This document shows, piece by piece, positions 1 through 64,000 of a stretch of DNA of 64,000 nt. Below the pieces are notes generated by a model. That model saw nothing but the letters and a program-made list of their open reading frames with translations. It was not told where the DNA came from and made no database searches. The translations under genes were made by a program, and so were the position numbers. The DNA lies in contig CAJTEE010000004.1 of assembly GCA_910575275.1 (NCBI GenBank), positions 270,287-334,286 on the forward strand. The letters run 5' to 3'. This DNA comes from Lachnospiraceae bacterium (GTDB lineage Bacteria; Bacillota; Clostridia; Lachnospirales; Lachnospiraceae). The stretch's first letter is position 1; every line of letters begins with the position of its first letter.

Positions 1-36
1 TTCTTCTCTGTTTGCAAATTTCAGTAGTTCGCTTAT
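1..36 (-). pseudogene. 5' end of an unidentified gene running off the left edge
   Basis: On the minus strand a purine-rich Shine-Dalgarno-like run (GGGAGGGGGA, near 44-53) precedes a frame reading S-E-L-L-K-F-A-N-R-E-E to the edge. The codon where a start is expected (34-36) reads ATA rather than ATG, so the gene may have lost its start. Another ATG at 52-54 is in frame, but it lies upstream of the purine run. Too short to identify. Confidence 0.2.
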
Positions 37-204
37 GATAAGTCCCCCTCCCATGGTTTGCCTTGCCCGCCAAAAGCCGGCAAATGCTGATTGATTGTCG
101 GCTCTATTATATCGTATTTCCTTCAGCAATGAAACAGGCTTTTCATGCTTTTTATTGCTTCCGGTATGAAATTGTTACGGTTCACTCTATTCTCAGCAAC
201 ATGA

Positions 205-1118
205 AATCTCTGGTTTCGTCTATCCCTTATCAAGTATGCCGACAAATTCGGTGTCTCTAAGGCGGCTATTAAGTATAAAACTAACCGGCAGTACGTCTAC
301 CGCTGGAAACGCCGCTATGACGACTCTATTGAGCCTCTTCGTGGTCTCTCCCGCAGGCCTCATCACCACCCTAACCAGCATACCCCCGGTGAAATCACTC
401 TGATCAAAAACATGCGTAGGCGCAACCCTTATGCCGAGCTTGTCATTTTCTGGGTCAAGCTCTCCCGGCGCGGCTACTCCCGCTCCATCACCAGTCTATA
501 CCGTTTCCTTGTAAGACAGGACATCATGGCTGTCCATCCGCCTAACCCCAAGTATGTCCAAAAGCCCTATGAGCAGATGGATCATCCGAGACAGCGCATC
601 CAGGTGGATGTGAAGTTCGTCCCTTCTGCCTGCCTTGTCAACAGCAGGGGCATTGGTAAGCATTTTTCCAGTATACCGCTATTGACGAATACTCCCAATG
701 GCGGTTCGTGGAGGCATTTGAGGAGCACAGTATGTATTCCTCCGCCATGTTCGTGGAGCATCTGGTGAAAGCGTTCCCAGCGCCCATCGAATGTATCCAG
801 ACAGGCAACGGGCCAGCGTTTACCAACCGTTTTACCAGCCACATGGATAAGCCCACACTTTTTGATGTGCATCTGGAACGGCACGGCATCCGGCACAAGC
901 TGATCCGGCCATACATGCCCCGGCACAACGGGAAAGTAGAGCGTAGCCACAGGAAGGATAATGAGCGGTTCTATGCCACACATAGTTTCTATTCCTTTGA
1001 GGACTTTGCAAAGCAGCTTAAGGAATACAGCCGCAGTGACTATAATAACTTTCCTATGAGACCACTGGGATGGAAAACGCCAAACCTGGTACTGAAACAT
1101 TATCTGGCCTCGGTGTAA
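205..1118 (+). pseudogene. Broken DDE (rve-type) insertion-sequence transposase
   Basis: Two plus-strand frames join into one IS3/IS481-like transposase: an N-terminal helix-turn-helix part (about 226-420), then an integrase catalytic core. The first catalytic Asp is seen in QVDVKFVP and the Glu region in HNGKVERSHRKDNE. The reading frame breaks near 660-668 at a T run (AAGCATTTTTCC), where one added T restores KHFFQYTAIDEYSQW. The usual TDNG motif of the second catalytic Asp reads TGNG, so the protein would be inactive even if the frame were mended. No in-frame start is evident before a stop at 202-204. Terminal inverted repeats were not convincing. Confidence 0.85.
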
Positions 1119-1168
1119 CATATGTTTGACAAACCTACAATTTTTGACTACGTCCGCTGGATACACAC

Positions 1169-1197
1169 TTGACTTTTTGTCGAACCGTTTATATAAT
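1169..1197 (+). promoter_or_regulatory. Sigma-A-type promoter of the PepSY protein gene
   Basis: TTGACT (1169-1174), a 17-base spacer and a perfect TATAAT (1192-1197), followed by a 60-base leader and a ribosome site (AAGAAAGGGG) before the ATG at 1258. It lies just past the IS remnant. Confidence 0.75.
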
Positions 1198-1257
1198 AAC
1201 CTTGTTATTATTACGCCTTACAATGGAAGGTCTCAAAGCAAGAAAGGGGTATTTGCT

Positions 1258-2049
1258 ATGAAAAAGGCGGAGTTTTGGAAAGGATTTGGCGTTGGCTTTA
1301 CGATGCTATTGTTACTCATATGCCTATGTATGACTGCCTTTGCGGCTTCCAAACGTACTATTGATGTAGAGGATGGCATTGGCATCTCTATCAATGGGGC
1401 AACCTTTATCCCGAGGGATGCCGCCGGAAATCAAGTTTCGGTCTTTATCTACAATGGAACTACCTATGCTCCTGTCCACGCTATTGGAGAAGCTATGGGG
1501 CTGGATGTCAAGTTTGACTCGGTTAATCGAATGGTTCAGCTTACCACACAGGATCGTTTGCTTGCTCAAAGCGGGGCTTCTGGCTCCTATATAAGTGCGG
1601 ATCGGGCCAAAGAAATTGCCTTGACGGACGCTGGCCTAAAAGAAGGAAATGCTGTGTTCCTGAAGGGCAAATTGGAGCGGGCTGACGGACGGTATCAATA
1701 TGATGTAGAATTTTATAGTGGCACGACAGAATATGACTATGAGATTGATGCCATCACAGGGAAGATTCTCAGTGCAGGTCGGGAATTAGACGATTTTATT
1801 GTCCCCGTAGACACCCCTGACGGTTCTGCTGGTAACGGAATAATTTCTGCGGATCGAGCCAAGGAGATCACCTTGGCAGATGCCGGAATCAATGCGAATG
1901 ATGCAGTTTTCAAAAAGGTCAAATTAGACCGGGACGATGGTCGGCAGGAATACGAAGTGGAGTTTTATGCTGGCTCTATGGAGTACGAGTATGAAGTCAA
2001 TGCCGAGACAGGGAGCATCATCAGCCGAGATATAGAATCGCGCAACTGA
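1258..2049 (+). CDS. Secreted protein with stalk-like N-domain and two PepSY domains
   Basis: A 263-residue protein. The start at 1258 is chosen because a clear ribosome site (AAAGGGG) precedes it and the product then opens with MKKAEFWKGF and a hydrophobic signal or anchor segment ending in TAFAASK. Residues about 40-105 resemble the copper-amine-oxidase N-terminal-like stalk domain (IYNGTTYAPVHAIGEAMG). Two PepSY-type repeats follow, each starting ISADRAKEI(A/T)L and ending in a YDYEIDA or YEYEVNA strand; the repeats are plainly homologous. PepSY domains in secreted proteins are often linked to peptidase inhibition or envelope roles, but the target here is unknown. The gene has its own promoter and ends at a hairpin. 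It appears intact amid mobile-element debris. Confidence 0.85.
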   Translation: MKKAEFWKGFGVGFTMLLLLICLCMTAFAASKRTIDVEDGIGISINGATFIPRDAAGNQVSVFIYNGTTYAPVHAIGEAMGLDVKFDSVNRMVQLTTQDRLLAQSGASGSYISADRAKEIALTDAGLKEGNAVFLKGKLERADGRYQYDVEFYSGTTEYDYEIDAITGKILSAGRELDDFIVPVDTPDGSAGNGIISADRAKEITLADAGINANDAVFKKVKLDRDDGRQEYEVEFYAGSMEYEYEVNAETGSIISRDIESRN

Positions 2050-2064
2050 ACATTTGTGCTTGTA

Positions 2065-2091
2065 GGGGCAGTGCTTTATAGGCACTGCCCC
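2065..2091 (+). terminator. Hairpin after the PepSY gene
   Basis: A 10-bp perfect stem (GGGGCAGTGC, 2065-2074, with GCACTGCCCC, 2082-2091) and a 7-base loop. It is followed only by TTCTC, so it is a weak intrinsic terminator by T-tract but well placed 15 bases after the stop codon. Confidence 0.5.
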
Positions 2092-2124
2092 TTCTCGGTG
2101 AAATCCCCCTTGCCAAACCTTCTC

Positions 2125-2211
2125 TTGGTTGCTGATGGAATTACTCTCACCTTGAAGTTCATCTTCACGGGAGAGCCTCTCGTATAGCGGGGTAATCTTA
2201 GTTTTCGTCAT
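2125..2211 (-). pseudogene. N-terminal stub of a large serine recombinase
   Basis: From an ATG at 2211 with a good ribosome site (GAGGAGGCAGACGCT) the minus strand reads MTKTKITPLYERLSREDE, LQGESNSI and SNQ. This is the characteristic start of TnpX/Tn4451-type large serine recombinases, with the catalytic Ser region YERLSR-DDE-like. After about 29 codons the similarity stops and the frame runs into antisense of the PepSY gene, so only the catalytic N-terminus survives. It is a marker of a lost integrative element. Confidence 0.75.
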
Positions 2212-2280
2212 AGCGTCTGCCTCCTCGTATTACTCAAATACCTATGCGGATATATTCTGCATGGGTTCTTGTTGTGATAG

Positions 2281-2303
2281 CCCCCTACTGGGAAGAAAGG
2301 GGG
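2281..2303 (+). promoter_or_regulatory. Hairpin that can sequester the ribosome site of the sigma-like ORF
   Basis: CCCCCT (2281-2286) pairs with AGGGGG (2298-2303). The right arm overlaps the Shine-Dalgarno sequence (AAAGGGGGTGA) ten bases before the ATG at 2313. The same arrangement precedes the second sigma-like remnant at 11515. Confidence 0.45.
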
Positions 2304-2312
2304 TGAGAGAAA

Positions 2313-2770
2313 ATGAGATATTCTGAACAGTTCATGGAGCATATAGAATATGCGTTTCATGCTTTCTGTAAGATTGTCCTGCGCCATGAAGCAATCAATG
2401 CATGGCGGGATTTGAAGCGGAAAGGAGAACGGGAAGTATCCCTTGACTACCTAATGTCGGAAAGATATTTTGAACCGTCTGCTATGGACAGCTACTTCGA
2501 AAAGCAGGACAAGCCGACGGTATTTCTTGTGTTGGGAAAGGAAGTTATCGTTGATGATGAACGGTTAGCAACAGCATTATCAAGATTGCCGAAATTGCGT
2601 CGGGAAGCCTTGCTATTGTATTATTTTGTCGGCTATCGTGATGAAGCAATCGGCAGATTGTACGGGCGTTGCAGAAGTACAATAAATAGTCGGAGAATGT
2701 TGCACTGAAACAGTTGCGGAAAGAATGGGAGAGATTGGAACATGAGGAACAAAAAATTGATACCTTTTGA
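2313..2770 (+). pseudogene. Conjugative-element sigma-70-like regulator, frameshifted
   Basis: The frame from 2313 encodes the small sigma-70-region-4-like protein carried by Tn916/CTn-type elements (LPKLRREALLLYYFVGY, then DEAIGRLYGRCRSTINSRR). A one-base loss near 2693-2697 ends the frame early at MLH. Continuing in the next frame gives NVALKQLRKEWERLEHEE and a stop at 2768-2770, which restores the family's usual C-terminus. The region-4 helices are complete, but the frameshift removes the last 25 or so residues. The next gene overlaps its true 3' end, as is usual in these elements. Confidence 0.8.
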
Positions 2771-2872
2771 GGTAATCGAAAAAGCCGTTGTCGGAGAGCC
2801 GGAAGCGGTAGACGCAGTATTGCGGCACTACACCGCACACATCAAATACCTGTCTATGTATAGGGGGCATAT
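2742..2872 (+). pseudogene. Helix-turn-helix mobile-element protein, 3' truncated
   Basis: Reads MRNKKLIPFEVIEKAV, then GEPEAVDAVLRHY and HIKYLSMYRGHIN. This is the start of the short helix-turn-helix protein that normally follows the sigma-like gene in conjugative transposons. Family homology stops at about 2872 and foreign codons run to a TAG at 2913-2915. The truncation point is exactly where a minus-strand gene remnant ends. Confidence 0.7.
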
Positions 2873-3036
2873 CAACCATCTCCACCTATGCCTAAAACAT
2901 TCGCCTTTGCGTTAGCCGCCTTTTGATTAATTTCGTTAAGTTTTTGAGTCTCTTCTTCATACACATATCCGTCTATTGCGGAAATGTAATCGTCCAATAG
3001 TTTCCTGTTAATGTAAAGAAAATTTCGCAATTTCAT
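2873..3036 (-). pseudogene. N-terminus of a DUF6414-like protein, truncated
   Basis: From the ATG at 3034-3036 the minus strand reads MKLRNFLYINRKLLDDYISA and continues through a glutamate-rich helix to LGIGGDG. The opening resembles the DUF6414 family (typically MKLREFLYLD-ERLVDQYLSQLEG). The frame stops at 2872-2874, where the convergent helix-turn-helix remnant also ends, so both genes were cut at one breakpoint. The function of the family is unknown. Confidence 0.55.
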
Positions 3037-3102
3037 TTGTGCTATTTACCGTCCTTTCCTAATTTCTTTTATTATAACATAAGCATCTACTCATAGCTAT
3101 TA

Positions 3103-3143
3103 AAAATCAGTATACTACTCGCCTTGAATAGCATACTGATTTT
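3103..3143. other. Intergenic inverted repeat
   Basis: AAAATCAGTAT (3103-3113) and ATACTGATTTT (3133-3143) form an 11-bp perfect stem with a 19-base loop. It lies between the DUF6414 remnant and the exporter operon's 3' end. A second stem (CGACGGC with GCCGTCG) lies at about 3213-3237. Both could be terminators or footprints of a lost element. Confidence 0.4.
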
Positions 3144-3276
3144 AATTGCACCCTGTATGACAGCTACCCTATTTCAATTTGTTGGTTGATACTGTTTTAT
3201 GAGTAACCATCATACGACGGCTTTTTTCTTTTGCCGTCGCACGGCAGATTGCTTTTTTATTCAGTTAATGGAATGG

Positions 3277-3963
3277 TTATGCAATTATTCCGTCACTCAC
3301 TGTAATAATCCGGCTGCTGCTTTTTGCAGCTTCCGGCGAATGAGTAACCATGATAATTGTCTGTCTGCTTTCCCGGTTGATCTCCTGCAACAAATTCATA
3401 ATGTCTGCCCCGGTACGGCTGTCAAGGTTTCCTGTTGGCTCGTCAGCAAGCAAAATTTGGGGCTTGCCGATCAATGCGCGGGCGATTGCAACACGCTGTT
3501 GCTGCCCGCCGGACAACTCGCGGGGCGTGTGTTTTCTCCTGTCAGATAAGCCGACAACCTCTAAAATTTCACCAAGCTCATTTTTATAGTCACGCATTTT
3601 CTTTCCGTCCAACAAAAGCGGGAGCATGATATTTTCCTCTACGTTCAAGTTTGGGATAAGATTATAGAACTGGAATACAAAGCCTATATTCTGCCGCCTT
3701 ATCCGGCTCATTTTTTCATCACCCAGCTTCGATATATCTATGCCATTGAGAAAGACAGCTCCACTTGTAGGCGTATCAAGACCGCCAAGAATATAAAGCA
3801 AGGTACTTTTACCGGAACCGGATTGCCCCATGATAGAAACAAATTCTCCTTGCGAAACTTTCAAAGATATGCTTTTCAATACCCTTGTTCTGGTATCGCC
3901 AAGCTGAAAGTCTTTTACAATGCTTTTCACCTCAATAACGATTTTTTCTGTTAATTCTCTCAT
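3277..3963 (-). CDS. ABC exporter ATPase of the MacB/LolD/FtsE type
   Basis: A 228-residue nucleotide-binding subunit. Walker A is GQSGSGKST, the Q-loop is FVFQFYNLIPNL, the signature is LSGGQQQR and Walker B is ILLADEPTGNLDS; a switch His follows in VTHSPEAA. An ATG seven codons upstream is rejected because the ribosome site AGGAGG lies inside that extension and correctly positions the ATG at 3963. It is the last gene of a minus-strand operon with the FtsX permease, FMN-binding protein and two-component system. It probably powers extrusion or mechanotransmission of an envelope substrate such as a peptide; the substrate cannot be read from sequence. Confidence 0.92.
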   Translation of the reverse strand: MRELTEKIVIEVKSIVKDFQLGDTRTRVLKSISLKVSQGEFVSIMGQSGSGKSTLLYILGGLDTPTSGAVFLNGIDISKLGDEKMSRIRRQNIGFVFQFYNLIPNLNVEENIMLPLLLDGKKMRDYKNELGEILEVVGLSDRRKHTPRELSGGQQQRVAIARALIGKPQILLADEPTGNLDSRTGADIMNLLQEINRESRQTIIMVTHSPEAAKSSSRIITVSDGIIA

Positions 3964-3976
3964 GTGATAATGCCTC

Positions 3977-6454
3977 CTATTCAAATTTAATTTCTTCTAT
4001 CAGTTTCATATTACGACTTTTAATGAATGGTACGACGGAACCTAACAGCGTAATGAAAATCCCTAATCCCCCTGCGGCAAGAAACGTCCATAAATCCAGT
4101 TCCGGCAGCATGGAGATTTTGGGAGCTGCCACAAGGAAAATTGTCTGAATTTCCATGTAGGAAACAAAAATAGCGATTACTGCACCGATAAGCCCGATCG
4201 ATGCGCCCTCTATCAATGTCATCTTCCTGTTTTGGCGGTTGGATAGACCAATGGATTTATACATGGCAATCGTGCGCCGTTTCTGCATATAGTTAATCAA
4301 AAGATTGTTGATCACACCGACGGTTGCAAGCAGCAGGATAAAATAGGTCATGGTGTGCATTGGTTCTAAAAATGCGCCAACGGTTGAAAGTGCGTCTGAA
4401 TTAAATTCCTCTACGGTGCGGCTCCAATTTGATGTTTCCCCAAATAAAGCCCGTATCTGTACCATGATTGCGTCGGGGTCTGCGGCTGTATAAGCTAAGA
4501 AGTCATAGACTGTTGCTCCAAAGTGTGAAACAGCGCAGTAAGCGGGGATAACAGCTTCTACATCCGTTGCCCTTGATTTGAAACTGCCAGCAATGGTATA
4601 AGGAATTTCCTCTGTTCCATTTGAGAGAAGTATTTCGTCCCCAACCAAAAAGCCGGTACGTTGTAAACAATCCTCGCTTAAAATGACAGCGTGTTCTTTG
4701 TGCTCAAAGGAAGCAGCAGCCTGTTCCAATAAGCCTTTATCTGTAAATTTTAGAGCCAGCATGGAACTATACCACTCCAAATTGTCTGTACCCTCTAAAC
4801 GGGAAAATGTGATACCTCCTGTTTTTATCGTATTTTCAAATACATAGACAGCAAGTACCTTTTCAATCCCCTCCATTTCTTCCACCCGTTCCACAAATTC
4901 CGGCTCCATACGTCCGTCTGCAAACCCTTGAAGTTCTGCGCCATGAAAAACGTCGCTGATATAGGTTGTTACAAAATTTCCCACAACGCTGATCGCAATA
5001 ATCGCGGATATGCTTATAAACAGCAGAGTTATGTTTTGTGTAGTGTTTTTGTTATCTTTCATGTTACGGGCGGCTATCCTGCCCTCGTTTCCGGCTATCG
5101 CTCCATAAAAGCGTTCAAAAACTCCGCTTAAAATATTGGTAAAAATCGGTATTACAAGGATTGTCGCCGCAATAAGTCCCAGCAGAGAAAAGCCGCCTGC
5201 AAGATAGAGCATATTTCCCGATGCAAGGTGCGGCAAAAATACTGATATGGCAAATAGAATGGTTCCAATTCCAACAATCAGCGGGTGCGGGATATGACGT
5301 TCCTCCACTGTGCCTAAAACAACATCTTTTATCGGCAGACGGCTTGCCCTGCGGACTGGCAGCCATGCAGAAAGTAACGATATGGTGACTGCAACGGTAA
5401 AAGAAAGGAAAACGCCGGGGAGAGAAATAATAACAGGAATTTCTATTCCCTGTGAAAGTGTCTTTCCCATTCCCTGTAAAATAGCTTTTAATACGAAGAT
5501 ACCAACAGGAATACCGATCAGCCCACCTATGCAACCGTAAAATAGGCTTTCCAAAAGCAGAATACGGGTTACGGCTTTTTTCGTTGCGCCTATACTGCGG
5601 AATGTGCCTATGATCGGCAAACGGTCTAAGGTAATGACCTTATAGCTGCTATAAATGATGAAAACGCTCATAGTCAGTGAAAAAAAGCTGATAAGGAAAA
5701 ACGGCATAGATTTCTGTCTTGCGTCGGCGGCGATCTGCACTTCATTGACAATCTCTGATACCCGGTATTTTTCTGTATCAAGGGCATTTCGCAATTCAGA
5801 GACTAAATCGTTTGTAGTGGTATGCCCGGCGGCTTCGATCAGAATTTCACTGTAACCGTTGTCTTGCCCCAAAATCTCTTTTAAGGTTTCCAAAGGTAAA
5901 AGGGCGGTCGCTCCCCTTGTATGGCGCAGGAAAACCGTATCATAAGCGGCGATTTCCAGCACTTCAAAATCTATGGGCGAACCGCCTATCTGTAAGGTGA
6001 TAGTATCGCCTTTTTCTATGCCATACTTTGATGTAAACCTGTCTGGCAGAATAATCTGATAGCCCACAAAGTTCGTTATTTCACCGCCATTTCGCAGACG
6101 CGGCTTGTTGATCTGATTTAATGTGTCCATATCAGCGGCAAGCAGATCAACGGTTTCGTAATATCCGTTTTCATGGTAAAGGGAAGTTCCCTCTAATATC
6201 CCGGCTTTTATCCGTATGACAGGCAGGGTGGGAATATCCTCTGCATAAATGCCGCCCGTCACATTCTGCACGGAAACAGTGGCACTCCCCGCCATACCAC
6301 GCGCCATTTTACGCTGTGCGCTTTCATAAGACACCCCAATAGAAAAGGATACAAACAGCAGCATAGCGGACAGAAGTATTGACAGGAGCATAACGGCGGT
6401 TCTTACCTTGCGTTCCTGTATGTTTGTTAAGATATACTTTAGAATGATTTTCAA
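3977..6454 (-). CDS. FtsX-like ABC permease with two permease domains
   Basis: An 825-residue membrane protein with an N-terminal transmembrane helix (residues about 17-38), a large extracytoplasmic domain and two FtsX domains, one in the middle (helices near 250-380) and one at the C-terminus (near 690-825). This is the layout of MacB/BceB-like permeases that act with a separate ATPase. The matching ATPase starts 14 bases downstream. Upstream are an FMN-binding lipoprotein-like gene and a histidine kinase/response regulator pair. That context is typical of peptide-sensing or detoxifying modules of gut Firmicutes. No frameshift or lesion was seen. Confidence 0.9.
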   Translation of the reverse strand: MKIILKYILTNIQERKVRTAVMLLSILLSAMLLFVSFSIGVSYESAQRKMARGMAGSATVSVQNVTGGIYAEDIPTLPVIRIKAGILEGTSLYHENGYYETVDLLAADMDTLNQINKPRLRNGGEITNFVGYQIILPDRFTSKYGIEKGDTITLQIGGSPIDFEVLEIAAYDTVFLRHTRGATALLPLETLKEILGQDNGYSEILIEAAGHTTTNDLVSELRNALDTEKYRVSEIVNEVQIAADARQKSMPFFLISFFSLTMSVFIIYSSYKVITLDRLPIIGTFRSIGATKKAVTRILLLESLFYGCIGGLIGIPVGIFVLKAILQGMGKTLSQGIEIPVIISLPGVFLSFTVAVTISLLSAWLPVRRASRLPIKDVVLGTVEERHIPHPLIVGIGTILFAISVFLPHLASGNMLYLAGGFSLLGLIAATILVIPIFTNILSGVFERFYGAIAGNEGRIAARNMKDNKNTTQNITLLFISISAIIAISVVGNFVTTYISDVFHGAELQGFADGRMEPEFVERVEEMEGIEKVLAVYVFENTIKTGGITFSRLEGTDNLEWYSSMLALKFTDKGLLEQAAASFEHKEHAVILSEDCLQRTGFLVGDEILLSNGTEEIPYTIAGSFKSRATDVEAVIPAYCAVSHFGATVYDFLAYTAADPDAIMVQIRALFGETSNWSRTVEEFNSDALSTVGAFLEPMHTMTYFILLLATVGVINNLLINYMQKRRTIAMYKSIGLSNRQNRKMTLIEGASIGLIGAVIAIFVSYMEIQTIFLVAAPKISMLPELDLWTFLAAGGLGIFITLLGSVVPFIKSRNMKLIEEIKFE

Positions 6455-6476
6455 ATTTACACCTGCTTTCTATGCG

Positions 6477-6848
6477 CTATTTCAACGCATTGTCGATTGC
6501 TTTCAAAACGGTATCGCTGGTAAATGTTGCGCCGGATATTGCGTCAACTTCCAATGTCTGTCCGGCACATACTTCTCCGGCAATCCTTTCAGCTTGTCCC
6601 ATGTAAGAAGCCTTATGTTCTAATACTTCAATATCCGTTATTTCATGGTTTTGTACACGGACTTTAACAACGGCTATTAAAATTTTGTTTTGGCATACGC
6701 CTATATACTCACCATCTGCCACTGTGTTTAAGTCCACCATGCCAATCTCCAAAGCCTGCGGGCGCAGCAGCAGGGCGAAAACGGCAAAGCACAAAAAAGC
6801 TGTAACCAATATAGCTGCCAAAAATGGAAATACCTTTTTTATGTTCAT
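6477..6848 (-). CDS. Membrane-anchored FMN-binding domain protein
   Basis: A 123-residue protein with one N-terminal transmembrane helix (residues about 8-30) and an FMN-binding domain of the RnfG/NqrC type (PF04205). The SGATFTSD motif near the C-terminus is where RnfG/NqrC carry FMN covalently on Thr. It lies between the histidine kinase and the permease in the same operon, facing the cell exterior by topology. It may supply an extracytoplasmic redox step; its link to the exporter is inferred only from position. Confidence 0.85.
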   Translation of the reverse strand: MNIKKVFPFLAAILVTAFLCFAVFALLLRPQALEIGMVDLNTVADGEYIGVCQNKILIAVVKVRVQNHEITDIEVLEHKASYMGQAERIAGEVCAGQTLEVDAISGATFTSDTVLKAIDNALK

Positions 6849-6949
6849 GTTCCACCTCCTTACCTGTAATCAAAAAAGGTTGACCGTCACTACATTTCAC
6901 ATAGTAGATGGTCAACCTTAATCTCATTTTCATTCTATCTTAATTAACC

Positions 6950-8383
6950 TTAAATGCCGGGAAAGCGGATAAGAAAAGCGGTTCCGGCTCCGGGACTGCT
7001 GGTAACAGAAATTGTACCTCCATGAAGTTCTATAATGCTTTTTGCAATCGCCAGCCCCAAGCCTGTTCCTTCGGACTTGCTCTCTGTATTTGTTCCTCTA
7101 TAATAGCGATCAAATAATTGGTCTGTTTCTTCCGCACTCATACCTTTTCCGTTGTCTGATAGGTTTATATTCAGCCAACAATCAGAAACGGAAATTTGCA
7201 CGGTTACTTCCGTATCTTTGCCGCCATGCACAAAAGCATTGATAATCAGATTTTGAAATGTCCGTGTGAAAAGTTTTTTATCAAACGAAAATATAGCCGT
7301 TTCGTCTGTTATATTTTCGCTACACTGAAATGCAATCGTGCGTTCCTCGTAATCGGGGCGGTTCAGAATGTCAATGGATAATTCTCGTAAAAAGCGGACA
7401 ATGTTCTGTTCCTGCCTGTTGATCGGAAGCATATCATTTTCTAATTGCCATGTTAATTTTAAGTCGTCAATCAGATTTTCCATATATGCCGCGTTTTTTA
7501 GCATTATTTCTGCATACCGCTTACATTGGGGGATTGTCTTTTCTGTATCATCACATAAAATCTCCGCATATCCTTTTATCGGGGACAAAGGAGTTTTTAA
7601 GTCATGGGTAATATTAGAAATCCATTCCCGGCGTAGGTTTTCTGTTTTTTCACGCAGACGATCACTCGCCCTTACTTCCCCGTCCAATTCATTCAGACTT
7701 TTTATCAAATCTCGAAATGCGCCTTTTTCTTTGGCGGGCAGATAGCAGCGTCCCGAAATATCCCGAATGGAAGCGGATAATCTGCTGGTCGCTTTTGTTA
7801 CCAATAGTCCATAGCCCAATCCTAAGAAAAGGACGATTACTAATAAAATGCCGATAATGAAAATGATTACCTTTTTCCCGCCTGCAAACCGTTCTCCGTT
7901 TAAATACATGGTTACTTTTTGAATGTTCATAGGGAAATACAGAACATAGGCATAGTCTTTTTCGTTTCCTGTTATGACACCAATAAAAGCAGTCATATCT
8001 TCCGGGCTTGTATTGTCAAAGTGTCCCGTCTGATAAAGCTGTAAAAGGTCGGTATTAGAATAATAGTCCTGTGCGTTATTTGGTTTTTGATACGCATATA
8101 CTTCATTTCCGGCAGCGTCCAGAATTTGCAGCCCTACATGGGTTTCCTGTAATAATTCAAGCCCTGTCTGTTTTATTTTAGGGGTGTCGTTTACGAAAAC
8201 AATGTATTTTGAAAAATCCTGTGTAAAAATTTTAGGCTGGTCGCTACGGATATTTTTACCGTTTGGATTTGTCGCAGTAATCAGCATTGCAAAAAGGCAA
8301 CACACGGCAATGAGGGTTCCTAAAAGTGATAAGAAAAATATCAAATAAATATGAAAGGTGGTACGGTAGCCGGATTGCTTCAT
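6950..8383 (-). CDS. Sensor histidine kinase
   Basis: A 477-residue kinase with two transmembrane helices (about 14-36 and 171-192) bracketing an extracytoplasmic sensor of roughly 130 residues. The H box is NITHDLKTPLSPIKGY. The ATPase shows N (NLIINAFVHGG), G1 (SDNGKGMS) and G2 (EGTGLGLAIAKS) boxes. It abuts the response-regulator gene (stop and start one base apart) and presumably phosphorylates it. It belongs to the family that often controls adjacent FtsX/ATPase exporters. Confidence 0.92.
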   Translation of the reverse strand: MKQSGYRTTFHIYLIFFLSLLGTLIAVCCLFAMLITATNPNGKNIRSDQPKIFTQDFSKYIVFVNDTPKIKQTGLELLQETHVGLQILDAAGNEVYAYQKPNNAQDYYSNTDLLQLYQTGHFDNTSPEDMTAFIGVITGNEKDYAYVLYFPMNIQKVTMYLNGERFAGGKKVIIFIIGILLVIVLFLGLGYGLLVTKATSRLSASIRDISGRCYLPAKEKGAFRDLIKSLNELDGEVRASDRLREKTENLRREWISNITHDLKTPLSPIKGYAEILCDDTEKTIPQCKRYAEIMLKNAAYMENLIDDLKLTWQLENDMLPINRQEQNIVRFLRELSIDILNRPDYEERTIAFQCSENITDETAIFSFDKKLFTRTFQNLIINAFVHGGKDTEVTVQISVSDCWLNINLSDNGKGMSAEETDQLFDRYYRGTNTESKSEGTGLGLAIAKSIIELHGGTISVTSSPGAGTAFLIRFPGI

Positions 8384-9088
8384 TTAATCAGTCCTTTTCT
8401 TTAATTTGTAGCCCAAGCCTTTTATCGTAATCAGTTGCTTTGGAGCAGACGGAGTATCCTCAATCTTTTCTCTGATATGTCGGATATGTACCATGATCGT
8501 ATTATCACAAATGCAACTGTATTCTCCCCATACCTGTTCGTACAGCCGTTCTTTGCTGATGATCTTATCTGCATTTTCCATGAGATAGGATAATAATAAA
8601 AATTCACGCCCTGTCAGTTCGATTTCCTGTCCTCGTTTATAAATCCGGCAGCTTTCCTTATCAAGTGTAAGGGAGCCAACAGCCAGTAAATCATTCAGAC
8701 TTTTGCTTTTGTCAGATTGGTATTGCTGGCGGCGAAGCTGCGCTTTGATACGGTAAACAATTTCCCGTGGGCTGAAAGGCTTTGTAATGTAATCATCACC
8801 CCCACTGGAAAGCCCAAGTATCTTGTCAATATCATCATTCCTTGAAGATAGGAACAGGATAGAACAAATTGAAAATTCCCGTATCTGTTTACATACCTCG
8901 ATCCCGTCAATATCCGGCAGCATAATATCCAATACAATCACGTCCGGCTGGTATTCCCTGCATATCTGAACTGCGTCCTTTCCTGTGTATGCTTTTTGAA
9001 TATCTACAAAGTTGTCTTGACGTAATGCTTCCTCTATCAGATCAGAAATATCTTTTTCGTCGTCTACTAATAATATTTTACTATTCAT
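8384..9088 (-). CDS. OmpR-family response regulator
   Basis: A receiver domain (acidic pocket LLVDDEKD, phosphorylated Asp in VIVLDIMLPD, Lys in YITKPFSPRE) followed by a winged-helix DNA-binding domain (LTGREFLLLSYLMENADKII through IRHIREKIEDTP). The ATG at 9088 is preferred to an in-frame GTG at 9097 because AAGGCGGTG then serves as ribosome site. It overlaps the end of the upstream helix-turn-helix gene by eight bases, so the two are translationally coupled. It likely regulates this operon. Confidence 0.92.
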   Translation of the reverse strand: MNSKILLVDDEKDISDLIEEALRQDNFVDIQKAYTGKDAVQICREYQPDVIVLDIMLPDIDGIEVCKQIREFSICSILFLSSRNDDIDKILGLSSGGDDYITKPFSPREIVYRIKAQLRRQQYQSDKSKSLNDLLAVGSLTLDKESCRIYKRGQEIELTGREFLLLSYLMENADKIISKERLYEQVWGEYSCICDNTIMVHIRHIREKIEDTPSAPKQLITIKGLGYKLKKRTD

Positions 9089-9278
9089 TATCTGCACCGC
9101 CTTTTCGTTTTTTCCTTTTATCCATAGGCTTCTCTGCGTCCTTTGGTATCAACCACATACGACTAAACTTTGCTATGCCGGGTATACGGTTTTCCTCACA
9201 TAGCTTTTGCACCCGTCTTTCTGAAATATCCCATTTTTTCGCTGCTTCCGGGGCAGAAATATACTCTAACATCTTCAT
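9081..9278 (-). CDS. Small excisionase-like helix-turn-helix protein
   Basis: A 65-residue basic protein (ISAPEAAKKWDISERRVQKL, then IPKDAEKPMDKRKKRK) of the MerR/excisionase-like winged-helix type. It is the first gene of the exporter operon and overlaps the response-regulator gene. A paralogous domain opens the MerR remnant at 15346. Its close coupling suggests a regulator of the operon rather than a true recombination factor. Confidence 0.75.
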   Translation of the reverse strand: MKMLEYISAPEAAKKWDISERRVQKLCEENRIPGIAKFSRMWLIPKDAEKPMDKRKKRKGGADNE

Positions 9279-9311
9279 TCACACTCACTTTCTATAAGTT
9301 CCATCACTATA

Positions 9312-9340
9312 ATTATATACGGTTAGCCGAATAAATTCAA
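9312..9340 (-). promoter_or_regulatory. Promoter of the regulator-exporter operon
   Basis: On the minus strand TTGAAT (9335-9340), 17 bases, TATAAT (9312-9317), then a short leader to the ATG at 9278. Confidence 0.65.
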
Positions 9341-9963
9341 GAAATTAAATAATACTTGATATTTCCCAAACTTCTTTGTAGATAGACTAAGAAAAACTTT
9401 TTTGGAATTTTTCTCAAAGCTTCGTTAAAATTGCCTTGTACGGTATTGTAGGTAGTGAGAAAACTATCAAGAGGGTTTGGGATACTTCCCAACAAGCAAA
9501 TCTGTCCGGTAAGCTATATGGACGGGCAGATTTACGGAAAAGAGTACTCTTTTCCTATGCTTGCTCCGAAACTTATTTTTTTCTTTGATAGCTTAATCCG
9601 TTCATTTCCATTCCAGCGGTGGTGCTGCATTCTCGACAAAAGGAGAGGGATTAGGAATGTGGAAGGGAAAGAAAGGGAAGGGGTATTTTGTATATCTGTA
9701 TTTCTTTTCTCTTTATTTAGTAAATCAGTATTTAGTATATTGTAGCGCACCCAATAAAGTGGACACACAGAAAAAGAAATGTGTTAATATAAAATCCAAC
9801 AGGATTTTTGACTATCTCTTTATAAGCTCTTAAATGCCGCTAAGTCTTGATTTTTCAAGGGTTCGCGGCATTTTTGCTGTAGGGGAAAGCTCACATATAC
9901 TCTCGAAAGCTTTTAGGTTTTCGCTCTCAAAGGTAATACGAAAGTAGTAAAACCTCGTCCTGC
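9341..9963. other. Intergenic debris with an IS-end-like sequence
   Basis: No convincing gene. Minus-strand bases 9746-9765 read GTGTCCACTTTATTGGGTGC, which resembles an IS3-family terminal sequence, but no transposase is attached. An imperfect dyad (AAATCTGTCC with GGACGGGCAGATTT) lies near 9498-9535. The bases near 9830-9880 contain an imperfect GCCGC/GCGGC dyad just outside the integrase remnant, where an element end would be expected. Confidence 0.3.
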
Positions 9964-11059
9964 CTATGCTGCCAGCCGTCCCATTTCAGCCCTTGCGGAA
10001 GCGTAAGTTGCGTGCGCGTAATAGTTCAGTGTCATGGCGATATTGGAGTGTCCCATGATATACTACAACGCTTTCGGGTTCATGCCCGCATTGGCTAAGT
10101 TGGTGCAGAACGTGTGCCGAAGCATGTGCGGCGTCATTACCTTTGGCAAGGCTTCTTCGTGGCACTTGTTGTACTTCTTCACAAGCAGTCGAAACATGGT
10201 GTCATAGTTCGATGCCGTTTTGGGGTTGCCATCCCGGTTAAGGAACAGGAAACCGCTGTAACTGTCCACGATAATGTCCTTTACGCCCTTGCGGTTGGCA
10301 AGCACACGCTTCAACGCTTCGCAGACTTTCTCGCTCATGGGGATTTGCCGGACACCGCTTTCCGTTTTGGGCTCCTCAATGTAATAGCCCGTTTCCTTGC
10401 TCCTAAGAAGCTGGTGGTCTACTGTGATTGTCCTGCACGTAAAGTCAAGGTCGGCGTCTGTCAGCCCGCAAAGCTCGGAAATCCGCAGCCCTGTCCCCAG
10501 CAGTATCACGATCTCGTCATAGTATTTCTCATAGACGCTATCGCTCTCCACAAAGGCCAGTAGGCTTTCTTCCTGCGCTAGCGCGAGAGGTACCTTTGGC
10601 ACCGTCTTATCTTCCAGAACGGTATTAAGCTGGAAGTCAAACAATCGTCCTGTATCGCCGTATAAAAGGCTGCTTTCAGAGAACGCTTGTCGTTGCTGAT
10701 TGTGCGGTAGGCTATGCCCCGATCTCTCATGCGCAAAGCCCATTCTTTCGCGTCGGACATTTTCACGCTCTTAATCGGACACGCGCCCAGCAGGTCGCTC
10801 TCCAATAGCTTCATCAGCCGTTCCCGGCTCTTTACGATGTTGTGCCGTACATTTCCCCGGTGGCGGTTCTGCTTCGCGTAGAGCTGGCAGACAGTCATTT
10901 TTTTGCTGATAGGGTCTATCCCGTCGTCAAGGTCTTTCTGGATTTCCTTTTCCCGCAGGGATATGTCCTCCCGTTTTTCGGCAGGGGTCTTGTCCGTAGG
11001 CACTAACTTCCATGCGTAGACAAATTGCGGTTTTCGCTGTCCCGTTTTTTCTCTGACAT
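9964..11059 (-). pseudogene. Tn916-type tyrosine integrase with several lesions
   Basis: The gene opens MSEKKRDSENRN after AAAGGAGCAGCGC. A deletion plus frameshift then joins directly to PQFVYAWKLVPTDKTPAEKR. The core-binding domain (KMTVCQLYAKQNRHRGNV) follows. A second frameshift lies near 10610 before FDFQLNTVLEDKTVPKVPL. The catalytic domain keeps Arg in GTGLRISELCG and HMLRHTFC. A TAG at 10063-10065 replaces the expected Gln in KALQYIMGHSNIA, and the tail with the catalytic Tyr (LNYYAHA) survives in frame after it to 9964. At least three independent lesions show long decay. This marks one end of a vanished Tn916-like conjugative transposon. Confidence 0.88.
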
Positions 11060-11079
11060 AATGCGCTGCTCCTTTCCAA

Positions 11080-11515
11080 AGACGGAGTGTGAATGAGCTT
11101 GCGCTTCATGTACTCGTCAATGCAGACATGAGGTTAACCGTTTGCGTCATAGAGCGTCCAGGTACACAGCTTGTTTATGTAGCCGTCGTAATGCAGCAAC
11201 ACAAGCTTTATTGCTTCGGAATCCCTGGTGCAAGCTGCGTCGATCACAGAATCCGGCAAAGGCGGCGGCAACAAGCTCATTTTCGATATACAGGCTGCAC
11301 CCATGCGACGAAAACGCAAAGCTGTCGCTGGGGTAGCGGTCAACCGTAGAGAGCTTGTCCCATTCTTCCGGGGAAAGCGCGTCAAGCGGCTTTTCACGGT
11401 CGCTTTTCCGCTGCAATTCCCGGAGATAGTCAATGGTTTCATGGTACAGTACCAGCTTGCAGTAGCGGTCAAGCTGCCCCCATTCGTTGCCAAACTTGCG
11501 GTGGGCCACTTCCAT
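11080..11515 (-). pseudogene. Sigma-like regulator fused by deletion to a helix-turn-helix remnant
   Basis: The start at 11515 follows AAAGGGGGTGAACAAA and encodes the element sigma-like protein (MEVAHRKFGNEWGQLDRY through CSLYIENELVAAAFAG). After that the family's C-terminus is missing. In a shifted frame the DNA passes to the next gene's helix-turn-helix domain (DSVIDAACTRDSEAIKLVLL, HYDGYINKLCTWTLYDANG). That part meets a TAA and then reads HVCIDEYMKRKL before breaking off at the integrase ribosome site. The gene order sigma-HTH-integrase is canonical; the excisionase gene normally between the last two is absent. Confidence 0.75.
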
Positions 11516-11520
11516 TTTGT

Positions 11521-11766
11521 TCACCCCCTTTCTGTGGGGGGATTCTTCGGTGGGGTACTCCCTTTCCGCTCGTAGGGCGAATGGCGTGAAACGGCAAAAA
11601 ACCGCCCGACAGTGTGTAATCCTATCGGGCGGTATCTGGAAGTGATATGCTCTTTTCCTACATAGTATAATTCATCTTCAAGGCCAAAACAGCCCTTTAC
11701 GGTGAGTTCGCTTTTTTGTGGCAGCGCGTTTCCAGTCAAGAAACATCGAATCGGTTTGTATTTCAT
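11521..11766 (-). CDS. Small unrecognised mobile-element ORF
   Basis: An 81-codon frame starting at 11766 after a strong ribosome site (AGGAGGCAGCCGCC). The first 40 residues (MKYKPIRCFLTGNALPQKSE, then TVKGCFGLEDELYY) look protein-like. The rest reads through the terminator hairpin at 11602-11632 and looks like leader sequence, so the true protein may be shorter or the 3' part replaced. I do not recognise the family. Confidence 0.35.
   Translation of the reverse strand: MKYKPIRCFLTGNALPQKSELTVKGCFGLEDELYYVGKEHITSRYRPIGLHTVGRFFAVSRHSPYERKGSTPPKNPPTERG
11524..11541 (-). promoter_or_regulatory. Hairpin covering the sigma-like gene's ribosome site
   Basis: Minus-strand CCCCC (within 11536-11541) can pair with GGGGG (11524-11528), which forms the Shine-Dalgarno sequence of the ATG at 11515. 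It mirrors the arrangement at 2281-2303. Confidence 0.45.
11596..11632 (-). terminator. Intrinsic terminator or attenuator before the sigma-like gene
   Basis: Minus-strand stem CCGCCCGA (11632-11625) with TCGGGCGG (11609-11602) followed directly by six T residues (11601-11596). It lies between the small ORF and the sigma-like gene, a place where Tn916-family elements control read-through. Confidence 0.7.
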
Positions 11767-11830
11767 GGCGGCTGCCTCCTGTCAGCCGCCGTACTTGCCA
11801 AGCTATCACTGGTAGGTTAGGAATCTGATT

Positions 11831-13801
11831 TTATAGCTTGCTCATTCGGTTAATATAGTCGCAAATCAAGTTCGCGGCGGCGTCCTCTCCCATAGAAGCG
11901 TCAATACACAATTCATATCTATGGGGGTCACCCCATTCATGGCCGGAAACGCTTTTGTAATAAGCTGCTCTGGCTGCGTCGGAACGGGTAATGCTCTTTT
12001 TGGCGGCTTCCGGGCTGTCCCCGTACATTTCCATTACCTTTTTCTCTCGATAGCTCTTGGGGGCGTGGATAAAAATACGCACCACATCTTTGTAATTCCG
12101 CAAGATATAATCTGCCGAGCGGCCTATGAGGACACAAGAACCCGCGTCCGCAATTCTGCGGATAGCCGTGTCCTGTGCGGCGATAGCTCGTTTAACAGGG
12201 TCGGTAGAAAGATATAACTCCCGCATAACAGCGTTTTCATCTGAATTGATACCGGAGATAAACTCCTGCGCCAGACCGCTTTCTTGGGCTGCAACGGCTA
12301 CCAGCTCTTTATAGTAACAAGGGATATTAAGACGCTGCGCCACCAACTGTCCAATTCGCTTTCCTGCGGAACCATGTTCTCTTGCAATCGTAATAATCGC
12401 GCCCTGACGCGAGGGCTGAATTGCTGCTGTAGGCTCTTGGGCATTATTGCCACGGCTCAATTCTTTCCACACCCGAATCATAACCGCAGCGGTAATTAAA
12501 ATGGCTAAGATGTCTGCAATCGGCGCAGCCCAGAAAATCCCAGTAACGCCTAAGAAAACAGGAATCAGCAGGGAGAAAACAATCAACAGCGCGTCCCGCA
12601 AAATCGACAATGGGGCAGCAGCCTTTGCTTTGCCGATAGACTGTAAGAAGATGGCGCAAACTTTCTGCACACAGGTAACGAGGATAAGGGCAAGGTAAAT
12701 CCGCAAGCACAGTACGGCGAAATCAAAGTAAATCGGGTCGTCTGCCGAGCCGAACATACGAATAAATACACCGGGGATTGCTTCAAAGAGAACCATGCAG
12801 ATCAGGCCAACGATAACTGTCCACTTAATCATCAGTTTCAGCAGCTCTCGCACCCGATCATAGTTCTTTGCGCCGTAATTGTAGCCCACAATAGGCTGTG
12901 CGCCAGCAGCAATGCCAATAGCGATATTGAGGACAATTTGAAAGAGCTTCATAATCACCACAAACGCCGCTAAAGGAATATCCGCACCGTAAAGCGATTG
13001 TGCGCCATATTTCACCAGCAGGATATTATTGACTACGGTGATGACTACAATGGAAAGCTGTGTCAACAGGCTGGAAGTCCCCAAAGCCATAACTGGCTTC
13101 AAAAGGGCTGCGCTTGGCTTGAAACTTCTGGCCTTTACCTGGAAAGTCTTAGAGCGTCCTAAATAGGCAGCGCAAATGACGAAGCTGACAAACTGCCCCA
13201 AAATGGTAGCCCATGCCGCACCCTTTATGCCCATGTCCAGTACGAAAATTGCTACCGGGTCGCCAATGATGTTGATAATTGCACCAGTCAACATTGTTGC
13301 CATCGCATATTTGGGGCTGCCGTCTGCGCGAATGATGGACGCTAAAGTATTCTGCGTCATAGCAAGGGGCATCATGGCAAAGATAATTACACCGTAATCA
13401 TGCGCCATTTGGATATTTGCGTCTGTTGCTCCAATAAGCCGAAGCAGACTATCGCCCCACAAATAGGAAATAACGATAACGACCACGCCGGAGAGAAAAG
13501 AGCCAAGAACCGCGCCCCCTACGCTCCTGTGAATGTCTTTCGTTTCCCCCCGCCCCAAAGAAACGCTCAATGCGGCGGCGGCGCCATCACCAAAAAACAG
13601 ACTCAATCCCCAGCCCACAACCGTAATCGGGAAAATAACGCCAGTGGCAGCGTTACCCAAATAGCCAACGCCGTTGCCGACGAAAATCTGGTCAACGATG
13701 TTGTAGAGACAAGAAATAATCAGGGAGCAGATACAGGGGATAGCAAACTTTCGCAGTAGTGTCCCCACCTTTTCGCTGCCAAGATAATTTGAGTTTTCCA
13801 T
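11831..13801 (-). CDS. MATE efflux transporter fused to a cytidylate-kinase-like domain
   Basis: A 656-residue protein. Residues 1 to about 450 form a complete MATE (NorM/DinF-like) transporter with twelve predicted helices, opening GSEKVGTLLRKFAIPCICSL and containing repeated IGDPVAIFVL and GYNYGAKNYDRV motifs. Residues about 470-656 form a cytidylate-kinase-like domain (PF13189 type) with a P-loop-like REHGSAGKRIG and a downstream GRSADYILR. The transporter would export cationic drugs or metabolites; the role of the kinase-like tail is not established. The gene is preceded by a promoter and an attenuator-like hairpin, and sits beside the integrase remnant, consistent with cargo of a lost transposon. 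The frame is intact. Confidence 0.88.
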   Translation of the reverse strand: MENSNYLGSEKVGTLLRKFAIPCICSLIISCLYNIVDQIFVGNGVGYLGNAATGVIFPITVVGWGLSLFFGDGAAAALSVSLGRGETKDIHRSVGGAVLGSFLSGVVVIVISYLWGDSLLRLIGATDANIQMAHDYGVIIFAMMPLAMTQNTLASIIRADGSPKYAMATMLTGAIINIIGDPVAIFVLDMGIKGAAWATILGQFVSFVICAAYLGRSKTFQVKARSFKPSAALLKPVMALGTSSLLTQLSIVVITVVNNILLVKYGAQSLYGADIPLAAFVVIMKLFQIVLNIAIGIAAGAQPIVGYNYGAKNYDRVRELLKLMIKWTVIVGLICMVLFEAIPGVFIRMFGSADDPIYFDFAVLCLRIYLALILVTCVQKVCAIFLQSIGKAKAAAPLSILRDALLIVFSLLIPVFLGVTGIFWAAPIADILAILITAAVMIRVWKELSRGNNAQEPTAAIQPSRQGAIITIAREHGSAGKRIGQLVAQRLNIPCYYKELVAVAAQESGLAQEFISGINSDENAVMRELYLSTDPVKRAIAAQDTAIRRIADAGSCVLIGRSADYILRNYKDVVRIFIHAPKSYREKKVMEMYGDSPEAAKKSITRSDAARAAYYKSVSGHEWGDPHRYELCIDASMGEDAAANLICDYINRMSKL

Positions 13802-13823
13802 AGTAACCTCCTTGATTTAGGGC

Positions 13824-13855
13824 AAAAAAAACAGCACATTCTGACGCATGTGCTG
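13824..13855 (-). terminator. Attenuator-like terminator in the MATE leader
   Basis: Minus-strand CAGCACAT (13855-13848) pairs with ATGTGCTG (13839-13832), followed by eight T (13831-13824) and, a few bases on, the MATE ribosome site (AAGGAGGTTAC). It lies between promoter and gene, so default transcripts would end here. An in-frame leader frame opening MQRVLVVDVFSAH starts from GTG at 13884-13886 and covers the hairpin, the arrangement expected for translation-dependent attenuation. Confidence 0.65.
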
Positions 13856-13958
13856 AAAAAACATCAACTACCAACACACGCTGCACATCTGTACCGTAAT
13901 CAGACTTACGCGCAAATGCGCTGCATGTGTCGTTGATTGCCTATGAAATTCGTACTAT

Positions 13959-13987
13959 AGTATAACATTTTGGCCGGAAATTTTCAA
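13959..13987 (-). promoter_or_regulatory. Promoter of the MATE-kinase gene
   Basis: Minus-strand TTGAAA (13982-13987), 17-base spacer, TATACT (13959-13964). It gives a leader of about 150 bases that holds short reading frames and the attenuator hairpin. Confidence 0.7.
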
Positions 13988-13989
13988 GT

Positions 13990-14466
13990 GGCCTTTTTTC
14001 ACAAATTACGGCCTGTATGTGTTTTGTGTATTTTGCGGAGATCATTGCTGCTGTAAAGCGCCTTATAGACGAGGGAAGAAGTTTCGTAGCAAGCAAAGGA
14101 AGCGGGTACCCACTTCCGTATTTTCGCCCTCCCGCGCTGCGGCACGTTGGTTGAAAATTGCTTGTTGGGAAGTGTCACAAACCCTCCATGAACGAAAGAC
14201 GGAGCGCGGTGGCCATACCTGGCGGCTACGCCCCGCCTTTTCCTCAAGTCTGTATTTCCTTTGCCGTCCATAGCTGTTCTAACTGTAATCACTCTAACAC
14301 TAATTCTTGGAATTGTCATTATACCAGTAATATAATTTGTGGGTAGAGCACTATCCAACAAGATCTCTCACATGATACGACAAAAAATATAAAACCATAT
14401 TCCACCAGTTATTTTAGATTATATAATTGTATGGTAACAATGTCATTAAGCTCTGACAAGTCCAAG
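13990..14466. other. Non-coding or unrecognised stretch
   Basis: A minus-strand frame (13999-14361) is open for 120 codons but lacks a ribosome site and has no recognisable domain. I treat it as mobile-element flank. The right part is AT-rich with stops in all frames. Confidence 0.3.
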
Positions 14467-14639
14467 TCACTGTTCCACTTCTTTCACAGAGGCATCAAGA
14501 GTATCTGCAATATCCTCTATGGAATTTCCTTTTTGTACAATTTCTGAGCTGTGCCAATTTTTGTTTTCTCAGATGCTTCCTTTTCTCTGCTTTCCACATA
14601 AGTCTTTAAAATGTATTCTTCATTAAACAAAGTCATCAT
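14467..14639 (-). pseudogene. Small Rpn/nuclease-tail-like protein, broken
   Basis: Starts MMTLFNEEYILKTYVESREK after a strong AAAGGAGG, then breaks near GTAQKLYKK. In the next frame it reads NSIEDIADTLDASVKEVEQ and a TGA (14467-14469) where Trp would be expected before LGL. The layout resembles the short C-terminal helical tail of PD-(D/E)XK (Rpn-type) proteins of this group. At least one frameshift and one nonsense change are present. Confidence 0.45.
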
Positions 14640-14734
14640 AATATCCACAACCTCCTTTCTCCATACAGAGTAAGGCAGGTGGGAACCCCCAGGTCAACAA
14701 GGGATTTGAAAAATTTTTACTGTTCCTTATTTTA

Positions 14735-15346
14735 GAGGAACCCACTTCCGAAAACGCTTCCCTGACATAATAAGGTTTCAGCTCCCTGACCTCAAACTTC
14801 CCCTCCCCATAAACAGCCTCCCGGCAGAAATCCTTTGTTTCTTTTAACTGTTCCCGCATTTCCTGAAGCCGCATGATCTGCCCCTGCAGACGGTCAAGCT
14901 GATGTTCCAAAAGTCTGTCATACCCTTCGATTCCTGTCTCCCTCAGCAGTTCTTTCATCTCGACTGGAGAAAAACCTCGTTTTTATAGAAGTCTATGGAC
15001 ATCAGGCGGGATATGTCATACAGGTCAAATTCCCGGTACTGGCTTCCCTGGCAAACCCCAGATGCCTGAAAACATCTTTTGTATGGTAAACCGCAGACGG
15101 AGAACCTGATTCCCCGTAATCCGCTGTAAAGAGAGCCCCATTGCCTTTTTCAATCTTAGCATCCTTTGGCTTAACAGTCTTTTTAAAATGGCGTTTATCC
15201 ACAGGCTTCTCAGCAGAGGCGGGCACCAGCCAGCTTTTTCCTTTGTTTACGGCACCCTTTATTCGTCCGTTTTTACAATAATAGGCAATCATACGGCTTG
15301 ATACATTCCATTTTTTTGCTATTTCCACAGCGGTCAGATAATCCAT
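14735..15346 (-). pseudogene. MerR-type regulator with an extra N-terminal helix-turn-helix, broken
   Basis: The ATG at 15346 follows TTGGAGGCAGGGCG. Residues 1-57 (LTAVEIAKKWNVSSRMIAYY, then SWLVPASAEKPVDKR) match the small protein at 9278. After a linker comes a MerR beginning (YHTKDVFRHLGFARE). A deletion and frameshift join it to QYREFDLYDISRLMSIDFYK, then a further shift leads to EMKELLRETGIEGYDRLLEH, the coiled-coil (LDRLQGQIMRLQEMREQL) and the start of an effector-binding domain (FEVRELKPYYVREAFSEVG). The rest is lost. It was probably the regulator of the exporter remnant just downstream. Confidence 0.65.
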
Positions 15347-15433
15347 CGCCCTGCCTCCAATCTTATATATTTCAGATATCTGAAATATAACCATAACCCT
15401 GTTTTTTGTTTCTGTCAATGCCCCCCATACCGT

Positions 15434-16413
15434 TCAGGATATCCTTTTCACATATTCCGCGAGTAATATTTTCCCACAGCATCGACTCACCAGTATGGAA
15501 TATCCCAATGCGATCACTACAAGAGCTGCAAAGAAAATGAGTATAGGCAGCAATGGAAACGTATAATGCAATTCACTCAGCAGACCAATCCGGCTGAATC
15601 TCCGGCACAAAATGTCCCCCAGGACGGTTCCTATACTCAATATGACCGCCATGGTTGCCAGCACATAACAAAAAGCCACCGTCCGCAGCATTTCTGAAAG
15701 CTGCCTGCCGGACAGCCCCACAGAGCGCAGCACGCCGAATTCCTGCTGTCTGGAAATAAAATTTGTCATACGCGTATTGGCCAGATTAACCAGCGCAAAG
15801 ATGCCGATAAAAATGACCAGCCCATAAGCCGCTTTCACCATGACATGTAAAGACTGCTCCATATAAGAAACCACCTCATTGATACTTTGGACTGCCAGGT
15901 TTTGATTATCGCCGCAAAGTTCATAAATCCGTTCTTCCGCCTGTACGATATTTTCCGGATCAGCATGGAACAGTAACTTTATATTAAAAATTTGTTGTAT
16001 TTACTTTTTTCATTCAATAAATCCTGGGGTACGAATATAAAATATCCTTTATAGCGCTGATCCCCCAGATTCATGATGACCATTACCTGAAACGGGAGTT
16101 TTTCCCCTTCATCCGTTTCTATCTGGGTAATGTCTCCTATTGCAGCCTTATAATTTGCAAACCTTTCCACCACTCCCGTTGAGTCATCAATGATAATCCC
16201 GCGTCCTTCCACCAATGTATCATAATCCAGAGTCCCGCTTAGTAAAGCATCCTGGCGGCTTTCCATGTATTCCCTTGAAAGACCCACAATCTCATAATAA
16301 GGCTGGCCTTCCACATTGATATTGGCAGGGAAAACAGCTTCCTCTTTCGTATGTCCTGCCAGACATATGGCTGTCATGATTAAGATTATCCCAAATTTAA
16401 CCCCTGCTATGTT
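15434..16413 (-). pseudogene. FtsX-like ABC permease remnant, frameshifted
   Basis: The 5' part reads an extracytoplasmic segment (VEGQPYYEIVGLSREYMESR through FIFVPQDLLNEKSKYN) and ends near 15985 in an AT-rich run. The next frame resumes NIKLLFHADPENIVQAEERI and continues without a break into the C-terminal FtsX domain (NTRMTNFISRQQEFGVLRSV, then GLSGRQL). Its N-terminal permease domain is missing; a TTG-initiated hydrophobic segment near 16413 may be what is left. No matching ATPase remains beside it. Confidence 0.75.
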
Positions 16414-16423
16414 CAATTTCTGT

Positions 16424-16951
16424 TCACTCCCTTTCATTTTCATCCCCAAAATCTGCATCTGGTAAAGGGGCATCTCTGAAATCCGCTATGTAGAGATCCG
16501 CCTCCTGCTCCATCTGCACCCTGTATCGGGCAGAACATCCTCGAAGACCAGACAGTGCTGAGGGGCTACTCCTAACCTCTGCGCCGCAAGTTCAAATACA
16601 TCCGGATACTCTTTTCCACGTTTTACTTCATCGGTAGAACAGAGAATATCAAACAGCCCCAAAACAGAATTATGTTCAAGGCAGAGAAGGAACAATTCTC
16701 TTGGCAGCCCTGTGGCAACCGCCAGTTTCATTCCATTCCCTGATGATATCCTCCGATTTTTCGGAAAATCCAAGTAAGTCTATTGTATACTGCGCTGCTT
16801 CCTCAAAGCTGTGGGCACAGATTTCAGCCACATAATCTGCTGGAACCGGCAGTCCACGCTTCTGAAGAAAAGAAATATCAATCTGCTCCAAGATATCCAT
16901 CGAATCAAGCAGTGTACCATCCAGGCCAAAAATCACGACTTCAAACCTCAT
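16424..16951 (-). pseudogene. HAD-family phosphatase remnant lacking its nucleophile
   Basis: Opens MRFEVVIFGLDGTLLDSMD. The HAD motif DxDGT should have Asp where this has Gly (FGLDGT), so the catalytic nucleophile is gone. A deletion plus frameshift near 16745 passes to GMKLAVATGLPRELF, and another near 16530 passes from VFEDVLP to ADLYIADFRDAPLPDADFGD and a TGA at 16424-16426. It was a beta-phosphoglucomutase-like hydrolase. Confidence 0.75.
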
Positions 16952-17445
16952 ATTTGTCCTCCTCACATAAAAATGCGGCTGAAATATCAAATAGGAAATC
17001 AACTGCCATACACAAATACAATGAACTTGTGCTGATATACAAAAATCCGAACAATATGCCCAGAAGCCCTGTTTTTATCATGCCTTTGATACCTTGATAA
17101 AAATGGGCTGCCCCAAAGCAGACACCTGCCAGAGCTGCCAGAAGAAACGGCGATAGTTCCGGAAAAATTCTCCTCAAAACATACAACAAAAATCCCCTGA
17201 ATACAATCTCTTCGCAGATACCTGCTGCCAGTGCCGTTACAGTGAAATAGATCTTCTCCCGCCTGGTCCTTGGAATAAGTCCGTTTACAACACGATCATA
17301 AACTTTTCCTGAATGTGTTTTTTCCTCTATCTGTTTCGAAACAGAGTCTCTGTAGGACGGATTTATTAAAAACGCAGCTATTTGAAAAATAAATACCGTA
17401 CTCAGCAGACCACATAGAATCCATGTGCCAAATGCCAGATACCTA
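16941..17445 (-). CDS. CPBP-family membrane protease-like protein, 5' end replaced
   Basis: A membrane protein with CPBP (CAAX protease/bacteriocin-processing) motifs: EEIVFRG (EExxxR) and FGAAHFYQG (FxxxH). The third motif position reads DFLFD where the family usually has HxxxN/D. Its upstream frame runs straight into the truncated TetR gene (residues RKPRKSGRQ are antisense-frame TetR codons), so the original start is lost and the first native residues are about RYLAFGTWILCG. It overlaps the HAD remnant's start by 11 bases. Expression is doubtful. Confidence 0.6.
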
Positions 17446-17826
17446 TGGCTTCCCAGTTGCCTCCCTGATTTCCGGGGTTTCCGCAAAAAGAACCTGTAAT
17501 GAAAATAAATATTCATCAGGGGCCGTTCTCATAAACTCACACCTTGCCAGGACCTTTTGGGTCATGGCCTCAAAGAAATCTGATGTTTCCTTGTAATACT
17601 TCAGCTCTATTTCATTTGATATCCTGTCGATATTCTCCCAGAGGTATAAATACAGCTCTTTTTTATTCTTGAAATAATGGAACAACAGGGACTTTGATAT
17701 GTCACCGGCATCCGCAATCTTGGATGTGGACGCATTTTTGTAATTGTTATTGGCAAACACCACATATGCTGCTCTTATGATCTGTTCCTGCTTTTCCAAT
17801 GGCAATTCAAAAAATTTCCCGTTCAT
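17443..17826 (-). pseudogene. TetR-family regulator, C-terminus truncated
   Basis: The DNA-binding half is complete (LEKQEQIIRAAYVVFANNNY, IADAGDISKSLLFHYFKNKK). The gene breaks after PEIREATGK, exactly where the CPBP frame begins. A full-length paralogue (26748-27353) continues with about 70 more residues of ligand-binding domain, so this copy was cut by a recombination event. The two copies are close to identical over most of the shared region. Confidence 0.85.
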
Positions 17827-17895
17827 TATGCTCCTCCCAGTATTTGTCTTGCTGATAATTCATGATCCTGAAAATCCACGATTTTGATTTTTTGT

Positions 17896-19488
17896 TTATA
17901 GTTTTCTCAGCATTGATGTCCCCTGTCTGGCAAGGATAAGGGAACATACTGCGGCAAACACAGCGAATAACATTAAGGGAAGTGCCAGCGCAATCCACTG
18001 GGCCATTTTACTGCCCCAATAATATAACCCCGCCGCTATTCCAAGTAACGCCATAGGAGCGAACATCGCCAACACGGCAGCCATAGACTGCTTGATAATG
18101 ACAGTCTCGTTCACCGCGTCAAGTTTCGGAAAGCATAGCCCCATCAGCATTCCAAAGGCAGCATGGCCCACAGCAAAAAGTAGTGTGGCGCTGAGCAGGG
18201 CCACTGTCTGCCACAGGGCAAAGCCAAAAGCGATAGAGATACACATCCCGGCAATCACTGTACATGGCAGGGTGAGCAGCAGCTGAAAGCCAACCTTGAT
18301 CCAGAGCAGGGAACTTTCCTCTATTGGGGATTCCCGCAAGATCCAGAGGTATTTTCCTTCCAGGCTAACCGATGGCGCGGCAATGGGGCAGATGCAGAGG
18401 CAGAAACCAATGACTGCCGCTGCCATAGGAAGCAATGGCAGATGGATTTCGGACATCTGCGCATAGGCCAGCAGTTTTTCCTTCATAACCAGGGATGCCG
18501 CTCCGGCAGCCAGCAACATGACCAGACCGATACCGGCATTCCAGAAATACATGGGCGTGCCAAAAAATCTTTGCATCTCCTTCTTCAGAAGGGCTTTCTT
18601 TTGCCCGGAGGCGGTCTGTGGGGCGAGCTTGTAGTGATTCTGTGTGGATTGCGCAAAAAAAGCCGTCACAGCCTGACGGTATACCCGGCCAAGGCCAACC
18701 ACCACCAAAGCAAAGGGAACAATGCAGCACAAGACAAAGGCCAGCAGCAGCCCCCAATCCCCCATAATGCCTTCCCCCATCCACAGCACAGGCGCAGCCC
18801 AGGTAAGCGAATTTTTCACTCTGGTAGCATTGTCTGTAAGATTCTTAATCATGCTGCTAAGGTTAAATGAGAAATAAAATACGACTGCCATGAAGATTCC
18901 TGTCACAATGTTCTGTCCCAGCGCTCCACGGGATACTCTGGCGGAAAGAAATGCTACCAGCGCCCCTGACAGTACAGACAATGCCGTGTCCAACAGGGGA
19001 AGGGCCAGTGCTGCGATCCCCAGACGCAGCCAGAACAGCAGGCTATGCCCTACACCGTTCTGTGTCACAAAAGTACAGATTACCCCGGCCGGGATCAGAA
19101 CGAAAATGGAGAACAGCAAATTCTCCAAATATATGGCGATTACCCGGCTGGCCACCAGCAGGGTCGTGGGCACCGGCATACTCAGCAGCAGGTCATTATC
19201 CTTCCCGCCAAATACTACGCCCTTCACCGCAAAAGTGGTAAACAGCAATCCGCCCACCAGTGCGCCCATGCCCATGAATATAAATACCATCACTTCCATA
19301 TTCACTGGCGCCAACGCCTTCATGAACATATAGCTGTATAAACCGGACAGATACAGACCCAGAAACCCAATGGCAAAGACGGCACTCAGTCCTGTAGCCG
19401 CCCTTTTCCTACTGCGTCCCCGGGAATTTGTTGAAGAAAGAAGCATAGACTGGATGCTGACTTTTAACAGGACAAAAAATTTTTTCAT
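17896..19488 (-). CDS. ABC-2 type exporter permease, large form
   Basis: A 530-residue polytopic membrane protein (about twelve helices) without a nucleotide-binding domain. It resembles the putative ABC exporter permeases of Clostridia with two six-helix halves (first half ends near the GRVYRQAV linker). The ATG at 19488 is chosen over a longer frame because GGAGGGGGAGAG precedes it and it overlaps the ATPase stop as ATGA. Cytoplasmic partner: the ATPase at 19485-20198. The substrate is unknown. Confidence 0.85.
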   Translation of the reverse strand: MKKFFVLLKVSIQSMLLSSTNSRGRSRKRAATGLSAVFAIGFLGLYLSGLYSYMFMKALAPVNMEVMVFIFMGMGALVGGLLFTTFAVKGVVFGGKDNDLLLSMPVPTTLLVASRVIAIYLENLLFSIFVLIPAGVICTFVTQNGVGHSLLFWLRLGIAALALPLLDTALSVLSGALVAFLSARVSRGALGQNIVTGIFMAVVFYFSFNLSSMIKNLTDNATRVKNSLTWAAPVLWMGEGIMGDWGLLLAFVLCCIVPFALVVVGLGRVYRQAVTAFFAQSTQNHYKLAPQTASGQKKALLKKEMQRFFGTPMYFWNAGIGLVMLLAAGAASLVMKEKLLAYAQMSEIHLPLLPMAAAVIGFCLCICPIAAPSVSLEGKYLWILRESPIEESSLLWIKVGFQLLLTLPCTVIAGMCISIAFGFALWQTVALLSATLLFAVGHAAFGMLMGLCFPKLDAVNETVIIKQSMAAVLAMFAPMALLGIAAGLYYWGSKMAQWIALALPLMLFAVFAAVCSLILARQGTSMLRKL

Positions 19489-20198
19489 CTCTCCCCCTCC
19501 AGCTCCAGAAATACATTTTCCAGGGAAGAATCCCCCACCAGCTCTGCCGTAGGGCCGCTTTGCACCAGTTTTCCGTTTTTGATAATGGCAATCTGATCGC
19601 ACAGCTTTTCGGCCACTTCAAGTACGTGCGTAGAAAAAAATACGGCTGATCCGTTTTGGCACAATTCTGACAGATATCCTTTCATCAAGTAGGCGGCTGA
19701 GGGGTCCAAACCCACAAATGGCTCGTCCAAAATCAGAAGTTTTGGCCGCCGGATGAAAGCGGAGACCAGGGCCAGTTTCTGCCGCATCCCATGGGAGTAA
19801 CTGCCGATGGGAGAACCCAGATCGTCCGTGAGTTCAAAGGCATCCGAATATTTGCCAATGTCAGCCGTACGTTGACCAGCAGAAATGTCATACAAGTCAG
19901 CAATGAAATTAAGATAATCAATGCCTTTCATAAACTCATAGATATCCGGGTTATCCGGAAGAAATGCGGTAACCTGTTTCGCCTGTACCGGGGACTTTTT
20001 AATATCGTGGCCATCAATGGTGATGGTGCCTTCTGTAAAATCCATCACTCCTGCCGCAGCCCGAAGCGTGGTGGTTTTGCCCGCCCCGTTGTGGCCGATG
20101 AATCCGTAGATTTCGCCAGAGCGGACATGCAGGGACAAATCATCCACGGCTTTCTTCCCTCCGGGATAGGTCTTAGAATAATGTTTAATGCAAAGCAT
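19485..20198 (-). CDS. ABC exporter ATPase
   Basis: A 237-residue ATPase: Walker A GHNGAGKTTT, a signature-like SYSHGMRQKLAL, Walker B LLILDEPFVGLD and a switch His in STHVLEVAE. It is 4-bp coupled (ATGA) to the downstream permease. The signature SHGMRQ (for SGGMRQ) is common in this ABC-2 subfamily. Intact. Confidence 0.9.
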   Translation of the reverse strand: MLCIKHYSKTYPGGKKAVDDLSLHVRSGEIYGFIGHNGAGKTTTLRAAAGVMDFTEGTITIDGHDIKKSPVQAKQVTAFLPDNPDIYEFMKGIDYLNFIADLYDISAGQRTADIGKYSDAFELTDDLGSPIGSYSHGMRQKLALVSAFIRRPKLLILDEPFVGLDPSAAYLMKGYLSELCQNGSAVFFSTHVLEVAEKLCDQIAIIKNGKLVQSGPTAELVGDSSLENVFLELEGER

Positions 20199-20226
20199 TG
20201 GTAAGCTCCTCCTTTCGTAATTCCGC

Positions 20227-20577
20227 TTAGCTAATTATTTTAATATAAGTATTATGGTCAAAATATATTTTTTCAGTAGAAGCATTTAATTTGATTTCAA
20301 AGGTGTTTTTTGCTCCGATGGTGCTGTTTAACCCTCCAGAAGTTCTATAAAAAGAGCAATGTATCTCCTCGCCGGTCTTTTCGGTTTCCATGTCTCTGAT
20401 AAAATCCATGGAAGCGGAAAGTGATGTTTTAATCATAATTGCGGAACCGTCTTTGGAAACAGAAAAGTCCTGCAAACAGACGTCTGTTCTTTTCTCAAGT
20501 CCCGGTAATAAAAATAATAACCCAACTGCAGAAACGGTCAGGATGATCAAAACAGGCGCATATTTTTTCAGGCTCGT
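20227..20577 (-). pseudogene. Small secreted protein whose start codon became ACG
   Basis: The frame reads a hydrophobic leader (LKKYAPVLIILTVSAVGLLF) then about 90 polar residues ending FDHNTYIKIIS. No ATG, GTG or TTG is in place. The codon at 20575-20577 is ACG, where the duplicated copy at 27572 has ATG after the same AAGGAGGT-type ribosome site. Unless ACG is used, it is silent. No family recognised; export is inferred from the hydrophobic N-terminus. Confidence 0.55.
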
Positions 20578-20673
20578 TGACTACCTCCTTATTTTCGAAC
20601 ATCTGTCTGTTTATCAGGTATATCTTGCCGGAAACACAAAAGTAAATTAGGATTAGATAAAAAATAAGAGCTT
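20545..20673. repeat. Duplicated segment, copy A
   Basis: Covers the 5' end of the small secreted gene, its ribosome site and leader. It matches 27540-27665 with only scattered differences, including the shared tract from CTCCTTATTTTCGAACATCT onward. Confidence 0.8.
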
Positions 20674-20761
20674 CTAAATATAGATCAGAAGCTCTTTCAT
20701 GCGCACCTATCCAGCTGGCCTCCTGTAGATGACAGGATGATAACGTTCCTTCTCTGATCCA

Positions 20762-20803
20762 CCTTTTTATTATCACACTATTGACCGATTTTGAAAAGAC
20801 CCG
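20762..20803 (-). repeat. Dispersed junction motif, copy a
   Basis: Minus strand: GGTCTTTTCAAAATCGGTCA then ATAGTGTGATAATAAAAAGG. Related sequences occur at 28381-28411, 29659-29699 and 37540-37570, each next to gene fragments. Confidence 0.5.
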
Positions 20804-20863
20804 CCCACTATACATTCTGTCCAAACTCAAAACCACCGTAAAATCCATACCCGTAATACCACC

Positions 20864-21259
20864 TCATTGCCCCAAAGCCTTTTTCAGGTCCTTTATATAT
20901 AAAGTCTGCTGCCTTTTCAGATACGCCCCAATAAACGGTTTTATGAACCATCTTTTTGCTGTAACGTCCTCCGTGAAATCAATCATTGTTACGCCGCCCC
21001 CGCTGGAAAAAATCCCTGTCCAGTGGCCATGCATGTTGTCATTCTCCATATCAAATTCCCATCTCCTGTTTTCTTCCTTTACAGTTACAGTAAAAACTGT
21101 CTGATAACCGGAGGTTGTGTGTTCCACAAACTGTTTCTCATCTATGACCTCCACTTTGCTTAAATCACTGCGCCATGCGGTATCCTCCAGCGAAGTCACA
21201 ATATCCCAGACCCTTTGTAATTCCGCATGAAAGTCTGCCCGTATATTTGAAATTGCCAT
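20864..21259 (-). CDS. SRPBCC-fold protein
   Basis: A 131-residue START/SRPBCC-like protein (FHAELQRVWDIVTSLEDTAW near the N-terminus, then alternating strands, and a long C-terminal helix KRQQTLYIKDLKKALGQ). Such folds bind hydrophobic ligands in a deep cavity. The ATG at 21259 is preferred to one at 21268 because GAAAGG sits at proper distance only for the former. It follows directly on the TetR remnant, as if once co-transcribed. It appears intact. Confidence 0.75.
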   Translation of the reverse strand: MAISNIRADFHAELQRVWDIVTSLEDTAWRSDLSKVEVIDEKQFVEHTTSGYQTVFTVTVKEENRRWEFDMENDNMHGHWTGIFSSGGGVTMIDFTEDVTAKRWFIKPFIGAYLKRQQTLYIKDLKKALGQ

Positions 21260-21260
21260 C

Positions 21261-21600
21261 TTAATCATTCCTTTCTTTCAGGTATACCATCCTCCACTGT
21301 CCGGTCTTCTTCAAAATATCCTTTTCCAGAAAATCCGGTGCAAGTTCACCGGATGAAAACATCTGCCAGTAGCAGCTAAGTAAATAACCATTGATTTCCG
21401 GGTTTTCCTCAAAAAGCACCCTTAATGCAAATAAGTATATGGTTGGCGCTTCCCTCATAAATACGCAGTTCGCCAATACCCTCTGGCATATGGTCTCAAA
21501 AAATCTATGGTCTGTGTATTGCCTTTCCCTGCCGCCTCGTGGAAGAGCCTGCCCGCATGTTCCCAAAGGTACAGATATAGCTCTTTTTTATTTTATGAAA
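21261..21600 (-). pseudogene. TetR-family regulator remnant (C-terminal part)
   Basis: Frames combine to KKELYLYLWEHAGRLFHEAA, then DFFETICQRVLANCVFMREA and a C-terminus PDFLEKDILKKTGQWRMVYL. The DNA-binding half is missing, a frameshift lies near 21590 in an A-rich run, and a deletion follows ENPEI (some 30 residues absent relative to the copy at 26748). It belongs to the same TetR subfamily as the other copies in this window. Confidence 0.75.
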
Positions 21601-21635
21601 AAATAATATTTTTTCTCTCTGGCTATGGGATGCGG

Positions 21636-22379
21636 TCACTCCCATTTGAAACATTTCACCGCAACGCCTGTACATAAGATGGTAACGGTTCCCATGACTG
21701 CTGCCGGCATCCAGACAGATTCTGTATGTATTCCCAGAGAAGCCGCCTTCATAAGCTGTATCCCCTGTGTCAGCGGGAAAAGGGCGACCAGCTTCTGCAT
21801 GGTCTCCGGCATTACCTCAAAGGGCAGCGTGGCCCCGGAAAAAACCAGCATGGGAAAATACAGCAGGCAGGCAATAACACTGGCCATTTTTTCATTTTTT
21901 GCGATACCGCCCACCATCATCCCGATGCTTAACGTGGAGACCAGGGTAAGGAGCCAGCTACCAAGGAATGCCGCCGGGCTGCCGGGGAGCCTTACCCCCC
22001 ACCAAACAGCCCCGATGGGGAAGACCAGCGCCATGGATACCGCGGCATACAGCACATAGATGGCAAACTCCACTCCCAGCAGCATCACCGGGCTGATGGG
22101 CGTCACCCGGAACCGTTTCAGGATTTTCCGCTCCCTGTACCCGGCTACCACCAGGGGCAGCCCCATCAGCCCGCCGGCACAGATGGAGATGGCGCAGACT
22201 GCGCTCATGGACTGCTCCAGGAACGTATAGCCCGCCCCCGGAAAAGCGGGCTTTGCCTGATAAATAAAGCCAAGGATAACCAGCACCACCGCCGGCATGA
22301 TGACCGCAAAGATCACCATGTTCATATTTCGGATATTCAGCTTCAGCTCTGTTTTTAAAAGACTGAAAAAAGTTCTCAT
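21636..22379 (-). CDS. ABC-2 type permease
   Basis: A 247-residue six-helix ABC-2 permease (opens MRTFFSLLKTELKLNIRNMN; conserved GLPLVVAGYRERKILKRFRV; AKNEKMASVIACLLYFPMLV). It pairs with the ATPase directly upstream through an ATGA overlap. This class exports drugs, antibiotics or lipids; the substrate is not readable. Intact, but its stop is followed at once by a decayed TetR gene. Confidence 0.9.
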   Translation of the reverse strand: MRTFFSLLKTELKLNIRNMNMVIFAVIMPAVVLVILGFIYQAKPAFPGAGYTFLEQSMSAVCAISICAGGLMGLPLVVAGYRERKILKRFRVTPISPVMLLGVEFAIYVLYAAVSMALVFPIGAVWWGVRLPGSPAAFLGSWLLTLVSTLSIGMMVGGIAKNEKMASVIACLLYFPMLVFSGATLPFEVMPETMQKLVALFPLTQGIQLMKAASLGIHTESVWMPAAVMGTVTILCTGVAVKCFKWE

Positions 22380-23119
22380 GCCACAACCTCCTCGTCCGCG
22401 AATTTTAAATAGGCATCCTCCAGCCGTTCACATCCGCTCTGCGCTTTCGCCTGCTCCACCGTGCCGTAAAAGGCGGCCTCCCCTTTTTTCAGGATACAGA
22501 TCTCATCGCAGAGGACCTCCACCTCATCCATGAAATGGGAGGTGAGGAAGATGGTCAGCCCTTCCCCTTTCAGTTCCTCCAGAATCTTCCACACCGTCCG
22601 GCGTGTCCTTGCGTCCAGCCCGGTGGTCAGTTCGTCCAGGAACACAAGCTGGGGGTCTGGTATCAGCGCAAGGACAATAAACAGCCGCTGCCGCTCCCCG
22701 CCGGAAAGGCTTTTCACGGTGTTTTTTATCTTATCCCCAATCCCGAAGCGTTCACAAAGCTTCCTCCAGTCCGCCGGCCTCTCATACAGGCAGGCTGTTT
22801 CCCCGCAAAGCTCAGACACCCTGATCTCCGGCTGGTAATCCCCCTCCTGAAACTGGACGCCCACTTTCTCAAACAATGCGCGCCTGTCTTTTTTTGCGTC
22901 ATGCCCAAGTACCAGGGCGGTTCCCCTGTCCGCCTGCTTCGTTCCCAGGATACACTCAATGGTTGTGCTTTTCCCGGCCCCGTTTGCCCCCAGCAGTCCA
23001 AAGACTGTGCCTGTCTTTACCGACAAATTCAAATCTTTAAGCACGGTCCTTCCCTGATAGATTTTGGTAAGGTTCTCTGTCCGGACAGCCTCCTCTGTTC
23101 TCTTTATCGTTTCTCTCAT
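22376..23119 (-). CDS. ABC exporter ATPase, DrrA/NatA type
   Basis: A 247-residue ATPase: Walker A GANGAGKSTT, signature LSGGERQR, Walker B LVFLDELTTGLD (Leu where most have Pro), switch His in LTSHFMDE. It is coupled to the permease by a 4-bp overlap and lies 20 bases after the AraC-type regulator gene, with which it is probably co-transcribed. Confidence 0.9.
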   Translation of the reverse strand: MRETIKRTEEAVRTENLTKIYQGRTVLKDLNLSVKTGTVFGLLGANGAGKSTTIECILGTKQADRGTALVLGHDAKKDRRALFEKVGVQFQEGDYQPEIRVSELCGETACLYERPADWRKLCERFGIGDKIKNTVKSLSGGERQRLFIVLALIPDPQLVFLDELTTGLDARTRRTVWKILEELKGEGLTIFLTSHFMDEVEVLCDEICILKKGEAAFYGTVEQAKAQSGCERLEDAYLKFADEEVVA

Positions 23120-23139
23120 CCTATCCTCCTGTCAAAGTT

Positions 23140-24033
23140 TCACTGCGCCTGCCGTTTTCTGATTGCCCGAAGCTCGATGTATCCCCGCTCCCCTCTGGGT
23201 TCCAGCTGGATGCGGGGGCTGTCCTCATCCCATTCATACCCGATCACAGACGAGTCATAATGGTCGATGGCATACTGTACGGCGAGAATCGCCTGGGAAT
23301 AGTCCTCCTCATTAAAAGGCTCCCCCTGGACAGCCAGGTACTCGGCGGCAGGCAGGGCAATGAGGTCAAAGCCTTCCGGGATTTCCCCACGGTAGTCCGC
23401 CTCCACTTCCACCCCCTGTACATAGGTGGAAGTGCCGGGCTTTTTATAAGCCTCCGGCAGCCACAGGCACACCGGCTCCCCGCAGAGGGAATCCATGCTC
23501 TTTAATATCCCCCAGATCTCACAGCTCACCTCGGCGCAGTATTCAAAATAGTCCTCCGCTTTTATCCCCCGCTTGATGATGACCCCCCGCTTTGGTTTTT
23601 GGATGACCTGAACAAATACGCTCTGTAGGTTCTTTATTTCCATATCGAAAACATCCTTTCTTAACTCTCTGAATTTCACGCCGAATGGGATAAACAGGGC
23701 GATGGGCATAGGCCTCTTCAAATAATCCCCCGGCCTGCAGCCAAACTCCCGGTAAAAGGCGCGGGTATACCCGTCCACGCTGCCAAAACCGCAGGCAAAG
23801 GCCGCCTCCGTTACAGGGCACTGTTCCTCTTTCAGACGCATGGCGGAACGGGAAAGCCGGAGCCTGCGGATATATTCTGCCGGCGTCACCCCCAAAAGCC
23901 CCTTAAACAGCCGGTAGGAATGCCAGGGGGAAAACAGGGAAACGGCCGACAGCTCCGCCAGTGTGATATCCGTTTCCAGATGCGCTTCGATATAGTCCTG
24001 CATCCTTTGTACCGCCGCTGTCTGTTCCTTCAA
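23140..24033 (-). CDS. AraC-family regulator with GyrI-like effector domain
   Basis: A 297-residue regulator. Two helix-turn-helix motifs lie in residues 1-110 (DITLAELSAVSLFSPWHSYR and CPVTEAAFACGFGSVDGYTR). A GyrI-like/effector-binding domain follows (about 135-297) with conserved Trp and Glu residues (IWGILKSM, VIGYEWDEDSP). Such Rob/BmrR-like proteins bind small drugs and activate efflux genes. The exporter genes start 20 bases downstream, so self-contained drug-inducible regulation is likely. Confidence 0.88.
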   Translation of the reverse strand: MKEQTAAVQRMQDYIEAHLETDITLAELSAVSLFSPWHSYRLFKGLLGVTPAEYIRRLRLSRSAMRLKEEQCPVTEAAFACGFGSVDGYTRAFYREFGCRPGDYLKRPMPIALFIPFGVKFRELRKDVFDMEIKNLQSVFVQVIQKPKRGVIIKRGIKAEDYFEYCAEVSCEIWGILKSMDSLCGEPVCLWLPEAYKKPGTSTYVQGVEVEADYRGEIPEGFDLIALPAAEYLAVQGEPFNEEDYSQAILAVQYAIDHYDSSVIGYEWDEDSPRIQLEPRGERGYIELRAIRKRQAQ

Positions 24034-24201
24034 AATAGATCACCTCCTTCTTCTTTCAACTGTTACCTTGGAGTTCCTAATTCTATAATGATCCCCGCTT
24101 TTTATCTCGACTTTTTTGCCCTTTCCAGATTTTTTGTACCCCATAGTTATTTTCATCTGGCATACGGCCATCCCCACTGGCTGAACTTTTATGATCGAAA
24201 A

Positions 24202-25331
24202 TTACCGCAGGGACTTCCTGAGATAATCCGCCGTAATGGTCCGCGCATGCTCCGCCATCTCCTGTGGGGTTCCGGTAAAGACCACCATATTCCCCGCTCC
24301 ACAAAACGTTCCAAGAGCGTTATGATTGTCTCCACATCGGAGGCGTGAAGTCCGGTAGTGGGTTTATCCAGCACATAGATATTCCCTTTCTGCCCTAGGT
24401 ATTTTGCCAGCTTTACCCGCTGTCTTTCGCCTCCTGACAGCGTGGATAAAGGCTGTCCAAGGGAAAGGTAGGAAAGTCCCACCTCCACCATGGCGTGCAG
24501 CGCCCCTCGAATCTTCGGACAGCCGGAAAAGAATTCTTCGGCCTCCCCCGCGCTCATGTCCAGAATCTCAACCATATTTTTTCCCTTTATAGAGATAGGA
24601 GAGCGTCTCGTCACTGTAACGGCTTTCGCCGCAGGCCTCGCAGATGGTTGTCACCGGGTTCACGAAGGCCAGCTCGGTGATGACGGTTCCCCGCCCGGCC
24701 CCTCCGAACCGTACAGCAGAAGATTCAGTTCCCTTTCCGTGTAGTCCCGCCATTTTTTATCAAGGTCAAACAGGCCGCTGCCTGTGTACTGTTTCCAGTA
24801 CCAGTTCCCCACATGGAACGTGGGCAGATCCACCATCCCCTCATTCCAGCTCTTGTCTTCCGCAATCATCGGGAGGAGGTCAATCGTCATCACCTTTCCC
24901 AGGCCGGAGCACTCAGGTCACATGCCCGCCGGGCTGTTGAAGGAAAAATAAGATGGAGTTCCCACGCAGGGTTCCCCGATCCGGGAGTAGCGCAGCCGCA
25001 GGGCGGAATACATGTCGCTGATGGTCCCTACCGTAGACCGGGCATTGCCTCCAAGTGGGGTCTGGTCGATGATGACCGAGGGTGAGAGGTTCTCAATTTT
25101 TTCCGCCTTTGGCTTCTCATACTTCGGGAGCCTGCCTCGGACATAAGCACTGTAGGTCTTGTTCATCTGGCGCTGGCTCTCCGCCGCAATGGTGTCAAAC
25201 ACGATGCTGGATTTTCCGGAGCCAAAGCCCCCTGTAAACACAACCAGCTTTTCTTTTGGTATCTTTAAGGAAATGTTTTTCAGATTGTTCTGGCATAAAC
25301 CTTTTATGATGATATGATTCTGATCCGGCAT
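24202..25331 (-). pseudogene. UvrA-like ABC ATPase, heavily decayed
   Basis: A UvrA paralogue of the short type linked to drug resistance, at about half its expected length. The start at 25331 follows AAAGGAGAACTTC. The N-terminus is normal (Walker A GGFGSGKSSIVFDT; TPLGGNARSTVGTISDMYSA). A TGA (near 24918) replaces the Cys of a CPEC zinc-finger motif. Further parts are in other frames: LLPMIAEDKSWNEGMVDLPT, FVNPVTTICEACG, a signature (LSTLSGGERQRVKLAKYL), a Walker B reading VLDKPTTGLH (Lys for Glu) and the tail TITADYLRKSLR. The signature domain I region and the stretch after FVERG are deleted. Not functional. Confidence 0.82.
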
Positions 25332-25410
25332 GAAGTTCTCCTTTCTGACTTTCACCCTGGTCTTAGAAGTATAACATCATGCCGGGAGATGTACTCGACT
25401 TTTTTTGCCC
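25314..25410. repeat. Duplicated UvrA-like promoter/start segment, copy A
   Basis: The region around the UvrA-like start codon and its upstream leader. It matches 28413-28508, including the tract CTGGTCTTAG(A/C)AGTATAACA and the downstream-of-promoter T run. In copy B only the first eight or so codons of the gene remain. Confidence 0.7.
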
Positions 25411-25436
25411 TTTTCCCATAGGTGGCACCACGTTAA

Positions 25437-25600
25437 CATTCCACCAGTCCGGACAGCCATAAAACCATGCCTTCAAGAGCTTCTCTGCTGAGGTCATAGA
25501 GCCTGTACTGCCCCTCCTTTTTGTCCTGCAGAAAATTGCAGATTTTTTCGATAGTCAAATCATCATCCATATTCGCATCTTTCCCATTCGGTTCCATATT
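25437..25600 (-). pseudogene. Short unidentified remnant
   Basis: Minus-strand frame MDDDLTIEKICNFLQDKKEG then QYRLYDLSREALEGMVLWLS. It is about 45 codons, open and protein-like, with no ribosome site. I do not recognise it. It may be the tail of the fragment at 25616. Confidence 0.3.
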
Positions 25601-25615
25601 CTCCTGACTTTCTGA

Positions 25616-25765
25616 TTCACCTGCAATTGTCTTGCAAATATCATCTCATATTCATAACCGCCCGCATCTGCATGGTAGCCGCAATATTCCCTCACCTGTT
25701 CTACGAATACCGGGAAGCAGGTGGTCTTGACACGCTCATAAATCTCCGCCGGTAATATAAGCAGA
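25616..25765 (-). pseudogene. Small unidentified ORF remnant
   Basis: Minus strand reads ILLILPAEIYERVKTTCFPV, then FVEQVREYCGYHADAGGYEY and EMIFARQLQ. It looks like a genuine small cytoplasmic protein lacking its start and end. No family is assigned. Confidence 0.35.
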
Positions 25766-25784
25766 ATAAAAATCCTCCATTTTT

Positions 25785-26225
25785 TTGATAGTTTTCCATG
25801 TTCATGTCATCAGTAACACTTACAAGCCCCTGTTCTCCCAACTGCTTTACCATATCTTTTCTCTGTTGATCTGAAAAAACTCAATATGGGAATATTCTGT
25901 CCCAGGATATGCAATTTTGACCTCCCTATAAAGCTCCATACACAGCTTTGCCGCTGACATTGTCTCGTCCTGTAAATTCTGTTCTTCTTCTGCTGTTAAA
26001 ATACTGACAGGTTCTGAAGTTTTCAAAGGGAAAGCCTCAGCCGGCTCCCCAGACTCTTCCACAAAATATTCTATCGCTTCCTCCTCTTTTCCCTCAATTA
26101 TGACTGGCGGTTCCCACACTTCCTCTTTGTTTTTTCAGAACCTCTTTTCCCCAAAACAATATTGCCTGTTATAACAACCATTACCATCAACACAATAAAG
26201 AAACCATATTTTTTTAAAAGCTATT
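25785..26225 (-). pseudogene. Lipoprotein-family paralogue A, frameshifted fragment
   Basis: N-terminal transmembrane segment (LKKYGFFIVLMVMVVITGNI), a one-base slip in an A run near 26135, then an acidic linker and a domain start AAKLCMELYREVKIAYPGTE. A second slip near 25850 leads to KDMVKQLGEQGLVSVTDD. The last two segments align with ECIAGLYRDIYDRAAETG and ERIGEHGYVAIDE of the intact lipoprotein at 34675-35922. Everything after the first domain is gone. Confidence 0.6.
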
Positions 26226-26365
26226 TCACATCTACCACGATTCTGTTCCTCCGTACTATTTCAATAACTATAAGGGATCTGAAACCTTATTTTAAAGAAT
26301 TCTATCCATCATCAGAGAATTTATAGACCTCCTTCCTGCCTTATAACGATTTGTGTATTGTATTC
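26226..26365. other. Non-coding interval
   Basis: AT-rich, stops in all frames. No promoter pair or hairpin convincing enough to list. Confidence 0.3.
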
Positions 26366-26662
26366 TTATTTGCGGCATATCGTATTTGCCAAAACAATTG
26401 TCAATATTACGATAAAAATTACAATTTCAGAAAAAATATTTTTCAGATTCTCCATGGCCTCCTCACCTAATATCAAGGATATGATAATTAAAATATCAAC
26501 ACTCCCCAGACAATAAGCCATCACCCGGCCCAGCTTTTTCCTGTTATATTTCTGTTTTTCCTTATCATCCATGGTATTATATCCAGCAATTAGCCAACTG
26601 CCCTTTCCACTCCAAAAGATGATTGTTAAAACCGTCAATATGAAAACCAAGGCATATTCCAT
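26366..26662 (-). CDS. DUF3784-type small membrane protein
   Basis: A 98-residue protein with three predicted helices. The motif FWSGKGSWLIAGYNTMDDKE followed by KQKYNRKKLGRVM matches the DUF3784 family of Firmicutes membrane proteins. No function is known. It is intact and lies between a lipoprotein remnant and a TetR gene. Confidence 0.8.
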   Translation of the reverse strand: MEYALVFILTVLTIIFWSGKGSWLIAGYNTMDDKEKQKYNRKKLGRVMAYCLGSVDILIIISLILGEEAMENLKNIFSEIVIFIVILTIVLANTICRK

Positions 26663-26747
26663 CTATGAGTATCCTCCTGTATCCTTTTGTCAATGCTTCC
26701 TTCTCCTGTCTGATTCCTTTAAGCATTTCTGAAACAAATTGATATGA

Positions 26748-27353
26748 TTACTTCAAATATGCTGTCCTCCATTGCCCGACCCTTTTCAAAAAATCCTTTT
26801 CCAGGCCGTCTGGGTCCAACTTCCCAGCGGATAACATTTGCCAGATACAGCGCATCAGGTAGCTGTCAATCTCCTCTAACAGCATCCTTACGTCAACGCC
26901 TGGCCGAAATACGGAAAGATCCAGATCCCCCAGCATCCTGTCCGCCGCATCCTCATATGTTTTATCATAGGACTTCCCGGTTGCCTCCCTGATTTCCGGG
27001 TTCTCCGCAAAAAGGGCCCGTAATGAGAATAAATATTCTTCGGGAGCTGTTCTCATAAACTCACATCTTGCCAGGATCTTCTGGGTCATTGCCTCAAAGA
27101 AGTCTGACGTTTCTTTGTAATAATACTTCAGCTCTATTTCATTTGATATCCTGTTGATATTCTCCCAGAGGTATAAATACAGAGCTTTTTTATTCTGAAA
27201 ATAATGGAACAGCAGGGACTTTGATATGCCTCCGGCATCCGCAATCTTGGACATGGATGCGTTTTTGTAATTGTCATGGGCAAATACTATGTATGCTGCT
27301 TTTATGATTCGTTCCTGCTTTTCCAATGGCAGTTCAAAAAATTTCTTGTTCAT
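26748..27353 (-). CDS. TetR-family transcriptional regulator, full length
   Basis: A 201-residue regulator. The ATG at 27353 is preferred (ribosome site GGGAGGACC); a longer frame to 27386 lacks one. DNA-binding helices: IADAGGISKSLLFHYFQNKK. The ligand domain runs to the end (DLSVFRPGVDVRMLLEEIDS, FLKRVGQWRTAYLK). It is the intact member of a set of three or four near-identical copies in this window. Its target is probably a nearby exporter; the 3' flank no longer contains one. Confidence 0.9.
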   Translation of the reverse strand: MNKKFFELPLEKQERIIKAAYIVFAHDNYKNASMSKIADAGGISKSLLFHYFQNKKALYLYLWENINRISNEIELKYYYKETSDFFEAMTQKILARCEFMRTAPEEYLFSLRALFAENPEIREATGKSYDKTYEDAADRMLGDLDLSVFRPGVDVRMLLEEIDSYLMRCIWQMLSAGKLDPDGLEKDFLKRVGQWRTAYLK

Positions 27354-27482
27354 TATGGTCCTCCCGGCACTTGTCTGGCCAATCATCCATTTCGTAATTC
27401 TGCTTAGTTAACCATTTTAGATAGAAGTATTATTGTCAAAAAATATAAGGTATAATTCCCACATAGTATTTATAGCCTGTTT

Positions 27483-27572
27483 TTATATTACAGCCTTCTC
27501 ACTGTGATACTGATTATCAACTACAGAAACGATCAGGATGACCAAAACAGGCGCATATTTTTTCAGGCTCAT
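27483..27572 (-). pseudogene. Truncated second copy of the small secreted protein
   Basis: After AAGGAGGTGGGCA, ATG begins MSLKKYAPVLVILIVSVV and ends 30 codons on at VI-stop. The copy at 20227-20577 continues for another 90 residues, so this one is cut after the hydrophobic leader. Confidence 0.55.
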
Positions 27573-27665
27573 TGCCCACCTCCTTATTTTCGAACATCTG
27601 TCTGTTTATCAGGTATATCTTGCCGGAAACACGAAAGTGAATTGGGATTAGGTAAAAAATAAGAT
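27540..27665. repeat. Duplicated segment, copy B
   Basis: Partner of 20545-20673. Downstream (27655-27765) it carries another TetR scrap: minus-strand ATCAAAATCCCTGCTGTTTC equals the KSLLFH codons of the TetR copies. Confidence 0.75.
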
Positions 27666-27788
27666 GATGATAGGATGGTAGCCCTTCTTCTCTGATCCAT
27701 TTTTTATTGTCACCTTTTATTAGTGAAACAGCAGGGATTTTGATAATAAAAGGCAGCAACGCTTCCGTATGCCGCCCTTTCACATCAA

Positions 27789-28211
27789 TTATGAAACATC
27801 AAAATCCTCTGAGTGGAAATTACTGTAATATCTTCCTCTCACAGCAGTAAATTTCAGCACACAGTAATCAGGGTCTGTTACGCCTTGGGGATAATACATC
27901 GTATCACCCTCCTGCCATATTAACTGTTTGCTTTCTGCATCTTCTAATACTTCCATTGTACCAAGCAGCATAACTCCCCTGAAAAAACGTCTGTCGCAGA
28001 AATAAATGCTGGCATTGGGGTTTTCCCGATACTGAGAGACCCTCATAGAAGAAGTATTTGTGGTAAACCAAAACTCTTTGATTCCTTCCCGCCTCCGGGG
28101 TGGGAGCATGGCTTTCATACATGGGAACCCATCTCCGGAAATAGAAGCAATAAAAGAAACACCCTGTTTATCAATCAAGTTACCCACTGTTTGTTCTGGA
28201 TTTTTCATCAT
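27789..28211 (-). CDS. Pyridoxamine-phosphate-oxidase-fold flavoprotein
   Basis: A 140-residue split-barrel protein (PNPOx-like): SFIASISGDGFPCMKAMLPP, EFWFTTNTSSMRVSQYRENP, ASIYFCDRRFFRGVMLLG. This fold binds FMN, F420 or haem; small stand-alone members are often annotated as general stress protein 26-like. The ribosome site AGGAGGG precedes two adjacent ATG codons. Intact, monocistronic by appearance. Confidence 0.85.
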   Translation of the reverse strand: MMKNPEQTVGNLIDKQGVSFIASISGDGFPCMKAMLPPRRREGIKEFWFTTNTSSMRVSQYRENPNASIYFCDRRFFRGVMLLGTMEVLEDAESKQLIWQEGDTMYYPQGVTDPDYCVLKFTAVRGRYYSNFHSEDFDVS

Positions 28212-28380
28212 GCTAAAATCCCTCCTGTTTTTTACACTTCAATAGAAAAAAATTCATCTGTACATTACACACTTTTTTATCCGGACAGTGCCGGCCAATA
28301 ACCCTTCATTCGATCAAGTCCTGACGCTGCCTGTTTGATTACTTCTGTCCGGACACTTTCCTTCCCACTTTTTTGTTCAT

Positions 28381-28508
28381 TTTACTGCCATTGACCGATT
28401 TCGTGAAGATATGATTCTGATCTTGCATGACGTTCTTCCTTCTGACCTTCGCTCTGGTCTTAGCAGTATAACACCATACCGGAAGATGGACTCGGCTTTT
28501 TTGTCCAT
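28381..28508 (-). repeat. Duplicated UvrA-like start segment, copy B, with junction motif b
   Basis: Minus strand holds the duplicated leader, the start MQDQNHIFTKSVNGS (compare MPDQNHIII of the UvrA-like gene), then breaks at the motif TCTTCACGAAATCGGTCAAT. The following frame GSKMNKKVGRKVSG is not UvrA-like. Thus the duplicated gene was truncated at the motif. Confidence 0.55.
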
Positions 28509-28519
28509 TTTTAATAAAT

Positions 28520-28557
28520 AAGGAGTGTTTACTGACCTTTTCTGGAAAACACTCCTT
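28520..28557 (-). terminator. Perfect 11-bp hairpin after the Ig-like protein gene
   Basis: AAGGAGTGTTT (28520-28530) and AAACACTCCTT (28547-28557), loop 16 bases. On the minus strand it lies about 60 bases after the stop at 28617 and is followed by ATTTATT. Confidence 0.55.
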
Positions 28558-28616
28558 GCTCTGCTCTATTCTTAATTTCACTTTTGAATCATGGTCACGA
28601 TTTCAGCTGTGAAAAT

Positions 28617-29498
28617 CTATTTTTCTTCCCCTTCTGTTCCTGCCATCCTCCCATGCCCCACCAGAAACTCGGCGCTCAGTGTTTCCACCACAAGCCTGTA
28701 CATCCCTGGTTCCAGCGTGCCATAAATATCCAGATTATATGTCTCGCTGGCACTCTCCCCGTCCGGAAGGATATGGGCAATATCCTGAAAGCCAACATTA
28801 TCCGCCCTGACAGGCATTGTGTACCACTGGCCGTCTATCTGCTTCTGGAGGGAAAAGTATTCCCCGTAAGTGAACTCTTCCCCGCTGTTATTGGCAATCA
28901 ATACCGTAATCTCGCTTGTCCCAATGTCCTCGACGGCCATGGACACCCTCTCTGTGTCCTCTGCGGGCAGCTCATCCGCTTTCAGCAGGAAACAGCTGTG
29001 ATATACGGACAAATGCCCTGCATTGGGAAAGTTAAGGACATTCAGGGTATCCTCATCACTGCCTTCCATCTCTCTCCATAGAAAGGAGAGGTCCGTATCC
29101 CCATAGTAAACCGCCCCGTCATTCCTAAGCCAGACCCCGCCAGATGCCGTCACGGAAATGTCATACCCTTCCCCGCTGCTGATCCAGATTCCAAAGAAGG
29201 GAGTCTCCATCTGGGAGAGAGCCTGTTCATCTGCCGCCTGGAGGGGAATATCATTGATCCTTTTAATCACTTCCTTCTCCGTACTGCTGTCATACAGCGT
29301 CCTGACCATAACCGTTTCCCCGTCATAATAATACAGTTGGAAAGCACTTGTATCCGGGCTTGCCCCAACAAGGATATTTCCGCCTTTATCATTTTTGTAA
29401 AGAAACATGGCAAACAGAACGCCTGCCACAGCCAAAAATAACATGATGAAAAACACAACTGGTATATATTTTGTTTTCTTGTTTTGAAATGTCCTCAT
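28617..29498 (-). CDS. Membrane-anchored protein with C-terminal Ig-like domain
   Basis: A 293-residue protein with a basic N-terminus and one transmembrane helix (about 13-33). The middle region is of unknown type (AFQLYYYDGETVMVRTLYDS). The C-terminal Ig-like strand domain (SEITVLIANNSGEEFTYGEY, EPGMYRLVVETLSAEF) is of the sort seen in bacterial YobA/Ig-like lipoproteins. It lacks a lipobox. It may be surface exposed. Its neighbours are an amidase remnant and the BlaI/M56 cluster; co-function is not evident. Confidence 0.75.
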   Translation of the reverse strand: MRTFQNKKTKYIPVVFFIMLFLAVAGVLFAMFLYKNDKGGNILVGASPDTSAFQLYYYDGETVMVRTLYDSSTEKEVIKRINDIPLQAADEQALSQMETPFFGIWISSGEGYDISVTASGGVWLRNDGAVYYGDTDLSFLWREMEGSDEDTLNVLNFPNAGHLSVYHSCFLLKADELPAEDTERVSMAVEDIGTSEITVLIANNSGEEFTYGEYFSLQKQIDGQWYTMPVRADNVGFQDIAHILPDGESASETYNLDIYGTLEPGMYRLVVETLSAEFLVGHGRMAGTEGEEK

Positions 29499-29499
29499 C

Positions 29500-29711
29500 G
29501 GTATCCTCCTTTATAAACCTGTCTATATTAGAGAAGCCACTGTATAAAGAACTGCCCGCGGAAATAATCAGTAAAAGCAGACTCTGAGTATTTTGACAAT
29601 ATGGTCACCGACCAGATTTCAAAAGTAAAACTGCGCTTCACTGTCAGAACTATCAGCTCCTTTTATTATCCTCCGATTGGCCGATTATGGAAAGCCCTGA
29701 AACAGAACCTA
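29500..29711. repeat. Intergenic stretch carrying junction motif d
   Basis: No gene. Minus strand 29699-29659 reads GGGCTTTCCATAATCGGCCA then ATCGGAGGATAATAAAAGGA, close to the motif at 20762-20803. It lies just after the end of the amidase remnant. Confidence 0.4.
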
Positions 29712-30110
29712 CTATCCTGTCTTTTCCTCCAGCCCTTTTACAATCCCTTTCACAAGTTCTCCGACAAGCTTCTCCTGATATTCCTTCGACATCAGTTGAT
29801 TCCTTTCATTATAATTGGAAAGATAACCTATTTCTACCAATACAGCAGGAACTGTTGTATTTTTCAGAATATAGTAATCGGCAGTTTTTACATTCCTTGA
29901 AACAATATTTTCGTTCTCTTCTATTGTCTCCATAATCTTTTCAGCATAATGTTTCCCTTCCTCCGCACTCTTGCAGTATTAACATTCCAGACCATATATC
30001 GAACTGTCTTTTTCATAATAATTGCAGTGAATGCTTATAAAAAGATCTGCCTTTTCCCCATTTGCAATCTGTACCCGTTCCCCAAGTTTGGAGTACATGC
30101 TGCCTGACGA
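29712..30110 (-). pseudogene. N-acetylmuramoyl-L-alanine amidase (amidase_3) remnant
   Basis: Zinc-amidase signatures are present: ADLFISIHCNYY (zinc His) and TVPAVLVEIGYLSN (catalytic Glu). A TAA near 29979 interrupts GLEC-stop-YCKSAEEGKHYAEK where Tyr is expected, and the first third including the first zinc His is absent. The enzyme would have cleaved the peptide from muramic acid in peptidoglycan. Confidence 0.8.
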
Positions 30111-30157
30111 AGTAAATTAGTACAGATTGATTATAAACGGTAAACGTCCTGTCTATT

Positions 30158-30186
30158 GGGCGGTTAATTATGATAGATAACCGCCC
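30158..30186. other. Hairpin between amidase remnant and secreted-protein gene
   Basis: GGGCGGTTA (30158-30166) and TAACCGCCC (30178-30186), a 9-bp perfect stem, loop 11. It could terminate the gene that ends at 30275 (about 90 bases downstream on the minus strand). Confidence 0.4.
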
Positions 30187-30274
30187 ATCTACCGATTGGG
30201 GCAAAGAGTTATTTGAAACAGATACCCACAGCACGAACGATAAAAAGGATGAATTTATTATAAAAAACCGTGTA

Positions 30275-30820
30275 TCAGTTTAAGCTTGCCAAGTTCTCAT
30301 TCATCTTCTTTAAGATAGCTTCCTTTTGCTCTGAAGTTACTGTCTTGTCTTTTACAGCTTGATCCAAAAGCTTTGTTACTTCTTCCATATCCTTTTTATA
30401 GTTTTCTGCTGTCAATTCCTCAGCGCTCTTTGCCAGATCCGGCCTCATAACGATAGTAGGATTGAAAGCGACTATAGTGGTTTCCGTGGATACCATAAAC
30501 GCGCCTTTATAGATGACAAATTCCCCTTTTCCGTTGTCTGCCTTCAACTTTGCCAAGTCTGCTTCCATAGCCTTGACATCCTCATGATCAGCGCCCATGT
30601 ACTTTTTAATCTGATTGACGGATTCTTCGTATTCTTCCAGAGTGTAAAGCTCAAAAAGGCCTCCCAAAGTAGGGTCTTCCACCGGATTCTGGGCAGCCTG
30701 GGTCTGGACAGTGGATGGCTGTGGCGCGGACGCTGCCCCGTAAGCAGTTGTACCGGCTGACATAAGCACAAGACACATGATTCCTGTAGCCGCAAAATTT
30801 CTCTTTGTATAATTTAACAT
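30275..30820 (-). CDS. Small secreted protein paralogous to the M56 sensor domain
   Basis: A 181-residue protein with a signal peptide (hydrophobic 11-25, likely cleavage after TTAYGA). The mature domain starts at residue 49 with DPTLGGLFELYTLEEY and contains the block LKADNGKGEFVIYKGAFMVS then TETTIVAFNPTIVMRP. It aligns without gaps over 133 residues with the C-terminus of the M56 protease at 31486-32841 (about 78 identical by hand). Codons begin after AAAGGATTCATATT. Its promoter carries two dyads of the type BlaI proteins bind, so it is probably the repressed output gene of the BlaI/M56 pair. No known enzyme motif is seen; it might be a ligand, decoy or protected target of the sensor. Confidence 0.85.
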   Translation of the reverse strand: MLNYTKRNFAATGIMCLVLMSAGTTAYGAASAPQPSTVQTQAAQNPVEDPTLGGLFELYTLEEYEESVNQIKKYMGADHEDVKAMEADLAKLKADNGKGEFVIYKGAFMVSTETTIVAFNPTIVMRPDLAKSAEELTAENYKKDMEEVTKLLDQAVKDKTVTSEQKEAILKKMNENLASLN

Positions 30821-30882
30821 AATATGAATCCTTTCTTTTTATTATTTTTATCTTCACGGGCGCTCACCCTTTTAAGAAAAAA

Positions 30883-30902
30883 TAGACTATTGTGATAGTC
30901 TA
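30883..30902. promoter_or_regulatory. BlaI-type operator O1
   Basis: TAGACTATTGTGATAGTCTA: perfect 8-bp arms around TGTG. It lies just downstream of the -10 element of the secreted-protein gene. Confidence 0.7.
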
Positions 30903-30910
30903 TCTAAGCA

Positions 30911-30941
30911 ATAGATTATCACAATAGTCTGTATGTGTCAA
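30911..30941 (-). promoter_or_regulatory. Promoter of the secreted-protein gene overlapped by operator O2
   Basis: Minus-strand TTGACA (30936-30941), 17-base spacer, TAATCT (30913-30918). The second dyad AGACTATTGTGATAATCT (30930-30913) covers the spacer and -10, sharing its core with O1. Binding would block RNA polymerase. Confidence 0.7.
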
Positions 30942-31046
30942 CGGATATTTTCTGACGAATCTCTTAAGAATTCTAAAGGCAGATTATAGCCGCATTACGA
31001 TAGGGCAGCACCAGGCAAAGTCAAGCAGCCGGTCATTGACACTGAC

Positions 31047-31064
31047 AGACTACTATAATAGTGT
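31047..31064. promoter_or_regulatory. BlaI-type operator O3 before the repressor gene
   Basis: AGACTACTATAATAGTGT matches the O1/O2 core at about 14 of 18 positions and follows a TTGACA at 31036-31041. It suggests autoregulation of the repressor-protease operon. Confidence 0.55.
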
Positions 31065-31121
31065 ATAAGAAATATGCCATAAGCAGCAGGCATAAAATCA
31101 GTATACGAGGTGAACACAGAT

Positions 31122-31481
31122 ATGGAAAAAATACTGTTTGATTCAGAACGGAAAGTAATGGAAGTAATCTGGGAAGAAGGAGATATTACGGCTAAGCAGA
31201 TTTCCCTGATCTTACATGACTCCACCGGCTGGAGTAAGAATACCACCTACACGGTCATTAAAAAATGTATTCAAAAAGGCTTTATTGAACGCCTGGAACC
31301 AAACTTTATCTGTAGAGCTCTGCTTTCCAAAGAACAGGCGATACAGGATGATACCAGGGAATTCGTAAACCGTGTCTTTCAAGGCTCTGTCCCCATGCTG
31401 TTTTCAGCCCTGCTGTCCCAGAAATCCCTGTCAAAAGAGGAATTGGAAGAATTAAAACAAATGATCAATGAAATGGAGTAA
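31122..31481 (+). CDS. BlaI/MecI-family repressor
   Basis: A 119-residue winged-helix repressor: DSERKVMEVIWEEGDITAKQ, SKNTTYTVIKKCIQKGFIER, then the C-terminal dimerisation helices (LSKEELEELKQMINEME). The ATG at 31122 is set by GAGGTG nine bases upstream; a GTG at 31110 lies inside that site. In the family the linker between DNA-binding and dimer domains is cut when the cognate M56 sensor is triggered. It overlaps no gene but is followed within 5 bases by the M56 start, so the two form an operon. Confidence 0.92.
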   Translation: MEKILFDSERKVMEVIWEEGDITAKQISLILHDSTGWSKNTTYTVIKKCIQKGFIERLEPNFICRALLSKEQAIQDDTREFVNRVFQGSVPMLFSALLSQKSLSKEELEELKQMINEME

Positions 31482-31485
31482 GCCT

Positions 31486-32841
31486 ATGAACCTGTTGCGG
31501 ATGAGCCTTTCGGCTTCCTTTCTGATTCTGGCTGTCATCGCTTTTCGGAAGTTTTTTTCTTCCAAAATGCCCAGAACCGTTTTTTTGTTTCTCTGGATGC
31601 TTGCCTGGTGTAAGCTGATGATTCCCATACCAACCGGCTTCTCTGTACCAGTGACCAATGGATGGTTCGAAAAAATGCCGGATATCGCCACTGCCTTGTC
31701 CATTCCGGCAACAGCCTTGCAGACAGCGGGGACAAAGCCGGATTTTCCATGGATGATCTTAAAAATCCTTTGGTCTTGCGGCGCTCTGGCTTTCAGCCTG
31801 TATTTAGGCTGTCTCCATGTTCTCAACCTGAAGAAATACCGCACGGCAATTCCTTTAAAGGAATCTTCCTGGATTCTCATCTGGCTGAAACGGAAATGTT
31901 TCTTACACGGAATTACCGTTGGGATTTCGGACGAGATTGATTCCCCATTAACCTACCGTATCCTTTTTCCGGTAATCCTGCTTCCAAAACAGACGGACTG
32001 GAAGGACAAAGAGAGTATAAAACTGATCCTGGAACATGAAGTGGCTCATATCCGGCACCTGGACACGCTGAAAAAGCTGTGCCTGGCCGCGGCCTGGGTC
32101 TGCCACTGGTTCAACCCTTTGGTGTGGCTTATGGTTGCCTTTGCCAGCCGTGACATGGAACTGGCCTGTGATGAAGCGGTGATTCGGGCCGTGGGAAGCG
32201 ATAAACGAAAAACTTATGCCAGTTTACTGGTTGGACTGGAGGCAAAGAGAGCCGGGATCGACCTTCTGGCTTCCGGTCTGGGACAAAGCCTTATGAAAGA
32301 GCGTGTCAATCATCTCATTCACATGAAAGAAAAAAATTCCTTTACAGGAATCGTGTTGACTATTGCTGCCACCATAAGCTGCGTCGCGGTCTACAGTGCT
32401 GTGCCTTCTGGCGCTTTTTCTATGAAATCCCTGAAGAATGACCCGACCCTTGGAGGGATTTTTGAATTGTACTCGGTGGAAGAGTATCAAAGGATTGTAG
32501 ATACTGTAAAAGAGGACAGAGGGGAGGGAGATCCGGATGTCTTAGCCATGGAGCGGGACCTGGAGCGTCTGAAAGCTGACAACGGAAAAGGGGAATTTGT
32601 CATCTATAAAGAGGCGTTTATGGTATCCACGGAAACCACTGTAGTCGCTTTCAACCCAACCATTATCATGCGGCCGGAGCTTGTAAACCGGAATACACCT
32701 CTGACTGCTGGAACTTACCAAAATGATATAAAAGATGTGACAGAGATTCTGGAAGACGCGGTGGCAGACGGATTTTTAACAGCAACCCAGAAAAAGAGAA
32801 TGTTAGACAAAATGGAGGAGAATCTGGCCGGACTGGAATAA
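31486..32841 (+). CDS. M56-family (BlaR1-like) sensor protease with a non-penicillin-binding sensor domain
   Basis: A 451-residue protein. The start at 31486 is set by GGAG seven bases upstream. N-terminal helices span residues 1-110. The zinc motif HEVAH lies at residues 184-188 on a cytoplasmic loop (LILEHEVAHIRHLDTLKKLC), with the downstream MELACDEAVIRA typical of M56. A last transmembrane helix at about 288-310 leads to a 133-residue extracytoplasmic domain from residue 319 (DPTLGGIFELYSVEEY). BlaR1 and MecR1 carry a beta-lactam-binding transpeptidase-like domain here; this one instead carries a homologue of the secreted protein encoded divergently. It presumably cleaves the adjacent BlaI on signal. 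The stimulus is unknown. Confidence 0.9.
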   Translation: MNLLRMSLSASFLILAVIAFRKFFSSKMPRTVFLFLWMLAWCKLMIPIPTGFSVPVTNGWFEKMPDIATALSIPATALQTAGTKPDFPWMILKILWSCGALAFSLYLGCLHVLNLKKYRTAIPLKESSWILIWLKRKCFLHGITVGISDEIDSPLTYRILFPVILLPKQTDWKDKESIKLILEHEVAHIRHLDTLKKLCLAAAWVCHWFNPLVWLMVAFASRDMELACDEAVIRAVGSDKRKTYASLLVGLEAKRAGIDLLASGLGQSLMKERVNHLIHMKEKNSFTGIVLTIAATISCVAVYSAVPSGAFSMKSLKNDPTLGGIFELYSVEEYQRIVDTVKEDRGEGDPDVLAMERDLERLKADNGKGEFVIYKEAFMVSTETTVVAFNPTIIMRPELVNRNTPLTAGTYQNDIKDVTEILEDAVADGFLTATQKKRMLDKMEENLAGLE

Positions 32842-32965
32842 GCGAAAAAATGATCTTCCATTTTGATGCCGCCGGCCCCCCTTCCCAGTCTTAAAAGAAA
32901 CTTAAAAATATTTTTCAGTAAATAAGGGAGGATATAGGTTTTGGAAGTGCAGAACTATTGTAAGA

Positions 32966-33665
32966 ATGTTACACAAAGATCATTTCATATTTTATCAAAT
33001 TGCGGAAAAATTCCTGCTTGAAATTTATGAAAGGGATTGGAAAAACGGCGTCCTGGCTCCCTTTTTTGAATATGCATACGCATCCTTTTCTTACTGGATG
33101 GATATCTCCTATTCTTATAAAAACCGCATTTGGAAGTATGACGGTGAGATTGTGGCATTCTGCTTTTATGAAAATCCGGTGACTTACATTTATTTCTGCC
33201 TGAAACCCGGATATGAGAATCTGGCGCTTGAAATGATGACATATGCTGATAAACATATGCCTGTGAACGGCAGCAACATACAACCCATTCTATTTGGCGG
33301 GCAGGAGGCATTGATGTGCGCTGCGCGGCAGTTGGGATATCGCCAGAAATCGGAACACTGGGATATGCAGTACGATTTCGTAAACGAATTGGATTTCCCG
33401 CTTCCAAAAGGCTTTCACTCTGTGAACCGCCAGGATATGGAAAAAGTGAGCAAATGCTGTTTTAAAGGGTTTGACCATGAACAGAGCGAAAGCCCATGGA
33501 ACCACTTTGCACCATACCCAAATACCGACATAAGGGTCTCGCCGCTGTCGATTTGACAGAAATGTATCGGAGAACAAAGGCATTAGGCGCACCCCATATG
33601 ACAGGCGGATCGAACGGATTTTATAAGAAAACTGGATATCTTTCTGCTGTAAAATGGACATTTTA
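32966..33665 (+). pseudogene. GNAT acetyltransferase remnant
   Basis: Starts MLHKDHFIFYQIAEKFLLEI and runs as a GNAT-like protein through WKYDGEIVAFCFYENPVTYI. A deletion plus frameshift near 33530 removes the acetyl-CoA-binding loop region. The C-terminus resumes in another frame as LTEMYRRTKALGAPHMTGGS, NGFYKKTGYLSAVKWTF, ending at 33665. Loss of the central fold makes activity unlikely. Confidence 0.7.
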
Positions 33666-33689
33666 GGAAATACAATAATATTGGCTGTT

Positions 33690-34097
33690 TCAGAAATTTC
33701 TGAGGATGTTGCTATAGGAAATGTGATGATGTTCTGTTTCCACCTTGGAGAAGGCCATGAAAACCAGGTCCAAAAAGATCTGAGCCATCACTTCCCCTGA
33801 CAACACTACATTTGAAGCTTCACCTTTGTCCGCCGCTCGGTAAATCTCCGCAGTCAGCTCCAAGGCAGCCCTTAAGTCCGCTTCGGCTCCTCTCCTTTCA
33901 TCTTCCTCAATTGGAAGATCATACCTTTTTCCCAATGTTCTCTTATGTTATTATCTCCTTCGTCCTCTGCCAAAAGAAGTTCCTCTCTCCCCGACATCGG
34001 ACAGGGGCGAATCTGCCGGTTCTTTCCTCCCACAGGCAAGCAGGAATCCTGCCAACATTATGATTACGATCGGAATGTATTTTTTTCTGTTCTCCAT
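33690..34097 (-). pseudogene. Lipoprotein-family paralogue B, truncated and frameshifted
   Basis: From 34097 (ribosome site GGGAGGATTTCC) the frame gives a signal with lipobox (VIIMLAGFLLACGRKEPADS). A slip near 33950 moves to RAALELTAEIYRAADKGEAS and SGEVMAQIFL, which match the first conserved block of the intact lipoprotein at 34675. The gene ends there; the remaining 300 residues are absent. Confidence 0.65.
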
Positions 34098-34110
34098 GGA
34101 AATCCTCCCT

Positions 34111-34660
34111 TTATCTGATTCGGTATACGGCAGGAATATCCAGTTTCCTTTTTTCAATGGAATTGGACAGATAACGGAATGTCCCATCATCAAAGGGCAG
34201 GACAGTTATGGTATTGATAAACGCACAATCGGTAACGCTTATATATCCAGCCATTCCAAGCATGGAAACCACCCTGTTTCTCTGCTCTCTGGAAAAATCC
34301 CTGACCGTATAAGTGTAGGGCGGAACTTCCTCTATGGCCGCATCTCTGTATACTTCCTGCACCTGCACAGCTCCCGCTAAAGCACTGTTTTCCAATTCTT
34401 TTTCTTCATCTTCACTGAGCAGACTGTCCGGTTCTTTTAAAAAATACTATGTTGATAATGGTTCCTGAGGTTCTTCTCCTCTGCCGGCTACCCCGGTATC
34501 GTTCGTGGCCGCGCTGCTGTCGGAAATCTCCGCAACGGGTTCCCAGGCTTTTTCTGACTGCTTTCTATTTGCTTCTTTTCGAATGCCAGTAACGAGACAT
34601 CCCGCTGACACTGCTAAAAATAACAGGATAAATGGGAACCCTCATTTTCTATATAACCAT
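34111..34660 (-). pseudogene. Lipoprotein-family paralogue C, with stops and internal deletion
   Basis: One minus-strand frame gives FPFILLFLAVSAGCLVTGIR (lipobox VSAGC), an acidic linker, a TAG near 34447, EPDSLLSEDEEKELENSALA, the first domain (RVVSMLGMAGYISVTD) and then directly the family's C-terminal strands (FINTITVLPFDDGTFRYLSN). The central 200 residues of the family are deleted. A TGA also sits between the start and the signal peptide. Confidence 0.65.
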
Positions 34661-34674
34661 TTCAGTTCTTCCAA

Positions 34675-35922
34675 CTAATCATTCCTTCCATATACTTCTT
34701 TCCACTGGTCTTCGGTCAGCCGATCGGAATGCCACCATGGTTCATAACCGCCCTCCGGAAAAATGATCCGATTTGATACATACGCAAAACCGCCGTTGCC
34801 AAGGGGACGAACCACTGTTTCATGGGTATATGCCCTGGAGGTATTTTCCTCCGGGTATACGGCATTCACGGTCAGGGTTAAGGTTCCGTCACTGTTTTCC
34901 ATATAACTGACCACTTCCGGGTATGGAATCTCCGGATACTCAACCTCATAAACCCCTCTCGGCCTGTATTCATACGTTTGATCTTCCGGTAAATAGGATG
35001 CCTTTTTCCGCAGCTCCTCACGGTCTATTTGGAAATGGCTTTCAATAACATGTTCAAATATCTCTGCCGGTATCCTGTAAACAGCCCCCTCATCGAAATC
35101 GTCATAAGATAGAAAAGGAACCGGCTGTTCATAGACACCGCCATAAAACCTGTCGAACAAATCATAAAAATCCAGATTTCCAAAATCATCTTCGCTCCAG
35201 TCCGTAAGAAATAGATTATTTCCCCCATACCCCACTGGTAGCAAATACATTCTGTTTAATTCCCTACATGTATCGTCTAATGGCTGAACCCTCAACGCCG
35301 TATGTTCTGGTTCCTCACTGAGAGAAAGTACATAATAGCTTTCGGAATAATAACTTCCCTCAAACAGCAGATAACCTTCCTTTGTATACTCCCACGATTC
35401 TGCCGGATAACTTACTCTGCCGATGTTTTCCAAAATCCCGTTTCTATACTGATCATATTCTCTGACAACATTCACGGCGCCATTTGCTGTACATAGATCA
35501 TATTTTATCAATCCTCCGGAACCGGTGACTACGAATATGGTCAGCTCTGCCTCCTGTTTTTTGTCTACTGACCCGCAAAAACCTAAGACCTGTTCCGAGC
35601 CCGCCATGTCAATCTGATTTCCTTCATCTATCGCAACATAACCATGTTCCCCAATCCTTTCAACGATACTTCTCATCACTTCCTCAGTTCCAACCGTTCC
35701 CGTCTCTGCCGCCCGGTCATAAATATCACGATAAAGTCCAGCAATGCATTCCGCCTCAAAATCATGACTTTCTTCCCTTTGTTCTTTGTACGAATATTCC
35801 TCACTGACTGCTGCTTCTTGCGGTATCTCCTGACTTTCCTCCGCTTTTTGGTCACATCCGGCCACTATAAAAAGAAAGGCACTTACAACAATCAACAGCC
35901 TTTGTTTTCTCATTTTTTTCAT
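34675..35922 (-). CDS. Lipoprotein of a Clostridia-specific family (DUF6070-like), intact
   Basis: A 415-residue protein with a signal peptide and lipobox (VSAFLFIVAGC, lipidated Cys at 23). It has an N-terminal helical block (ECIAGLYRDIYDRAAETGTV) and a long beta-rich region with many Tyr and Trp residues. The assignment to DUF6070 is from memory of the family and is tentative. It is the only intact copy among four in this window (remnants A, B and C). Outer-surface location is expected; the function is unknown. Confidence 0.7.
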   Translation of the reverse strand: MKKMRKQRLLIVVSAFLFIVAGCDQKAEESQEIPQEAAVSEEYSYKEQREESHDFEAECIAGLYRDIYDRAAETGTVGTEEVMRSIVERIGEHGYVAIDEGNQIDMAGSEQVLGFCGSVDKKQEAELTIFVVTGSGGLIKYDLCTANGAVNVVREYDQYRNGILENIGRVSYPAESWEYTKEGYLLFEGSYYSESYYVLSLSEEPEHTALRVQPLDDTCRELNRMYLLPVGYGGNNLFLTDWSEDDFGNLDFYDLFDRFYGGVYEQPVPFLSYDDFDEGAVYRIPAEIFEHVIESHFQIDREELRKKASYLPEDQTYEYRPRGVYEVEYPEIPYPEVVSYMENSDGTLTLTVNAVYPEENTSRAYTHETVVRPLGNGGFAYVSNRIIFPEGGYEPWWHSDRLTEDQWKEVYGRND

Positions 35923-36046
35923 CTCTGTCAGACCACCTTTTTCAGAAAAGTTGCAAATTCATTCTATTTAGCTCTATTTAAGAATTCCCGCCATACGCAG
36001 CAGATACCGCGCATTTGTGGTAGCATAGCGTCCCTCTCCCGCATTT

Positions 36047-36286
36047 TCATTTTTCTTTTTTATAGATTAAGTTTGTAAATATGTCTCTACGAATAGAGTT
36101 AGACTTATTAGTAAAATTAACTGTATCATACCATTTAATTAATAACTCTTTATCTTTATCCATATTGTCATTGCCATTAAAGATAAAGTATCCTATCAAA
36201 TAATTTAGATTATATATTCGTGTTGGCTTTTTTAATTCATTATCATCAATAAAATCCAGTACATTATCCAAGGCTTCTAATGTCAT
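36047..36286 (-). CDS. Short AT-rich ORF, unrecognised
   Basis: A 79-codon frame (MTLEALDNVLDFIDDNELKK, then NLNYLIGYFIFNGNDNMDKD). The frame is open further upstream without a start and its base composition is more AT-rich than neighbours. It is probably the C-terminal piece of an acquired gene. No family recognised. Confidence 0.35.
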   Translation of the reverse strand: MTLEALDNVLDFIDDNELKKPTRIYNLNYLIGYFIFNGNDNMDKDKELLIKWYDTVNFTNKSNSIRRDIFTNLIYKKEK

Positions 36287-36384
36287 AGAAAAACATTTTG
36301 TTAAAAGATTTGGTGGTTCTAAATTGCATAATTGATTTTCTTTTGTGTCGGATGATATTGGAGCGTAGTTATTTGAATGCTCTT

Positions 36385-36495
36385 TACCGCAGAAATGTTC
36401 TGCCGCCTCTGTTCCCTCCGCAGATGAGCGGCAACTCTTGCATCCAGTTCGTCCAGGTCAAAGGGTTTTACAATATAGTCATCTCCGCCTGCTTA
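36385..36495 (-). pseudogene. Response-regulator fragment
   Basis: Minus strand reads [20 protein letters not shown] then [12 protein letters not shown]: the end of a receiver domain (conserved Lys in VKPF) and the linker of an OmpR-family regulator. About 37 codons only. Confidence 0.7.
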
Positions 36496-36499
36496 TTAT

Positions 36500-36742
36500 T
36501 TAAGTGGCAATCATTTTATGGTAGAACAGATAGAACTTGGGCTTAATGCTGTAAAATCACTTTACGACCAAGTAAAATATGGATAATGGCTGAAAACCCT
36601 AAAAAAACAATTCGGCATATAATGATTATATTATAGGTATAGGGAGCCGCAATTTATATTGCCGCCCTACAATTCTCTATGTTGATCCGAAGCCTGCTCC
36701 CACTTGCATCATCTGCCAAAATCGTTAGAACAGATTCCAACA
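36500..36742. other. Debris with two short gene tails
   Basis: Plus-strand 36502-36585 reads SGNHFMVEQIELGLNAVKSL then a stop; minus-strand 36740-36640 reads ESVLTILADDASGSRLRINI then a stop. Both look like 3' ends of lost genes; neither is identified. Confidence 0.3.
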
Positions 36743-37345
36743 TCATCTGTTGCCTTTCAATGCTTTTCTCATCACGAATTTATCTTCTGTTTCCCCGCAG
36801 ATTTTAAATCCTAAATTCTGATACATATCCACAAATCCCATGAAAAACGTTCGCTCATCCACAGTTTCTTTCCAGGGATATACTTCCACATAATCAAATC
36901 CGCTCTCCACCGCATCCTGACAGACATATTCCAGCAGATGTTTTGCGATTCCTTTTCGTTTCATCTCAGGGGCAATCAGAAAGCAGTAGACGGACTTCAC
37001 CTTTTCACTGGAATCCGCCTGCATTTCCCTTACCTTCGGCATGGTAAATAACCAGCCTCCGCAGTTCATGCATTCAGACTTTGTATTGGCATTGCACCAG
37101 CCCGCAAGCTTTCCATCCACATAAGCTAGATACCCCTGAATCTTCCCGCATTTTACATATTCCGTTGCCATGAATCTTCGATCTTCTCTGGAAGGATACT
37201 CCGTCATCCCACGGTGATCATCACTGCACCAGCTTACACAGTAACAGGTATTGGCCGGATCTAAGTCGTCATGAGGCGTGGTATCAAAAAAATGGATATA
37301 CTCCTCCACATGTTCTGGCATTAGTTTTTTAATCTCAATATTCAT
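36743..37345 (-). CDS. GNAT-family N-acetyltransferase
   Basis: A 200-residue acetyltransferase. The acetyl-CoA pyrophosphate loop is APEMKRKGIAKHLLEYVC, with preceding strand SVYCFLI and a C-terminal EVYPWKETVDERTFF. The N-terminal half is Cys-rich (CYCVSWCSDDH, CMNCGGW), typical of a Clostridia subgroup. The substrate is unknown. Intact. Confidence 0.88.
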   Translation of the reverse strand: MNIEIKKLMPEHVEEYIHFFDTTPHDDLDPANTCYCVSWCSDDHRGMTEYPSREDRRFMATEYVKCGKIQGYLAYVDGKLAGWCNANTKSECMNCGGWLFTMPKVREMQADSSEKVKSVYCFLIAPEMKRKGIAKHLLEYVCQDAVESGFDYVEVYPWKETVDERTFFMGFVDMYQNLGFKICGETEDKFVMRKALKGNR

Positions 37346-37589
37346 TTACTTACCTTTCCTTTATATGCGTACTCTTTATCTGTCCAAACAATAATTTTAC
37401 TCTGCCAATTCATCTCAGAGCTGATACATGGTTACTTTTCCATAAACCATTTCTCTGCAGGAATCTCAGATGAACCCTGCTGCGTGCCGACTCAAAAAAG
37501 TTCTCATGGTTTCCTGTTTTACGTCCAGTTAACTACATTATTACTCTATTAACCGATTTTGGGAAGACCCTCATAAATATCTTACCTTT
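37346..37589. other. Debris with junction motif c
   Basis: Minus strand at 37570-37540 reads GGTCTTCCCAAAATCGGTTA then ATAGAGTAAT. Some 60 bases on, at 37509-37495, it reads ATGAGAACTTTTTTG, like the first codons of the ABC-2 permease at 22379. No intact gene. Confidence 0.35.
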
Positions 37590-37722
37590 CTGGCCACTTC
37601 AATCCTTCCGTTTCCTTCAACAGCCCCATATGGAACAACACCTGCACGCAGTCAGCATACCCCTGAATGTATGCCCTCCTCTCCTGAATAGAAGCAAACT
37701 ACTCCAGACATTCTTTCATTTC
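37590..37722 (-). pseudogene. Short helical protein remnant with a stop
   Basis: Reads EMKECLE-stop-FASIQERRAYIQGYADCV then QVLFHMGLLKETEGLKWPER. It lies divergently to the XRE remnant, a common pairing in this group. Not identified. Confidence 0.4.
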
Positions 37723-37774
37723 TTATTTATACTATAGCAGATAAAATTAAGCCATTATACCTGGAGGCGAACGA

Positions 37775-38113
37775 ATGAATGACCTGTTAAAACACATTGG
37801 GAACCGGCTGTTACATCGCAGGAAGATCTTCGCATGACATAGAAGGAAACTGTCCGAAAAAGCAGGTATCACCCTACAGACCATTTTCTCTGCAGAACTT
37901 GGTAAAAAGGCACTTCATCCGGAAAATATCATCCGGGTCTGTTCCACTCTGAAAATCAGCAACGACTATCTGCCCCTTGGCGAAGTAAATGCTAACGACC
38001 ACTGGACCCTGATCTCCAAAATTTCAAGTCTGAGTCCGACACAATACCGCCATCTTGAAGATATCATTAACAGCTTTATCTCCGCACTGGAGGTAAGGGA
38101 AGCACTGAGATGA
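37775..38113 (+). pseudogene. XRE-family helix-turn-helix regulator with a nonsense codon
   Basis: After CTGGAGGCGAACGA the frame reads MNDLLKHIGNRLLHRRKIFA, a TGA (37835-37837 region), then KLSEKAGITLQTIFSAELGK and a C-terminal helix to 38113. The helix-turn-helix core is intact apart from the stop. Confidence 0.75.
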
Positions 38114-38134
38114 ACACGATTCCCTCTGTGTTTT

Positions 38135-38430
38135 TTAGCTGCTCCGAAACGCCGATATGGTATCCGCAATCAGTGACAGTGTCGCCTGATCCATTTCTTT
38201 CTGCGGCTTTGCTCCATCCGATTTCTTTTCTGGCCTTACAGTTATCCGTTCCGTCACATGCCCTTCCTCCAGTCTGCTTATGACTGGTCTGCTTTATCAT
38301 CTCCCTCCGGCTCAGTATCTCCGTAACAATATCTTCTAACGTCGCCTTGTCTGCTGTCTGGGGAACGGCAATATCCGGCATTTCCCACCTTCCCGGAAGG
38401 TCTCGATCTGCCGGCGCAGCAGGCTTCAAA
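38135..38430 (-). pseudogene. Unidentified C-terminal gene remnant
   Basis: Minus-strand frames read ADKATLEDIVTEILSRREMI, then a shift to HVTERITVRPEKKSDGAKPQ and ATLSLIADTISAFRSS-stop. It is protein-like but not assigned. It may be a mobile-element gene tail. Confidence 0.35.
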
Positions 38431-38565
38431 ATGGGAATTTAATTAGCAGAAAAATGGAGCGGATTATTTGAACATTTAACCATTTAACTCGTATTAGCAT
38501 ATAGATTTGATTTTCAGATGTATTAGCATATTAGAAAAATCGAATTTCAGTGCTGAAATAAAGAA

Positions 38566-38599
38566 AGCCGAAAACCCACTAAAATCGAGGCTTTCGGCT
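38566..38599 (-). terminator. Terminator after tRNA-Arg
   Basis: Minus strand AGCCGAAA (38599-38592) pairs with TTTCGGCT (38573-38566), followed by TTCTTTATTTC. It lies 11 bases past the tRNA 3' end. Confidence 0.65.
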
Positions 38600-38609
38600 A
38601 TGTTCCCAG

Positions 38610-38683
38610 CGTTCCCGAGGTGATTCGAACACCCGACCTACCGCTTAGGAGGCGGTCGCTCTGTCCAGCTGAGCTACGGAAAC
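38610..38683 (-). tRNA. tRNA-Arg (anticodon CCT)
   Basis: 74 bases on the minus strand. Acceptor stem GTTTCCG pairs with CGGGAAC (one G-T pair). D arm GCTCAGCTGGACAGAGC; anticodon loop CTCCTAA gives CCT; T arm GGGTGTTCGAATCACC (five-base stem). No CCA is encoded. It marks the border between core and accessory DNA. Confidence 0.95.
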
Positions 38684-38774
38684 GTGTGCAGGATTTTAAG
38701 TTCCGTACACTATCTTAACAAACCAATGCCAGAAAGTCAAGTAAAAGAATTCCACAATTTATAGATTCCTTTTA

Positions 38775-39665
38775 TCAATTCGGCAGTTCCTGAAAGTTGA
38801 GAGTTCCCTGCATCCAAATCTGACCTTTAAAGCGGCGCCCTATAGCCGGCTCACCCAATAGGTCCTTGCTGTTGATACAAATTGCAAACATGAGATCGTT
38901 ACTCTCTACCTGCATCTGATAAATTTCTTCTTTTGTATAAATATTTCTGACTTTTTTTATATGTTTGATTTCGCCAAGAATTGTATATTGATCACATTCA
39001 AATCCGCTTGGCATGAAACAGGAATCAACAATTGAATAAATATCCTCTTTCATGGCACGCCTGGAAACCTGCGAATACAGATCAATATCCTCGACCGTGA
39101 GCGTTTCCATCGCCTCCTCATCACCGTTTTTGGCCGCCTCGATCAGGCTGTTTCGATTTCTGGCGGCAACCTTTGCTCTTTGAATCTGCTTTTGTGTTTT
39201 TTGAATCGGCAGAAGAATTTTTCCGGCAACTGAAATTCCCGAAAAGTTTACGGATTTAATCTGAAACGGCTTATCTTTCCTTTTGCTTTTTTCTATATAG
39301 TCAAGAAAATTCTGGACATAAAAAATCAAAGAAATTCCTACATTTGCTTCATCCACCATTCCAGCATAGGTTTCCTTCTCCACATGCCGTTGAACGGAGC
39401 ACTCCGCATGAGAGCTTTCCTGTCTGCTTTCCATATATGGGAAATAGAACTCCCTCTTAAAATTTCCCTGCTCTGTTACTTCGCCGACAATAGAAATGCC
39501 AATCCCTGAAGCAACCTCGGCCTTCATCTCGCAAATGTTTGTATCCTCGTCTATCTGCACGCATCTCGTCATAAATGGCTGTTTTTGAAGAAGATCCAAT
39601 AGCTTTTCGATATCCTTTTTCTTTTGGTACATACTGAACCCAGCCGCACGTAAAAATTTATGCAT
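38775..39665 (-). CDS. DUF3881-family protein
   Basis: A 296-residue protein opening MHKFLRAAGFSMYQKKKDIE, as DUF3881 family members do; the family is largely confined to Lachnospiraceae and relatives. There are no membrane segments. It lies five bases after the DUF4446 gene and ends the parAB operon. Its function is unknown. Confidence 0.8.
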   Translation of the reverse strand: MHKFLRAAGFSMYQKKKDIEKLLDLLQKQPFMTRCVQIDEDTNICEMKAEVASGIGISIVGEVTEQGNFKREFYFPYMESRQESSHAECSVQRHVEKETYAGMVDEANVGISLIFYVQNFLDYIEKSKRKDKPFQIKSVNFSGISVAGKILLPIQKTQKQIQRAKVAARNRNSLIEAAKNGDEEAMETLTVEDIDLYSQVSRRAMKEDIYSIVDSCFMPSGFECDQYTILGEIKHIKKVRNIYTKEEIYQMQVESNDLMFAICINSKDLLGEPAIGRRFKGQIWMQGTLNFQELPN

Positions 39666-39670
39666 ATTGA

Positions 39671-40420
39671 TTAATAATTCCCTTCTTCATCTGATTCCGG
39701 CAAGAATCTATCATCTGAAATTCCACTTAATTCCGTTTCTCTGATTCTATCCTCCGATTTCATTTCTTCTTCCCTCTGCATCCTGCGCAGTCTTTTCATA
39801 CGTTCGCTTTTGTTTCGCTCACTGCTTCGAACTTCTATCGACTGTTCACTCGAACCCGTATATTCTCGTTCTGAAATACGTCCCTTTTTCTCTGTCCGTT
39901 CTGACAGCGACATCCTCTTTCTATAACCAAGTGCCTGTTCCAACGCCTCCTGCTCCTCATTCCCGAGCAGAACTTCTGTAGCCCCCTGATCTACTTCTTT
40001 TAAATACAAATAACAACCTTCACGGCTGTGAACCACATCAAGAATAAACCCTGAATTATTTGCATCAAGCAAGGCAACCACAAAACTTAAATTTCCGCCC
40101 ATTCCCCGAAATGCGTTGTATTTTACATATCCGAACTTCTGAAACGAATCCTTTACCTGCTTTGATAAAATCTTCATGTTGTCCTTGCTTGCCCTGTCTT
40201 TTGCATGCAATTCTTTTAATTGTTCCAGCACCTCGATCATTGTATCCTCCAGAGATTCTGCATCCCTGCCGCGCATGAATATATCATAGCGCCGATACAG
40301 TTTATTCATTTTTACAATACATATAATTACAACAATCAATAAAACCACTGAAAGCACAGAAAACCCGGCAATCAATACAATTGGGTCGATTGGAAAATTA
40401 TAAATAACACGATTCTCCAT
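39671..40420 (-). CDS. DUF4446-family membrane protein
   Basis: A 249-residue protein with one transmembrane helix (about 13-36), a helical region, and the conserved block FGYVKYNAFRGMGGNLSFVV with SFVVALLDANNSGFILD. A charged C-terminal tail (about 80 residues) is a lineage extension. DUF4446 genes sit next to parB in many Firmicutes, suggesting a link to chromosome partition, but none is shown. Confidence 0.85.
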   Translation of the reverse strand: MENRVIYNFPIDPIVLIAGFSVLSVVLLIVVIICIVKMNKLYRRYDIFMRGRDAESLEDTMIEVLEQLKELHAKDRASKDNMKILSKQVKDSFQKFGYVKYNAFRGMGGNLSFVVALLDANNSGFILDVVHSREGCYLYLKEVDQGATEVLLGNEEQEALEQALGYRKRMSLSERTEKKGRISEREYTGSSEQSIEVRSSERNKSERMKRLRRMQREEEMKSEDRIRETELSGISDDRFLPESDEEGNY

Positions 40421-40465
40421 ATTTTCTCTTATATGTCCTTCCTTTTAATTTTTCCGGACAATTTA

Positions 40466-41389
40466 TCAGATCGTTTCATTTTTCATGGATTCAATCATTT
40501 CAATGATTCTTTCCAGTTCCTCCTGTGAATAATATTCGATTTCGATTCTGCCTTTATTTTTGTCCTTGCGATTAATAATTACTTTTGTTCCCATAATAGA
40601 CTTTAATTTATCCTCAATCTGATGATAAACTAAATTGAGATCCGGTCCGGATTCCTGTTCTTCCTTTTTTTTCTCCGGACGGTTCATCCCCTTTACCAGT
40701 TTTTCCACATCCCGGACATTTAAGCTTTCTTGAATAATTTTTTTTGCCGCCATCACCTGTTTTTCGCCATCTTCCAGACCTAAAAGGGTTCTGGCATGCC
40801 CATTGGAAATCTGTCCCTCGACCAACATTTTTTGGACACGTTCATCCAACTTCAACAAACGCATCGTATTGGTAATGGTCGTTCGATTCTTAGAAACTCG
40901 GGCAGCAATTTCTTCCTGCGTTAAATGAAATTCCTGTATCAATTGCTGGTAAGCCTGCGCTTCTTCGATTGGATTTAAGTCTGCCCGCTGTACATTCTCA
41001 ATCAGTGCAATCTCCATACTCTGCTGCTTATCATATTCACGGATCACAACCGGAACCTCTGCCAGGCCCGCCATTTTGGCTGCCCTCCATCGGCGTTCTC
41101 CTGCAACGATTGTATAATAGCTTCCGTTTTTTTGAACCAGCAAAGGCTGTAGAACACCATATTGTTTAATCGAGTCTGCCAACTCCTTAAGTGCTTCTTC
41201 CTCAAACATCTTCCTTGGCTGCTCTCTGTTCGGTTCAATGAGCGAAACTTTTATTTTTTGTTCGACATGTTTTTCTTCAACTGATTCTTTTCTCTTTTCT
41301 TCCGTGCCGCCTTCCGCTTTTTTTTGCTCGTTTTCTTGTTCCTCGCCAAAAAAAGCACCTAGTCCTTTTCCCAATCCTCTTTTTGCCAT
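40466..41389 (-). CDS. parB: ParB/Spo0J chromosome-partitioning protein
   Basis: 307 residues. The ParB nuclease-like/CTPase domain has the GERRWRAAKMAGL box (arginine patch) and an ENVQRADLNPIEEA segment. A helix-turn-helix for parS binding (EIAARVSKNRTTITNTMRLL) and a C-terminal dimer domain follow. It binds the parS sites at 42289 and 44136 and loads as a sliding clamp. Its ATG overlaps the parA stop by one base (TAATG). Confidence 0.95.
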   Translation of the reverse strand: MAKRGLGKGLGAFFGEEQENEQKKAEGGTEEKRKESVEEKHVEQKIKVSLIEPNREQPRKMFEEEALKELADSIKQYGVLQPLLVQKNGSYYTIVAGERRWRAAKMAGLAEVPVVIREYDKQQSMEIALIENVQRADLNPIEEAQAYQQLIQEFHLTQEEIAARVSKNRTTITNTMRLLKLDERVQKMLVEGQISNGHARTLLGLEDGEKQVMAAKKIIQESLNVRDVEKLVKGMNRPEKKKEEQESGPDLNLVYHQIEDKLKSIMGTKVIINRKDKNKGRIEIEYYSQEELERIIEMIESMKNETI

Positions 41390-42159
41390 TATAATTCTTC
41401 TCCTCTGCTGATAACCTCGGCAGCTAAAAGCCTATAACTCTCTGCTCCTGACGATCTTCCATCATACAAATTGATTGGCATTCCATAACTTGGTGCCTCA
41501 GCCAGACGCACATTTCTTGGAATCACTGTTTTATAAATATTTTCACTTAAATGTTCCTTCACATTTTCCACTACTTCCATAGACAAATTCGTCCTGGAAT
41601 CATACATTGTAAAAACAACTCCCTCAACCTCCAGATCAGGGTTTAGCTTTTTTTGAACTAAATGTATTGTTTTTAATACTTGTGTCAATCCTTCCAGTGC
41701 GTAGTATTCGCATTGTATTGGGACAAGAACCGTATCTGCAGCTGTTAAGGCATTAATTGTCAACAGATTCAAGGAAGGCGGACAATCAATAATAACATAA
41801 TCGTATGTTTTATTCAACAGGGCTAAATTTCTTTTTAAAATACTCTCCTTCGCCTCCATATCCAGAAGCTCAATCTCCGCTCCTGACAGATCAACATCAG
41901 ACGGCATTATATCAAGTCCTGACTGAATACTGGGGACAATACATTGTTCCACATTACATTCTCCCATCAAAAGTTCATATACTGTATTTTCGATATTTCC
42001 CTTCTCCAGTCCAAGACCGCTTGTCGTATTTCCCTGTGGATCAAAATCAACTGCCAAAACTCTTTGTCCTGCTTCTGCCAAACATGCCGATAAATTGATT
42101 GCCGTCGTTGTTTTTCCAACCCCGCCTTTTTGATTTGTTATTGCAATAATCCGTCCCAT
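41389..42159 (-). CDS. parA: ParA/Soj partition ATPase
   Basis: 256 residues. Deviant Walker A KGGVGKTTTAINL, Walker B-like YDYVIIDCPPSL and the ParA switch DFDPQGN. The ATG at 42159 (MGRIIAITNQ) is the usual family start and has AAAGGA upstream; an earlier ATG at 42168 overlaps that site. It works with ParB in origin segregation and in tuning DnaA. Confidence 0.95.
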   Translation of the reverse strand: MGRIIAITNQKGGVGKTTTAINLSACLAEAGQRVLAVDFDPQGNTTSGLGLEKGNIENTVYELLMGECNVEQCIVPSIQSGLDIMPSDVDLSGAEIELLDMEAKESILKRNLALLNKTYDYVIIDCPPSLNLLTINALTAADTVLVPIQCEYYALEGLTQVLKTIHLVQKKLNPDLEVEGVVFTMYDSRTNLSMEVVENVKEHLSENIYKTVIPRNVRLAEAPSYGMPINLYDGRSSGAESYRLLAAEVISRGEEL

Positions 42160-42288
42160 GACCCCCATATCCTTTCTTTGCAGGCAAAGCTCTGTTTTAA
42201 CGTATGGACTTTAGTATATCATAAACAGAAGGTTCATGAAAGACCGTATTTCCATTTTATGTGTAGAATTTTCGATATAGATTTAGAA

Positions 42289-42304
42289 TGTTTCATGTGA
42301 AACA
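42289..42304. promoter_or_regulatory. parS site 1
   Basis: TGTTTCATGTGAAACA, arms identical to the canonical parS with TG at the centre. The dyad extends to GAATG...CATTC (42286-42307). It lies 130 bases upstream of parA. Confidence 0.85.
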
Positions 42305-42422
42305 TTCACCAATCTTATCTCTTGTCCTGATTTTCAAATTTGACATTTATTATTTTTTTCAGTATACTCTCCGTGGACAAAAAGACATATACTTTAACAC
42401 TACGGATTTACTATTTTTCTGC

Positions 42423-42530
42423 ACTATTGTCGCTCAGGATACGTCCAGTACACCTTGTTCCAATTTTTGCAGAATCGTAAATCTGTGTGCCAAATTTCTT
42501 TGGACTCCAAGTCTCTTATTTTGGTAATTA
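42423..42530. repeat. Structured intergenic repeat, copy 1
   Basis: First of three diverged copies sharing the core TTGCAGAATCGTAAATCTGT and TTGGACTCCAAGT. See copies at 42588 and 43300. Confidence 0.55.
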
Positions 42531-42587
42531 GTATCCTCTCAGTGAACGAGTGGACACTCGGTTTTTTTCCAAATTCTTACGATTCTG

Positions 42588-42700
42588 CCACGTTACTGCC
42601 GCTCGGCGTATATTCGGAATGCTTCGTTCCAATGCCTTACAGAATCGTGAATCTATGTGCTAAACTTCTTCGGGCCCAAATGCCATATTCAGATGATTGA
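42588..42700. repeat. Structured intergenic repeat, copy 2
   Basis: Core TTACAGAATCGTGAATCTAT and CTTCGGGCCCAAATGCCATA. ACGATTCTG just upstream (42580) pairs with CAGAATCGT, so the repeat can fold into a long hairpin. Confidence 0.55.
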
Positions 42701-42958
42701 CAATGCAACTAAATGAGACCTACCGGACATATGCCGATTGACCAGCAACGCTGCCAACTACAAATGAGAGCACTTTGGGCGTATCTCCTCCTATCCATAA
42801 AAGATATTTTTTCTGAAATTTTGACTCTCATTTTTTATTTATCCCGAACATAATGCTGAACTATACTAAATCATAGTTCTATGGTTATCACAAATAAATG
42901 GAAGCACTTTTTGTAATAACTTACGAACTATGACAAATAGCGTTTGAGGTATTCTTTA

Positions 42959-43258
42959 TTGAGAAAAGTTAATTTTATTTATTGCAATGAGTTTAGATGA
43001 CTATATCACGGATAAAAATCAAAAGGTTGATTGGCTCAATGGGCATGAACAAAATAAAGAAACGATTGACACATACTCTCCTTTTAAAAAATATTGATAC
43101 TGTTGCAATGGGCTGGAAGTCAGTTAATTGATGAATATTATATTTCAATCATACCGATTATCTTAGGCTCCGGTATTAACTGTAGATAAAATACAATTAA
43201 AATTATGCCATTCACAAACCAATAATGAAATAATGAAATTGATTTATACTCGCAGACG
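42959..43258 (+). pseudogene. DHFR/RibD-like reductase remnant
   Basis: Reads KLILFIAMSLDDYITDKNQK, VDWLNGHEQNKETIDTYSPF, a stop, then pieces DTVAMGWK and LIDEYYISIIPIILGSGI and a C-terminus ending EIMKLIYTRRR. The order matches small dihydrofolate-reductase-like (RibD C-domain) proteins. The centre is deleted and several frames are needed. Confidence 0.7.
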
Positions 43259-43299
43259 TCCTCCATTGACAAAGGAAGACACAGTTTAGTGCCCCAGAT

Positions 43300-43405
43300 T
43301 CACGTCTTACTGTCGCTGGGTATACATCCGGTTCCAGAGCCTTGCAGAATCATGAATCCGGGGCATTAAACATCTTCGGACCTCAAGTGCCATATTTTGA
43401 TATTA
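43300..43405. repeat. Structured intergenic repeat, copy 3
   Basis: Core TTGCAGAATCATGAATCCGG and CTTCGGACCTCAAGTGCCAT. GCCCCAGATTCACG at its left pairs with CATGAATCCGGGGC, conserving the hairpin with changes on both arms. Confidence 0.55.
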
Positions 43406-43718
43406 ATGTATGTTTTTCCTTGTACATAGAAGATAATCTTTCATAGACAAAACATATATTCCAATCATTTGCCTAACGTAGAAATCGTATTATATCAAAA
43501 AAATATCCATAATGGCATGATTCGTCTTGCATTCATTGACGCAAATAACAATACGCCCGTACCTGACATCAAGCTGGCTTTTTGAAAACCTGCACACTGA
43601 GTTTCGACAGGGTTGAAACGCCCGGTATTCCCGCATGGTGTAGCGAATGACCGAAAAGTATAGAAGTGTCCGGCTATTTTGATTGGGGGCAGGTGTTCAA
43701 CTTTTAAGGGAGTAGCTT
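43406..43718. other. Unassigned debris
   Basis: Stops in all frames; a plus-strand scrap (43490-43584) reads NGMIRLAFIDANNNTPVPDI but is not identified. Confidence 0.3.
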
Positions 43719-44016
43719 ATGAAATTACAGGATTATGTTCAGAATAAGCCTGTTTTTGAAACAAAACAGCTTATCCTGCACTCTCTGCGAAAAGAAGATG
43801 CTGTAGATTTGAAAGAATGGCTGGATGACAGCTCTGTTTATCGGTATCAGAAAAAGTGAATTAAACTCAAAATTGCTTTTTCGTAAGTCGGGGGAACCCA
43901 CAAGAAATTTTCAATGGAGTATTGTCCACAAGCTTTTTGACGTGTTCAATGAAATTGGAAAACTAAAAAATACAAACTCAGCGAAACAGGTCGGGAAAGC
44001 TATAAAAAAAGCATAG
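43719..44016 (+). pseudogene. GNAT acetyltransferase remnant
   Basis: After AAGGGAGTAGCTT the frame opens MKLQDYVQNKPVFETKQLIL, then KEDAVDLKEWLDDSSVYRY. A small deletion shifts to SELNSKLLFRKSGEPTRNFQ and WSIVHK, and then to unrelated codons ending at 44016. This is the first third of a GNAT with a broken tail. Confidence 0.65.
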
Positions 44017-44135
44017 CGTGAGAAGCCTTTGAAAATTGCGCGGTTGGACACTCCAAGAAGCCTCTAACCCGGCTCTCTCATTCGCAAAATCTGTGCTTAC
44101 GCATAGGTAAAAAAATATTTGCAATCACCTCCTAA

Positions 44136-44151
44136 TGTTTCACATGAAACA
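44136..44151. promoter_or_regulatory. parS site 2
   Basis: TGTTTCACATGAAACA, with the dyad extended to CTAATG...CATTAG (44132-44155). It lies about 1.8 kb from site 1 and 9 kb from dnaA. Confidence 0.88.
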
Positions 44152-44181
44152 TTAGTGTACACTATATATAAACTTTATAAT

Positions 44182-44244
44182 CGTTCAACCCACGGCTTCC
44201 CTGTCATAAAATCCGCCCCCATTTTAAACTTTCCTGCGGCATTT
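44182..44244. repeat. Intergenic repeat shared with 52333-52397, copy 1
   Basis: Shares CGGCTTCCCTGT, AAAATCCGCCCC and TTTCCTGCGGCA-like blocks with the rpmH-ECF intergenic copy. The hairpin arm present there is not complete here. Confidence 0.5.
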
Positions 44245-44265
44245 TCATTTTCCCAATAAACCATA

Positions 44266-44294
44266 TTGTAAGCCGATCTAAATTATATTATAAT
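44266..44294 (+). promoter_or_regulatory. Promoter of the alpha/beta hydrolase gene
   Basis: TTGTAA (44266-44271), 17 bases, TATAAT (44289-44294); ribosome site CGGAGGC before the ATG at 44334. Confidence 0.65.
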
Positions 44295-44333
44295 AGAAAG
44301 AAATAAGATACAAAAACACGGAGGCATGAAGAC

Positions 44334-45284
44334 ATGAAAGCCAAAAATAAAATCATTACTACAATTCTACTCTCCGCTGGAGCTGCCGCCGGAACAGCGA
44401 TCATTAATAAATACATCAAACTAAAAGCAACTTCCAAAAATCTCCTGACACAACCGGAAGCCCTTTGTTATAAATGGAGATTCGGGACCATTCATTATAC
44501 GAAAGTCGGAAATGGAAAACCTCTGCTTCTTATTCATGATATGGATTATCTTTCAAGCGGCGCAGAGTGGGATGCACTGATCCCGTTTCTCACGGATACC
44601 TATACAGTTTACACAATTGACCTTTTAGGCTGCGGTCGTTCCGAAAAACCGAATCTTACCTACACAAACTTTCTTTATGTTCAGCTTTTAACAGACTTCA
44701 TCAAATATGAAATCGGACATCGCACAAATATAATTGCTACGGGCAATTCCTCCTCTCTGGCTGCCATGGCCTGCGGATATAACAATGAATTATTTGGACA
44801 GCTTATGTTCATCAATCCCGAAAGTTTTTCATCCTGCAGCCAAATTCCGGGAAAATCGGCCAATTTATATAAGCTGATTCTGGACATGCCGATTTTGGGA
44901 ACCATGTTGTATTCAATTGCCGCTTCCAAAAAAGTTGTCAGAGAAACCTTTGAACAAAAATATTTTTATAATCCTTACCATATTGCTCTATCGTATATCA
45001 ATCAATACTATGAAGCCGCACATCTGGGAGAAATGCCAAAAGCCATTTATTCGAGCATTCGCTGTAATTATATAAAATGTAAAATCAGCCGCTCCCTTGA
45101 AAAGATTGACAACAGTATCTACATTCTTGGAGGAGCGGCCGAAACCAAAATAAAACAAATTATTCAAGAATACACAGAATGCAATCCGGCAATTGAATTC
45201 TCATTGATTTCCAATACCAGGCATCTTCCGCAGATTGAAGACCCAAAAGAAACCGGTAAAATTATAAAGATGTTTTTCACCTGA
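44334..45284 (+). CDS. Alpha/beta hydrolase with N-terminal membrane anchor
   Basis: A 316-residue alpha/beta-hydrolase fold protein. The N-terminal hydrophobic segment (about 8-25) is an uncleaved anchor or signal. The oxyanion region is LLLIHDMDYLSSGAEWDALI; the nucleophile elbow reads GNSSS (GxSxx); the acid lies in the ILGGAAE region and the catalytic His in NTRHLPQIEDP. It is the only plus-strand gene between parA and rsmG and is convergent with rsmG. The substrate is unknown; lipase or esterase families are the nearest by motif. Confidence 0.8.
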   Translation: MKAKNKIITTILLSAGAAAGTAIINKYIKLKATSKNLLTQPEALCYKWRFGTIHYTKVGNGKPLLLIHDMDYLSSGAEWDALIPFLTDTYTVYTIDLLGCGRSEKPNLTYTNFLYVQLLTDFIKYEIGHRTNIIATGNSSSLAAMACGYNNELFGQLMFINPESFSSCSQIPGKSANLYKLILDMPILGTMLYSIAASKKVVRETFEQKYFYNPYHIALSYINQYYEAAHLGEMPKAIYSSIRCNYIKCKISRSLEKIDNSIYILGGAAETKIKQIIQEYTECNPAIEFSLISNTRHLPQIEDPKETGKIIKMFFT

Positions 45285-45291
45285 TTCTCCA

Positions 45292-46020
45292 TCACAAAGG
45301 CTCTTTCCCCGGAATCCCTGCTTTCCGGGGAAATTTTTTCGGAGTTATCCACATCTTTTGTATAGAAATAAAGGATCTTTCCACATTCGTCCCAGGCAAA
45401 GTGCATAAATCGGTAGACAAAATTTTTCCTCCCAATTTTATAACTGCCCTCTCGGCCTGCTCGACCTCATCCTTTATGTTCTCTGATTTATAAGGAAAAA
45501 AGTATCCTCCCGTTTTTACAAAAGGAAGGCAATATTCAGAAAGAGTAGACAAATTTGCCACTGCTCTTGAAACACATAAATCAAATTGTTCTCTATAAGA
45601 AAGATTTTTCCCAAAATCCTCCGCCCGTCCATGTAATGCATGAATTTCGCTAAGCTCCAATTCTTTTATGACTTCATTTAGGAAACCAACTCTTTTTTTC
45701 AAGGAATCCAAAAGCGTAATTTTTAACTGTGGAAATGCAATCTTTAATGGAATTCCAGGAAACCCCGCTCCTGTGCCCACATCCATACAAGAATAAGAAT
45801 ACGTTTTAATATTCGGAAATACACGCACCAGCAGAAGGCTGTCAAGAAAATGCTTTTCCACCACATCGGGAAGCCCTTTAATTGCTGTCAGATTCATAAC
45901 CCGATTCCACTCTGTTAAAAGCTCATAATATCGATAAAACTGTTCCTTCTGCGCATCTGATAATACAAGAGAAAGCTCGAGACAGCCTGCATCCATGTAA
46001 TTTCTAAATTGTTCTGTCAT
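45292..46020 (-). CDS. rsmG: 16S rRNA (guanine527-N7)-methyltransferase RsmG
   Basis: 242 residues. SAM-binding motif [18 protein letters not shown], followed by [14 protein letters not shown] and [15 protein letters not shown]. It modifies G527 in the 530 loop of 16S rRNA. ATGA overlap with mnmG and operon order match other Firmicutes. It converges with the hydrolase gene, with only 7 bases between stops. Confidence 0.95.
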
Positions 46021-47933
46021 TTCATCTCCCTTTTTCCGCCCTTAAATTGTTCCAAATATACAAGGAGGACCGATATATCTGCCGGAGAAACTCCTGATAT
46101 TCTTGAAGCCTGGCCAATATTCAAAGGCTGGTACAAATTCAGTTTTTGAACCGCCTCCCTGCGAAGACTTTTCACGTCCGAATAATCCAAACCCGCAGGG
46201 ATTTTTCTGCTCTCCATTTTTTTAAACTGCTCAACCTGCTGCATCTGCCTCTTGATATATCCCTCATATTTTAAAAGAATATTTACCTGTATTTTTACAT
46301 CCTCGGGCAATTCCGGCCGATTTTCATCTATCTCGGATAAAACATCATAATCCAGTTCCGGCCTCTTTATCAGCTCTGCAAGTGTCATGCCTGACCTCAA
46401 AGAAGTACTCGCATGATCCGACAGAAATCTTTGCGTTTTTTCATTGACACCCACTGTCGTTTTCCTAAGTCTTTCCGTTTCTTCCCGAATTGTCTGTTCT
46501 TTCCAAATGACATGACGATACTGCTCCTCTGTCACCAATCCGATTTCATATCCGATTTTTCTAAGACGCAGATCCGCATTATCCTGCCTGAGCAAAAGTC
46601 TGTATTCCGCTCTTGATGTCATCATCCGATATGGCTCATGGTTTTCCTTCGTCACAAGATCATCAATCAACACTCCAATATAAGCTTGGGACCGATCCAG
46701 AATTACAGCTTCCTTCCCCTGCAGCTTTCTAACGGCATTCACTCCTGCCATAAAGCCCTGGACAGCAGCCTCCTCATACCCGGAGCTCCCGTTAAACTGT
46801 CCGCCCGAAAACAAACCCTCAATTCTCTTAAATTCAAGAGATGCCATAAGCTGCCTCGGATTGATACAATCATATTCGATCGCATACGCATTCCGAACAA
46901 TTTTTACATGTTCTAACCCGGGAACAGTCCGATACATCGCATACTGTACATCCTCAGGAAGGGAACTCGACATACCGCTTAAATACATTTCATTTGTATA
47001 AATCCCCTCCGGCTCTACAAATACCTGGTGCCGGTTTTTATCCGGAAATTTTACAACCTTATCCTCGATTGAAGGGCAATACCGTGGACCTGTTCCCTCA
47101 ATCGCACCCGAAAAAAGCGGAGAACGATCCAAATTTTCACGGATAATCTCATGCGTCCTTTCATTTGTATAGGTCAGCCAGCAGGAAACCTGCTCTCTCC
47201 GGACAGTCATCGGGTCCGTTGAAAAAGAAAAGGGAACAATCCGCTTGTCTCCAAGCTGTTCCTCCATCTTCGAGAAATCAATGCTTCTTTTATCGACCCT
47301 GGCAGGCGTTCCCGTCTTAAAGCGGAACATCTCAATTCCGTTTGCCTTTAAAGAATCTGTCAAATGATTTGCCGCCTGCAGTCCGTTCGGCCCCGTGGCA
47401 TTGCTGACATCACCATAAATACAGCGCGCCCGCAGATACACGCCTGTCGCAAGAACTACAGCCCGACAATAATAAACGGCCCCAGAAAAAGTCTTTACTC
47501 CTTTAATCCTCAGACGTCCCTCTGTATGCTCCGCAGACTCTGTCAAAATTTCCGAGACCTCTGCCTGTCGGATCGTCAAATGATCGGTATTTTCCAGGAC
47601 CTGCCGCATGCTTCTCGAATATTCCTGCTTATCGGCCTGTGCCCGCAGGGAATGAACCGCCGGCCCCTTCGACTCATTTAACATCTTTGACTGGATAAAA
47701 GTCTTATCAATATTTTTTCCCATCTCCCCGCCAAGTGCATCCAACTCGCGGACCAGATGTCCCTTCGAACTTCCTCCAATATTCGGATTACAGGGCATCA
47801 ACGCAATGCTGTCTATGCTGACTGTAAACAGGATCGTCTCAAATCCTAATCTGGCAGCCGCAAGAGCCGCCTCACAGCCTGCATGCCCCGCACCAACTAC
47901 CGCAATCTCATATGTTTCCTCTACAAAAGGCAT
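46017..47933 (-). CDS. mnmG: tRNA uridine-5-carboxymethylaminomethyl modification protein MnmG
   Basis: 638 residues. N-terminal FAD motif [17 protein letters not shown], the [16 protein letters not shown] block, [13 protein letters not shown], and the C-terminal helical tRNA-binding domain. With MnmE it makes the xm5 modification of wobble U34 in tRNAs. It lies 24 bases after mnmE and is coupled to rsmG. Length is normal for the family. Confidence 0.97.
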
Positions 47934-47957
47934 CTTTCTTTCCTCTTTTCCAGGTCC

Positions 47958-49337
47958 TTACTTACCCATACAAAACCGGCTAAAAATCTCATGAATCAGG
48001 TCATCCTCCACGGCCTCTCCGATGATCAATCCCAGCTTTTCATAGGCGTTCATCAAATCAATCGAATAAAAATCCTCCGGCAATTCCTCTTGAATCGCCT
48101 TTTTTACAAGCTGTATACTCTCGAACGCCTCAGAAATTGCTCTCTCCTGCCTCATGTTAGTAATCAATATCTGATCGTTAAAGTCAATTTTTCCCTGATC
48201 AAACATAGAGAGAATCTCTCTTTTCAGAGAATCAAAGCCTGTTTTCTCCTTCGCAGAAACAGAAAAAACAGGATGTCCGAATCTTTTCTGAAGCTCCTCA
48301 AAAGAAAATACCGCATTCAGATCATCCTTGTTAAAAAGGACAATCGCTTTTTTATCACGGATAAATTCTATGATCTGTTCGTCATTTTCGTCGAGAGGGA
48401 CAGAAGCATCCACCACATAAAGGATCAAATCGGCTTCTGCAGCCGCCTTGATCGCCCTTGAAATACCGATTTTTTCTATCTGATCTTCCGTAGATCGAAT
48501 TCCGGCCGTATCCACTATATGCAGATTCATTCCTTCTATTAAAATGTCTTCTTCTAATACATCTCTCGTTGTCCCGGCAATCTCCGTCACAATCGCCCTT
48601 TCCTCCCCGACAAGGACATTCAATAAGGAAGATTTCCCTGCATTCGGCTTTCCTAAAATAACGGTCTGAATTCCTTCCGAAAGAATTCGCCCATCTGAAA
48701 ACGAGTGGATCAGTCTTTCCAACTCTCTTTCCCATCCACAAAGGACGGCCAACAGACGCTCTCCATATCCATCCAGGGAAATGTGCTCAGGATCATCCAA
48801 AGCCGATTCGATAAAAGCAATCTCATAAAGAATCTGTTCTCTAAGCTCCTTTATTTTTTTTGACAGGCTTCCTCTAAGCTGCCCAAGAGAAGACGAAAGT
48901 GCATAGCAATTCTTCGCATGGATCGTATCAATCACTGCTTCCGCCTGAGACAGATCGATCCGACCGTTTAAAAAAGCACGTTTTGTAAATTCACCCGGTT
49001 CTGCCAGTCTGGCGCCGGCCTTTAAAACTGTCTGTAAAACACGTTTAAGAACCAGCATGCCTCCATGGCAGTTGATTTCAACGGTATCCTCGGCCGTAAA
49101 GCTTTTCGGTCCCCTCATCAACATCACAAGAACCTCATCTACCGGTTCATTTCCATCATACACATATCCGTAATGGATCGTATGGCTTTCCTTCTCTGAA
49201 AGAATTTTTCTTCCCTTTCCTGTACGAAAGATTTTGTCTGCAATCGCAACTGCCTCATCACCGCTGATTCTCACGATTCCGATTCCTGAATTTCCAAAGG
49301 CCGTAGCGATCGCCGCAATCGTATCTGTCTGATTCAT
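47958..49337 (-). CDS. mnmE: tRNA modification GTPase MnmE
   Basis: 459 residues. An N-terminal tetrahydrofolate-binding domain (DTIAAIATAFGNSGIGIVRI), helical domain, and embedded G domain: G1 GKPNAGKSSLLN, G2 GTTRD, G3 DTAG, G4 NKDD. The C-terminal CMGK matches the catalytic CxGK. The ATG at 49337 is preferred to one four codons earlier because AAAGGA is then well spaced. Partner of MnmG. Confidence 0.95.
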   Translation of the reverse strand: MNQTDTIAAIATAFGNSGIGIVRISGDEAVAIADKIFRTGKGRKILSEKESHTIHYGYVYDGNEPVDEVLVMLMRGPKSFTAEDTVEINCHGGMLVLKRVLQTVLKAGARLAEPGEFTKRAFLNGRIDLSQAEAVIDTIHAKNCYALSSSLGQLRGSLSKKIKELREQILYEIAFIESALDDPEHISLDGYGERLLAVLCGWERELERLIHSFSDGRILSEGIQTVILGKPNAGKSSLLNVLVGEERAIVTEIAGTTRDVLEEDILIEGMNLHIVDTAGIRSTEDQIEKIGISRAIKAAAEADLILYVVDASVPLDENDEQIIEFIRDKKAIVLFNKDDLNAVFSFEELQKRFGHPVFSVSAKEKTGFDSLKREILSMFDQGKIDFNDQILITNMRQERAISEAFESIQLVKKAIQEELPEDFYSIDLMNAYEKLGLIIGEAVEDDLIHEIFSRFCMGK

Positions 49338-49392
49338 AGCTTTTTGCATCCTTTAACACAAAAGGGCTGCAATGGAGCAGCCCCTTTCTCAC

Positions 49393-50073
49393 CTACTGTT
49401 CTCTGTCTTTTCTGTCATAACGGGGACGTCTTTCCCGATGATCGTCACGTTTTAGCGCAATGACAACATGTCTGAACGGGTCCTCTCCCTCGCTTCTCGT
49501 AAATACATATTTATCATTCTGAAGCGCCGAATGAATAATTCGTCTCTCATAGGGATTCATTGGCTCCAGGGAAACGGAACGTCTGGTCCGTTTTACCTTA
49601 TAAGCGATATTCTTTGCCAGTGTCTCCAGGGTTTCTTTTCTCCTCTCCCTGTAGTTTTCCGTATCCAGCTTTACACGCAGGTATTCACCATTTTCTTTAT
49701 TGACAACCAAGCTCACCAGATACTGTAAGGAATCAAGCGTCTGCCCCCTCTTTCCGATCAGAATTCCCATATCATCTCCGATCAGATTTACATTTAACTC
49801 TTTCTCCTCCTCGTTAAGCTTTATCTCGATCGTAACGGAGATTCCCATCGCATCAAACACAGAGTTCAAAAAATCCTCGGCCTTTTCATTCACTGTTTCA
49901 ATCTTCTTTACACGGATCATCGCCGGCTTTGCACCGATCAAACCGCCAAGGAGTCCTGTACTTCCCTTTTCGACTACCTCATACTGAAGTCTGTCGCTGC
50001 TCACACCAAGCTGCAGAGAAGCCTGTATGATCGCATCCTCTACCGTCTTTGCAGTTACTGTAATCATTTCCAT
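49393..50073 (-). CDS. khpB: Jag/KhpB RNA-binding protein
   Basis: 226 residues: Jag_N domain (ITVTAKTVEDAIIQASLQLG), a linker, a KH domain with GILIGKRGQTLDSLQYLV, and an R3H domain (RRIIHSALQNDKYVFTRSEG). KhpB proteins bind RNA and in streptococci (EloR) affect cell elongation. It lies directly after yidC, the usual position. Confidence 0.93.
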   Translation of the reverse strand: MEMITVTAKTVEDAIIQASLQLGVSSDRLQYEVVEKGSTGLLGGLIGAKPAMIRVKKIETVNEKAEDFLNSVFDAMGISVTIEIKLNEEEKELNVNLIGDDMGILIGKRGQTLDSLQYLVSLVVNKENGEYLRVKLDTENYRERRKETLETLAKNIAYKVKRTRRSVSLEPMNPYERRIIHSALQNDKYVFTRSEGEDPFRHVVIALKRDDHRERRPRYDRKDREQ

Positions 50074-50090
50074 AAATAGACCCCCATACC

Positions 50091-51344
50091 CTATTTTTTG
50101 CTGCGTTTTTCATGCGCCTCATTGTATTTTTGAACCATGGCTGCCTTCGCCGCAAGACTTCCCGGCTTTGCGTTCGTATTATAGTATTTGCTGGACTCCT
50201 CAATTTGTTTGGCAATTTTCTCTTTTTTCTGCTCCTCCGCCTGCTTCTCTCTCTCCTGCTCATCCTTGATTGACTTTAAAGAAGCAGTTGCATTCTGAGA
50301 GATCTTCTGCGGGGGAAGTCCCTGCTTTGCACGTTTCTTGTTTACCTTTTCCAGATTCTTCTTTACCATTTCATCAATATCCACTTTATCCATATAGGAA
50401 TTGACGAAAAGCTGCTGAATAATCTGTACCACACTGGTTGCGATCCAGTAAATACCAAGACCAGCCGGAAGCGTCACGCAGATAAAGGCAGAAAATAAAG
50501 GCATTGTAACCATCATTGTCTGCATGGACTGTGCCATCGGATTGTCCGGATCGGCTTTAGGCTGCTGTCCACTCATAAGCTTTGTACTGATCCATTGAGA
50601 AAGTGCTGCCAAAATCGGAATAATCCATGCAACAGACGGCATCCAGCCTGGAGCCTCCGCAAGATTTAAGCCTAAAAAGCTGTTCATCCGCTCAATGATT
50701 CCCGCATTTTCTGCAATTATACCCGAAATAGACGGAAACAGATTCTCAAGCTCCTGCCACTGCGCAATCGTAAATTTGTAGAACAGATCCACTAGCTTGT
50801 CCGCACTGGTAAAATCAAACTTATCCAGAGAATTCACTGCGGCTGCCTTTGTAATATCGGCAATTCCCTGCAGCTTTTCCACATAACCGGCCTGTCCCAT
50901 AAGGGGCGTCACAACGTTGTCAAAATAAACACGAACGGACGGAACATATGCCGGAATATTATAGATAACACGATACAAGGCCAAAAGAATCGGCATTTGG
51001 ATCAGAAGCGGAAGGCAGCCTCCCGTCATGCTGGTTCCGTATTTTTCATAGACAGCCTGAATCTCCACATTCTGCCGCTGCATGGATTCGTTGTCTGTTT
51101 TTCCCTTGTATTTCTTCTGAATCGCCTGAATTTCCGGATTCATAACAGACATAAGCTTCGTGGATTTCTGCTGCTTAATCGTCAGAGGAAGCATCAGCAT
51201 TTTCATTACAATCGTAAAAAGGATGATACACAAGCCGATATTAAAAATTCCAAACTGGCTTGTAAATTTAAAAAGGATGTCCATTATATAACCAAGGACA
51301 GTCGCAATAGGTCCCAGAATGGACCCAGCCTTTGTCAAAACCAT
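50091..51344 (-). CDS. yidC: Membrane insertase YidC/OxaI
   Basis: 417 residues with about five helices, the 60KD_IMP block (MKMLMLPLTIKQQKSTKLMS; GGCLPLLIQMPILLALYRVI) and a long basic-acidic C-terminal tail rich in Lys and Glu. It inserts membrane proteins alone or with Sec. Ribosome site AGGAGGTAGTGT. The Gram-positive type without the large periplasmic domain, as expected. Confidence 0.95.
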   Translation of the reverse strand: MVLTKAGSILGPIATVLGYIMDILFKFTSQFGIFNIGLCIILFTIVMKMLMLPLTIKQQKSTKLMSVMNPEIQAIQKKYKGKTDNESMQRQNVEIQAVYEKYGTSMTGGCLPLLIQMPILLALYRVIYNIPAYVPSVRVYFDNVVTPLMGQAGYVEKLQGIADITKAAAVNSLDKFDFTSADKLVDLFYKFTIAQWQELENLFPSISGIIAENAGIIERMNSFLGLNLAEAPGWMPSVAWIIPILAALSQWISTKLMSGQQPKADPDNPMAQSMQTMMVTMPLFSAFICVTLPAGLGIYWIATSVVQIIQQLFVNSYMDKVDIDEMVKKNLEKVNKKRAKQGLPPQKISQNATASLKSIKDEQEREKQAEEQKKEKIAKQIEESSKYYNTNAKPGSLAAKAAMVQKYNEAHEKRSKK

Positions 51345-51368
51345 ACACTACCTCCTGGTTTTCGCTTT

Positions 51369-51590
51369 CTACGGAACAGGATCATAACCGCCCTTTGCAA
51401 ACGGATGGCAACGGAGAAGCCGTTTACAAGCAAGATACGTGCCCTTTATAGCACCGTATTTTTCCAAAGCCTCCAAGGCATATTGGGAACAGGTAGGCGT
51501 ATAAATACAGTGAGCGCCGATACAGGGAGAAATAAATTTCTTATACCCTTTGATGAGAAACATCAATCCTTTTCTTACCAAACCTCTCAC
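51369..51590 (-). CDS. yidD: Membrane protein insertion efficiency factor YidD
   Basis: 73 residues with the family motif PTCSQYALEALEKYGAIKGT and KRLLRCHPFAKGGYDPVP. Start codon GTG, overlapping the rnpA stop (GTGA). YidD is thought to aid YidC; it lies next to it. Confidence 0.95.
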   Translation of the reverse strand: MRGLVRKGLMFLIKGYKKFISPCIGAHCIYTPTCSQYALEALEKYGAIKGTYLACKRLLRCHPFAKGGYDPVP

Positions 51591-51931
51591 TTCGATTCTT
51601 TTAAAATGTTATGAAGTCCGCACAAGTGTAAAAACGCACTTTCTATTTTTTCGAATTTTTTATCCTTTGCCGCAGCCCTTGCGATCACAACGATGTCTTT
51701 TCCGTCCTCCAGCTTATGCCTGTTTTGCCGGAAACATTCCCGAATCAAGCGCGCAAACCGATGACGCTCAACGCTGTTTCCAAATTTTCTGCTGGCAGAG
51801 ATGCCAATTCTTGTATCCTGCCCATCCTTCCAAAGCACATACATGACCAAGTATTTATCCGCATACGATTTTCCTTTTCCGTATACTTCTTTAAAATCTT
51901 TATTTTTTTTAATCGAATGAAACCGCTTCAT
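51587..51931 (-). CDS. rnpA: Ribonuclease P protein component
   Basis: 114 residues with the RNR-like signature (SVERHRFARLIRECFRQNRH) and N-terminal KKNKDFKEVYGKGKSYADKY. The protein assists the RNA subunit in 5' processing of tRNA precursors. The ATG at 51931 is chosen because the longer frame (to 51982) would read through the terminator stem at 51959-51996. The ribosome site is weak (AAAAAGA). Confidence 0.95.
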   Translation of the reverse strand: MKRFHSIKKNKDFKEVYGKGKSYADKYLVMYVLWKDGQDTRIGISASRKFGNSVERHRFARLIRECFRQNRHKLEDGKDIVVIARAAAKDKKFEKIESAFLHLCGLHNILKESK

Positions 51932-51949
51932 AAAATTCTTTTTATTAAA

Positions 51950-51996
51950 AACTAAAAAAGAGTATCCAAAAGTCTTCCTCAACTTCCGGATACTCT
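51950..51996 (-). terminator. Intrinsic terminator between rpmH and rnpA
   Basis: Minus strand AGAGTATCC (51996-51988) pairs with GGATACTCT (51967-51959), then TTTTTT (51958-51953) AGTTTTT. It lies 10 bases after rpmH and before the rnpA start, so rpmH is produced in excess of rnpA. Confidence 0.8.
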
Positions 51997-52006
51997 CTTG
52001 GATTCA

Positions 52007-52141
52007 TTAAGCTGATAATCTTGCTCTACCCTTCGCACGTCTGGCAGCTAAGACTTTTCTTCCGCCCGCACTGCTCATCCTGGCTCTGAAGCCATGTACT
52101 CTTTTTCTCTGCGTATTTTTCGGCTGAAACGTCATTTTCAT
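52007..52141 (-). CDS. rpmH: 50S ribosomal protein L34
   Basis: 44 residues: [20 protein letters not shown] and [20 protein letters not shown]. Full-length L34 after an AGGAGGTGCC site. The standard first gene of the leftward oriC operon. Confidence 0.97.
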
Positions 52142-52272
52142 AACCCCGGCACCTCCTCTTAATTATTATACATACAAGTACCTTATCATGTACCAAATTT
52201 TGTACCCGATCAAATCTCTTGCCGATCCGAACGGTTATCAGATTCTTCAGGACATATAAAGACATCATCCCA

Positions 52273-52301
52273 ATTATATAGAAATTACGTCTTCACGTCA
52301 A
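52273..52301 (-). promoter_or_regulatory. rpmH promoter
   Basis: Minus strand TTGACG (52296-52301), 17 bases, TATAAT (52273-52278); leader of about 130 bases to the rpmH ATG. Confidence 0.75.
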
Positions 52302-52332
52302 GAGTTTCTTTTCTAAAAAATTATTTTGTTTG

Positions 52333-52410
52333 TAGCGGTCCAGCCTGCGGCTTCCCTGTTACAAAATCCGCCCCTGTTTCAAGTTTGCCTGCGGCAAAGA
52401 GGGGCGGATT
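52333..52410. repeat. Intergenic repeat shared with 44182-44244, copy 2, with hairpin
   Basis: AATCCGCCCC (52365-52374) and GGGGCGGATT (52401-52410) form a 10-bp perfect stem around a 26-base loop. The left half matches the copy at 44182. A second dyad (TGCGCGGCAAATGCGCA) follows at 52441. It could serve as terminator for the ECF gene. Confidence 0.55.
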
Positions 52411-52524
52411 CATAGCCGTTTGGCTTTATCGGTTGCTGTCTGCGCGGCAAATGCGCAGATACAGACTGAACGATTCCATTTTGTTCCTATATCGAGTATC
52501 TTCCTAACTATAATACTATAAAAA

Positions 52525-53166
52525 TCAGTTTTCTCCCTTTACCTTAAAGAGTACCTTTACGATAGCTGCAACAAGAATGCCGGCAACGATCGCCTCGGGA
52601 ATTCCCTGTACGACAATGACACCCAAAATTACATCATAAAGCCTCTCCACAACCTTATTTGCCGCCGCAGCATAACTCTTTCCGAAAAAGAGATAGATCC
52701 CATTCATTACAAGGAATGTATTGGTAAGGGAGCCGGCGATGCCAGCCGCCCAGAGGGCAGCGGTCTGACTTCCTTTTCTTCCGTTCATAAGCTTCATGAC
52801 AAGAAAATACACATAGTACGCTGCCACACCGATCATCACGCGCGGAACAATTGCGATCACGGCACTCCACATATTTCCGCTGTATCCGCCAATCGTAACG
52901 AACGGGCTGAATACAAAGGACGTCACGGATGGCGTTAAAGTCGCCTTTATGAGGCTTGTAAGCCCGAATACCAGACCAAAGTAAGCTCCGTATTTCGGCC
53001 CCAGAAGAAGTGCCCCGATGATGACCGGAATATGGATAATCGTCGCATTCATAAAGCCAAGAGGGATGTAGCCCAGAAACGGTACTACTGCCATGGCAAT
53101 GATGATTGCGGTAAGAATTCCGGCAAATGACATGTCCAATACTTTTTTGTCAACTCTCATATTCAT
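52525..53166 (-). CDS. ECF transporter S component (vitamin uptake)
   Basis: A 213-residue protein with six predicted helices and the S-component pattern FMNATIIHIPVIIGALLLGP then KYGAYFGLVFGLTSLI. Such proteins bind a vitamin and dock on the shared EcfAAT module, which is not in this window. The pattern is nearest the PanT/FolT-like group; the substrate is not certain. It lies between rpmH and dnaA, as in many Lachnospiraceae. Confidence 0.85.
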   Translation of the reverse strand: MNMRVDKKVLDMSFAGILTAIIIAMAVVPFLGYIPLGFMNATIIHIPVIIGALLLGPKYGAYFGLVFGLTSLIKATLTPSVTSFVFSPFVTIGGYSGNMWSAVIAIVPRVMIGVAAYYVYFLVMKLMNGRKGSQTAALWAAGIAGSLTNTFLVMNGIYLFFGKSYAAAANKVVERLYDVILGVIVVQGIPEAIVAGILVAAIVKVLFKVKGEN

Positions 53167-53265
53167 TTTTCCTCCTGCTACTGTTCTTTTTTAAAGATAC
53201 AATGCAATATAGTCACAAGGCGGATTATACCCGATTCTTTGGAAAACGTCAACGAAAAACTTATT

Positions 53266-53423
53266 TTATCCCCATTTTGTGGAAAGATTGTGGATAACTT
53301 TATGGAAAAGTACTGAAAACTTGTGGATTGCAATATTTTCATTGAAAATTCTGTGGAATTCATGTACAATAGATTTAGATTGGGCTTATGTGCATTTTTG
53401 CGTTTTCCGCCACTTCATCCACA
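53266..53423. other. Left part of oriC: DnaA-box cluster upstream of dnaA
   Basis: A perfect TGTGGATAA (53289-53297) is flanked by near matches: TTATCCCCA (53266-53274), TGTGGAAAG (53278), TGTGGATTG (53322), TGTGGAATT (53352) and TCATCCACA (53415-53423). The cluster overlaps the dnaA promoter, allowing autoregulation. It is AT-rich. Confidence 0.8.
53342..53370 (+). promoter_or_regulatory. dnaA promoter
   Basis: TTGAAA (53342-53347), 17-base spacer, TACAAT (53365-53370). A near-consensus DnaA box (TGTGGAATT) lies in the spacer. Confidence 0.7.
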
Positions 53424-53473
53424 GAATTTTCCAGGTTATATACAGGCATATATACAGGTTTAGGAGTACCGAT

Positions 53474-54835
53474 ATGTTAGAAAAAATAGTAGACAGCTGG
53501 GACGAAATCCTGCTTACCTTAAAGGAAGAACATGATATTACGGATGTATCCTACACGACATGGCTTGTCCCTCTCCGGCCGTTTTCTGTGGACAAGGATG
53601 TCCTCACGATCCTGGTCCCTGACGAGGTCTTTATTAAATATGTGAAAAAAAAATATGAATTCCTCATCCAGGTGATGCTTCAGGAGCTTACCGGCGTAAA
53701 ATTTCAGCTTGTTTTTACATACCAGCCAAAGAAAAAGGAAAACGAAGACCGCCTGATTCAGACCTCCAATACCGCCGTAAGCCAGTTTGCTGTCCAGACT
53801 GCCAATCTGAATCCACGCTATACCTTTGATACATTTGTTGTGGGGAAAAATAACAATCTGGCGCATGCAGCTTCCTTAGCTGTCGCAGAATCACCAGGGG
53901 AGATTTATAATCCTCTTTTTATTTACGGAGGCGTAGGGCTCGGAAAAACCCATCTGATGCATTCCATCGCCCACTTTATACTAAAAAATAATCCCAAGTC
54001 CAAGATCCTCTATGTGACCTCGGAAAAATTTACGAATGAGTTAATTGACGCCATACGAAATAAAAACAACGTTTCCACGACAGAATTCCGCGAAAAATAT
54101 CGCAACAACGACGTACTCCTGATCGACGATATCCAGTTTATCATCGGTAAGGAAAGCACGCAGGAGGAATTCTTCCATACCTTCAATACACTGTATGAAG
54201 CTAAGAAACAAATCATCATCTCCTCCGACCGACCTCCCAAGGAAATCGAAACCCTCGAGGACAGACTCCGCTCCCGTTTTGAATGGGGCCTTACCGTAGA
54301 TATCCAGCAGCCGGATTACGAGACGCGAATGGCAATTCTCCGTAAAAAAGAAGAACTGGAGGGCTATAACATTGACAATGAAGTAATCAAATACATAGCC
54401 TCCAATGTAAAATCCAACATTCGGGAACTGGAAGGAGCCCTCACAAAAATTGTTGCTCTTTCCAAACTCAACAAAAAGGAGATTGACATCGACCTGGCTG
54501 AAGAGGCCTTGAAGGACCTTATTTCTCCCAATGCTGCGAGAGAAATCACGCCTCAGCTCATTCTGGAAATCGTGGCAGAACATTTTGGAATCAGCTCTCA
54601 GGATCTGACGGGGCAGAAACGGAGCAAGGAATTGGTGTTTCCTAGACAGATCGCCATGTATCTCTGTGATGACATGACAGAAGAATCCTTACAAAATATT
54701 GGAAAAAATTTAGGAGGTCGTGACCATACGACCATCATTCATGGAATCCGTAAAATAACCGCCGAATTAAAAACGAACGAGACCCTCAGCAATACCATTG
54801 GAATCCTGAAAAAGAAAATCAACCCGCCCCGTTAA
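53474..54835 (+). CDS. dnaA: Chromosomal replication initiator DnaA
   Basis: 453 residues from the ATG at 53474, set by AGGAG seven bases upstream; the open frame upstream is the DnaA-box leader. Domain I (residues 1-85), AAA+ domain with Walker A GGVGLGKTHLMHSI and Walker B VLLIDDIQFI, and domain IV with the box-recognition motif GGRDHTTIIHGIRKI. It melts oriC and starts replication; DnaA boxes lie on both sides of the gene. Confidence 0.97.
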   Translation: MLEKIVDSWDEILLTLKEEHDITDVSYTTWLVPLRPFSVDKDVLTILVPDEVFIKYVKKKYEFLIQVMLQELTGVKFQLVFTYQPKKKENEDRLIQTSNTAVSQFAVQTANLNPRYTFDTFVVGKNNNLAHAASLAVAESPGEIYNPLFIYGGVGLGKTHLMHSIAHFILKNNPKSKILYVTSEKFTNELIDAIRNKNNVSTTEFREKYRNNDVLLIDDIQFIIGKESTQEEFFHTFNTLYEAKKQIIISSDRPPKEIETLEDRLRSRFEWGLTVDIQQPDYETRMAILRKKEELEGYNIDNEVIKYIASNVKSNIRELEGALTKIVALSKLNKKEIDIDLAEEALKDLISPNAAREITPQLILEIVAEHFGISSQDLTGQKRSKELVFPRQIAMYLCDDMTEESLQNIGKNLGGRDHTTIIHGIRKITAELKTNETLSNTIGILKKKINPPR

Positions 54836-55108
54836 TTAGTTGTGGAAAAATACCGGGAAAACCTGTTAAAAAAATGTGGAGAATAAACTGCCCTTCAGGT
54901 TCTTTTTTAAGCTGTGGATAAACCTTACGTTATCCTTTCCCTTATTTCTACTTTCCCACAACTCTTTTAACAGGGAAAAACGCCTGTTTTACAAGGGGTA
55001 TCAGGATTATTCACAAATCAACAGCCCCTATTACGAATACTTCTGAAATCTTATATATATATCTTTATTCCGTACAGATTTTACGCAGAAAGGAAGTTAT
55101 AAACAAAT
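54836..55108. other. Right part of oriC: dnaA-dnaN intergenic region
   Basis: TGTGGAAAA (54841), TGTGGAGAA (54875), a perfect TGTGGATAA (54913-54921), TTTCCCACA (about 54952) and TTATTCACA (55007-55015), then an AT-rich tract (TTATATATATATCTTTATT) likely to be the unwinding element. With the boxes upstream of dnaA it makes a bipartite origin, as in Bacillus. Confidence 0.78.
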
Positions 55109-56227
55109 ATGAAGCTAACATTTAAAAAAGCAGATCTTTTAAACGGTATTAATATTGTCCTGAAGGCAGTTCCCTCAAAAACGACAATGCCAATTTTAGA
55201 ATGCATTCTAATCGATGCCTCCGCAGAAGAAATACGCCTGACAGGAAACGATACAGAATTGGGAATCGAGACAAAGGTGGAAGGTACCATCTTAGAAAAC
55301 GGAAAGATTGCTCTCGATGCAAAGCTGTTTTCTGAAATTATCCGTAAGCTGGCAGATTCAGAATCACCAATTACAATCGAAACCGATGAGAGGCTGAATA
55401 CAGTGATTTCCTGCGAAAAGTCTGTTTTCAAGATTCAGGGAAAAGATGGGGAGGAGTTTTCCTGCCTTCCCTTTATTGAAAGAGAGCGTTATATCTGCCT
55501 GTCTCAGTTTACCTTAAAAGAAGTAATACGCCAGACCATCTTCTCAATCTCGGTCAATGACAGCAATAAAATGATGACGGGTGAGCTGTTTGAAATCCAT
55601 GAAAATGAATTGCGGGTCGCATCCTTAGACGGCCATCGCATGTCCATCCGTAAGATCCTCTTAAAGGACAGTTATGAGACCATGAAGGTGATTGTTCCGG
55701 GAAAGACTCTGAATGAAATCAGCAAAATTTTAACAGGAGATAATGAAAAAGAGGTCTTGATCTTCTTCGGTTCCAATCATATCCTGTTTGAGTTTGATGA
55801 TACGCTCGTGGTTTCCCGTCTGATCGAAGGAGAGTATTTTAAAATTGACCAGATGATCTCCAACGATTATGCAACCAAGCTTTCCATCAATAAAAAAGAA
55901 TTTCTTGATGCCATCGAGCGGGCCAGCATTTTGATCCGGGAAAATGATAAAAAACCGATCATTTTAAATATTCAGGAGTCGGTGATGGAAATCCGGCTGA
56001 ACTCCAGCTTCGGTACGATGAACGATCAGATCCTGATCCATAAAAACGGCCAGGATCTGATGATCGGCTTTAATCCAAAATTCCTGATTGATGCGCTTCG
56101 TATCATTGACCAGGAAGAAGTTGAATTGTATATGATGAATGCAAAATCTCCTTGTTTTATCAAGGATGCAGAGGAAAGCTATATTTATTTGATTCTTCCG
56201 GTTAATTTTAACGCCGCTTCTGTCTAA
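55109..56227 (+). CDS. dnaN: DNA polymerase III sliding clamp (beta)
   Basis: 372 residues with the three beta-clamp domains (opening MKLTFKKADLLNGINIVLKA; SLDGHRMSIRKI; C-terminal EVELYMMNAKSPCFIKDAEE). It forms the ring that tethers polymerase. Normal length and order. Confidence 0.97.
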   Translation: MKLTFKKADLLNGINIVLKAVPSKTTMPILECILIDASAEEIRLTGNDTELGIETKVEGTILENGKIALDAKLFSEIIRKLADSESPITIETDERLNTVISCEKSVFKIQGKDGEEFSCLPFIERERYICLSQFTLKEVIRQTIFSISVNDSNKMMTGELFEIHENELRVASLDGHRMSIRKILLKDSYETMKVIVPGKTLNEISKILTGDNEKEVLIFFGSNHILFEFDDTLVVSRLIEGEYFKIDQMISNDYATKLSINKKEFLDAIERASILIRENDKKPIILNIQESVMEIRLNSSFGTMNDQILIHKNGQDLMIGFNPKFLIDALRIIDQEEVELYMMNAKSPCFIKDAEESYIYLILPVNFNAASV

Positions 56228-56238
56228 AAAGGAGAAAA

Positions 56239-56448
56239 ATGGAAAAAATTCATTTAAATGATACGTTTATCAAGCTGGGCCAGGCATTAAAGCTTTCCGG
56301 ATTCGTGGAGTCCGGCGTGGACGCCAAATATGCGATCCAGGAGGGGCTTGTATCGGTCAACGGTACTGTAGAGTATCAGAGGGGCAAAAAGCTCTATCCC
56401 GGCGATATGGTATCCTATAAGAAAAAGACCTTTCAAATAGAAAAGTAG
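56239..56448 (+). CDS. yaaA: S4-domain RNA-binding protein YaaA
   Basis: 69 residues; one S4 domain (LGQALKLSGFVESGVDAKYA then IQEGLVSVNGTVEYQRGKKL). Found between dnaN and recF in most Firmicutes; probably binds rRNA or tRNA. Confidence 0.93.
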   Translation: MEKIHLNDTFIKLGQALKLSGFVESGVDAKYAIQEGLVSVNGTVEYQRGKKLYPGDMVSYKKKTFQIEK

Positions 56449-56460
56449 GGTCATGATTCC

Positions 56461-57546
56461 ATGTTCATTGAATCAATTGAGCTTTTAAATTACAGAAATT
56501 ATGATACGTTACATATGAATTTCCATGAGGGGACGAATGTCCTTTACGGTGATAACGCCCAGGGAAAAACCAATATCCTGGAGGCAATTTACGTATGCAG
56601 TACGACAAAGTCTCACAGAGGAAGCAAAGACAGAGAAATCGTACGGTTTGGCCAGGATGAATCCCATATTAAGATGCTGATAAAAAAAGACGGGATTTTG
56701 TACCGGATTGATATGCATTTAAAGAAAAACAGGCCGAAGGGAATTGCCGTCAACGGTGTTCCGATCCGAAAGGCAAGCGAGCTGTTTGGGATCGTAAATG
56801 TGATTTTTTTTTCACCGGAGGATCTGAATCTCATAAAAAACGGTCCCGCAGAGAGAAGACGTTTTGTGGATTTGGAACTGTGCCAGCTTGACAGGCTGTA
56901 TGTTCATAATCTGGTTCAGTACAATCGTGTCGTAATCCAGAGGAACCGGCTTCTGAAGGAAATGGATGGTAAACCGTCTCTTTTAGAAACACTGCCGGTC
57001 TGGGATGAGCAGCTCATGAGATATGGGAAAGAGCTGATCCGGATCAGGGCTTCTTTTATTAAGAGCTTAAACGACCTGCTTCATGAGATCCATTTTCATC
57101 TTTCCGGTGAAAGAGAAGATTTGTCTATCTGGTATGAACCGAATGTACAGATAGAAAGCTTTGAGGAGAGCCTGGCAAAAAACAGGTCTCAGGAGCTGCG
57201 TCAGAGACTAACACTTACGGGTCCCCATCGGGATGACCTGAATTTTATTATAAACGGGACAGATATTCGAAAGTTCGGCTCGCAGGGTCAGCAGAGGACC
57301 GCGGCGCTTTCTTTAAAGCTTGCGGAAATCGAACTGGTAAAAAAAACAGTGAAGGATTACCCGATCCTTCTTTTAGATGATGTCCTCTCGGAGCTTGACA
57401 GCAAGAGACAGGAGCATCTTCTTTCGGAAATCAACCGGATTCAGACCGTGATTACCTGTACGGGTCTTGATGAATTTGTAAACAGCAGGTTTCAGATGGA
57501 TCGTATCTTTCAGATCGTTGACGGAACCGTGGAGAGTGTCAGGTAG
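56461..57546 (+). CDS. recF: DNA repair ATPase RecF
   Basis: 361 residues. Walker A GDNAQGKTNILEAIYV, signature FGSQGQQRTAALSLKLAE, Walker B YPILLLDDVLSELD. It acts in RecFOR gap repair and fork restart. It starts 12 bases after yaaA. Confidence 0.97.
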   Translation: MFIESIELLNYRNYDTLHMNFHEGTNVLYGDNAQGKTNILEAIYVCSTTKSHRGSKDREIVRFGQDESHIKMLIKKDGILYRIDMHLKKNRPKGIAVNGVPIRKASELFGIVNVIFFSPEDLNLIKNGPAERRRFVDLELCQLDRLYVHNLVQYNRVVIQRNRLLKEMDGKPSLLETLPVWDEQLMRYGKELIRIRASFIKSLNDLLHEIHFHLSGEREDLSIWYEPNVQIESFEESLAKNRSQELRQRLTLTGPHRDDLNFIINGTDIRKFGSQGQQRTAALSLKLAEIELVKKTVKDYPILLLDDVLSELDSKRQEHLLSEINRIQTVITCTGLDEFVNSRFQMDRIFQIVDGTVESVR

Positions 57547-57572
57547 AGTTATCTGCCTAAAGGAGGAGCTTT

Positions 57573-59483
57573 ATGAGTGCAGAATACGGAGCGGATCAAA
57601 TTCAGATTCTCGAAGGACTGGAGGCTGTCAGAAAGCGGCCAGGCATGTATATTGGAAGCACTTCTTCGAGAGGGCTTCATCATCTTGTATATGAAATTGT
57701 AGATAATTCCGTTGACGAGGCGTTGGCGGGCTACTGCAGCAGCATTGATGTTCAGATCAATGAGGATAATTCCATCACGATTACAGACGACGGCCGTGGG
57801 ATTCCGGTCGGAGTACAAAAAAAGGCGGGAATCCCTGCGGTTGAGGTTGTCTTCACGATTCTGCATGCCGGTGGTAAATTCGGCGGTGGGGGATATAAGG
57901 TATCAGGCGGCCTCCATGGAGTCGGAGCGTCGGTCGTCAACGCTCTTTCGGAGTGGCTTGAGGTCGAGGTCTGTACAGATGGAAAAATTTACAGACAGCG
58001 TTACGAGCGTGGAAAAACCGTTTATGAACTGAAGATAGTCGGAGAATGTCCGGCAGATAAACATGGAACAAAGGTTCATTTTCTCCCGGACAAACAGATT
58101 TTTGAGGAAACGGTTTACGACTATGATACATTAAAGATCAGACTCCGTGAAACGGCCTTTTTGACAAAAAATTTAAAAATTACGCTCCGTGATGTCCGTG
58201 AGGAAAAGAGGGAAAAGACCTTCCATTATGAGGGAGGAATAAAGGAATTTGTGACCTACTTAAACCGCAGCAATGTAGCGCTTTATAATCAGGTGATCTA
58301 CTGTGAGGGAAAGAAGGACGGTGTGCTTGTGGAGGTCGCCATGCAGCACAACGATTCTTATACGGAGAATATCTACAGCTTTGTCAACAACATTAACACG
58401 CCAGAGGGTGGGACACATCTGACAGGATTTAAAAATGCACTGACAAAGACATTAAACGATTACGGAAGAAAGAATAAGATTTTAAAAGAAAATGAACCTG
58501 CCTTGTCCGGTGAGGATATCCGGGAAGGTCTGACGGCAATCATCAGCGTGAAGATCGAGGAGCCGCAGTTTGAGGGGCAGACAAAGCAAAAGCTGGGAAA
58601 CAGCGAGGCCAGAGGAGCAGTCGATGGAATTTTAAGCGAACAGCTCACATATTTTCTTGAACAGAATCCGGCGACGGCCAAGGCTATCGTTGAAAAGTCT
58701 GTTCTTGCCCAGCGCGCCCGGGCGGCGGCAAGAAAGGCTAGGGATCTGACAAGAAGAAAAACCGTTCTGGATGGGCTTTCACTGCCGGGGAAGCTTTCGG
58801 ATTGCTCCAGCAAGCACCCGGAGGAATGTGAAATTTATATCGTTGAGGGAAATTCTGCAGGCGGCTCGGCAAAGGATGCAAGAAACAAGAGCACGCAGGC
58901 AATTCTGCCTCTGCGCGGAAAAATCTTAAATGTTGAGAAGGCAAGGCTTGACCGAATTTATGGAAACGCCGAGATCCGATCCATGATTACGGCATTTGGA
59001 ACCGGAATCCATGAAGATTTTGATATAACAAAACTGCGTTACCATAAGATCATTATCATGACGGATGCCGATGTGGATGGAGCCCATATCAGCACATTGC
59101 TTCTTACCTTTATCTACCGGTTTATGCCGGAGTTAATCAAGCAGGGGTATGTCTATCTGGCACAGCCGCCGCTTTATAAGATAGAGAAAAACAAACGGAT
59201 CTGGTATGCCTACAGCGACGAGGAGCTGAACGGGATTCTAAAGGAAATCGGCCGTGACCAGAATAATAAGATCCAGCGCTATAAGGGACTTGGAGAGATG
59301 GATGCAGAGCAGCTATGGGAGACAACGATGGATCCGGAGCGCCGGATACTCTTGCGTGTTACAATGAACGAAGAAATGACTTCCGAAATAGATTTAACCT
59401 TTACGACCCTGATGGGGGATCAGGTAGAACCCCGGCGTGAATTTATTGAACTCAATGCAAAATACGGAACACTGGATATTTAA
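57573..59483 (+). CDS. gyrB: DNA gyrase subunit B
   Basis: 636 residues. GHKL ATPase ([39 protein letters not shown]), transducer, and TOPRIM domain ([38 protein letters not shown]), ending with [18 protein letters not shown]. Strong AAAGGAGGAGCTTT site. Forms A2B2 gyrase with GyrA. Confidence 0.97.
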
Positions 59484-59534
59484 TGTGGAATCACGTATGT
59501 TCTTTGACGGCATGGAAAGGGTGAGAAAAGAAAG

Positions 59535-62015
59535 ATGGAACCGAATATCTTTGATAAGATTCATGATGTTGATCTGAAAAAAACGATGGAAAAATCGTAC
59601 ATCGACTATGCGATGAGCGTAATCGCTGCCAGGGCGCTTCCTGATGTAAGGGATGGCCTGAAGCCGGTTCAAAGGCGTGTCCTCTATTCAATGGCAGAGT
59701 TAAATAACGGCCCTGACAAGCCTCATAGAAAAAGTGCCCGTATCGTCGGTGATACGATGGGTAAATATCATCCGCATGGAGATTCTTCCATTTATGGTGC
59801 CCTGGTCAATATGGCACAGAAATGGTCGATGCGCTATATGCTCGTAGACGGCCATGGAAATTTTGGTTCTGTCGACGGAGACGAGGCCGCAGCCATGCGT
59901 TATACAGAGGCCAGGCTCAGTAAGATTTCCGTTGAGATGCTGGCGGATATTTATAAGGATACCGTTGATTTTGTACCGAACTTCGATGAAACAGAAAAAG
60001 AACCGGTGGTTCTTCCCTCTCGTTTTCCGAATCTTCTTGTAAACGGAGGCACCGGCATCGCTGTCGGGATGGCGACCAATATTCCTCCTCATAATTTAAG
60101 AGAGGTAGTAGAGGCTGTCATAAAAATTATTGACAATCAGGTGGAGGAAGACCGCCAGACTGCGATCGAAGAAATTTTAAGGATCATAAAGGGACCGGAT
60201 TTTCCTACCGGAGCCGAGATCCTTGGAACACATGGAATCGAGGAGGCGTACAGGACCGGTCGCGGAAAGATCAAGGTACGTGCGATTACCAATATCGAGA
60301 CGATGCCAAATGGCAAAAGCCACATCATTGTGACTGAGCTTCCCTATCTGGTTAATAAGGCGCGCCTGATCGAAAAAATAGCTGAGCTCGTAAAAACGAA
60401 AAAGATAGATGGGATTACGGCCATCACAGATGAATCCAACCGTGAAGGGCTGCGCATTAACATCGAACTGCGCAAGGATGTAAATGCCAATGTCATTTTA
60501 AACCAGCTTTTAAAGCACACACAGCTCCAGGATTCCTTCGGCGTGATTATGCTGTCACTCGTCAAAAATGAGCCGAAGATATTAAATATTCTGCAGATAC
60601 TGGAATATTATCTGGATCATCAGAAAAATGTGGTAACACGCCGGACAAAGTATGACTTAAATAAGGCAGAAGAACGTGCCCATATTTTAGAGGGCCTTTT
60701 AAAGGCATTGGATCACATTGATGAGGTAATCCGGATCATCCGCGGTGCTGCCAATCCTGCAGATGCCAAGGCCCAGCTGATCGAACGATTCCAGTTGTCG
60801 GATGCACAGGCCCAGGCAATCATTGACATGCGTCTGCGTGCCCTGACCGGTCTGGAACGGGAAAAGATCGAGAATGAGTATAAGGAGCTGGAGGCAAAAA
60901 TCGCAGAGTTTAAGGCAATTCTTGCGGATGAAAAAAAGCTGTTAGGCGTTATCAAAAAAGAAATTCAGACAGTCTCCGATAAATATGGGGACGATAGAAG
61001 AACGAAGATCGGGTTCGACGACGATGTATCGGTGGAAGATCTGATTCCGGATGACGATGCAGTGATCGCGATGACAAATCTTGGATATATCAAGCGGATG
61101 TCCGTAGATAATTTCAAGAGTCAGAATCGTGGCGGCAAAGGGATTAAGGGGATGCAGACCATAGAGGAGGATTTCATAGAAGATCTTCTGATGACGACAA
61201 ATCACCACTATGTAATGTTTTTCACGAATACAGGGCGCTGTTATCGTTTAAAGGCATATGAGATTCCGGAGGCCGGACGGACGGCAAGAGGGACGGCGAT
61301 CGTAAATCTTTTACAGCTTCAGCCTGGAGAAAAAATTACAGCCATCATACCGATGAAAGAAATTGACAACGAAAAATATCTTTTCATGGCAACAAAGGGA
61401 GGTATGGTTAAGAAGACCCGTATGTACGAATATACGAATATGCGCAAGACTGGTCTTCAGGCAATTCTTTTAAGGGAAGGCGACGAACTGATCGAGGTAA
61501 AGGTGACGGATGATACCGAGAATATTTTCCTTGCGACAAAATTTGGCATGGCGATCCGGTTTATGGAAACAGATGTGCGTATTACCGGCCGCGTATCCTA
61601 CGGTGTGATCGGCATGAAATTGGAGCCCGGTGACGAAGTGATCGGGATGCAGATGGAAAGCCAGGGTGAGATGATGCTCGTCGCTTCAGAGAACGGATAT
61701 GGGAAACGAACCTTTATTTCTGAATTTAAACGGCAAAACCGCAGTGGAAAGGGTCTTTTATGCTATCATGTAACCGGAAAAACAGGAAATCTGATCGGTA
61801 TGAAGCTTGTTGATGATGACAGAGATATTATGTTGATTACAAACGAGGGCATTCTGATTCGTATCAGTGTCTCGGATATTTCTGTTATCGGAAGAAATAC
61901 GTCAGGAGTAAAGCTCATGAATATTGATGCAGACTCCAATATCCGCGTAGCAACAATAGCAAAGGTAAAAGAAAGCGGCAAAGCAGACGAAGAAGCAGAA
62001 GTGGTAGAAGAATAG
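59535..62015 (+). CDS. gyrA: DNA gyrase subunit A
   Basis: 826 residues. Breakage-reunion domain with the active Tyr in [12 protein letters not shown]; the quinolone-determining region reads [19 protein letters not shown], with Ser at E. coli position 83 and Gly at 87. A GyrA box (QNRGGKG) begins the C-terminal beta-pinwheel. Shorter acidic tail than E. coli. Co-transcribed with gyrB. Confidence 0.97.
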
Positions 62016-62026
62016 AAAAGGTTTGT

Positions 62027-62078
62027 GGAAAACCGCAGCAGATTTTCATATTTCTGTGGAAATTCGATGCGGTTTTCC
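62027..62078 (+). terminator. Hairpin after gyrA
   Basis: GGAAAACCGCA (62027-62037) and TGCGGTTTTCC (62068-62078), 11-bp perfect stem. The following tract TTATAAAAC is a poor U run, so read-through to the fumarase genes is possible. Confidence 0.6.
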
Positions 62079-62102
62079 TTATAAAACAGAAAGAGGGCGC
62101 GT

Positions 62103-62945
62103 ATGAGAAACATTTTGGCAGAGGAGATCACAAAAGCCATTAAGGAAATGTGCATCGAAGCAAATCATTTTCTTTCAGAGGATATGAAATGTGTCCTAAA
62201 AGAAGCCGTATCCAAAGAAAGGAAACCGGTCGGAAAGAAAATTCTTCAACAATTGGAAGAAAATCTAAAAATTGCCGGCGACGATATGATTCCGATTTGC
62301 CAGGATACGGGCATGGCCGTAGTTTTTATAAAGATCGGCCAGGATGTACATATAGAAAACGGAAGCCTGACAGAGGCAGTCAATGAGGGGGTCCGTCAAG
62401 GCTATGCAGAAGGATTTTTACGGAAATCCGTGGTTCGTGATCCGGTAGAGCGGGAAAATACAAAGGATAATACGCCGGCGGTTATTCATTATGAAATCGT
62501 GGATGGAGACCACGTAGATCTTACCTTGGCTCCAAAAGGCTTTGGAAGTGAAAATATGAGCCGCATTTTTATGCTGAAGCCTGCGGATGGCCTGGAAGGG
62601 ATCAAAAAAGCAATTTTAACCGCCGTTCAGGATGCAGGGCCGAATGCGTGTCCTCCGATGGTAGTCGGCGTTGGAATTGGCGGGACGTTTGAAAAATGTG
62701 CGTTGATGGCAAAGCACGCTCTTACAAGAAACGCAAAGGAATCATCCCCAATTCCATATGTAAGGGAACTGGAAAAAGAAATGCTTGAAACAATCAATCA
62801 ACTGGGAATCGGTCCTGCGGGCCTTGGAGGAAGCACAACGGCTTTTGCAGTAAATATCGAAACGTATCCGACGCATATCGCCGGCCTGCCGGTGGCAGTC
62901 AATATTTGCTGTCATGTGAATCGTCATACACATCGGGTTCTTTGA
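62103..62945 (+). CDS. Class I fumarate hydratase, alpha subunit
   Basis: 280 residues of the iron-sulphur fumarase/tartrate dehydratase alpha type. Three conserved cysteines for the [4Fe-4S] cluster lie in PICQDTGMAVV, GPNACPPMVVGVGIGG and FEKCALMAKHAL. It hydrates fumarate to malate with the beta subunit encoded next. The two-gene form is usual in anaerobes. Confidence 0.93.
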   Translation: MRNILAEEITKAIKEMCIEANHFLSEDMKCVLKEAVSKERKPVGKKILQQLEENLKIAGDDMIPICQDTGMAVVFIKIGQDVHIENGSLTEAVNEGVRQGYAEGFLRKSVVRDPVERENTKDNTPAVIHYEIVDGDHVDLTLAPKGFGSENMSRIFMLKPADGLEGIKKAILTAVQDAGPNACPPMVVGVGIGGTFEKCALMAKHALTRNAKESSPIPYVRELEKEMLETINQLGIGPAGLGGSTTAFAVNIETYPTHIAGLPVAVNICCHVNRHTHRVL

Positions 62946-62969
62946 TACGTGATTTTATGGAGGAAAAGG

Positions 62970-63509
62970 ATGGAGAAAGTAATACAGGTTCCAATTAAAA
63001 GAGAAGATGCAGAAAATCTGCAGGCGGGCGATTATGTCTATCTGACAGGGGTCATTTATACAGCGAGGGATGCGGCGCACAAACGGATGCAGGAGGCTTT
63101 GGAACGTAGCGAATCACTTCCTTTCGATATGAAAGGAAATGTTATTTATTATATGGGACCCTCTCCGGCAAGAGAGGGACGTCAGATCGGTTCTGCGGGT
63201 CCGACAACTGCAAGCCGGATGGATCCATATACACCGAGGCTTCTGGATCTTGGGCTCGGTGCTATGATCGGAAAGGGAAAGAGAAGCCAGGCGGTCATTG
63301 ATGCGATTGTAAGAAACAAGGCCGTTTATTTTGCAGCAGTCGGAGGGGCAGGGGCTCTGCTTTCCAAACAGATTGTAAGCTCTGAGGTGATTGCGTATGA
63401 CGATTTGGGTACGGAGGCAGTTCGGAAGCTTGAGGTTAAGGATTTTCCGGTTATTGTGGTAATTGATTCTCAGGGAAATAATCTTTATGAAATGGTGATG
63501 AAGGGGTGA
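62970..63509 (+). CDS. Class I fumarate hydratase, beta subunit
   Basis: 179 residues; family motifs YYMGPSPAREGRQIGSAGPT and LGLGAMIGKGKRS. The ATG at 62970 has GGAGG six bases upstream; an earlier ATG lacks one. It completes the heterodimeric fumarase. Confidence 0.93.
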   Translation: MEKVIQVPIKREDAENLQAGDYVYLTGVIYTARDAAHKRMQEALERSESLPFDMKGNVIYYMGPSPAREGRQIGSAGPTTASRMDPYTPRLLDLGLGAMIGKGKRSQAVIDAIVRNKAVYFAAVGGAGALLSKQIVSSEVIAYDDLGTEAVRKLEVKDFPVIVVIDSQGNNLYEMVMKG

Positions 63510-63590
63510 TGGAGAAAGGTCCGCAGAAAAAGGAGGAAGGCAGGGTGATGGATTTGTTACAAAAAGTATGAAAAATCGGACAAAAACCTG

Positions 63591-63619
63591 TTGACAAAAT
63601 GATCTTTCCCTTGTATAAT
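63591..63619 (+). promoter_or_regulatory. Promoter of tRNA-Ser
   Basis: TTGACA (63591-63596), 17 bases, TATAAT (63614-63619): full consensus, 59 bases before the tRNA. Confidence 0.85.
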
Positions 63620-63677
63620 ATCTCATGCATCTAATGTTTTAGAAAAATTTAATTATTTTCTTTAACTGCGGCAGCGA

Positions 63678-63765
63678 GGAGAAATACTCAAGAGGCCGAA
63701 GAGGCGCCCCTGCTAAGGGTGTAGGTCGGGAAACCGGCGCGAGGGTTCAAATCCCTCTTTCTCCG
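63678..63765 (+). tRNA. tRNA-Ser (anticodon GCT)
   Basis: 88 bases with the long variable arm of class II tRNAs. Acceptor GGAGAAA pairs with TTTCTCC. Anticodon loop CTGCTAA gives GCT. T arm GAGGGTTCAAATCCCTC. No CCA encoded. Confidence 0.95.
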
Positions 63766-63819
63766 CTCATCAGATTTCGAAATTTTGAAAAGAAAATCGA
63801 AAAAAGATGAAAAAACCTG

Positions 63820-63848
63820 TTGACAAATGAGTAATAATATGGTATTCT
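63820..63848 (+). promoter_or_regulatory. rRNA operon promoter
   Basis: TTGACA (63820-63825), 17 bases, TATTCT (63843-63848), following the same ACCTGTTGACAAA context as the tRNA-Ser promoter. Confidence 0.75.
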
Positions 63849-64000
63849 ATCAAAGTTGCCGCTCACAAGAGTGAGAGAGTCAACAGAGCACCTTGAGAAC
63901 TGAACAGTATGTAAAACCCTGAAAATTCTTATTAAGAAATGGCCGATAGGGTAGAGGCCATGGATGAGAACATTCAGAACAAAAACCTAAAACAACAGTA
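63849..64000 (+). other. rRNA operon leader (16S gene lies past the edge)
   Basis: The stretch contains CTCACAAGAGTGAG (stem) and ACCTTGAGAACTGAACAGTA, a sequence style typical just upstream of Clostridia 16S genes. The mature 16S 5' end is not reached. Confidence 0.65.

Follow-up and report, generated by a model that had tools for sequence, protein, structure and literature searches.

A BlaI/BlaR1-like locus of a Lachnospiraceae bacterium with a predicted secreted paralogue of the presumed sensor domain

Gene organization and operator-like sites

The window, a stretch of 64,000 nucleotides from a Lachnospiraceae bacterium, contains a blaI-type repressor gene, the gene of a BlaR1-type M56 metalloprotease, and a divergently oriented stand-alone gene, here called S (Table 1). 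The ORF listing bears out all three genes at the positions given in an earlier note on this DNA, and the BlaI/BlaR1-like layout described there is supported by matches to PF05569 (133.1 bits versus a cut-off of 31 for the M56 protein) and PF03965 (Penicillinase_R; 86.9 bits versus 22.6 for BlaI). The residues H190, E191, H194, and E231 of the M56 protein are invariant in all 23 aligned proteins, including that of the window. The placement of its helices is taken from a structure model of pLDDT 73 and pTM 0.54.

Table 1. Positions of genes, domains, operator-like sites, and conversion tracts in the window
Feature	Position	Strand	Details
S, stand-alone gene, predicted secreted protein	30275..30820	-	181 aa; ORF; 59% identity to M56 outer domain
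DPTLGG domain of S	30278..30676	-	residues 49-181; AlphaFold2 pLDDT 92, pTM 0.82
Gene-conversion tract in S	30464..30538	-	codons 95-119
Leader of S	30734..30820	-	residues 1-29; signal peptide by eye
Operator-like dyad 1, GACTATTGTGATAGTC	30885..30900		0 mismatches
Operator-like dyad 2	30914..30929		29 bp from dyad 1
TTGACA, -35-like box of S promoter	30936..30941	-	12 nt before dyad 2; read from sequence
TTGACA, -35-like box of blaI promoter	31036..31041	+	12 nt before dyad 3; read from sequence
Operator-like dyad 3, upstream of blaI	31048..31063		dyad scan
blaI-type repressor gene	31110..31481	+	123 aa; PF03965, E 1.6e-24
M56 (BlaR1-type) membrane metalloprotease gene	31468..32841	+	457 aa; PF05569, E 1.5e-38
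HEVAH zinc motif of M56 protein	32035..32049	+	residues 190-194
Last transmembrane helix of M56 protein	32341..32400	+	residues 292-311, predicted; model and alignment
Outer domain of M56 protein, presumed sensor	32440..32838	+	residues 325-457; BLASTP and gapless alignment
Gene-conversion tract in M56 gene	32578..32652	+	counterpart of S tract

The paralogy of S with the outer domain of the M56 protein was confirmed far beyond chance. The alignment is gapless and its identity corresponds to the approximately 78 of 133 residues counted earlier by hand (the M56 residues then numbered 319-451 are 325-457 here, the earlier count having started from an ATG six codons in). With the leader included, BLASTP of S against the M56 protein gave 92 identities in 180 positions (E 8e-54), the leader aligning with the last transmembrane segment. 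The S protein of the window thus consists of little else than the M56 outer domain, a leader, and a short linker.

The gap of 289 bp between S and blaI harbors three BlaI-type dyads, two of which precede S and one blaI. In the whole genome, seven dyads with at most one mismatch were detected; six are located within the window module and its second copy, and the seventh lies at the start of another blaI. In the loci L013 to L046, the regions preceding S or blaI (11,461 bp in total) contain 63 dyads, compared with 9 in the 408,261 bp elsewhere. Of 19 long stand-alone ORFs, 18 have a dyad, the remaining one being an M56 fragment (L039); among the cognate blaI genes of full length, 25 of 26 have one, and the gene without, in L041, follows S at a distance of at most 34 bp. 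Tandem dyads (two or three, 28-32 bp apart) occur at all 33 listed intact S-type genes and are preceded at 31 of them by TTGAC at a distance of 12-13 nt, with many near copies from related genomes among the 33. The exact tandem pattern was found in 10 of 391 genomes of the class versus 2 for the reversed control; the 14 places with the pattern lie directly before blaI (7), before S-type genes (3), or before other genes (4). Judged by these sequence patterns, the dyads are BlaI-type operator-like sites before the repressor's own gene and the output gene. A sigma-70 scan listed eight sites versus 4.3 expected; both TTGACA boxes are absent from this list, the scan demanding a second hexamer 16-18 nt further on, and the boxes rest on reading of the sequence and the comparison of the 33 genes. 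A recurring 18-mer near the second module, AGACTACTCTGATAGAAT, was not counted as an operator, as its arms pair poorly. It sits between a lipoprotein-like and a flavodoxin-like gene (named by eye).

Comparison with named families and known systems

Searches of Pfam and NCBIfam returned no family for the 133-residue domain, in agreement with the earlier statement that it had no nameable function; nor did the libraries searched place it in any known family of transpeptidases or inhibitors. Penicillin-binding sensors of BlaR1 and MecR1 carry the motifs SxxK and K[T/S]G. The M56 outer domain contains neither motif, and S has a single SxxK (SEQK, residue 163) and no K[T/S]G. Like BlaR1 and MecR1, the M56 protein combines the HEXXH motif with a membrane part and a C-terminal domain that is predicted to follow the last helix (profile match to Staphylococcus aureus BlaR1, 8exp, E 8e-23), and the repressor matches MecI of the S. 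aureus MecI/MecR1 system (1okr) with an E-value of 1.4e-11. An adjacent BlaI-type repressor, a divergent output gene, and shared dyads are common to this locus and BlaR1/MecR1-BlaI/MecI of S. aureus. Unlike BlaR1/MecR1, however, no relation of the outer domain to the penicillin-binding fold was found, and the output is a copy of this domain, whereas it is a lactamase or transpeptidase in S. aureus. The Asn-Phe pair at which S. aureus BlaI is cleaved is replaced by Ala-Leu at the aligned residues, and the cleavage step is therefore not transferable by motif. Scores against two NCBIfam models stayed below the cut-offs, both for the M56 protein (blaR1_generic, 68.8 bits versus 400) and for BlaI (CopY/TcrY copper repressors, 67.1 bits versus 121.95).

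The C-terminal helix pair of the domain resembles secreted proteins of the DUF2680 family (PF10925; 43 columns with 37% identity, at a probability of 96% in the profile-profile comparison). The E-values of this comparison and of that with CD630_05490 (see below) exaggerate the similarity, because they stem from single comparisons with sequences preselected by the same profile. In the Pfam search, the window protein gave no match at the PF10925 gathering score, and one of 28 members matched at E 0.044. No blaI or M56 match was detected within the DUF2680-like loci, which span only about 3 kb and are too short for an exclusion. Weak matches at the class level were rejected as DUF2680- or SHOCT-like proteins, unrelated enzymes, or members of the CD630_05490 family.

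Two known systems couple a sensor to outputs of related structure. In Clostridioides difficile, the sensor of BlaRI is a homologue of the class D beta-lactamase that is induced; there, sensor and output both bind beta-lactams, whereas the domain described here is of another kind and not a known enzyme. The RsgI anti-sigma factors of Clostridium thermocellum carry an outer module resembling modules of the secreted proteins under their control. They differ in the anti-sigma mechanism, in the absence of BlaI and M56, and in their outputs, which are many enzymes encoded by cellulosome genes instead of a bare copy of the sensor.

Recurrence and evolution of the module

A domain search of the whole genome with E-values up to 10 detected four places, namely the pair in the window and one further pair, located on a different contig, whose S copy is 91% identical to that of the window. 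The neighboring genes of the two modules are alike (by eye). Of the seven M56 proteins in the genome, the five lacking the DPTLGG domain have no copy of their own C-terminal part nearby (ORFs of at least 70 aa in 20-kb stretches, and in 19 kb of contig C6). A neighbor of a sigma factor on C6, which appeared similar to the domain core by eye, was dismissed at a profile comparison probability of 0.5%.

The module is also kept together elsewhere, both genes being intact in 15 of 23 domain-bearing assemblies (tallied by hand), although often separated by a few kb. Two genomes possess M56-DPTLGG and blaI and gave no stand-alone match (the scoring covered 10 of 11 first-look candidates in one and 10 of 13 in the other); S is therefore not required for the persistence of the receptor. 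In one of the two, G882, the contig starts about 140 bp before the dyads. In 1xD42-87 and A. muris, S is a decayed remnant next to an intact M56 gene, and C65_88 contains a third module with both genes broken, the intact pair being located elsewhere in its genome. No relatives were confirmed in viral contigs and none were found in plasmids. Two proteins from short metagenome contigs, P0015 and P0122, appeared chimeric by eye (front part S, back part M56) and were set aside as possible real conversions or assembly artefacts.

A tree with the stand-alone copies as a single clade was rejected (p-AU 0.00012), and well-supported branches force at least three changes between the fused and the stand-alone state. 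In the window, S and the M56 gene share a tract with 72 of 75 nucleotides identical versus 58% outside the tract (0 of 20,000 permutations). Such a tract was significant in one of ten within-genome pairs (L013 p 0.08, the remaining eight p of at least 0.16); in L042 (p 0.53) and L041 (p 0.06), it was not significant. The tract may be neutral. The conversion left the core hairpin near-identical and would keep an interface matched if S acted on the M56 outer domain as its ligand or co-receptor, which would result in positive or density-dependent feedback. This homotypic pairing appears improbable to us, since the genomes with an M56 protein and no stand-alone match would then be devoid of the ligand.

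The leader of S was compared with the last M56 helix by HMM against 96 control leaders. The leader of the window S was matched or beaten by 9 of the 96 controls, while 17 of 24 leaders of the DPTLGG group were matched by at most two. All 13 Clostridioides-type leaders (at least 15.6 bits) outscored every control (best 12.7 among 94; the other two, scored apart, 2.3 and -0.6), and one of them is identical to one M56 last helix at 16 of 36 positions (E 5e-08 in this single comparison). S is probably derived from the C-terminal portion of an M56 gene, the last encoded membrane helix of which became a signal peptide and, in other lineages, a lipoprotein signal. A precedent for a shed sensor is given in an account of BlaR1, according to which signal peptidase cuts the sensor behind the last helix (PMC9834060). 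In other lineages, S has lipobox-type leaders (by eye).

Such leaders are more in keeping with an effector bound to the surface than with a decoy free to diffuse. As an effector, S would neutralize or use the ligand of the receptor in the manner of a beta-lactamase, with feedback via ligand removal alone. That the domain has been paired and converted repeatedly speaks for this possibility, as does the BlaR1 precedent, in which sensor and outputs are described as acting on one ligand class (PMC9834060). We regard it as rather doubtful, as the searches assigned neither a known enzyme family nor a known binding fold to S, which in the window hardly extends beyond the outer domain and its leader.

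A secreted protein of C. difficile, CD630_05490 (structure 6n7m), is by sequence comparison a remote relative of S, the homology being clear for the N-terminal hairpin alone. It lacks the DPTLGG start and the C-terminal helix pair. In all eight genomes of one Clostridioides-like genus, blaI and M56 are followed by one or two CD630_05490-like genes, a neighborhood that was not part of the sequence preselection. In Clostridioides-type genomes, no recognizable paralogy links the M56 outer part to the secreted protein, and the M56 neighbor of CD630_05490 itself carries no recognizable copy of it; a strict shared-fold decoy therefore does not cover all members. Together with the two genomes without a stand-alone match, this means that a shared fold is no rule for the whole family. 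CD630_05490 is among the proteins tabulated for culture supernatants of C. difficile (PMC3841139) and takes third place in a list of WalR overexpression-induced genes (PMC9210968), which suggests a role in the envelope. In the WalRK study, a knock-down plasmid was made for CD630_05490; the single-gene section reports no Wal-type defects, and for a panel of 13 regulon genes, which may include CD630_05490, knock-down and overexpression are each reported to have left the WalR reporter unchanged (PMC9210968).

The recurrence of the layout also bears on whether S is a functionless tandem duplicate retained by chance, with the dyads copied along. Two modules with similar neighbors (by eye) in one genome and the decayed S copies in three modules would fit such an origin. 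However, the retention of tandem dyads at every listed intact S-type gene, the similar layout throughout the eight genomes of a distant genus, and the state changes forced by the tree render it very improbable.

Proposed circuit and significance

The sequences directly show three genes with shared dyads, a copied domain with a conversion tract, and a layout that recurs. We propose a closed BlaR1-like circuit, the probability of which we place slightly below even. The M56 receptor would sense a presumably cell envelope-derived signal through its outer domain and would inactivate BlaI, by cleavage or otherwise, as in S. aureus BlaR1. BlaI would bind to the dyads, and its inactivation would induce S, which would be exported as a detached copy of the sensor. 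S and the outer domain would have a common ligand or surface; it is plausible, as the earlier note suggested, that the sensor detects what S binds, or S itself. By competing for the signal of the receptor, S would exert negative feedback and dampen the response, the sign of the feedback and the signal being the most speculative parts. The wider generalization to a soluble decoy receptor, with an exported sensor copy as the one dedicated output, excised more than once with the last helix turned into a signal peptide, kept matched by conversion, acting in a negative loop on an envelope signal, and distributed throughout the Clostridia including the WalR-induced CD630_05490, seems unlikely to us, albeit conceivable.

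New in the present analysis are the dyads, the promoter layout of the S gene, the stand-alone copies not forming a clade together with the conversion tract, and the relationship to CD630_05490. To our knowledge, beta-lactams are almost the only signals for which BlaR1-type receptors have been elucidated; M56/BlaI pairs to which no signal has been assigned are common. S is likely the main target gene of its receptor, and as a small, soluble, and confidently modelled copy of the presumed sensor, the protein is a ready reagent for a ligand search. The locus further provides a regulatory hypothesis for CD630_05490, a protein of solved structure, and represents a case in which recurrent duplication or replacement, together with gene conversion, couples a sensor to its output.

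Gene layout of the module and of its second copy

Among the open reading frames of the window, S, which encodes the predicted secreted copy of the outer domain (DPTLGG) of the M56 protein, and blaI-M56 form two divergently oriented units. The membrane part of the M56 protein matches BlaR1 of Staphylococcus aureus (8exp, E 8e-23), and S aligns gap-free to its outer part with 59% identity; including the leader, 92 of 180 residues are identical (BLASTP). A whole-genome search revealed two occurrences of this domain pair. The three genes described in the earlier note are a real arrangement rather than a chance one. The sequence strongly supports a circuit layout that varies the BlaI/BlaR1 kind. 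The genome encodes seven M56 proteins; for the other five, no copy of their own C-terminal part was found among ORFs of at least 70 amino acids in 20 kb around each.

In the second module on contig C6 (L012), S is located about 4 kb from its own blaI, and the interval holds genes for an ArsP-like permease and a Crp-type regulator, an ECF-transporter-like gene, and, just upstream of S, two adjacent genes that encode an ECF-type sigma factor and a protein with a single hydrophobic segment (no match of the latter in a Pfam search). In A. muris, the same two gene types are found close to the module (L138). The genes flanking both modules, an acetyltransferase-like gene (shorter in the window) and a lipoprotein gene, resemble each other by eye, so that a larger segment seems to have been duplicated.

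Module genes, associated features, and loci of particular composition (L, locus; C, contig of the window's genome G000)
Location	Position	Strand	Feature
Window	30275-30820	minus	S; 181-aa protein, Sec-type leader judged by eye
Window	31110-31481	plus	blaI; Penicillinase_R protein
Window	31468-32841	plus	M56 gene; Peptidase_M56 protein
Window	32966-33556, 34675-35922		Genes flanking the module
L012 (C6)	919-2190, 12424-13320		Genes flanking the second module
L012 (C6)	10221-11530		Sigma factor and one-hydrophobic-segment protein genes
L003 (G000 C4)	126642-126659		Dyad at start of another blaI
L136	5901-5948		Tandem dyads in A. muris
L012, L138, L140	15826, 6094, 4838		18-mer AGACTACTCTGATAGAAT
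L014			S with split M56
L025			S and blaI, no M56 found within the locus; recombinase-like gene adjoins
L027			S at contig end
L030			M56 on a 5.6-kb contig
L031/L044, L035/L045			Two assemblies, M56 with decayed S
L037, L038			Two assemblies, M56 only
L021, L022, L023, L028, L029, L031, L033, L035, L036, L040			Second blaI/M56 pair

Distribution and coupled evolution of S and M56 domains

The module is also more widespread than the earlier note could show. The scan of genome contigs yielded 34 loci in 23 assemblies (hand count), which we take from the isolate names to be mostly mouse-gut Lachnospiraceae-like bacteria. An intact stand-alone gene together with an intact M56 fusion was present in 15 of the 23. 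The distribution is patchy: among 299 family genomes two gave strong matches (three more weak), and among 392 genomes of the order three did (one more weak), the window's own included in each case. Judged by contig number and position, L037 and L038 are the order-search genomes G913 and G882, each of which gave a single match (10 candidates scored in each, out of 13 and 11, respectively). In distant lineages, the S leader is of the lipobox type (by eye), and in L041 and L042 S precedes blaI and M56, all three on the same strand. Ten loci contain a second, different blaI/M56 pair (BlaI about 128 aa, M56 729–734 aa), placed between S and the cognate blaI-M56 or adjoining the cognate pair.

In a domain tree of 46 rows (16 stand-alone, 30 M56; several long branches flagged), a single clade of stand-alone domains was rejected (p-AU 0.00012), and well-supported branches force at least three state changes; one stand-alone and one M56 row, both from 11,494-base contigs, pair at 100/98. 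The stand-alone gene therefore either had several origins or received its sequence from the partner. The window pair shows a recent event of the latter kind: the 22 conserved codons among codons 49–73 of the compared stretch are free of synonymous changes, whereas 38 of 75 conserved codons differ overall, and the tract is identical at 72 of 75 nucleotides versus 58% outside (0 of 20,000 permutations). This was the only significant one of 10 within-genome pairs (L013, p 0.08; other eight, p 0.16 or more); for the L042 and L041 pairs, the tract was not significant (p 0.53 and 0.06). The window S tract is also shared with the M56 gene of L017 (60 of 60 nucleotides).

The S leader aligns with the last helix of the M56 protein already in BLASTP. 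When S leaders were scored with an HMM built on that helix, 17 of the 24 surpassed all but at most two of 96 control leaders; the window leader is weaker, with nine of the 96 controls equally good.

Operator-like dyads and promoters

Three BlaI-type dyads, GACTATNNNNATAGTC, with 0, 1, and 2 mismatches, lie between S and blaI. The 64-kb window holds six matches, whereas 100 shuffled versions averaged 1.5 and never reached six; the pattern itself had been derived from the S–blaI gap. With the slightly wider AGACTAYNNNNRTAGTCT and at most one mismatch, seven sites were found genome-wide: three in each module and one where another blaI begins. Since about two are expected (uniform-composition arithmetic), the argument rests on the positions of the sites and not on their number. 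At up to two mismatches, 18 matches per strand stand against 38 for the reversed control, so the weaker sites are background. The dyad at the other blaI, which belongs to a further blaI/M56 pair (L003), makes cross-talk of BlaI paralogues possible.

In other genomes (34 loci, L013–L046, some overlapping on one contig), 63 sites fall in the 11,461 bp that precede S or blaI versus 9 in 408,261 bp elsewhere. Every one of 33 intact S-type genes in a hand-made list has two or three dyads, 28–32 bp apart, and 31 have a TTGAC box 12 or 13 nucleotides before the first; the exceptions are L014, which reads TCGAC, and L041, where the stretch is cut. A dyad accompanies 15 of the 16 blaI genes listed, and 14 of these 15 also have the box. 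A blind search of 391 genomes of the class with the exact tandem-dyad pattern hit 10 genomes versus two for the reversed pattern. Its 15 matches represent 14 places (two overlapping G022 matches counted once): seven directly before or touching a blaI start, three before S-type genes (one in the window's genome, two in G593), and four before other genes. At L173, L183, L184, and L187, tandem dyads of this type stand before genes for membrane, lipoprotein-like, and secreted-looking proteins; the 3 kb examined at each contained no blaI match, and these genes are possibly remote outputs of other BlaI/M56 systems. In A. muris, such dyads are also found before a blaI/M56 pair distinct from that of the module (546-aa M56). 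An identical 18-mer, AGACTACTCTGATAGAAT, which resembles half an operator, recurs near the module in several genomes, between lipoprotein-like and flavodoxin-like genes.

Clostridioides relatives and a putative decoy

In the family of G593, 14 of 71 genomes match, eight of them strongly, and these eight are all from one genus. In each of the eight, blaI and M56 are followed on the same strand by one or two genes resembling CD630_05490, a secreted Clostridioides difficile protein (structure 6n7m) remotely related to S. One of the eight, L166, contains the 6n7m sequence stretch letter for letter and is thus C. difficile or very close to it. Each of the 13 secreted genes has tandem dyads 32 bp apart, and all 13 leaders (15.6–28.5 bits) score above the 96 controls (best 12.7), a clear helix-like signal at the sequence level; one direct helix–leader comparison, a single pair, gave E 5e-08. 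The M56 outer part in these genomes had no match to the domain profile, and in one direct comparison with the secreted protein only the leader aligned.

CD630_05490 (136 aa, signal peptide) is among the hypothetical proteins in culture supernatants of both 630 and R20291 (PMC3841139). It ranks third among the genes tabulated as induced when WalR is overexpressed (log2 3.87 and 4.51), changes by −1.84 upon wal knock-down, and was the target of a knock-down plasmid (PMC9210968). In the available part of that source, a panel of 13 regulon genes had no effect on a WalR reporter and single genes lacked Wal-type defects, CD630_05490 being named in neither place; another BlaI-BlaR-like pair of C. difficile (cd630_23900 and cd630_23890) shares a transcript with a gene for a predicted peptidoglycan hydrolase (PMC9210968). 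A search of mostly openly accessible literature, in the portions available, found neither a link of CD630_05490 to BlaI/M56 nor a description of the sensor-copy architecture.

BlaR1 binds its ligand outside and directly cleaves BlaI inside, which leads to derepression, and signal peptidase cuts its sensor off behind the last helix (PMC9834060). By analogy, the M56 protein would sense a signal via its outer domain and inactivate BlaI, releasing blaI-M56 and S. This inactivation may differ in detail because the window BlaI has Ala-Leu where S. aureus BlaI has its Asn-Phe cleavage pair. S resembles a gene that encodes a sensor already detached, like the one released from BlaR1, and its product may compete with the receptor as a decoy. 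Nearly as probable is that S encodes an effector sharing the receptor's ligand; a homotypic partner of the M56 protein is less likely than either. Because a detached sensor still carrying the binding core of the receptor would be best placed to compete, negative feedback by a decoy is the favored reading.
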